Source: Gracilariopsis chorda
Lineage: Eukaryota > Rhodophyta > Florideophyceae > Gracilariales > Gracilariaceae
DNA: 34,116 bases
Assembly (NCBI GenBank): GCA_003194525.1
Contig: NBIV01000415.1
Coordinates: 1-34,116 of the forward strand
Direction: 5' to 3'
In this document: one piece after another, positions 1-34,116 of the stretch
Layout of the letters: the number at the start of each line of letters is the position of its first letter
Numbering within the stretch: the stretch's first letter is position 1
Position numbers and translations under genes: made by a program
The notes under the pieces: model-generated
What the model was told of the DNA's origin: nothing
Seen by the model: only the letters and a program-made list of their open reading frames with translations
Databases searched by the model: none

Positions 1-2582
1 CAATGTTGAGGGAGCACGATCACGACTCCCTATGCCTCTTCTCCCTCGGCTACGCTCAACCGTTTGCACAAAGATGGCGCCAAATGGCAATTATGATATT
101 TACGTTGTGCTGACTTGGCGGCCGGAGAGAGCAGGGATAGAGGGAATGCTCTAACTCTGCGGATCTACTGGTTGAAATCCAAAATAGGGCGTATTATTGG
201 CTACAGTAAGATCTGAAGTGGCACGGGCACTCGCGCAGCTCGCCGTGGCACGTGCCCGCTGACTCTCTCTTTTCATTGGTGCAAATGCGCGCTGACTCGC
301 CTACACTATCTACGTCGTGTAGTTTAGCCCTTTCCCTAGTTTGTTTTGCTTATTTCACTGCTTTGCACAGCGTTTTATCATCACCACCATCGTACACGAT
401 CACAGGTTTCCCCCGTTCTTAGCACCGCACTAAGCATACCTTCATCCTCGTCGCCACCACGTTCCAAAGGGCTCGCTCACCGAAGCGCCACCGCTGCAAA
501 CCTCTCAGCGCGATCCGATTCACTTCACCGAGTGAGGTCCATTCTGAATCGCGACCCGTCAGCATAACCTTTCAAACAATGCCTCAGACCATACTCCATA
601 CGTGAAACATTCTGCACTCGAATCGTTCATACAGAGTTTGATGTGCGTTTAACTGAAATTAAGTCCTTGTGCGGGGAACAATATTGGTGTGATTCTCAGT
701 CCCCCGATCGAACCAATCGTGCCCGAGTTCATTGCAACCACTGGCAAAGATCGTGGTAACCGTGTATTGACTATCTTCTTCAAATGCTCATCCGAAACCG
801 GTTGCATCTCTCTAAGAACCCTACAGTCAGCAAGTCAGAAAATGTATTAGAGAAGAATAGTGATGAACACACAAGAAAACTGACGTCAAGAAAGGTTTCC
901 AGCCTGTAGAAAGCCTGCGACGATCTCAAAGCTGCGTGAGTGCAAGTGGTGCATTGCGTTGTAATGAAATGTTCATGTGCTCAGAAAGCGGCAATTCTCC
1001 AATAAGGTGAAGCAATTTCTGGAGGTTTTCCTCGCACCGTACCAACCAAGACGTTCTCAAACCATGCTCATATATTGTTTCGTTTGTCCCGAAAAAATAT
1101 CAGAACCAAATAGTGAAACCAGTACGCCCCTCCCTTCAGAAAGTAGGCTGGGCATCCCAAGTATTGGAATGCGTCGATGTTTTCTATCAGATGAGTCTAA
1201 GAGCAAGCCAAAAGAGGTAAAACTTGTCCAAAATCCCTTGTGCAAATACGTTACTCTAAATAAAGTTCGATGAAGCTAGGATTCCGCGGCCTGATAGGCA
1301 TTGGAACTGCTCATGAAGGCACGTTGTTATCTTTTTATTGGTAGTATTACATTGGAAAACGTAGCTCATCTCTACTGTTGGCTAAAGTTACCATTATTCC
1401 GCTCACGTGCTGCCGCCAAAAACGCTTCGAACCAAAATGGTTTCTGAACCACACTTTCGGGAAAGTTGGCTCATTGCCGACAGGTTTCTTTCGCCTAGAG
1501 AAAGCAATATCTTCCTCATCAATGTCGAGACGCAGAAGAGTGTCCAGGGAGCAGTTTCTCGTCCACCCAGCGCGACAGTTGCTTGTAGCACAGTCCGGCC
1601 GCAGTATATAACGAAACGAAGTCGTTGGATAGGAGCAATGTGAACTGGGTAAATAGTCTGTACGGTGGGAGGGCGGTAAAGTTGAATAAGTTCCGCCCAA
1701 AAAGTAGGAAAGAGAAATACATTCCACAACAGAACACGGGAACGACTTTGAGTGGGCATTGATTAGTTAGATTCTATCCGGAAGGGAGCCATTATATGAT
1801 CTTCAGTCAACGCAAGGAACGACCAGCAATGGCATTTGTTATGGTTGGCAGCTGGTAGGTCCCAGTCTGTCTGGCAAGTATGTGAAATCAAATCAAATAT
1901 CGAATGGCCGGAGAGAGACGTACAGAACCTCTCGAACAAGTAAGATACACATAATAATTTGTGCAGGCCACCCAAGTCTCGCTAAGGGTGTGAGAGCATG
2001 AGCCTACGGACATCGCTCCAATAAAATACCTTCTCTGATTCGTCCATGTTCTGTCACGAAGGTGGAAATATGTAGAGCTCATCGCCATCAATCGCCTGTG
2101 TCAATTCAAATGAAACTCCTGAGCGGTCACCCTTAATCCAATCAATACCTGCATTCATTTCCCACTTTGCTTCAGCCATTCCTTTTCACTATTCCGTTTT
2201 GTATGTTCTGACGTTGAGAAAATGTCAGATTTGATGAGCCGCCCTAAGTAAGATTCGAGAACTGGAAGCATTCGGAGGAAAAAATGATAGTACTAGAACG
2301 GACAACAATACAAATGCGTTCTTATTACGCCGGATGAGGCTGCTCGGATCTGGAAAGAATGAAGTGAGAAGGAAGATTTGACTGGTGTGCGGGAGATATG
2401 AGTTGTTAACGGTACGATCACTGCATACTTTCAGTTTTTCTTCACGAGAGATGCGGGCATAGAAAGCGAGAGGGAAGAATTAGAGAATCCGTTTGAGCCA
2501 CATGCGCCGATGAATTCTTTTTGCAGGGATATGAATTCTGGTCAAGAGCAAGTCGAGGAGCAGTGCAGTTGGACGACGGAGT
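1..2582. other. Anonymous sequence, no gene recognised
   Basis: I see no supported gene in this stretch. The open frames are short (under about 130 codons), overlap on both strands and match no family I recognise. The only local structure noted is an imperfect inverted repeat near 220-262, where a CGGGCAC-type arm faces a GTGCCCG-type arm. The right edge is the copia-1 LTR. Confidence 0.5.
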
Positions 2583-2874
2583 TGTTTCTACTTCGGTCGG
2601 ATGACTCCTTCTCCTTGAAGTGGAGTCTTTTCCAAGCCTTTATAGATATGGCATCTGTGCAAAACCCTGCCAAAATCATAGACGCCTTTGGTACGCTTGT
2701 GGTTGCTCTGCAGGGAACCACAGGATTCAGAATCTACTATACTGCTGAGGTCAGCACTAATGAGACTAATTACTGCTTACCTCACAACATTACATATCAC
2801 GTAATGTATCTAACGTAAGATACATATGTGAGACTTACGTGCCTCATGTCACAACACGATTCCCATTACATCAC
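2583..2874 (-). repeat. Copia-1 LTR, outer copy (A)
   Basis: This is an LTR of copia-1 read on the minus strand, plus about 19 nt of adjoining internal sequence (roughly 2856-2874). It begins TGTTTCTACTTCGG on the plus strand and probably ends in CA near 2855. It is repeated almost immediately at 2875-3120. It also aligns by eye with the 5' LTR of copia-2 (21161-21408): both share a GTGGTTCCCTG block, a GATTTT..CAGGGTTTT block and a GCCATAT block in the same order. That match identifies it as a long terminal repeat of one copia family. Boundaries are good to about 10 nt. Confidence 0.7.
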
Positions 2875-3120
2875 TGTTCTAACTTCGGTCGGATGACTCT
2901 TCTCCTTGAAGTGGAGTCTTTTCCAAGCCTTATAGATATGGCATCTGTGCAAAACCCTGCCAAAATCATAGACGCCTTGGTACGCTTGTGTTGCTCTGCA
3001 GGAACCACAGGATTCAGAATCTACTATACTGCTGAGTCACACTAATGAGACTAATTACTGCTACCCACAACATTAACATATCACAATGACTAACGAGATA
3101 CATGTGAACTTACGCCTCAT
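2875..3120 (-). repeat. Copia-1 3' LTR, inner copy (B)
   Basis: This is a second copy of the LTR, directly joined to the copia-1 internal region. It follows copy A base for base over long runs (for example the block containing GATATGGCATCTGTGC). The clear differences are single bases missing from B, often from doubled letters. Just inside it, on the minus strand, lies a purine-rich run (GGGAGGGATGATG) that could be the polypurine tract. The unit is therefore LTR plus a few internal bases, tandemly duplicated. It may be a real duplication or an assembly fault. Confidence 0.7.
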
Positions 3121-4775
3121 TCACACACGCCCATACATCATCCCTCCCATGCCATGAGCACCATCACAAAGTCCAAGCAAGTGTCTGAACTTGATGTGCC
3201 TTTGCTTCGGAAGTGGCTTCGTAAGTACGTCAGCAATCATGTGTTCCGTTGGGCAACGTACTACTTTCATCATTCCAGACTCAACTCCTTGACGAACAAA
3301 ATGATAGCGTAAATCAACATGTTTTTGCGCGCCTGCTTCCAACTGCCCATTCCAGTACCCCAGTATTGTCTTCGTATACTGTAGTTGGATTCAAGGTTGG
3401 TCTTATCTGTAGCTCGCTCAATAAATTACGAACCCACTTGACAATTTTGAAACATTCAGAAACTGCAATGTATTCTGATTCAGTTGTGGAAGTCGCCACG
3501 CAAGATTGTTTCAAAGTTTTCCACTCAACCATGGTCCCCAACAAGAAGAGACAAAAACCACTTGTCGACTTTCTATCAACGTCATCACCAGCCCAATCTG
3601 CATCTGCGTAGGCATACAAGGTGCTTGAGCTATCTCCATCCTTCGCCAATATCTTCAGTCCAAGATTTCTAGTACCGTTGAGGTAACGTAGAATTCTTTT
3701 CACGGCATTCCAATGAGCAACTGTAGGATTGGCTTGGGCTCGGGATAGTATATTAACTGCATGGCAGATGTCCGGCCTCGTGCGTGTAGACAGATACAAC
3801 AGAGACCCAATAGCTTCCTGAAAGGTACTTTGACGCTCAAAAGGCTCTGCTTTCAATAACTTTGATGCCTTGTACGCAGTACTCATCGGAGTTGCAACAG
3901 GTTTCGAATGTGCCATCTGGAAGCGGTGTAGTATCTTCTCGATGCATGGTTGCTGGTGCAAAAGCATTCCGTTTGGATTCTGTTGCATGTACACACCTAA
4001 AAAGCTGTCTGATCTTGCGCATTCTTTCATATCAAATTCAGAGGCGAGTAATTGCTTCATCTCTCCGATTGTCTCAGCATCGTCGCTCATTAACAAGAGG
4101 TCGTCAACATAAAGTAGAATCCAGAGTCTGTGACCATCCTTGCGCATGTGAAAGAAGCATTGGTCGGTCAGGCACTGTTTGAGACCTAGCGCTAATAGTC
4201 GTTTTGTGAACAATCGACTCCATATAGCGTTAGGTTGCTTCAAACCGTAAATAGAACGGTTCAATTTCAGTACTTGGCCTTCATTTATGCCAATATCCAG
4301 CCCTTTCGGGGGTTGCATGTAGACAGGTGAGTCTTGATCTATGTGTCCATACAGAAAGGCAACACTTCACATCAAGCTGGTGAATCTCAAGTCCAAGGCT
4401 GCACGCCAACGTCAAGGCTACTCGGACTGTTCCACAGTCAGCTACCGGCAAGTAGACATGTGGTACATGGCCTTGTTGGCACCCTTTAGCAACCAATCTC
4501 GCTTTGTACCTTGAGACTGAACCATCGCTGCTCTGCTTCGTAGCAAACACAAACTTAGACCCAAGGACGTTCACTTCTGGTGGTTTGTCTACTACAGTCC
4601 AGGTCTGCATCGATCTCAAGGACGAAAGCTCATCCTGAATGGTCTGTTCCCAGTTTTTCCAGTTATCCAACTGCCTTGCCTCATATAGATCTCTTGGGAT
4701 GGGAACTGCATTGTCCTCTTTTGTGACAAGGGTACTGTGATTTGTGTCAGAGAACCGAGAGGGAGGTTGACGGTT
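3121..4775 (-). pseudogene. Copia-1 pol fragment: reverse transcriptase and RNase H
   Basis: This is the C-terminal half of a Ty1/copia polyprotein, which copies element RNA into DNA. Reading leftwards it starts near RQPPSRF (about 4770), the region just before the RT in copia elements. Next come the RT start (YKARLVAKG, about 4500), SIYGLKQ, the catalytic YVDD (about 4110) and the RNase H domain (YADADWAGD, then TTESEY). It ends at ADVLTKPLP and a stop near 3121, next to the LTR. It is broken by a frameshift near 4320 (after QLDVKC) and another near 3330 (after DNTGVLEWA). Gag, protease and integrase are missing, so the copy is truncated at its 5' side beside the telomere-like tract. The family assignment is firm; the copy is dead. 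Confidence 0.93.
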
Positions 4776-4818
4776 TGCGTTCAGGGTATCGCCGCACAGG
4801 GTAATGGGTAAGAAAAAA

Positions 4819-4847
4819 TCCCCTAAAAACCCCTAAAAACCCTAAAC
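4819..4847. repeat. Short telomere-like tract
   Basis: Three imperfect units of the form CCCTAAA(AA) lie in tandem (TCCCCTAAAAA, CCCCTAAAAA, CCCTAAAC). They resemble the plant-type telomere unit TTTAGGG, or algal TTTTAGGG, read from the other strand. The tract sits between the truncated 5' edge of copia-1 and the LINE region. With only three degenerate units, chance origin is possible. A break repaired with telomeric DNA would also fit. Confidence 0.4.
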
Positions 4848-4916
4848 GAACGAAACCTGTTTTCCGTTTCCGATGTACATAATGACACGGCGATCGGCCT
4901 GATGTTGAAGGATGGC

Positions 4917-4967
4917 TATCTTCCATTGAATTCACTGAGCAGTGCTCAGTGAAGCCAATGGAAGATA
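4917..4967. repeat. 51-nt near-perfect palindrome
   Basis: The outer arms TATCTTCCATTG and CAATGGAAGATA pair over 12 bp. The inner arms TTCACTGAGCA and TGCTCAGTGAA pair over 11 bp. A two-base mismatch separates the two stems and the centre is a single base. The structure lies between the telomere-like tract and the LINE 3' end. It could be a tiny foldback element or a scar of hairpin-mediated repair. Confidence 0.8.
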
Positions 4968-5049
4968 CCTGAGGAGGAGCTTTCGGCGTAAAGTCATCTG
5001 ATGAAGGTAACGCTCACCCTCGGGAGACGGAGAGCAATGGTACGTGAAC

Positions 5050-6096
5050 TCATGTAGACTGCTCAACTGCGCGCCGTAGAACGCGCTGTGATTGGCTAAT
5101 CTTAGCACGGACGCCGACGCGTGACGCACGCGATCGCTGTACACGTAGAGCGGGGCTCAGTCTTTCTGTTCGTTCGACAAGAGCACTTCCACTCATTTCA
5201 CGAAGTCCAAACCCAACCTTCCCCCCCCCGGGTAGCATATAATTGGCTGGCTTCTTCTTCTTCTTTACTGTGGGTCCTGGATGTCTGATTAAAACGTAAG
5301 GGTAGAACATATCTAGCTGACGATACCTTTCTCTCCTCAGGAAACCAAGGAATTTCTGCGACCACTGTCCACTAATATCCTTGGCCCACTTTCCCCTTCG
5401 CTTGCGCAAACTCGGAAAGTGTTCTCTCCTGGCGTGTTTAGTCAACTGACATCGGAGCACGTAGTGTTCAACATCCTTCTTTTCCCTGCGCGGATAGTCA
5501 CACATACAGCGTTTCTTCTCGCGGTATGTCGCTATCGGATGTAGATTTGACACGAGCCCCGTAAAGAATAGTGCTAATAACACCTCTGCTGTTCTTGCTT
5601 CCGCGTCGGACTTCATAAAATCAGCACATTGTCGTTAAAGGCCATGAGTATGTGCAGTCTTCTGTATGCGTGCTTTCGCAATCAAGAAGTCTATTGGCAC
5701 TGCTACTTGAGATGTCAGTAGCAGCTCCAAGCCTGACTTTGCCAGGTTGTCCACTCGCTCGTTATGATCTATTCCAATATGTGCCGGTATCCAGATGATA
5801 TGAATGGGATGTGTGCTATCAATCTCGCCTACGAGAGAAGTGAGCTGTTGAGCGCTAAAACAATGTCGTCGGACAGACTTTTGAAGAGCGAGAACTGGAC
5901 TCAGCGAGTCCGAAAAACGAACTGGGCCTGATATTTGCTCCCTAATACTGACCAATGCTGCTCGCATCGCATGAATGGCTGGCTTCAAATCCAAAAATAA
6001 ACTGCAGTGTTGGAGTCCTTCCTTGTGAACTAACTCCCACCGACGTGTTGCAACATCGATATGGTAGGAGTGTAAACTACAACTCTTGAATGCCAC
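5050..6096 (-). pseudogene. LINE ORF2 3' end: RNase H and C-terminal zinc-knuckle-like region
   Basis: This is the end of a non-LTR retrotransposon polyprotein of the I/Jockey type that carries an RNase H. The right part (5635-6096) has the RNase H core: a FSDSLSPVLALQKS block and a WIPAHIGIDHNERVDNLAKSG-like block, the usual 'WxPxHxGxxxNExxDxxAK' signature. The left part (5050-5616) has the C-terminal cysteine/histidine cluster CDYPRREKKDVEHYVLRC. Both parts are in the same frame and are separated only by one TAA at 5635-5637. The endonuclease and RT domains, and the first RNase H catalytic segment, are absent, which fits the 5' truncation typical of LINE insertions. A poly-Lys stretch (KKKKK) lies near 5265. 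The exact 3' end of the element is not clear. Confidence 0.85.
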
Positions 6097-6099
6097 AGT

Positions 6100-7225
6100 T
6101 TAGTACAGGGCCACTCAAGCACTGATGATGTAGCTGCAAAGCAGATATGTGCGACTCATATTGAGAGCGTTTGCCAAAAGTGGCGAGACAGCATAAGATA
6201 TTCCACGCGATAGCGGTTTGCTTCGCGGGAAACATCGCAAAGTAGCGAAAGGCGATCCGCAAAGGCAAACCCATTCACGGGAGACACCGCGAGTTGCCGG
6301 GGCGACCTGCAAAGAACCAAAACACACGCAAGTGCGCGGTGTGCTGTGAAGTTTGAAAGTCAAAACGCGGGAGCTCCGCGGGGCTGCGGCGGATATGGCG
6401 CAGTTTCATGTTCGGAGCGCGCCTGTCGCGAATCGGAGTACGAAGGTACCGCGCTTCAACTGGATTTGGAATGAGTTACGGGGAGGCGAGAGGGCTCAGC
6501 ACTCCATTTTTCAAAATCTCCTACAATTCGGAGCTTGTGAAATGAGTGGAGATTCTCTAACAGCCGCCTCGCCAGCGAAAGCGTATCACCCTCGCCTCCA
6601 CTGCCACCGCCGTTCTTCCATTGCCATCACTCGCCCTCTCTCCACAATGTGTACCGAACCACCGCCAACAACAACGCCCTCTCCGCCCGCACAGCCATCG
6701 CCCCGCTGGTCGGCGCTCTTATCGCTCGTTTCTTACCTCTCGACACCTATTTCTACCGAGGTCTAATAAGCTGTCATACAAAGAGCAGTTCTTAAGTTCT
6801 TATAAGTTGTCCGCCTTACTCCATATCTTCATTCATTCATGCGTTCTAAAACCCAGTGGATTTGCACTATGCCTGCAAAATTAACCGAGGTCAAGTTGTT
6901 TCATTCCTTGTTTACGATTGATCTTACGGTTTGATTGTCTGCCAAAAAAGAAGCCAGGATGTCCTTTGTTTGTATGCTTTTGTTTTGATTGCGCAGAATA
7001 AATAATAGTTATACACTGCTGGTCACTGTTTCATCGTCATTAGTAGACGATGAGCTGGAAGACATTGGCAATTGCGGAATGCGAATGGCTTTAGCGATGG
7101 GAGAAGGCTACGGCAATAGATTGCGGAATACGCCGGTAAGCGGTGGAATTGAGCTGGCTTGGATTGGGGCTGTTGGGCTTGGATTATCGCGCAATCACTG
7201 TGTTTGTTGCACGGTAGTCACCCAA
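6100..7225. other. Anonymous sequence, no gene recognised
   Basis: I see no recognisable gene here. The segment 6200-6430 is richer in G+C and CpG than its surroundings and contains some short inverted repeats, such as TCGC..GCGA near 6235. The segment 6590-6720 encodes only low-complexity Pro/Ser/Thr-rich peptides in either frame, and I do not call it as a gene. Confidence 0.4.
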
Positions 7226-7522
7226 TTAGGAGAATGGGTATGTAAGTTTTGGGATTTGGGAGCGGGAAAGGGGAGGCCGTCTAGCACATGAGCTGGAACC
7301 GCTAAACTGGCAGGTGATGTGCTGGGAACTGATGGTGGAGTGTTGTATGGGCTGTACACGGTTCATACAGTGCAACTGCACCACCACCGTCGGCTGGCCT
7401 TTGGCTTCTTGATGCCACTCCATTGCTTCCTCAGCGTTCACATGGCATGCGGCACCGTCGGGCGATGGGGGCCGCGCCGCCTTCGCGCCTCTCCCCTTCG
7501 TGGCTGCTTTCTTCACGCACAT
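7226..7522 (-). CDS. Weak hypothetical ORF, 98 aa
   Basis: From the ATG at 7522 this reads a basic start (MCVKKAATKGRGAKAARP) and then a mixed polar sequence with no domain I recognise. The upstream frame is open for another 42 codons, but without an ATG that improves the case. The run VKKAATKGRGAKAARP could be a nuclear-type basic tail. No transmembrane segment or cysteine cluster is evident. It may be a chance frame or a remnant of an unrecognised repeat. Confidence 0.2.
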   Translation of the reverse strand: MCVKKAATKGRGAKAARPPSPDGAACHVNAEEAMEWHQEAKGQPTVVVQLHCMNRVQPIQHSTISSQHITCQFSGSSSCARRPPLSRSQIPKLTYPFS

Positions 7523-10100
7523 GGCAATCCAAATGAATGAACTTAACTGGCGTTCATGAGATATCTCAAAGAAGCAGAGGCCTCGCGTATCTTCCTTTTG
7601 ACACATGTATCGAGCGCTAATTGTCGGCAAACAAAATTCCAATAACACTGACTAGATGAGCACAGTTCTCGACAAAAATCTGCAACTTCGTCACGTTAGC
7701 CGTAATCTGCTCCATGGCAGCATGTCGTAGCAATGATCAATCAATGAATCAGCGTTCATTCAAAAACTCCCATTCCAAATGCAGTTCGTGCTTGCTTTTG
7801 ACACCATTTGTACAAAAAGGACTGCTGACGTTTCATGTAGTAAGCTCTACGAGACTTGAATAAAGCAGTATACCAAGCATTTCGTACCCCATGCTCGGGA
7901 TGCGCGCCACATACCGTACGAGCTCTGGTCCCTCAGGATTAAGAGCATATCGCTCATTTGCTACATTGGCCACAGATGTTAGCGAACGAAAACATCCACA
8001 AAGTTGCGAACGCCATAAAGAGGATACAAGACAATCGAGAGGTTTGCCGATCCTGACAAACTTCTGGTTTTACCTGACCGAGCGACCTGTATCGAAAAAG
8101 AAAGATTTGTCACACGACGCCTTAAGAAGTGTCCTAGGTTTTTGAGTACCTTATAAGCGCATTTGATGGAGACCATCGGTTTGTTTTCGGGAGAAGGTCT
8201 ATCACGTGATACGACCGGCTTACGCTTTCATGGAGAGGCTTGCTTGTTGCCTCATTTCCTTCCGCAGCATGCTAGATCTAAGAAGAGTTGAATGGGTAAG
8301 AAGAGTTCAAAGACATACCGAGTATTGAAATAATGGGCGGTAATAGGAGCTTTGCTGCTGCTGCCAGGTGTGAATACCTCTAAGCGAATACTTCGACCAC
8401 AATAAAATAGCGTGGCTTCCTGAGAATCCATGTTATGCTACAACATAATGAAACTCTTGAAATTTGCGAAGCGCCAAGAAAGTTTGGTTTCACTAACGAT
8501 TGTTTTCCGATTTATTCTCTGAAGCTTAGCCTTCACTAGGTACTCTTGTACTGTGTTGCTATCTCCCAGCTTTGTTTCTCGTTCTTTAGTGATAGCGGAT
8601 GGTATGCTGTGCGCTTGGAAGAGTGAGATTGCGTTCAAGAAGCAACCGAAGAACAACTGCTCTCCTGATCTCATGGTACACGTTATTTTCATCCCGGTTC
8701 ATCAGAGGGATCGAGTGCTTGTTCATCGATGGCATGAGCCTCAAGAAGGATTTTTTGCCATTTCTGTGATTGTTGAGCGGCCACGAAGTTTTGAAGCGAA
8801 TACAAACGGATCAAGAAGCCAGAACGTATCTTTCATTATCTCGAAGAAAGCGGGTTTGAATCAGACGAAACTCATGACGACGGTACGGATGACATCTGTG
8901 CGGATATTGAGAGATCAAACTGAGGAAGATTCGTCGGAAAGAGGACGTCGGTAGCAACGGAATGGGATTGGTTCCATTACTAAAATGTACAAGAACAACG
9001 ATTCGAAAATGTACTTGATTGTACACCGATGATGACATCGGTTGTTTCTCAGTTGATTCTTAATATCACGAACGCATCTCGTGAGAGAAGGGGTCATGTT
9101 GAACAATCCAAGACTAAGAAAAGAGAATGGCACGAATGGAAATGAAGGGGGTGGTGCGAATGTGTGATGCGCCGTTTGTAGCTTGGAGGTAGTACACCGC
9201 AGCCGATCGGCTTGACGGCGGTGAGTTCAAGTCTCACCTTATACCAACGGTAGATAGCAGTGGAATCGATTCACAGGTGTGCGTCATCGGGCATAGAAAA
9301 CCAACCGGCTGATTACAAGTGGAAACGTTGTCATTCAAAACTCCGCCCTTAGTGCCAAGGCACTTCACCAAAACTGTGAAGCGGTTAACTGCGTCGCGAC
9401 ATACCCCTCAGAGTACGCGTTATTGGATCATTTAGTAATCTCTCATAGAACTACTGAACTACTCATGTTGTTTGGGTAGCTATGGGTTATCACCGAGATC
9501 GACGAGCGATGTGACGTCTTCCACTTCAATGAGAAACCGTATTGAAGCGATAGACGTCAAGAAGTACGAACAAGCTTCCACCAGATACTTGTAGCTAAGC
9601 CTATCCTGTTCTGGACATGGTAAATCAATCCAACCCACTTTGGGTGCCAATCTACCATTTTCTGATAGCCGCTCCTCGGACGGAGTCCAATCTAGAACCA
9701 CAGTATACCGCCGCGCAAACTCGTGTTTACGCATGTACTCTCTCGCCTTCAGTAAACACAGAGGCATAGAACCTCTCCGAAGCACACTGCTTCTTTCATC
9801 CCATTCATGCTACTGCCGTGGTGCTACCATACTATGCTCTTTATCTCATGATAGCACATACTATATAAATATAATGCAAGTTTTGGTCTTCAAGAAGGAA
9901 ATCATGTGGGTTCTTGCCTAGAAGCTGAGAGTAGATCGTAGGAACAAAGCGTCGTGAAGATATCAGCTAACCGGAGACAAAGCGCAGAAGTAAGTTCAGA
10001 TGTCTTTCAGTCTGTTAACGTGGCCAGCGTCTAGCAGTGCATCTGTTGGCATACAAAGCTATTACAATAGAAACAAACCGTGTACACCTTGCAGGTCTCG
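7523..10100. other. Anonymous sequence, no gene recognised
   Basis: No domain or conserved motif is recognisable on either strand. The longest open frame, near 8553-8954 on the plus strand, lacks an ATG start and shows no family signature. A tRNA-like pair of internal promoter boxes at 9179-9233 is listed separately. Confidence 0.4.
9179..9233 (+). other. tRNA-like A box and B box (possible SINE or tRNA relic)
   Basis: TAGCTTGGAGG at 9179-9189 resembles a Pol III A box, and GAGTTCAAGTC at 9223-9233 resembles a B box; the spacing between them is about 33 nt. The B box sits in a perfect T-arm-like hairpin: GGTGAG, a 7-nt loop TTCAAGT, then CTCACC. No matching acceptor stem can be formed from the flanks, so this is not an intact tRNA gene. 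A tRNA-derived SINE head or an old tRNA pseudogene is possible, and so is coincidence. Confidence 0.25.
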
Positions 10101-10107
10101 AAGCAGA

Positions 10108-10203
10108 GGGTACGAAGGTACCCCGATGGGACCCGGGATATACACCCACCGGCCCAGCATAGGCTTTTTCCACCCCCTCAGTTCCACGTAAGGGACGTGG
10201 AAC
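10108..10203. repeat. Small hairpin-rich island
   Basis: Several perfect inverted repeats are packed into about 100 bp. GGGTAC-gaag-GTACCC lies at 10108-10123, CCC-gat-GGG at about 10122-10130, and GTTCCACGT-aaggg-ACGTGGAAC (9-bp stem) at 10181-10203. Local G+C is higher than in the surroundings. The texture resembles gypsy-B, though I could not align the sequence with any part of it. It may be a remnant of a related element. Confidence 0.55.
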
Positions 10204-10655
10204 GCGCACAAAAGCGGTGATGTGCCGCGTCAGTCGCGTGAGAAAACGAAGCGCAAGTTTTTTTGTGAACAGCTCCTTGTCTTGTGCTGTTTATGCGATG
10301 AATTATCAAGTCAGCAGTTGGCCCTGAGACCATTAATCCCGCAACGTCCAGTGCAACAGGTTTCCTCCTACGTTACTTCAAATTCCTTTGCTGCTTACAT
10401 ACGCTTCGAAGCTGTACAAGTGTGCACTTGTACATCGACGAAAGTGGACGGCGGCCTTTCCCAATACTTGAGCATAGCCCACTATGTTGGGGTCGCTCTA
10501 GCCTTCCCCCATCATTCAGGTATCCTGTTCTTGGATTCTTGGCTCATCACAAACACTGGTGCTCTTGAATCACACTTGCGCCTCGAGGTTGATAAAAATT
10601 TCGTATACAACTCAGAGGCCCGCTTCACTACTCTGTCTTGGAGATCATACATAAC

Positions 10656-11156
10656 ATGTCGCCTCAGCAACCAGGACGTACATTACGACTGTCAAATACA
10701 AATGATCTAGGAGAAACAGATTCGGCTATGCCAACGTATGAAGATGAACCTCTGATCACTCCAACCCAGCCCAATCCTGCTTACGCTATGGCCAGGGCTT
10801 CCGACCCCTCCGGCACTGGAGCCTCTTCCGAACCCAACAATCTCTCCTCACATAAGTCTCTCACAATGCCTATCTCTCCCGACACGCCTGCTATCCCCTT
10901 TTTCTGGCCTTCAACATCAAAAAGGAAGCGTATAACGCAGAAGATTGGTTCGTCCTCGACAGACCCCGACTGTTTGCTTGCTGACCAGGTGGAAGAGAAC
11001 TTCAATGTGAGCGTGAACTCCAATCAACGTGGTAAACGAGTATCCGCGAAAAAACCTTATGACGCAGAGGACGTCAAGAATCCTTTTGCTCCCTCTGTGA
11101 ATGGATTTGTGCCGTTCTACCCCCATCTTGGCGGAGATGACTTTGACGATGAGTAA
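10656..11156 (+). CDS. Hypothetical protein, 166 aa, low complexity
   Basis: Starting at the ATG at 10656, this frame encodes a polar Ser/Pro/Asn/Thr-rich protein without recognisable domains. Visible features are a basic cluster STSKRKRITQK in the middle, which could act as a nuclear localisation signal, and an acidic C-terminus ending GGDDFDDE. There is no signal peptide or membrane segment. The composition looks more protein-like than that of other frames nearby, which favours a real or recently real gene, possibly an exon or a gag-like fragment. No neighbour hints at a function. Confidence 0.35.
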   Translation: MSPQQPGRTLRLSNTNDLGETDSAMPTYEDEPLITPTQPNPAYAMARASDPSGTGASSEPNNLSSHKSLTMPISPDTPAIPFFWPSTSKRKRITQKIGSSSTDPDCLLADQVEENFNVSVNSNQRGKRVSAKKPYDAEDVKNPFAPSVNGFVPFYPHLGGDDFDDE

Positions 11157-13501
11157 GATTGAAATCCTTGGCCATGTTCGTATTCTAGGTGATCTATTAT
11201 TAACATCAAGTTTATTTCGTATCCAAGCGAAATGGAATGATCTTATCATATGGTTTGCAGTTGTGGCTATACAATGCCCATGCAGGTGTTTATCTACCAG
11301 CATCTTAATCTCTTTCATGTGTAATGTGTTGCTGATAGTCTCCAATACACGTTCAGAGTTTACTTTGATGGTATCAGATCTCGATCCTATGTTTAGTTGT
11401 TCTATTTGACATTGAGGACTTTTTGGCGTTCGGTGCAGCTTTTTGCTGTCTCTATAGCCCCTTGAGAACCACAGTAGAATGTACCAACTCCGATGGAGGC
11501 ACGAGATACTGAGGTGAAACAACTTATGAAACTGGATGTGACTCTGTTCTCTTTATTGAGCGTTTCTCTTAGAATCAAACCTCAACACTTGTTGATCGAT
11601 CGAGATTTTCGTCAGTTTGTCACGAAAGTATCCTCTGAACAGATCTATGCACTTAAAAGGCATCTCAAGAGCATGCCAAGTATTTTGCTCAACGTCCAAG
11701 AGAAATAGTTCGAAGTGGTTGGCAAAATCTGACGCTGGTTGGGGTCACCCAGCTCTTCTTCGACCTGTTCACTTCCAGGAAGCAAAATTTCGCATGGATA
11801 TACGAAAGAGCAGAGAGCATGGCGTCGCTTGTTGAGATTGACTTCGATATGACACCTTCTCTAAGGCAAAGGCCTCAAAACGGCGCTACGGAGTTGCGCC
11901 ATTCTGGCAGATTGTGTTGGACGGGTGCCGTTGCATAGTGTACAGCTGTGCAGTTTATTCTTTCGGGCACCCCAGCGTCGCCGCTCGAGATCACTGTAAT
12001 TCGTCTTCGTCTTACCTTCCCGTGCGTAATTTCTTGCGGAGGGGCCAGTGCTTTCGGCTGGAACAATTGAAACCGCACATGACCAGGGCATGCTCGTTCG
12101 CTAATATCCAAACTTGTGGCATACTGCTATCCGTCCGAAATCCCCATCGTAACCTCTGCAGCTTCTTTTTCATGATGTATTGGTTCTAAAGGATTGACTC
12201 TCGCACGATGCGTTCACGTCTGCCAGTGGAAACTTCGACGCAGCAGTTGCGAGCCGCGTTGTTGTCCTACTTCTATGAATACCGCCATCTGAATAGTGGT
12301 CAGACGTGTAGTCCTTTCTAAAGATACCGGTCTTACTCTTTCTTGTACACCGGCCCCTCCCGGCTGGTGGGCGCATGCTGTTTTTGTCATACATGCAAGA
12401 GCCCTATACGGCAGCACTCAACACATTTCCACATTCCGCTGTCCTTGTCAAATGCTACAGCCTCGTTCCAGAACTCTGTAAAATCGATATCCCAATGCCC
12501 ATCGCCAATAATACGCGAATTCAAGCAACAGGGTCCTCATGCCTGGCGTTCTGACCTACTTACTTATAGTCAAAACTGTACGTCTCTTAACCGCGGAAAC
12601 TTTTGTGGTTTTGTACACACTTTTCTTTTTGTTGACAGGTGTGAAGCAATCTGTTCTGATTTGTTTATCTTCGCTTGCACAGCAACCTTTCCTCGCAGTG
12701 CCAATTTGAGAGCGACGGTCATGATTCGGAATCAGTTATCAGCTCGAAGAGATATACAAGCAAGAGAGGAAGCGGAACTGCGAAACAATCCTAACAACAT
12801 GTAGCAATCCGTAGCAAGATCCTAGAGTTGGTGACGTACCAACCGGCCACCATCCGAGTGCAGTACAAGAAGTACGGATAATTTGACTAGATTTGCAATC
12901 AGGAGCTTCTGCAGAATTCAGCCTAGCTGAACGTTCCTCAGCTTCAGCTTCATCAGTACATTAAGGAACCATGTGCCCCGCTCCTGGCGTTCTCGCTCGA
13001 AGTGGAGATGAATGAAGAAGGGAAGAAGTGGCGGCCAAACGCCGCAGCAAAGGAGGCCTCAAACGAAACATCTGCTCCCCAGCGCGAAATGAAGAGAGCA
13101 TTGTCGAGATCAAAAAGGAGGAACGATACGAAACCGCTACTCTTAAGGCTAGAGTTGCAGTCAGGTTCTAATAGTGTAATAGTGCCTTCATTTCAACCGT
13201 CAAGATAGATGTTTTCTCTATCGCTTCACAGGTAAACCAGGATTAGATTTCAGATTGTCGACCGCTTGACTGTTGACACGTAAAAAGGATTGCTAAATAC
13301 GACAGGGCGTAGTTGGCTGTGCCTAACTCTCGTATTTTATACCGTTTGTCGCAATGCATATCCTTATTGGCATAATTCACTGGCTGTTGGGTTGTGTCCC
13401 ATGAATTGTGCTCGTCGTTGTCATTTTGGAGTATGTCATGATGAAATGATTGATACAAGGGTATCGGCGGAGCTCCAGTCCAGGAATAGGTTCCTCGGAA
13501 A
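11157..13501. other. Anonymous sequence, no gene recognised
   Basis: Only short frames that overlap on both strands are present, with no family signature. The frame at 12343-12804 (plus) has a fairly mixed composition, but I cannot connect it to any protein. No repeats, RNA genes or inverted repeats of note were seen by eye. Confidence 0.4.
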
Positions 13502-13777
13502 TCATAGCGACTTTTTGATGGGTATGATGCATACAGGTAAAGCTGCTAATGCAGCGCGCTGTGCTGGCTGGCATTGGGGTAGGTAAAGTGCAGAATGCTG
13601 GTTTGGTTCTCCGTTGAGATGTTTTGCTGGGGGTAAGATGGTGAGATCTCGTTGGGTGCTTTGCTTGGAGGTATTGCGGGAGAGTAGAGCGAGAAATGTG
13701 TTAAGTTGGAGAGTGTCGGATCCACGAGTTTTGCTATAAAAACACTGAGCTCCTCTCTTGCTTCGTGTCGGCGCCAT
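13502..13777 (-). CDS. Weak hypothetical ORF, 91 aa
   Basis: From the ATG at 13777 this encodes a short basic protein starting MAPTRSKRGAQCFYSKTRG. No domain is recognised. The N-terminus has a cluster of basic residues and the rest is unremarkable. It may be a terminal exon, a fragment or chance. Confidence 0.2.
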   Translation of the reverse strand: MAPTRSKRGAQCFYSKTRGSDTLQLNTFLALLSRNTSKQSTQRDLTILPPAKHLNGEPNQHSALYLPQCQPAQRAALAALPVCIIPIKKSL

Positions 13778-13860
13778 CACAAACCGGTGACACAGGGGGG
13801 CCAAACTTAGCAATGAAGTAGGCTAAAAAGGGTGTCCTCGTAGCTGAAAGCCACGTAGAC

Positions 13861-14232
13861 ATGAAAATGATAAACAGAAAGAGCGAACAAATGAAAATGC
13901 AGGGACCAAAAGGACTAAGTCTGCTAAGCAAATATGAAAACAAAAGTGAGAGCAGAATTCTCAATCCCAGAAAACTTCTTCAAAACTTCTTGAAACGATG
14001 CACGACTAAAGACTCACGTCAATGGCCACTAAGAGTCAGACTGACGCCTTTCGATCACACACTCCAAATGTGTAGCAATTCTGCAGCCCATCTACTTCTG
14101 GTCAAACCAAGAATAGATGCGTACAATCCTTACAGGGTTTCCAGAAAAGATCTACTAACAGCGAGATATTCTTTCAATCTCTATCCAATCTGGCTCTTTT
14201 CAAGAACTGTTGCACTGCACGTCAACTGCTGA
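13861..14232 (+). CDS. Weak hypothetical ORF, 123 aa
   Basis: The frame starts at an ATG and encodes a basic, Lys/Arg/Ser/Leu-rich protein without a recognisable domain, signal peptide or transmembrane helix. It overlaps the 5' side of a minus-strand frame, so at most one of the two is real. I cannot propose a function. Confidence 0.2.
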   Translation: MKMINRKSEQMKMQGPKGLSLLSKYENKSESRILNPRKLLQNFLKRCTTKDSRQWPLRVRLTPFDHTLQMCSNSAAHLLLVKPRIDAYNPYRVSRKDLLTARYSFNLYPIWLFSRTVALHVNC

Positions 14233-16373
14233 CAGTTTCCCGTCCAGCTCTTCGGTCCGGAAATTGTCAGTTGTTTTGACCGACACTGTTATCTGCGAAA
14301 AGCCCCGGTGGAGCTCAAAGACGACAAAAGCTTTGGTGCACACTGCCTGTCTCGTTTTCACGCTTGAAGCGTTTTAACTGGTCTTAGCGACAACAGACCG
14401 CCACCCAAGTATGCATCTAGCGGCAAACGCCTCATAAGATGCCGATGATGGTTGAATGGTTGATTAAAAGAGTTAGAAAGGTTTAAGGATGAGATATGTG
14501 TATGAATGTGATGTTTACCTGAATCCAGATCAAAAATGGGCCTAAAAGTGCCCTTTTATAGCGTTTAAAAGCATATAAAACAAAGCAGGAACGCATTAGT
14601 ACTTTCTACGTACTCATTTGTTCTTTGAGGCTACTCCATTAGCTTCTAGAACCCACTGAAGCTGCACACTAACCAATAAAACTCCGTCTTCTGGCGCCAG
14701 CCTCACGGTAATACAGTAGCACAGGTTGGCCAGCGAAGCAAAGAATGCTCTAGGAGCTGCTGGAACACTCTACACGTGTGTTCCAGCATTGCCGTAACAT
14801 TGTACACGTTTTGCGACCAACACTTTGGTCTCGTGGTCGTGCTACTGTAAATTATTTTAGTACGCGCTCTACTCAAAAGCTATTTGACTTAGTATTCGCA
14901 ACGGTCCTGGATCCGATTGTCTCCTTGCATGCGAGAAAAACCTGGCGATTTGAAGGCGCCATTCCAGTGGCAACGAACGAGGCGGCGGTGACAAACCAAG
15001 ATTCAGCAAACTTGTAACCTGCTTTGTAGCCAATAGATGAGCACAAGCCACCAAAACGATCAAAGTTGGCCTTCAAACCGCCAAAATAAACAAAAGCAAC
15101 ACAGAAACATCAAACAATAAACAGTTGTTGAACCTTGCTTGGTCTTGTATTCCCAAACAAGAAACCGTTACTGACCTTAGAAAAAATCAAAAAACTTCTC
15201 GAATGAACGCAGCGGAGAGATAACAAACGGAGAATATATTCTGAGCCACCTCTGAGGCCAGAACGATCCACAAGGCAATACAAGAACCAGAAAACCACAA
15301 GGGCGGTCCTTGACATAAGTGCTGGTGCGCGGACTCCGGACCGGTTAGGGTTGTAGTGTTTAAGAGATTTGAGCCTGGAAAGAGCTTATGAGTTGTAAGA
15401 AAAAGTTGTTGAAGCTGAACAGAGCTGGGGGCTTGGGTCCAGCTGTGGGCTATAGTGCCCGGAGTTGGCGCAGAAACCAGCTTCCAGCGCCTTTTAGAGA
15501 ACAAGTACAGTAAGTGAATAGAATGCTCTGTGGCATAACGCCATGTCCTATCTGCTTTGCAGGACGCTACTTCTACGTAACGAATTACCATGATGCGATG
15601 AAATGCATGAAAAGCTGCTGTTACTTAAACATTACAAAGTTTGAATCCACGACACCCGTATGGCCGATGTCAACATAGATAAACATTATGGTCAATATGG
15701 CTCATTTGCTGGACACTGCGTATCCGCTACTCAACAAGTGGCGTAGTACTTTCAGCACTGTGGCTCACAAGTGCACTCCGCAATATCACACTGCTCTTCT
15801 CAGCGGTCGCTACACTGGGCGACCAACAACGCCTGGTCACTCTAAACTATGAACGTTATACCAGACGGAACCTGAAAGTGAATGGTATGTCCATATGAGT
15901 TTGGTTTGGGGCATAACTTCAAAAAAATGGCTGACCACTTCTCAATGTAGTGATAAAATGCATGGTCTCTCCCGTGTACGGGTTAATTGGCGGAAAAATT
16001 GTCCGTAATGACCAGCGACGAAATGGTAGAGACACTTTGAAACTTCTACACCCACAGTCCTTCCAATATGCGGATCAAGGTGTTCTGTTGAGAAAAGGAG
16101 ATTCTGGAAGACTTTGAGTCTTTGGTAGAGACCATATAGTTTGTATTTGGATCGAAAAAGATGTAGTAGGTGCCAGAAAGTCTTTTCTCGAACATTGCCT
16201 GTCCTGTTCAAGGGTACGAGCCATGCAAAGATTGGATGGCCCGCTAAAAGCTCACTGTTGATGGCAGCATACGCAGCTGCGTAGACGGCAGTCCGCGTCA
16301 GGTATCAGCATCACCTTTCAGTAGACTGTAGCCTACGCAATTTGCAGCGCACTTAAAGTAGATCGGTGGCGCA
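14233..16373. other. Anonymous sequence with one strong inverted repeat
   Basis: No coding region is supported. An inverted repeat at 14759-14787 has perfect 10-bp arms, GCTGGAACAC and GTGTTCCAGC, around a 9-nt loop. It could be the centre of a small foldback element or an RNA hairpin. The rest, including the frames near 15187-15591 and 15942-16211 on the minus strand, shows no family signature. Confidence 0.4.
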
Positions 16374-16461
16374 CCCCAAAGAGGAAGGAACCTCTTTGGG
16401 GAAAACGCCCGAACGAGGCAGAAGAAATACCCAACTCCAGTGTCAGAAGCTGAGGAGTTGG
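16374..16461. repeat. Hairpin pair upstream of gypsy-A
   Basis: CCCCAAAGAGG at 16374-16384 pairs perfectly over 11 bp with CCTCTTTGGGG at 16391-16401 around a 6-nt loop. A second hairpin follows, with CCAACTCC at 16431-16438 pairing with GGAGTTGG at 16454-16461. The sequence following the first hairpin (GGGGAAAACGCCCGAA) loosely resembles the gypsy-B LTR end (GGGGAAAAACACCGAA). It may be a piece of a related LTR or part of the gypsy-A leader. Confidence 0.6.
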
Positions 16462-16600
16462 AGGCATCTTAGGGGTAACCTCCAAGGTCCCTTTGCCTGC
16501 TCTTTTGCCTGCGCCTCGACGGCCGCATGCTTGCAACGTCTGTTCTGATCAACAAAGCTCTTTGAGACGTCGAAGAGTACCAGAACGTATTCGAGGCACC

Positions 16601-17480
16601 ATGTCGTCATATGGCATAGTCAATACTATCCCCGCTCCCACACTTGCGGGGGCATCACAACCGGAGCTAATCAAGTTTGAAGTGGAATACTCATCCTAAA
16701 CCGAGTGATTTAAGGACGTTAATTCCGCACAGCCAGCAAACCAGCAAGTTAAGGCTGCCTGCGTCAGATAGTCTATGAAACCGAGGATTTTAAACAGCTT
16801 GTGCGTACTGGGACGAGTCAAATGCGCCACCACAGCTGAAGAAGCAACTGATGATGCCGTTCGAGCCTGATTTGACGCACGTTTGGCATCTACTATCTGC
16901 GATCTAAGTGACTGCATCGAAGAAACCCTTTCGACGGTAAGATACAAGCAAATGCCTCGAGACCCATCTGGGGCCGCAGAGAACCTTGTTTTGGAAGCTA
17001 TTGCAGCCTTGGACGAGTACAACGCTTCAATCTTTATCATGGATAATGATCAATGTAGGGAACTTATCGCAAAGCTTGTGCGCAAATTGGGACCCGCAGG
17101 GCTCAGACAAATTGTGACTGATCAGATGCGTCTTTCGAAGAAAGAGCAGAAAGAAGACTTGAATTTTTTTACGAACACGATATCTACTCTTGCAGCGCAA
17201 GTGCATCTGATACAGTGCGCATGTTTGAAGCTCAAGCGTAAACTCACGCATAGGCGGAATAATGGAGGAAAGACTGGAAATTCTGAAGAGCCAGAGAGGA
17301 AGAAATCCCGAAGAAGCTCACGAACGCAGATTCTAGGGACCGAAGGCCCAAAGAGCAAGACGAAGAGAGCAACCGAGAAGTTTAAGGAGATGAGACACGA
17401 GCTTCTTGACAAGCACTTCGGAAGAAAGCTCAATAACAGGAAAACCGCGAAAGCTGCCATATTGCGTTCGGCAGCCAAGT
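16601..17480 (+). pseudogene. Gypsy-A gag
   Basis: The ATG at 16601 begins MSSYGIVNTIPAPTLAGASQ and leads into a gag-like region. That frame stops near 16697. A second frame, open from about 16883, continues with an alpha-helical, charged capsid-like segment up to LKLKRKLTHRR. It then becomes Lys/Arg/Ser-rich (KKSRRSSR), which would suit nucleic-acid binding. No CCHC zinc knuckle is visible. The assignment rests mainly on position, just upstream of the protease, and on general resemblance. At least one frameshift and several stops interrupt it. Confidence 0.65.
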
Positions 17481-17489
17481 CCGACCCAA

Positions 17490-17725
17490 ATGCTGAAGAA
17501 GGAAGGTACAGGATCCGTCTAAATAACATCGATACCGTAGCCTTGGGCGACTCCGGGGCAGACTATTTGACAATCCCTTCTGACGTTTTCGAGTCTGTTT
17601 CGTACCTCAAACTAGTGGCACTGGAACTCGAAACCCCCATGACTGTCGATACTGCGTTGAAGGCAGACGAACGAGTACCATCCACAACCGCTGCCACAGA
17701 CCGGACTACCCGTACGAGTCCGTGA
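17490..17725 (+). pseudogene. Gypsy-A aspartic protease
   Basis: The segment following the basic gag tail contains GDSGADYLTIP, the D-S/T-G active-site motif of a retroviral-type aspartic protease (codons near 17549-17563). In an active element this protease cuts the polyprotein inside the particle. The frame ends at 17725. The adjacent open frame 17727-18083 carries on in another register with ADTGLPEVLLRR and a helical connector. A frameshift close to 17690-17725 therefore separates protease from the RT lead-in. Confidence 0.75.
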
Positions 17726-18083
17726 AGTGCAGTTCTTTATTGCGGACACAGGATTGCCTGAAGTCCTTCTAAGAAGAGCCCTCTTGAAAGCCATGTGTTT
17801 CGATTTTGACGAGCATCTCCAATGCGTAGCCACACTCATCTACAGAACGTCGGAAAAGGAACTGCTAGAACGGAACTGTAGGCTGACGTCTGCAACCTAT
17901 CGAGGAGTGAGCTACACAGACGAAGAAGAGGATCGTATCGGGCTCTCGGCATGTCTCCAAGCCGGATTTGGAATCGACACCGTTGAAGAAATCAATGAAG
18001 CAATCAGGTCGGCAGCAGACAACGCCAAGGAGATCCGTATGTCTTCCGCAGGATTGGAGAAGTTGCACGCTCTTTTGGAATAG

Positions 18084-19283
18084 AACTGCAGCTGTTTTGG
18101 TATCAACTTGGGACCACAGCCCCCAGCCAAGGTGCGCTCCCTCTCCCTTAAGCTCGCCCCAAATGCTAAGCCGTACCGTGCGCCTCAGCGCCGGTATTCT
18201 CCCGTACAAGGTGTTTTTATCAAGCAAACCATTCAATAGATAGAGAAAATAGGCGCGGTGTGCAAGAAAGAGCAGGCAAGATAGGAATTCGCCGCACTGG
18301 CAGTTCCGAAACCCGGTATAGACAAACTTCGTTTTACTATCGACTTGCGCGGAACAAACGCATGAACTCTATCATTTCAGTCAGCAATGCCGCATCTGGA
18401 ATCACTGTTGTAGGACTGCGGAGGAAGCAAGTCTTTTGCCAACATAGACTTCACGCACGGATACTGGCAAATAACATTGGACAAGATATCTCAGGAGATT
18501 ATGTCAATTCAGACACCATTGGGAATCTACTCTCCGACCAGAACAGTCCAGGGAGGTACGGACTCTGGAAACCACTTTCAATCTGTGACACGGGAAAGTT
18601 CGAGGGCAGGGTACAGCGCATGCTGCAATGGTTCGACGACTTCCTTATCCACTCTGAGAACGAAGATCAGCTGCTAACGGACACTGCAGCATTTCTCAAA
18701 GTGTGCACAGAAGTGGGATTCAAAGTGAATCCAAGAAAGTCCTGGTTCTTCACAACAAAATTGAAGTTCTGTGGCAGGCTAATTTCATCCGAAGGTATTC
18801 AGGTCGACCCGAGAAACTTCGAGGTTTTATTGGCGATGAATGCGCCAAAAAGGGGAGGCGAGCTACAGCAACTGCTTTGTGCGGCAAACAGGATGAGGAA
18901 ATCCATTTCGGAGTACGCGCGTCTAGTAGAACTAGTACTCCAGCTCCTTGAAGAAGCGTGTAGGAAGGCCGGGAAACGAAGCAAGAAAGCACTCAAGAAA
19001 GTGCAGCTCAACTGGAAAGGCGAGCACTTCCACGCATTTGATGTGGTTAAAAGCCAATTGGCTGTCGCAACGAAGCTGTCACTTCCCAAGAAAAAACTAC
19101 AGAATCTTTCTCTTCACCGACGGTTCAGAAACACACTGGGCCGGAATATTGACCCAGTTTCCAACGAATTGGGAGAAAAAAGCACTCGAAGAACAAACAC
19201 ACGAACCTCTGTGTTTTTGATCTGGTGCGTTCAGTAGATCTTCAGAGAGGTGGAGTGTACCCGAGAAGGAAGGATTCAGGATC
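18084..19283 (+). pseudogene. Gypsy-A reverse transcriptase, with RT/RNase H connection
   Basis: The region starts with a block near 18110-18230 like the RT lead-in of gypsy elements. It continues with a DxxxGYWQ-like block in a shifted frame near 18440-18480. The catalytic motif reads WFDDFLIH at about 18629-18650, where most gypsy elements have YxDD. Downstream, FKVNPRKS, CGRLIS and LQQLLCAANRMR match the thumb/connection segment, including the GELQQ block. Multiple frameshifts occur between 18084 and 18600. The long open frame 18260-19237 is only partly in the correct register at its start and end. Confidence 0.85.
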
Positions 19284-19620
19284 GTGAAGTCAATGTGCAG
19301 ACTAGATTATCTCACCGTCGGACGAACGGTTTCCATATATACCGATCATGCGAACCTCGTGTACATCTACGAACCGTACGGCCACAACCTGGGCGTAGCT
19401 CGGCACATTACCAACAAACTCAACCGTTGGGCTCTGAAGCTGAATGCTTTTCGTTTCATAATTGAGCTCGTCTCTGGAGAACGAAACGTCTTGGCCGATA
19501 TGCTTACCAGATGGGCCATCCAAACAAAAAGAACCGTAGAACCCAGAACAATTGGAAACATACGATTACTGATGTCTGCACATATCAACCCTGGAACGAA
19601 TGATGACACTATTACTGGCC
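19284..19620 (+). pseudogene. Gypsy-A RNase H
   Basis: RNase H of Ty3/gypsy type removes the RNA strand during reverse transcription. Visible here are VSIYTDHANLVYIY, with its catalytic aspartate, NRWALKLNAFRF, and ELVSGERNVLADMLTRW. Together these make the usual 'TDH ... RW ... D..SR' succession. The N-terminal RNase H strand lies in another frame before 19237, so a frameshift sits between about 19130 and 19284. Confidence 0.85.
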
Positions 19621-19624
19621 CTCT

Positions 19625-20520
19625 ATGGAAGATATTATCAAGTCACAGCCTAGCAATCACACTCCCCTGCCAAAACGTTGCAGAAAGAGAGACGACGTCG
19701 TAAGAATTCCGACAGGACAGGTTTGGATAACAGAAAGCGATTTAAAGCTGCAGCTCAGAATCCTCATCGCTCATCACACCGGAAAAGGGGGACATCGGGC
19801 AACAGATCCTACCTTCGACACTGTCACTGCACATTTCTGGTGGAAAGACCTCCGAAGACACACTGTCGAGGTTACCCGCTCGTGTTTCCACTGTATCGCC
19901 ACCAGTCCAGTTAAGTAGTTCCGTGGCCTCTGGGTCACACAATTCATGCGAGCAAGCCCAAAGAACTCCTGCTTTTTGACTACTGTTACATGAATAAGAG
20001 AGAGAAGGGAAAACTGTACGCGCTGATCATCACAGACGAGCCTTCAGGCTACGTTTGGCTTAAAGACGCAGAGGAAGCTCACTCAGAATCGACAGCAAAA
20101 GCCTCAGTAGACTGGTTTGCCGTATTTGGAGTCACGAAGTCATGGATATCGGACCAAAGCAGTCACTTCAAGAACCAGTTCGTGAAAACACTGCCTCAAA
20201 AGCTCAAAGCACACCACCATTTCACACTACCTTACTGTCCGTGGAGTAACTGGTCAGTCGAAGTCGTTTTCCGGGAGCTACTAAGACCATGTCGAGCACT
20301 ACTGTACGAATTTCAAATACTGCATGTTCCTTGGCCTGCCGTCTTACCACTTATCCAGCCAGCCTTGAATAGCGCGTCAACAAGGAATCTCAATGGAAAA
20401 TGCCCGCTCACAGGGTTTACTGGACTACCGCAAGACTCGCCACTTGCCGCCATTCATAGAATCCAGGAAACGTTTTTGCGATCAAGGACGTCGACCGCTG
20501 TCCTGCGAATGCTCTAATAA
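19625..20520 (+). pseudogene. Gypsy-A integrase
   Basis: The integrase would insert the cDNA into host DNA. The N-terminal HHCC zinc-binding domain is visible at about 19760-19905, with HH..H spacing and CFHC. After a break between 19915 and 19990 comes the catalytic core: IITDEPSGY (first Asp), WISDQSSHF (second Asp) and SNWSVEVVFRELLR (Glu), so the DDE triad is recognisable. The frame ends at 20515-20517. Two in-register pieces are separated by a frameshift and stops near 19915-19985. Confidence 0.88.
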
Positions 20521-20540
20521 AAATTTAGAAGCTACAAAAG

Positions 20541-21106
20541 GTGCTGGAAGACATTCATCGTATCTTTGCGGATAAAGGAAAGAAAAAACGCCAATCTGCA
20601 GTCGATGCCCACAACAGACGCACAGGAATCAGAAGTATTGACTTTACAAAAGGCGACTACGTGCTCAAGTATATTATGCAGAAGAACATCCGCGCAAAAA
20701 ACATTCTGCGCTGGCAGGGACGATTCAGCGTAAGCGAGTGCCAAGAGCACTACATTTTTGAAGTCGAAAACCTGCTGACAGAAGAGAAAGAACTTGTGCA
20801 TAGAAGGAGACTTAAGCTATTTCGCCCAAAAGACTACGAGGCAACAGAAGAGCTCAAAGAGCACGTGGCCTATCAGGAGATTGGGTTACTAGTTATCAAG
20901 AATTTTGAAGACATCCGAAAAAAAAAAACAACAAGACAGAACTGCTGGTAAAGTGAACTGATTTCCGGAAGGACGAAAAAGGTTGGGTAGGTATCGCATC
21001 ACTGAAGCACGGCGTGCCCGAACTTTTACAGGAGTACTTGAAAGAAACCAAGAATTCAGGCTGGCGCATACAGCGTAACACAGTTGCTGCTATTGATAGG
21101 AAATAA
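20541..21106 (+). pseudogene. Gypsy-A integrase C-terminus with chromodomain-like tail
   Basis: The segment 20541-20920 continues the integrase: a basic helical region, FTKGDYVL and WQGRFSV (an SH3-like/GPY-type module), then VHRRRLKLF. After an A-rich homopolymer near 20919-20929 the reading frame shifts. The next piece contains ELLVK, a TGA at 20954-20956 where these tails usually have Trp, and then TDFRKDEKGW. It ends in a helix (PELLQEYLKE) and a TAA at 21104-21106. This ordering looks like a degenerate chromodomain, a module that directs integration to marked chromatin. Confidence 0.65.
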
Positions 21107-21160
21107 CCAACTTCGACGATTGGCCATGAAGGATGATAATATGGCGAACTGATTATGCCA

Positions 21161-21408
21161 TGAGACACGTTGGTCTAACGTGAACATATCACGTAAGAAA
21201 TATATGTTGATGTAAGATTGACAGTGTCATTAATGTTCTCGTAAGCTTGAAGATAGTTTGATGTAATGTCGGGATTGTGTGGTTCCCTGTCTTTTAGCCA
21301 CAGATCTAGTTAGTGCCTTTGATTTTACAGGGTTTTACATAGGCACAGTTGCCATATAAAGATGTGACTAGAACTCTACCTCACTGAGTGAGAGTCAGCC
21401 ATCCAACA
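21161..21408 (+). repeat. Copia-2 5' LTR
   Basis: The segment starts TGAGACACG and ends CCAACA, directly before a primer-binding site. It shares ordered blocks with the copia-1 LTRs at 2583-3120 (GTGGTTCCCTG, then CAGGGTTTT, then GCCATAT), which supports the call. The length of about 248 bp is normal for copia elements. The left boundary is the less certain one. Confidence 0.7.
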
Positions 21409-21409
21409 G

Positions 21410-21420
21410 TGGTAGCATCG
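21410..21420 (+). promoter_or_regulatory. Copia-2 primer-binding site
   Basis: TGGTAGCATCG begins one base after the LTR end. The first seven bases, TGGTAGC, match the usual priming site for initiator methionine tRNA in copia elements, and the rest diverges. Its position directly after the LTR fits a minus-strand primer-binding site. Confidence 0.6.
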
Positions 21421-21515
21421 CCCACTGGCAACTACAGTCAACAATCGATCCTGCCGTCCAGACGTCTCTCAATATTCCACTTCAACCATTTTTCTGTATT
21501 TTGGAAAACTTCAAC

Positions 21516-22226
21516 ATGGAAGAGGATATGGTGAAGAAGCTCCCTCGGTTTTGCGCTCGACGCCATGAAGAATTTACGCTGTGGACGATGAGAATTGAGG
21601 CATTACTGGAGTCAAAAGACTTAATGAACGTGGGTCTTGAAGATCCGTCTGTAGAAGGAAGCATGGAGCTCTTTTAGATGAGATGAAGATCAAGATTTCG
21701 AAAGCGCGCATGTACCTGGTCCAGTCATTAGTGGACAAACCACTGCGTGCCATTGCATCAGAACGGAAAACTCCATTTGTGATGTATCGAAAGCTCAAGG
21801 AACGATATGCCACAGAGAACACAGCAACCAGGGTCCAGCTACAGACCAAGCTTCATCAGTCACGCTTCGAAGAGGGTATGGTGATGTCGGACTATGTTGA
21901 TGAGCTGGAATCTGTGTTCTCAAGATTGGAAGCAATGGGTAGTCCAATTGAAGAAACAATGCAGATTGCTATCTTGTTCTCGAGCTTTGGACGTACTGGA
22001 GATAGTGCCTATGGACCCGTCATTTCTGCGCTACAGACAATGGCGGATGAGGATCTCTCATGGGACAAGGTAACGGCTAGATTACTGCAGGAGTAAGAGT
22101 CAAAGACGACAGACAGTAAGGAGATTACGTCGCCAGTTACAGCCCCAGTCGACACGGAGCGTGCATTGAAAGCCAAACTGAAGGGCAAGTGCTTCAGATG
22201 CGGGATGAAGGGTCACTACAAGTGAG
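21516..22226 (+). pseudogene. Copia-2 gag with CCHC zinc knuckle
   Basis: The ATG at 21516 starts MEEDMVKKLPRF, followed by a gag domain of the copia (UBN2-like) type: FTLWTMRIEALLESK, then, in another frame from about 21683, LKERYATENTATRVQLQTKL and a helical region. A CCHC zinc knuckle, CFRCGMKGHYK..EC, lies at about 22190-22231. Damage comprises a frameshift near 21675, a TAA at 22094-22096 and a TGA at 22223-22225. The TGA falls inside the zinc knuckle, at a position that is often Arg or Lys in other elements. Gag would form the particle and bind element RNA. Confidence 0.88.
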
Positions 22227-22531
22227 AGTGTCCCTTGAAAAACGAAAGAGAAGGAAGAAGTGGCAACAAGTCTGGAAGACACCAGGCCTTCGTTGCCCAC
22301 CAGAAAGAACACTGCTTCATAATTGACTCCGGGGCTACCTGTCACATAATTGGCGACCGTACCTTGGCAGTGCAGTTCCCCCTAGTACCACCTAGGACCA
22401 TTGCCCTTGGCGATGGAAGGCGTGTACAAGAATCTAAGGGAGGAACTCTACTGCTGAGGGTGCGTCAACGAGGCAGACCTGAGCTGCACTTGGAGCTAAC
22501 AAATGTGGTCTTTGTAGAAGATATGGATTGA
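22227..22531 (+). pseudogene. Copia-2 aspartic protease
   Basis: In the same frame as the zinc knuckle, the sequence reads CFIIDSGATCHI, the classic copia protease active site (D-S-G-A-T). It is followed by IALGDGRRV and FVEDMD. A TGA stops the frame at 22529-22531, immediately before NLIS, where copia elements usually continue without a break. The protein would cut the gag-pol precursor. Confidence 0.92.
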
Positions 22532-22534
22532 AAC

Positions 22535-23055
22535 TTGATTTCATGCGCAGAACTGGCAGGTGATGGCTATCAAATCCAGTTTGACGTATCTGGTTGCTCC
22601 ATTGTGCGCCGTGGGAAAGCAATCAAAGCTTTCCGTAATGATGGAGTGTATCGTTTATGGACCAAGATAGAAAAGCACCGAGCACTTGTTGTGAAAGAGC
22701 CTGCTGGGCTACGACTATGGCACGAGAGACTTGGCCATTCTGGGAAGCAAAAGATCCGCCAAATCGCTAGGAAGAAGACAGTACTTGGATTGGACTTGGA
22801 TGAGAAACCAAAACCAGCCACCAATTGTTTAGCTTGTATCCAAGGGAAGATGACTCGCCGAAGTCTGTCAGAAAGAAGCCAAGACAGCGCTCGAATTGGG
22901 GATGTGATCTTCACCAATATATGTGGAACCTCCATACTGCAAATATTTCAGACAAGAAGTACTTTGTGTCATTTATTGATAAGAAATCAGGATACAAAAA
23001 CGTACGTCTCCTTGCGAAAAGGAAAGACTTGACTGAACATTTTAGGTGTTTCCTA
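22535..23055 (+). pseudogene. Copia-2 integrase start, truncated by gypsy-B
   Basis: Continuing in frame, NLISCAEL and then LRLWHERLGHSG mark the GAG-pre-integrase domain, with an HHCC finger that ends at CLACIQGK. After a frameshift near 22930 the integrase core begins with YFVSFIDKKSGY, containing the first catalytic Asp. The sequence breaks off at 23055, where the gypsy-B LTR starts. The rest of integrase, RT and RNase H should lie beyond the right edge of the window. Confidence 0.88.
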
Positions 23056-23877
23056 TGGTGCAATTCCCCAAAGGGGAAAAACACCGAAAGAAGTTCGGGA
23101 TCTTCCTCTCACGAGGTGAACCCAGTTGGGTAGAGCCCTCCCAGAGGTGTCACGGTGAAGCCGGTTTGTAAGACCAGGGACACCTGTCGCGACTTGCGCA
23201 GGGAGGTGAAGGCGAAGAATCGGTATCCGCGTGAGCAGGGTGTGATTCTCAGTAGAGGTATGTTTCCACGTAAGTGAGGGTATGTGAGCGGATGCGCACA
23301 CGAGAGCCGCGGATAGCGGGAGGTGCTACCCTAAAAAAGGGAAACGGAATGGTGAAGAGGAGGAAGAGAGGACGAAGTGAGTCGCGAGAGTGACGGGGGT
23401 GAACGGCGATGCCGGTAACAATATCCCTATACAGGGCGAAACACCAATGCAATTGGAACAATTATACTCCCAGTGATGGGTCCCTTTAGATGTACAAGGG
23501 GGTTAGATGTCTCGTGGTTTACGGCGTTTCCCTCCAAGGAGGAGTAGAGTACGCGCGCAAGCGGCAACAACTAGAGCCAATTCCCCAGGTTGGGGTCCCT
23601 TTTTGGGGAAGGTTTATTGGTGCGACGGCAGTGCGCCGTCGCACTAAGTACTAGCTTCCCAGAAATGGGTGTGAAAATAATAAATAATATTAACTAAAAT
23701 ACTCCACATTTCGTGGCAACATCCACTACTGTGGCCAACCGCCAATTGGCCCAAAACCGTGTCCCACGTGTCCATACCCACCATTGTGGGGCGTAGTTCA
23801 TACACACACTACACAACCGATAATATCGGGAAAACGATCAAGTACCCAGAATCCCTCCCTGAGGGCGTTGCACTTCA
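23056..23877 (-). repeat. Gypsy-B 3' LTR (left copy)
   Basis: The first roughly 390 bp align with 33742-34116. On the element strand the LTR would begin TGAAGTGCAA and end TTGCACCA, short imperfect inverted termini. The outer boundary at 23877 is inferred from the CA just before a run of nine C and from the PPT; it cannot be checked because the right copy is cut short. The predicted length is 822 bp. A 10-bp hairpin (GTGCGACGGC / GCCGTCGCAC) lies at 23620-23644. The five bases CCTAT at 23051-23055 would be the candidate target-site duplication. Confidence 0.85.
23620..23644. repeat. 10-bp stem-loop inside the gypsy-B LTR
   Basis: GTGCGACGGC at 23620-23629 and GCCGTCGCAC at 23635-23644 pair perfectly around a 5-nt loop. 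It is the strongest single hairpin I noticed in the LTR. It could belong to an RNA end structure, since the 3' LTR is transcribed, or be one of the general hairpins of this element. Confidence 0.8.
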
Positions 23878-23890
23878 TATCCCCCCCCCT
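23878..23890 (-). promoter_or_regulatory. Gypsy-B polypurine tract
   Basis: On the element strand this reads AGGGGGGGGGATA directly before the inferred LTR start TGAAG. A purine run next to the 3' LTR is the expected primer for plus-strand DNA synthesis. The position fits, and the run of nine G is the only long purine block nearby. Confidence 0.6.
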
Positions 23891-23934
23891 AAGACGGGAA
23901 AACGACCGCGGACGCGGAGGATTCCCAGACGGAA

Positions 23935-25615
23935 ATGGGTGATAAAAGCGCGTGCTCTGTCTCCGGTTCTCCGGTAAATCCCTCTGCACCAGAGTCACCG
24001 AGCGCACAAACGACAACAACAGCCACCATCGACAAGGGATAAATGAACGACGACAACAGCATCAACAACCACAGCCAACCTCCGAGGTCTCTCGGGCGAT
24101 ACACCACCGGTTCCCGGTCAGTTCCTCTGCCTCAGGGCGATCGACATCCGGTACAACTGGGGAGTATGGCTGCTGCAGCCGACCATCCCTTCGCACTACC
24201 ACCTTCGGTGGGATCCTCCGGAACCGCTCTGGCATTCAACTGGCCAACCTATAACACCCTGGTGGGGCTCAACCCGATGAATCGGAATCACGCGTCGCGC
24301 CTGCGCCTTGCCCAGTGGTTCCACCCGGTCGCTGTCCTCAATGAGGCATTGGTCACCGCTTCTGCGGATGGCTCAGACACCCTTCCGGGGGATCTGCCCA
24401 GGGCAGTCACCACATCGTGGGATTGGCGTCACCGGATTGCGATTCCGCGTCACCACCTCCGAAGGAATTCGGGCGAGACCGCCGCTGCGGCGCAGAACGC
24501 GTTGACGCGCATGGCATACCAACGGCAGAGCCGGGCTCCATTCGATGTACCGGTCCCACCGGAGTTCGGCTTCCACATTAGCCACTTCCGCACTCGCGGG
24601 GAGACCAGATACGGCGACAACCTGTTCTGCCTCGAGACCCTCGCTTGGAGTAATTTCCCCGCAGCGCGGCAAGAAGCCGTTTGTTGGGAGCGACCGATTA
24701 TTCGGGCGGAGTTCCGCTATCTTTCCCGACAATACCGGTCAACCTTCCTCCAAAACTTCATCCGCTACGAGCGGCGTTGGCGATCCCGATTCGGGTATTT
24801 CATCCCGTATCAGAACGTGGAGATAGAGCGGATTGCGCCGCCTCACCGACTAGGTCGGTATGTAGCACTCCCCGAGTGGTGGCGCTTCCATGAAGCCTGC
24901 CAGTGGTGCTACATAGAACTCCCGCCGGTACTTACGTACCTCGGTTCGCTGCTCATGCAGGCCGCGTGTGCGGGCAGCGATCCGAAACCTGGATCTTTTC
25001 ATCCCCCTTGGGAGGCAGGCCAACAATGAAGAGGTCCTCCAATTACTTGGGTACATCGACAGCGTTAGCTGGAGCGAGGTCCCGCTGGAGCAAAGCGGTC
25101 GTCTGGATGGCGGCAGCGGTAACACCGGTGGTCCGGGACTCGGTAGAAACACCGCCCTTGCGGGGGATTTTATCTACTTCGACCCCTGGGAGTTCCGGGA
25201 AATTTCCTCCGAGGAGGCGCGCGAGCTTCGCGATACGCCCCGGCATGTGCCGGAACACCACGCGGTGGGGTACGTCGATTCTGACGACTACTACCGCGCA
25301 TACGGCGGGGATGACCCAATGGTCGATAACGAACCGGAAGAACCCGGGGAGATGGACGTAGAGGAAACCGGCGCTAGCGCGGAAGCTTTCCCAGAGGAGG
25401 TATCTCCGGCCGAGCCAGCTGCTGACCGTTCGGCGGCAAGTGCCAGACCTTCTGTCCCCAGCGGGGTGACGGCGAATGAAAACGAAATCATCGCACGTTT
25501 CCTCCGGGGTGCCAGTCTTAGCGCTGCCGAGGTATCGGGGGATGTCACCACCATGGCGGACGCGTTGGTCTACCGCCTTGCTGGGGGTTATGCCCCGGAC
25601 GATGGGGGTGAGTGA
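23935..25615 (+). pseudogene. Opposite-strand extra gene of gypsy-B, about 560 codons
   Basis: This gene runs against the element's direction, between the chromodomain end and the 3' LTR. The ATG at 23935 (MGDKSACSVSGSPV) is followed by a TAA at 24040-24042. The same frame then continues to 25029 with a long, well-mixed protein rich in Arg, Trp and Tyr (FNWPTYNTLVGLNPMNRNHA and YERRWRSRFGYFIPYQN). Near 24960-25020 it switches by a +1 frame change into a second open frame ending at 25615. That second part is acidic (EPEEPGEMDVEETG) and ends in ADALVYRLAGGYAPDDGGE. I recognise no domain, signal peptide or membrane segment. An AATAAA follows 88 bp after the stop. Length and composition argue for a real former gene. 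Confidence 0.6.
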
Positions 25616-25681
25616 AACCTCTAGTCCAGTTTCCTGGTTCTTCTTTCCCTGGCTATGCCAGTTAGTGTAGTGTAGTATTGT

Positions 25682-25708
25682 GGGGAGCTAGCTGCTCCCT
25701 TGAATAAA
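25682..25708 (+). terminator. Hairpin and AATAAA after the opposite-strand gene
   Basis: A GGGGAGCTAGCTGCTCCC hairpin is followed by AATAAA at 25703-25708, 88 bp past the stop of the plus-strand gene. AATAAA is the standard eukaryotic polyadenylation signal. Its placement on the plus strand supports independent transcription of that gene, convergent with gag-pol. Confidence 0.5.
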
Positions 25709-25806
25709 CTTTCCCGTTTAGAACGGTGCTTCTCGGTTGAGTTCCCCGTCTTCGACGGACCTTGCCTTGTTATCCTTTCCTTTCGCTCTCCGCTCGCGCG
25801 GCAACG

Positions 25807-28563
25807 TTACCCAACTTGGGCATTAACCAGCGTGGCTGGGGCTGCAGTTCCCGTTTGACGGTGGTATCGCAGGACCTGCAACCGTGGGAGGTGTTCAATT
25901 GGCTTCTACGTATCCCCATTGGGGTCATACCCGTACCAGTGGACGCGGTATTGTAGAATACCATCCTGGTCCCAGGTGTGTCCGACAAGTCGGTCTACTA
26001 CGAACTCTCGTTCGTAGACCTGCCGGCCGTGCCGGGTGGTGGTTGTACTTCCTTGCGGGGGCTGCCCGCTGTGCGGTATAATGTCCCTTAGCAGGGTGTT
26101 CGGCGATAACTCCGGCGTTGCCGTGCGATGTGATAGCGGACGCTGCTCATGCGGGAAAATATCCCTCAAGAGGGTGTGTGGTGCCACGGTTTTCACCGGC
26201 AAGTCATTCCCCATTGGGGCAGGTTCATTTCCGCTTTCGCGGTATTGCGGGCGAACCGCCAGTCGGCGGGGGACTTGGGCTCCGCCTTCACGGTTGAGCT
26301 CACGAACCGCGAGTTTGCGGGAAGATGACCGCTCCTGCGTGGTCGGCATTTCCACAATCCCCTGGGGGGTCCCGTGCGACACGGTGATTGGGTGGCAAAC
26401 CGCCTCCCTGCCAGGCGCACGAGCGCTCTGCACCATACGTTCCGGCGATGCCGTGGTGTCCCCGGCTACTGACGGGTTGCCTGGGGCTAACTCCGGTACA
26501 CCGGTATTTTGGTCAAAATTCCCCTTTGGGAGGTGCCGGGCAGGTGCCGATGACACCCTTTTCAGGGGAATTGCCGCTAAGCGCGGTGCACCATCTCCAT
26601 GAGGAGGAGCAGCGTCCGGTACGACCAGTTTCGAGCGTGTGATGGCGCGCGTTTTTTCCGATTTCCTCGGTTCTTCGCCGCAACGTTGCGATGGTTGGCG
26701 CAAATTATTCCCCGCAGCGAAGGCTTCGATTCCGTCAATGACGGGAGGCGTTTCCGGTGCTTGCGAGCCAGGGCCTGAAGCTTCGACTGCGGCTTGGCTG
26801 CCTTTTTCCCCAGGTTGGGTGTGGGGATTTCCCAGCGGCGCTGGTGTATCTGGGCGCCTCTTCTCCGCAGGGCGCGGGTCTGATTGACCTGATTGAACCG
26901 CTTCCGCGGGGACTTCCGCCAACGGCGGCTTCGAGGCATCGCCCTGCTCAGGGGATTGGGGGCAATCGTCACCATACTTCCTTATCGGGGATCCTTCCCT
27001 GACGGGGGTGTGCGGTAGTTGCGCTTCAACTTCCCGTGTAGCACGGTATATTTTCCGCGTTTGTGGCGATGCCTCCGGGGATGGATCGGGCGATTGCCTT
27101 TCCGCTGCTGCGGTAATGGAGGGGGGCTTCTCGTTTTCCCGTGACAAACGGTGTACTCGCCGCTTTTGCGGGGCCTGCGCGTCTGGTTCCTGTTGCACAG
27201 CACTGCCCGGGAACGAAGGATTAGTGTCGCGTGACATACTCCGTGCTCCACGTTCAGTGTTCCGTATGTTACGGTGTGTTTCCCGTTGCGACGGCGATAT
27301 CGTTTCTCGAAAACGAGTGTTCTCCTCCCCCTCCTTAGACGGAGCGGCGGGATAAGGGATAACATTCCCCGCCTGGCGGGTATAGATGCGCGCCAGTGGG
27401 GCAGACGTGGTAGGGGCGGGCGCTGAGAGGCCCGAATTACCCGGCTGAGCCGGTGAGTCCGACAGAGTCGGTAGGTCTGAGAGTCCCCGGATGGGGTGTG
27501 GTAGTACCGTAGGCCTAGTACTCCCGGATGGTTCCGGTGTTGCAGAGTCCGTAGAAACGGGGTTGCCTGGATCCAGGACTACCTCTGACGAGGGAGGAGG
27601 GGCAAGGAAAACACGATCACGGGAAATCCGTTCGTGCGTGTCGCCCATCTCTACCACGACAGTGTCGGTGTTAACAGAGATGACCTTGAAGGGTCCATCC
27701 GCCACAAGCGAGAGTTTGTGACGCTTCTCCCGTTCCGGGTTGTAGTACTCCTTCCTTATGAAGACGTAGTTATTTGCCCGAATCGGGGGGGTTTTTTCTC
27801 GCAAGCGAGCGTCAAAATCCCGCTTGTAAGCGGCTTGGGCCCGTGTCATAGACTTCCGCGCAGCGGGGACCAGCTTGGAAAGCCATTGCTTCCATTGCTG
27901 CCGGTAGATACCCACAGGTGGGAAATTGTCCAAGGTAGCTTGGGGTTCCAGTGCCACAGGCGGGGGTGTTCTAGATAGAACCAACTCGAATGGCGAAACT
28001 CCGGTAGTCCGGTGTACCTGCGTATTGTACGCGTAGGTTACCGCATCAGCGTAGAGATCCCAATTCGTTGGGTGGTCAGCGACGTAGGAACGTAACGCCG
28101 CGAGTAACGTCCGGTTAAACCGTTCAACTTTCCCATTACACTGGGGGTGGTAGGTAGTCGTGAACAAGTTCTTGACATCCAGGATGCGACAAACATCCTG
28201 GAAGAACTTGCTCACGAACTGTTTCCTGTTATCGGAGAGCACCTCCACAGGGGGACCGTAGACAAAAATCCAGTGCGTCACCAGAGCCTGGGCCACCGTG
28301 AGAGCGGTTATCCTCCGAAGAGGGACAGTCCGTATCAGCTTAGAAAAGCGGTCGGTAATGACAAGTAGAAACTTGTTTCCAAGTTTCGTGGTGAGTAGTG
28401 GTCCGAGAATATCGATCGCGATAAACTCGAGCGGCGCCCTTGCGGGGAATAGTTTCATCTTCTTCGCATTTTTGCGGAGTTTCACGCGATTCTTCGCGCA
28501 TTCGCTACAAAACCGCACGGTTGCGTAGCAATCCACTGCCATGGCGGGCCAATAGAAATCCCT
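25807..28563 (-). pseudogene. Gypsy-B integrase with long linker and C-terminal chromodomain
   Basis: The integrase joins cDNA to host DNA. Numbered from the internal ATG at 28542, the finger ends with CSEC (13-16). The catalytic triad is D44 (FIAIDILGP), D104 (VLSDNRKQF) and E140 (NGKVERFNR), with normal D-35-E spacing. A GPF module (VADGPFKVISV) follows near 287. From about 325 to 830 runs a Pro/Ser/Glu/Arg-rich linker, probably disordered and unusually long. At about 835-878 a chromodomain begins (EFVVDRLVGHTWDQDG, then YRVHWYGYDPNGDT). It is interrupted by TAG at 25906-25908, where chromodomains have Trp. The same frame continues to a TAA at 25807. The reading frame is open from just after a TGA at 28564-28566. 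Only two point lesions affect this module. Confidence 0.93.
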
Positions 28564-29528
28564 TCACAGGGTTAGGTAGAGTTTCCTCACACCTGGGTGA
28601 CCTCCAATGGGGGCGTAGTGTGATAGATTTAACACCCGCGATTGCAGGGAATGTGGTACCACAATCTGTGGGCGGGCTTCGACCTTCCTTACGAGGTAGC
28701 CTTTGTCGTTTAACCCGAAAGGGAGATCTTCACCACCGTTGATACGGGCACGAATTCTCGTACAGAATGGGTCGCCGAATTGTTCTCGGATCATTTCTTC
28801 CGGTGATACCGGTACAAAGTTTCCCGGTAACGGGTTCTCAGATTTATCTCGCGATGCCAGTAGTTCGTCAAAATCAGCATCCTCGTCCCAGGTTTCTGGC
28901 CTAGCCTCATGGGCATATTCCGGATCGTCCGGGTCTATAGCCATGAAACATGGGACTTCATCATCCTCCGTTGGGAGTGCTTCCCCACTTGTGGGTAACC
29001 GCGACAAAGCGTTGGCCTGGGTGTTCTGCGCACCCTTTTTATAAATGACTTGAAAGTCATATTCCGCGAGGCGGAGTCTCCAGCGCATGAGGCGTCCCGA
29101 CGGGTCGGAGATATTCATTAACCACCTCAATGGGGAATGATCCGTGTACACGGTGAAGTGAATTCCCATAAGGTAGGGGCGCAGAGTGGTCATCGCCCAT
29201 ACGACGGCGAGGCACTCTTTCTCCGATACGGAGTAGTTCCGCTCATGAACATTGAGCGAGCGCGACCAATAACCAATTGGATGTCGTTCCCCCTCGGGGG
29301 TGGTTTGAAAAAGAGCACACCCGACTTGGTAGTCGCTCGAGTTCGTATCTACGGAGTATGGCAACCCAAGTTTTGGGAGATGTAGGATTGGTGCTGATGT
29401 GACAGCCTCCTTCAAGGAGTTAAAAGCTTCCGATTGCTCGGGCGTAAATGTTCCCAGTTTTGGGGGCTCCCCTTTCGCAACAACGCGTTTAGGGTCGCCG
29501 CAGTATCCGAAAAGTTCGGGATAAACCG
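28564..29528 (-). pseudogene. Gypsy-B RNase H and integrase zinc-finger start
   Basis: This continues the polyprotein after the RT. Visible motifs are YSVDTNSSDYQVGCALFQ (first catalytic Asp), ERNYSVSEKECLAVVWA (Glu), FTVYTDHSPLRWLM (Asp) and YKKGAQNTQANALSRLP at the RNase H end. An acidic connector follows, then the first half of the integrase finger (LSHYAPIGGHPGVRK). The frame closes with TGA at 28564-28566, just before a RDFYWP block where other gypsy elements usually have another basic residue. The frame differs from that of the RT, so a frameshift lies near 29450-29500. Confidence 0.93.
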
Positions 29529-31691
29529 TCAATAGACGTTGACCAGCCCCAAAAAGGAGCGCAGTTCCGTTTGAGTACGGGGTTCTTTCGCCTCAACGAG
29601 GGATTTGACTCGAGCTTTCTCGATCGCTAACCGTCCAGGACGGATAATGTGACCCAGATACTTCACAGTATCTGTGAAAAACTCGCATTTCCTCAACTTG
29701 AGGGTAATTCCCGCATCGCGGAGTACGGTCAGCACGTCTCGGACGTGAGTGAGATGGTCGTCCAACGAGTTGGAGAAGATGATAATATCATCAAGGTAGA
29801 CCAGACAGCTCCGCCACTTAAAGCGGTTGAGTAGAATATCTACTGCACGCTGAAAGGTGGCGGGGGCGTTGGTTAACCCAAACGGCATCCGCTTGAATCG
29901 GTACGTTCCTGCATGGCAGGTGAATGCCGTTTTATCGCGATCCTCCTGTCTGACAGGTACTTGCCAATATCCCCAATTGGCATCAAGGGCCGTGAACACG
30001 GTGGCGTCTCCAAGGGAGTCAATGCACTCGTCCATACGAGGGATGGGGTACGTGTCCCTGACAGTCACGGCATTGAGCCGGCGGTAGTCGACACAGAACC
30101 TCCAGGTTCCATCGGCCTTTAATGCCAGTACAACTGGGGATGCCCAGGGTGATTGAGCGGGCTCAATTACACCTGCGCGGAGCATTTCGTCCACTTGGGA
30201 CTGCTCCTCTTCCCGAGCTTTCGGACCTGCCCTGTAAGGGGGTTTTGCAACCGGTCGCGCACCGGGGATTAAATCGATCCGGTGTTCCGTTGCATTAATC
30301 TCGCCAAGCGAGCCATCCCACATTGTGGTGAATTCCCGTAACATAGTACGGAGTTTGTCGCGGTGCGACTCTGGCACGTGGCTGAAGTCCAGCGCTTCAA
30401 GTGCTTTTTCCGGATCAATCCGGTCGTTGCTCGATGGAGCATTGTCCTGTGGAACAGGTGTGGTTCGCAATTCCGAGTTACTCGGTATGTTCAACGCTGA
30501 AGTAGCTGTTTCGTCCCCCTCCTTAGACTTGACGTCTTCGGACGGCGGGGCGAACTCTTCAGAAGAGGTGGTAACTCCGAGTACATCGGCGGCTGTCATC
30601 TTTGTTGGCAGCATTCCCATAGGATGGGGGTTTACACTCCCAATTACTTGGTGTTTGACCAGATACTGGGGGTGTTTGCCAAGGTTGGTGGCAACCAATA
30701 TCCGGAAAGGAACATCCGAGGACATGGAGACAATTCCATTAGCCAGCGCCAGCTGGGATTTCTCGTACAACGAGGCGAGGGGTTGTATAACCCGAAGACC
30801 GTGTTGACGGGAATTTACCTGCACCCAGACTTTGGACTCAGCCGGTATAGAAACCGAGGCAGCGACGCGGAGCTTGGTGGACTCGCGGGACGCGGGCGGT
30901 GGTTCCTGCGCAGCAGGGAGCGGAACTTGTTCCCGAGAGGACCACTTTAGCGGGCGGCGAACAATCGGAACCGACGATCCGTCGTCAAGTTCTACACGCT
31001 TGAGGCGGGGCCTGATTGCGTCGACAAATTTGTCGCAGTAATCACATCCCAGTATCACTGGTGCTGCCAATGAACGGCAAACGATGAAGTCCAACTTCAC
31101 CACAGAGGTACCAAGTCTCACGATGAGGTCCACTGTGCCCACCGTTTGTAACAGATTGTTGTTCGCATCCGAAATGTCGGGGACCGCGTCAGAGCGGATA
31201 CGAGACCGCACAAGCGGGGGTAACAATGATTCCACAACAAAGTTGGGGCCTGCACCTGTATCCAGGACGGTGAGAAACCTCACCATAAACTGGGGGTCAA
31301 GGCCAAGGTCGGCATAGACCTTATAATTGCGTTTGGCCAAGACCAAGACTCTACCGGGAATCCGGGGATTTTTACTCCGTATCCACGGGCGACGCAACAC
31401 ACCGAGGTGCGCAGAGTCCGCGTCAGTGGTGTCTTTCCTCGAGAGGACTTTCACCGGGGAGCGAGACCAGGACGCCTCGGGCGCCAACAGCCTCGTTCTT
31501 GAGGACGCCTCTCCCAAAGGGGAGACTCCCTCAGTTAGTTTTAACGGATGGTTGCGTGATCTCCCGAATCGGGGTGTATGAAGCTTGCCGCGCACGCGGG
31601 GTCTGTGGTAGGGCATGGGAAAAGTCCGTTTTAGCACGGAGGTAGGAAGCCGTCGGGACGGAACGTTTCTCCTCTGGAGTGAGGGCCTCAT
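29529..31691 (-). pseudogene. Gypsy-B protease and reverse transcriptase
   Basis: This is a 720-codon open frame. A basic N-terminal stretch leads to the aspartic protease (FLTVLDTGAGPNFVV, residues 139-153, and the ILGCDY flap-end block near 213-218). A Ser/Pro-rich spacer follows, then the RT: SPWASPVVLALKADGTWR (514-531), CVDYRRLNAVT, the catalytic FTALDANWGYWQ (D570), MPFGLTNAPATFQ and YLDDIIIFS (632-640, with both Asp of the active site). The frame ends with TGA at 29529-29531, inside FLGLVNVY.RFIP; that position is commonly Arg in relatives, so CGA to TGA would explain it. The ATG at 31691 is inside the overlap with gag; the true entry may be by frameshift. It overlaps the end of gag by at least 160 bp. 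Confidence 0.95.
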
Positions 31692-33688
31692 AATTTGCCA
31701 CCACCTTGGCCATATCCTTCAGTGAACAAATACACTGAGGGGAGGTATGGCCATGGGCATAGCACAGGTGGCAAATGAGAGCCAATACCGCGACACGCGG
31801 ATTATTATTCCGAGTATCGGAGAAGCGAACCGCAGGGCGGGTGTCAGTCCATCCAGGCCGTTGATAACGGGATTGACCGTTTGAAAACGGGAGTCGTTGG
31901 GGTTGAACCCGACTGTTACCACCGTACAAAACGGGTCTTCCGTTCCCGTATCACGGGTCATCTTCGTCGTTGACGGTAAATCACTTGTGGGTATCGACAC
32001 ACCATCCTCCTGCACCAAATGCACGGTATCAAATCCCTGTCCAGGGTTCCCATCCGCGGTGAGCGGGAGAGAGGAAGCTTCGCTTTCCAGCAACAACGCC
32101 TTGGCGGATTTAGACCGATTGTTCGGAGTTCTTGCACGAAGTTCATCCCCTTCCGCTCGAGCGTGTTGGACCAGCTCGAGGTAGGTGATCCTCCGCTTGT
32201 CCTCCCGATAACGGGTAACTAAACTCCGGATTGCCGGGTCAAGACCATCAATGAACATGGTACTGCGCTCCCCAGCGGGGTATACGTTACCACATCTGTG
32301 GAAAGCCTTGTTAAGGCGCACCGAGTAATCGGTCTTGGTCTCTCCAGCACGCTGGCGTGTATCTCGCAAAGCGAGGATAGCCTGCTGAATAGCGGTGTTG
32401 GTGGCGTAGGAGCGCAGAAGATACTGCACAGCCTCCGGCCAGCAAGTAATTCCTCCCTCGGAGGCGCGAGAAGATCCTCTGACAGAGGTGTATTGGTCCT
32501 CCGCCACTCCCCGTAAGAAATACGGTAAAGCCAAATAGGCTTGTCCCTCATTCATACCGAGGATATCGGCCTCCGCTACAAAGCGGGATAGGAAATCCAG
32601 TACTAGGACTGGTCCTCTCCAGTAAAATACTGGTTGCGGAGCGATAGCTGCATTCGCTTAATGCATTCTCGCACCTTTCCCGTACCACGGGGCGTGCGTC
32701 CAAGTGACGAGGCTTCGAGCCGGTAGTACCGGTATGATAAAAGCTTCCGGTAATCCGGGTTTGTCGGTTTCAATTCCCGGAGACCAGGGTGTCTTCTCCC
32801 CTTCTGGCGGGTTCGGACCACACCTTCAGTGGCCGATGACCGCTTCGAGCGGGAGGAGTAGCTCGCTTCTCGTCCTCCGAGTCGGAGTCCGGGGAGCTCG
32901 AGCTAACCGAATGGTTTCGGGATGAGTCCGACGATGTCGAAGAACCGGAGTCCGAATATTTTCGGTGGTGTTTCCGTCGATGACGGCGTTTCTTCTTCCC
33001 AGCAAGCTGGTCGTTGTGCGATGCCTCGTTTACCGGATCACCCGGGATGGTTTGTCCATGAGGACGAACTGCTCCAGCGTCTCCAGGCGGGCACCAATCC
33101 GATCAAATCGGGCTTCAACTCCTTCGATGAAGACGGCGGGTTGTCCCAAACTCTCCAACACGGAGTTGACGTCAGACCGTAAAATACGGAGTTCCTCGGC
33201 GACCTCCTTTACAGGGGTTGCGGAGACCACCTCTTGGAGGGATTTTAGTTTACCCTAACAAGGGTGTCATGGCGCGGTCCACAGAGCGCGGACCTGGGAT
33301 TCCAGGGGAGTCCCCTGGGGGTTTTTATCGCCCGTTCCACGGGTGCTTGAAGCCGCGAAAGCGGGAGCAGGCCGGCGGTGCCTGGGGCACTGCCGGCAAC
33401 AGCCGGAGTCGATGCTGCATTCCCCTGCGGGGTGATAACGAGGGCAAAAAGGAGGTTCCGGGGTTCCCGGTCGGGGGGGGGTATCATTTCCGCGATGAAG
33501 CGGGGCCAGTACGGCTGGAACTTGTTCCGTATAGGGATACGGGGTACGAACCGAACTTCGGAAGTGTTTGCGTTTGTCGCAGGAGCGACTACGCGTAACC
33601 ACTGGCTCCGCATCGGAGGGATTTCTCGACATGAGAAAATACCGTTACGACGAGAAACGATCACGGAACTTCCGGTGAATAAAAACAA
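31531..33688 (-). pseudogene. Gypsy-B gag, frameshifted
   Basis: Gag would build the particle and bind RNA. Pieces in order from the right: an N-terminal frame without a clear ATG (33688-33245); a heptad-like helical piece with EVAEELRILRSDVNSVLESL (33230-33030); an Arg/His- then Ser/Asp-rich segment (about 32995-32870, RRHRRKHHRK followed by SDSGSSTSSDSS); the capsid-like core (32821-32555 and on to 31719) with MNEGQAYLALPYFLRGVAED and DYSVRLNKAFHRCG; and, in another frame (31929-31531), a CCHC zinc knuckle CHLCYAHGHTSPQC. Frame breaks lie near 32625 and 31925, with others likely between 33000 and 33250. The start codon is undecided. Confidence 0.85.
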
Positions 33689-33716
33689 ACCTCGTAAGAG
33701 GGAAAAACCAAAAAAC

Positions 33717-33736
33717 CGATTCTAGGTCGGAGACCA
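33717..33736 (-). promoter_or_regulatory. Gypsy-B primer-binding site
   Basis: On the element strand, five bases (CAAAG) after the inferred LTR end comes TGGTCTCCGACCTAGAATCG. Its complement ends in GGTCGGAGACCA and has a TTCTAG segment where a tRNA T-arm would lie, so it looks like the 3' end of a tRNA. I cannot name the tRNA. The spacing and the starting TGG are typical of gypsy elements. Confidence 0.6.
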
Positions 33737-33741
33737 CTTTG

Positions 33742-34116
33742 TGGTGCAATGCCCCAAAGGGAAAAACACCGAAGACGTTCGGTCTTCCTCTCACGAGGTG
33801 AACCCAGTTGGGTAGAGCCCTCCCAGAGGTTTCACGGCGAAGCCGGTTTGTAAGACCAGGGACACCTGTCGCGACTCGCGCAGGAGCGTGAAGGCGAAGA
33901 ATCGGTATCCGCGTGAGCGGGGTGTGATCCTCAGTAGAGGTATGTTTCCACGTAAGTGGGGAAGTGTGAGCGAATGCGCACACGAGGGCCCGCGGATAGC
34001 GGGAGGTGCTACCCTAAAAAGCGGAAGAAGGAAGGACGAAGTGGGGGTCGCGAGAGCGACGAGCAGATACGGCACATGCCGGTGGACAGGACTCCGTATA
34101 CAGGGCGAACCACCAA
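33742..34116 (-). repeat. Gypsy-B 5' LTR (right copy, cut by window end)
   Basis: It begins TGGTGCAATGCCCC and aligns with 23056-23452, with scattered substitutions and small indels. About 375 of an expected 820 bp are inside the window. Because the element is on the minus strand, this is the 5' LTR that would drive gag-pol transcription. Its promoter half lies beyond the window. Confidence 0.9.

Follow-up and report, generated by a model that had tools for sequence, protein, structure and literature searches.

Dense, exactly paired short hairpins with family-dependent stem letters in Ty3/gypsy-type retrotransposons of the red alga Gracilariopsis chorda

The window studied here is a whole contig of Gracilariopsis chorda, 34,116 bases long, of which positions 23056-34116 are occupied by a high-copy element of Ty3/gypsy type with an antisense gene (Table 1). 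The order RT, RNase H and integrase, flanked by LTRs, is that of Ty3/gypsy LTR elements, and recurs within one frame in a 1786 aa ORF of a sister family (family B). The first-pass annotation had taken the retrotransposon to be entire; instead, its right LTR, from 33742 on, leaves the end of the contig, and the part present aligns to the left LTR in two segments, one of 298 bp (92.3% identity) and one of 71 bp (78.9%). For the RT part, at least 39 other copies at 97-98% were found in the same genome, among the matches listed. At the protein level its closest named relatives come from red algae, and a search among viral_contigs found no relatives. A more distant gypsy group is also present in this genome. 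The domain order resembles the chromoviruses of the Ty3/gypsy group; the chromodomain match (PF00385) at the C-terminus of the integrase ORF, which may point the same way, is weak (E 7e-4, 19.8 bits) and, like that in L059 (23.5 bits), under the curated cut-off of 25.1. The gag ORF gave no match in a Pfam search; the gag ORFs of families B and C were seen by eye to end in a CCHC knuckle.

Table 1. Features of the element and of its hairpins, in window coordinates
Feature	Position	Strand	Basis or remark
Left LTR (3' in pol sense)	at least 23056..23447	-	direct repeat; matches 33742-34116
Antisense gene, split here into two ORFs (24043-25029, 24968-25615)	24043..25615	+	ORF list; homologs
Integrase ORF	25906..28542	-	PF00665 E 8e-10; weak C-terminal chromodomain match
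RNase H part of pol	28564..29532	-	PF17917, PF17919
Reverse transcriptase (RT) part of pol	29529..31691	-	PF00078 E 7e-37
Putative gag ORF	31719..32555	-	label given by eye: resembles family B and C ORFs that run into a CCHC knuckle
Right LTR (5' in pol sense), cut by contig end	33742..34116	-	aligned to left LTR
Hairpin texture	23056..34116	.	192 non-overlapping perfect hairpins (stem at least 5, loop 1-5), 23% of bases
Cluster of three CC..GG hairpins (27368, 27441, 27459)	27368..27471	.	exact hairpins
Cluster with six listed hairpins	28659..29377	.	part before 29029 inside block of 20-26% subfamily difference
Cluster 30446, 30473, 30616 inside RT ORF	30446..30628	.	exact hairpins
Hairpin in RT codons read as LDDIII	29778..29792	.	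hairpin list

The antisense gene is open in another copy of the element (L066), in which it encodes 595 aa, and a homolog of its protein (P0039, 488 aa) is 62% identical. Antisense genes close to the 3' LTR are known in some plant elements. We identified homologous stretches in sister family D, and also in B and, weakly, in E, where they lie at the margins of the sequences examined. The gene evolves faster than RT, with an identity between the element's own family (A) and family D of 34% over 192 aa, against 58% in RT. Its protein matched no Pfam family at E<=0.001 (the single sub-threshold match had E 0.16) and no PDB sequence up to E 1, and an AlphaFold2 model built on a 3-row alignment was unusable (mean pLDDT 33).

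We identified a strong excess of short perfect hairpins across the element, as the first-pass annotation had proposed, and more pronounced than it had supposed. All 13 hairpins that it had listed with 5-bp stems and 3-nt loops are exact, 11 of them starting with CC and ending with GG, as are its 7-bp stem at 29045-29060 and its 12-nt palindromes at 27566-27577 and 29142-29153. Region 23056-34116 contains 210 perfect stems of at least 5 bp closed by loops of 1-5 nt, against 48 in dinucleotide shuffles. Loop 3, at which a peak had been predicted, is the highest class (66 vs 8.9 in 20 shuffles), yet loops 1 (43 vs 12.7), 2 (44 vs 9.8), 4 (40 vs 7.7) and 5 (17 vs 8.0) are also raised, with loops 0 and 6-12 near expectation, and the constant is a span of 11-14 nt, peaking at 13, rather than loop length alone. 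Hairpins of the form CC...GG with a 13-nt span and at least 5 pairs occur 50 times (1.2 expected), and CC is the outer dinucleotide of 91 stems of at least 5 pairs and span 12-14 (3.6 expected); non-CC stems are in excess too (107 vs 43), and less conserved. With stems of at least 4 and spans of 11-15, the CC..GG type numbers 188 in 23056-34116, one per 59 bp. No loop consensus was found among the hairpins, Tandem Repeats Finder listed no tandem arrays in 23056-34116, and no period stood out in the hairpin spacing (best power 3.4 at 23.5 bp, spacing CV 0.76).

The excess extends through coding and non-coding parts. Five of the six ORFs surpassed codon-preserving shuffles (50 per ORF) by 3-4-fold, namely RT (47 vs 11.1), the integrase ORF (44 vs 12.5), RNase H (16 vs 4.0), gag (18 vs 5.2) and the first antisense ORF (22 vs 5.5), and the second antisense ORF showed no excess (4 vs 3.3). 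Hairpins had also been reported in the LTRs, which for stems of at least 5 bp holds for the right part (8 vs 1.8 in 33701-34116) and not for the left LTR (1 vs 1.3 in 23101-23430); 4-bp CC..GG hairpins are present in both. The 22 kb flank (1-22000), which contains a copia and another gypsy element, is without the texture, with observed and expected counts for loops 1 to 5 of 13/22, 21/18, 20/16, 14/17 and 11/19, and only loop 7 raised (30 vs 17). Of the two outcomes named beforehand as speaking against the texture, a density that shuffles would equal and a like density in unrelated DNA, neither was encountered. The element is GC-rich, as an origin by composition or chance would suggest, but L064, of like GC (57.6%), gives 34 hairpins against 35 expected; with the dinucleotide and codon controls exceeded and the CC..GG counts as they are, this explanation is vanishingly improbable and was rejected.

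Four other families in the genome (B, C, D and E), each represented by one 9-10 kb stretch and RT copies, with DNA identities of about 71-75% where alignable, share the hairpin excess. CC is preferred at stem positions 1-2 in families A (173 vs 9.6), B (75 vs 6.0) and E (34 vs 5.3), whereas family C prefers CC at 2-3 (57 vs 6.1) and family D prefers GG at 3-4 (43 vs 6.9). No doublet preference was found in the flank or in L063-L065, and the flank, like three further stretches of 8 kb, lacked the texture. The CC/GG bias that had been expected of a single element family is limited to a clade instead, two of the sister families having the doublet elsewhere in the stem. Family E favours CG as much as CC (40 vs 5.7 and 34 vs 3.9), and CC at 1-2 is also raised in family D (28 vs 5.6); with CC at 1-2 shared by A, B and E, this indicates a preference and not a strict password. 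Hairpin centres coincide between families more often than after shifting (A-B 6 vs 0.31; B-E 5 vs 0.07), but most differ in place, only 6 of 46 hairpins lying at the same place in A and B, which indicates that none of them is indispensable by itself.

The excess is confined to Watson-Crick pairing. Pooled over the five families, perfect stems number 681 against 204 expected (+477), whereas stems with G.T pairs number 253 against 268 (-15, sd 14) and those with A.C 298 against 310 (sd 22), other mismatches ranging from -13 to +31. The two strands are equal in folding energy (mean z -2.09 and -1.99; flank -0.30; 18 windows each). If the hairpins are read, the lack of a wobble excess and the equal folding of both strands would suggest that the form read is most likely DNA, or else both RNA strands.

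Comparison with 48 other copies shows the stems of family A to be conserved. Outside a recombinant block, variants found in at least five copies fall on 0 of 411 CC stem sites, against 47 of 2871 sites outside stems (Fisher p 0.003). Against sites of the same base, codon position and CC/GG context, family A stems carry 24 variants in at least two copies (48.0 expected) and 13 in at least five (31.1 expected). At four-fold sites, the variants in at least five copies (0 of 74 in CC stems, 9 of 467 outside) are too few to be informative. Singletons in stems outside the block are also fewer than at matched sites (28 vs 48.6), so that a lower stem mutation rate could explain part of the conservation; we tentatively attribute the scarcity of common variants to selection, though part of it may be mutational. 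Within the block, in which subfamilies diverge by 20-26%, an identical stem is kept in the other subfamily by 7 of 13 CC and 2 of 15 non-CC hairpins (p 0.04), and in the reverse direction by 4 of 10 CC (one gapped) and 2 of 9 non-CC hairpins. A replicate in family B, with four copies and L051 as reference, showed no depletion of variants (stems 14/266, outside 82/1717).

As to mechanism, on which the first-pass annotation made no proposal, we tentatively favour, at somewhat below even confidence, the view that the hairpins are dispersed self-tags and that an element-encoded protein reads them, most likely as folded DNA but otherwise on both strands. Each tag would span 11-14 nt, with a stem of 4-5 bp and a loop of 3-4 nt; the place of its preferred C:G doublet in the stem would depend on the family, the other stem letters being free so long as they are exactly paired. 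A preferred doublet with free but paired letters is what a protein reading a folded hairpin would require, contacting some bases and leaving the rest to keep the fold. In the case of DNA, the hairpin might be extruded or single-stranded; otherwise both strands would be read as RNA. Tags, at about one per 60 bp, would be placed across genes and non-coding parts through synonymous choice and kept by selection in lineages still moving. Such a protein would most likely be encoded by the element itself, and the fast-changing antisense gene is the leading candidate. Such tags might mark the element's own DNA or cDNA against the host or rival elements, and the marking could serve anti-silencing, as VANC does in VANDALs, selective packaging, or integration. 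A bolder form of this view, to which we give somewhat less credence, is a structural self-code, in which the clade would write itself in hundreds of hairpins over its protein code, the doublet position acting as a family password read as DNA by an element protein that tells self from host and from sister families.

A close likeness is to the VANDAL elements of Arabidopsis, in which dense, short, family-specific motifs mark self and are read by the element-encoded VANC, motif and protein having changed together among related families (PMC5735166). The motifs read there have a fixed sequence (YAGTATTAY, AGTTGTCC), are arrayed in one orientation and lie for the most part in tandem repeats outside coding sequence (PMC5735166). 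The marks described here are likewise short and dense, and absent from the flank and three host stretches, yet A, B and E share CC at 1-2, and the reader protein, a VANC-type anti-silencing role for the antisense product included, is a candidate only. They differ in being a fold with a preferred doublet and varying stem letters, dispersed in codons of a retrotransposon and without a tandem array. In the early promoters of bacteriophage N4, a protein reads a short DNA hairpin in which some stem bases are fixed and the free ones just keep the hairpin (PMC4496689). This likeness is found here as a statistical preference; N4 has three such promoters near the left end of the phage genome and a known reader, whereas the element has hundreds of hairpins throughout and a putative one. 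The first-pass annotation knew of no described element with such a texture, and our survey of the literature, chiefly on retrotransposons and red-algal genomes, found neither such an element nor a dense self-tag of this kind described.

If the tags are read, they would constitute a second code in a mobile element, superimposed on that for its proteins, with one mark per 60 bp and distinguishable families. They would then allow direct tests of how selfish DNA identifies itself and of how hairpins are recognised, be it in reverse-transcribing particles or in the chromatin of eukaryotes, and would offer a sequence-only aid for assigning elements and recombinants to families.

The main rival, which we consider unlikely but by no means negligible, is that the hairpins are dispersed packaging signals in the genomic RNA, each binding a Gag subunit as in MS2 and parechovirus, with the family letters keeping RNA in its own particles. 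RNA packaging hairpins carry loop or bulge motifs and tolerate G.U, and RNA readers normally accept G.U within stems. Here, the loops are without consensus and the code sits in the stem, G.T stems show no excess (-15, against +477 for perfect stems), and structure is equal on both strands, all of which differ from such signals, the G.T and strand results also disfavouring an RNA-only structure. The family-dependent letters would suit a choice made in packaging, the CCHC knuckles of the family B and C gag ORFs also speak for this reading, and many degenerate stem-loops throughout coding RNA, as in MS2, STNV and parechovirus, are an established design (PMC6281560, PMC5431903, PMC4836477). A general genome-scale RNA structure, for example for escape from RNAi or slower translation, would account for folding z values near -2 across the element but needs none of the absent wobble excess, the strand equality, the fixed 11-14 span or the preferred letters, and is very unlikely.

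A mutational origin, in which the RT of the element or a repair process would create palindromes and restore them through template switching (quasipalindrome correction), appears improbable. Perfect stems can arise and persist in this way, according to two accounts (PMC8794818, PMC8604942), and the exact pairing without a wobble class and the positional turnover are an expected trace of copying, as the fewer stem singletons outside the block would be of mending. However, the one-armed multi-base changes and spacer inversions that we sought gave it no support. Between families, where three arm differences were present, all fell in one arm in 5.9% of the 85 comparisons of hairpins, compared with 15.6% of the 1347 windows taken at random; with 2, 4, 5 or 6 arm differences, the values are near random ones, and the only spacer inversion among 53 distinct loop variants with intact stems is a trivial A/T change in a 1-nt loop. 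Outside the block, a stem of at least 4 bp is gained in 11 and lost in 10 of the 20 clusters with at least three changes, a balance indicating no net making of palindromes; no stem in the diverged block is perfect by compensation, and the family-dependent letters are left unexplained. Quite improbable, too, are ordinary dimeric sites, at which a protein would recognise a pair of CC/GG half-sites in B-DNA, separated by one turn of the helix. Centres of CC and GG do lie 10-11 bp apart at spans 12-13, and the site is identical on both strands, but the inner pairs differ between sites yet are matched within each, a feature that recognition of half-sites would not demand, and are themselves variant-poor (variants in at least two copies: 15 against 28.6 expected).

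The window is one entire contig (34,116 bases) of a 91.3 Mb genome, and its end cuts through the right LTR of the retrotransposon under study, which is therefore incomplete. This element belongs to a family (family A) identified at no fewer than 124 places in the genome at 96-100% identity, the window copy included. The window copy is broken, with pol divided among several ORFs and the antisense gene between two, and match coordinates indicate that it lacks approximately 85 bp, between query positions 149 and 150, that are present in 39 other listed copies. Frames around the RT are open up to 1887 aa in other copies. A domain search returned a weak chromodomain match, and among 38 proteins the nearest relatives with a named organism were from the red alga Agarophyton chilense, such as the database protein P0006 (66% identical across 68% of the query), which makes a related red alga the probable host.

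Features of the element and its neighbours in the window
Feature	Position	Strand	Remarks
Copia-type fragment	3314-4318		RVT_2 match
Second gypsy-like element, decayed	16883-20517		weak RVT_1 and rve matches
Copia-type fragment	22535-23032		gag_pre-integrs match; hairpin element begins directly after it
Retrotransposon start	23056		adjoins the second copia fragment
Gag-like ORF, RT, RNase H, integrase		minus	Ty3/gypsy order (domain matches)
Antisense gene	24043-25615	plus	between integrase and left LTR (3' LTR in the pol sense)

The hairpin texture of the element is real. All thirteen hairpins listed in the first-pass annotation were exact, eleven of them with CC..GG ends. Within the element, stems of at least 5 bp with a loop of 3 nt numbered 66 against 8.9 expected from shuffles, and 210 against 48 in dinucleotide shuffles when loops of 1 to 5 were pooled, while counts for loops of 0 and of 6 or more were close to the shuffled expectation. 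In total, the element holds 192 non-overlapping hairpins, which take up 23% of its bases. As had been suggested for a genuine texture, hairpin density also exceeded synonymous-codon shuffles, in which the protein is unchanged and the hairpins are lost, in the RT (47 against 11.1), integrase (44 against 12.5), gag (18 against 5.2), RNase H (16 against 4.0) and antisense ORF1 (22 against 5.5), the sole exception being antisense ORF2 (4 against 3.3, no excess). The longest perfect stem in the element (loops 0-9) has 10 bp and a 5-nt loop, and lies in non-coding sequence beside the left LTR (23620-23644).

Hairpins with CC..GG ends were enriched at span 11 (46 against 5.7) and span 12 (80 against 5.8) for stems of at least 4 pairs, and at span 13 (50 against 1.2) and span 14 (18 against 1.2) for stems of at least 5 pairs, thus the basic hairpin has 4-5 bp in the stem and 3-4 nt in the loop. 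Including span 15, there are 188 such hairpins, one per 59 bp, for which we found no regular period along the element; no loop consensus was found among the element hairpins. Bases flanking the stems across 23056-34116 were T on both sides in 35 cases (3.7 expected) and A on both sides in 21 (4.3 expected).

The texture was absent from the flank, the comparison proposed at first pass: neither the copia RT fragment (1 against 3.5) nor the second gypsy-like element (12 against 14.4) had a hairpin excess. Stems of at least 5 bp with a loop of exactly 7 numbered 30 in the flank (1-22000), with 17 expected. In three other genome stretches of 8 kb, short stems numbered 51, 34 and 38 against 34, 35 and 34 expected; the mild excess in the first of these, a host stretch, was without the CC type.

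RT-like stretches whose alignable parts share approximately 71-75% identity with the window form four other families (B to E). One copy of each exceeded codon shuffles (26 against 8.4, 23 against 9.3, 22 against 8.7 and 17 against 8.8), as did whole stretches of 9-10 kb, counted in a single copy per family, relative to expectation (B 131 against 41, C 111 against 37, D 122 against 43, E 68 against 35). The preferred letters differ: CC occupies stem positions 1-2 in A (173 against 9.6), B (75 against 6.0) and E (34 against 5.3), and positions 2-3 in C (57 against 6.1), while D prefers GG at positions 3-4 (43 against 6.9). Since D is also enriched in CC at positions 1-2 (28 against 5.6), and a CG end (40 against 5.7) matches CC in strength in E, the family letters are strongly preferred rather than obligatory. 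The suggestion that the bias is confined to one element family stands as regards the flank and the three other stretches, in which these doublet preferences are absent, but not as regards the four sister families, which have the excess in common, two of them (C and D) with the doublet at other stem positions. Hairpin places mostly differ between families, with a minority common above chance (A-B 6 against 0.31; B-E 5 against 0.07); A-D had two in common, B-D and D-E none.

The main rival explanation is that the hairpins are dispersed packaging signals, RNA hairpins read by Gag. A stem maintained as RNA should tolerate G.U. Across the five families pooled, perfect 5-bp stems exceeded shuffles by 477, whereas stems with one inner G.T (-15, sd 14) or one A.C (-12, sd 22) showed no excess, and some other mismatch stems were slightly raised (T.T +31, A.G +29). 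Packaging signals would thus require an RNA stem that refuses wobble. Folding z was equal on both strands (-2.09 and -1.99; flank -0.30; 18 windows each), and the wobble and strand results together favour DNA, or a requirement for both strands. We also sought signs of template switching, which is described as able to create and maintain perfect stems (PMC8794818). Differences between families were not loaded on one hairpin arm, the sole spacer inversion was a 1-nt loop, and stem gains and losses were alike in 20 change clusters (11 and 10), all of which argue against this origin.

We compared 48 other copies with the window over 28029-33191. In the block 28029-29029, 23 of the 48 were only 74-80% identical to the window and 25 were window-like; elsewhere identity was about 95-99% (500-bp windows). 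The two subfamilies are 20-26% apart in this block, the trace of an exchange by recombination within the integrase/RNase H region. With the block included and stems of at least 5 bp, singleton variants were alike in stems (8.1%), loops (8.6%) and outside (8.2%), but variants in at least five copies were rarer in stems (3.5%) than in loops (8.0%) or outside (7.8%). CC..GG stems had the lowest share (1.2%), compared with 12.6% for control stems whose loops measured 8-29. With the block left out, such variants occupied 0/411 sites in CC stems against 47/2871 outside (p 0.003), 8/431 in control stems and 3/428 in other stems. A matched test (base, CC/GG context, codon position) that also counted 4-bp stems gave 14 against 26.6 in the block and 10 against 21.4 elsewhere for variants in at least two copies, and 12 against 22.6 and 1 against 8.5 for those in at least five. 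Singletons in this test were low outside the block (28 against 48.6; in the block 15 against 9.6), therefore part of the stem conservation may be mutational. Within the block, the other subfamily's copy kept an identical stem at 7/13 CC hairpins against 2/15 other hairpins, and in the reverse direction at 4/10 against 2/9. Variants were not depleted in stems among four copies of family B.

A preferred doublet combined with free but exactly paired letters is what would be expected if a protein reads the hairpin. Phage N4 early promoters include a hairpin read by protein (PMC4496689), and resemble the element's hairpins in having some constrained and some free-but-paired stem letters. VANC/VANDAL provides a dense, family-specific mark across a whole element (PMC5735166), and is similar in that density. 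Both systems differ from the one here. Literature searches in an open-licence library yielded no account of a texture like this one.

We propose the product of the antisense gene as a candidate reader. Domain and structure-database sequence searches gave no recognised domain for this protein, and its structure model was not usable. The gene is open in another copy (595 aa; L066:84-1871), and has one homologue in the protein database (P0039, 488 aa, 62%). Homologous stretches occur in family D (34% over 192 aa). Family B also shows homology, as does E with a weak match (E-value 0.002), in both cases at the margins of the fetched DNA; the contig of family C stops short of the gene's place. The antisense gene is faster-changing than the RT, with 34% identity between A and D against 58% in the RT.
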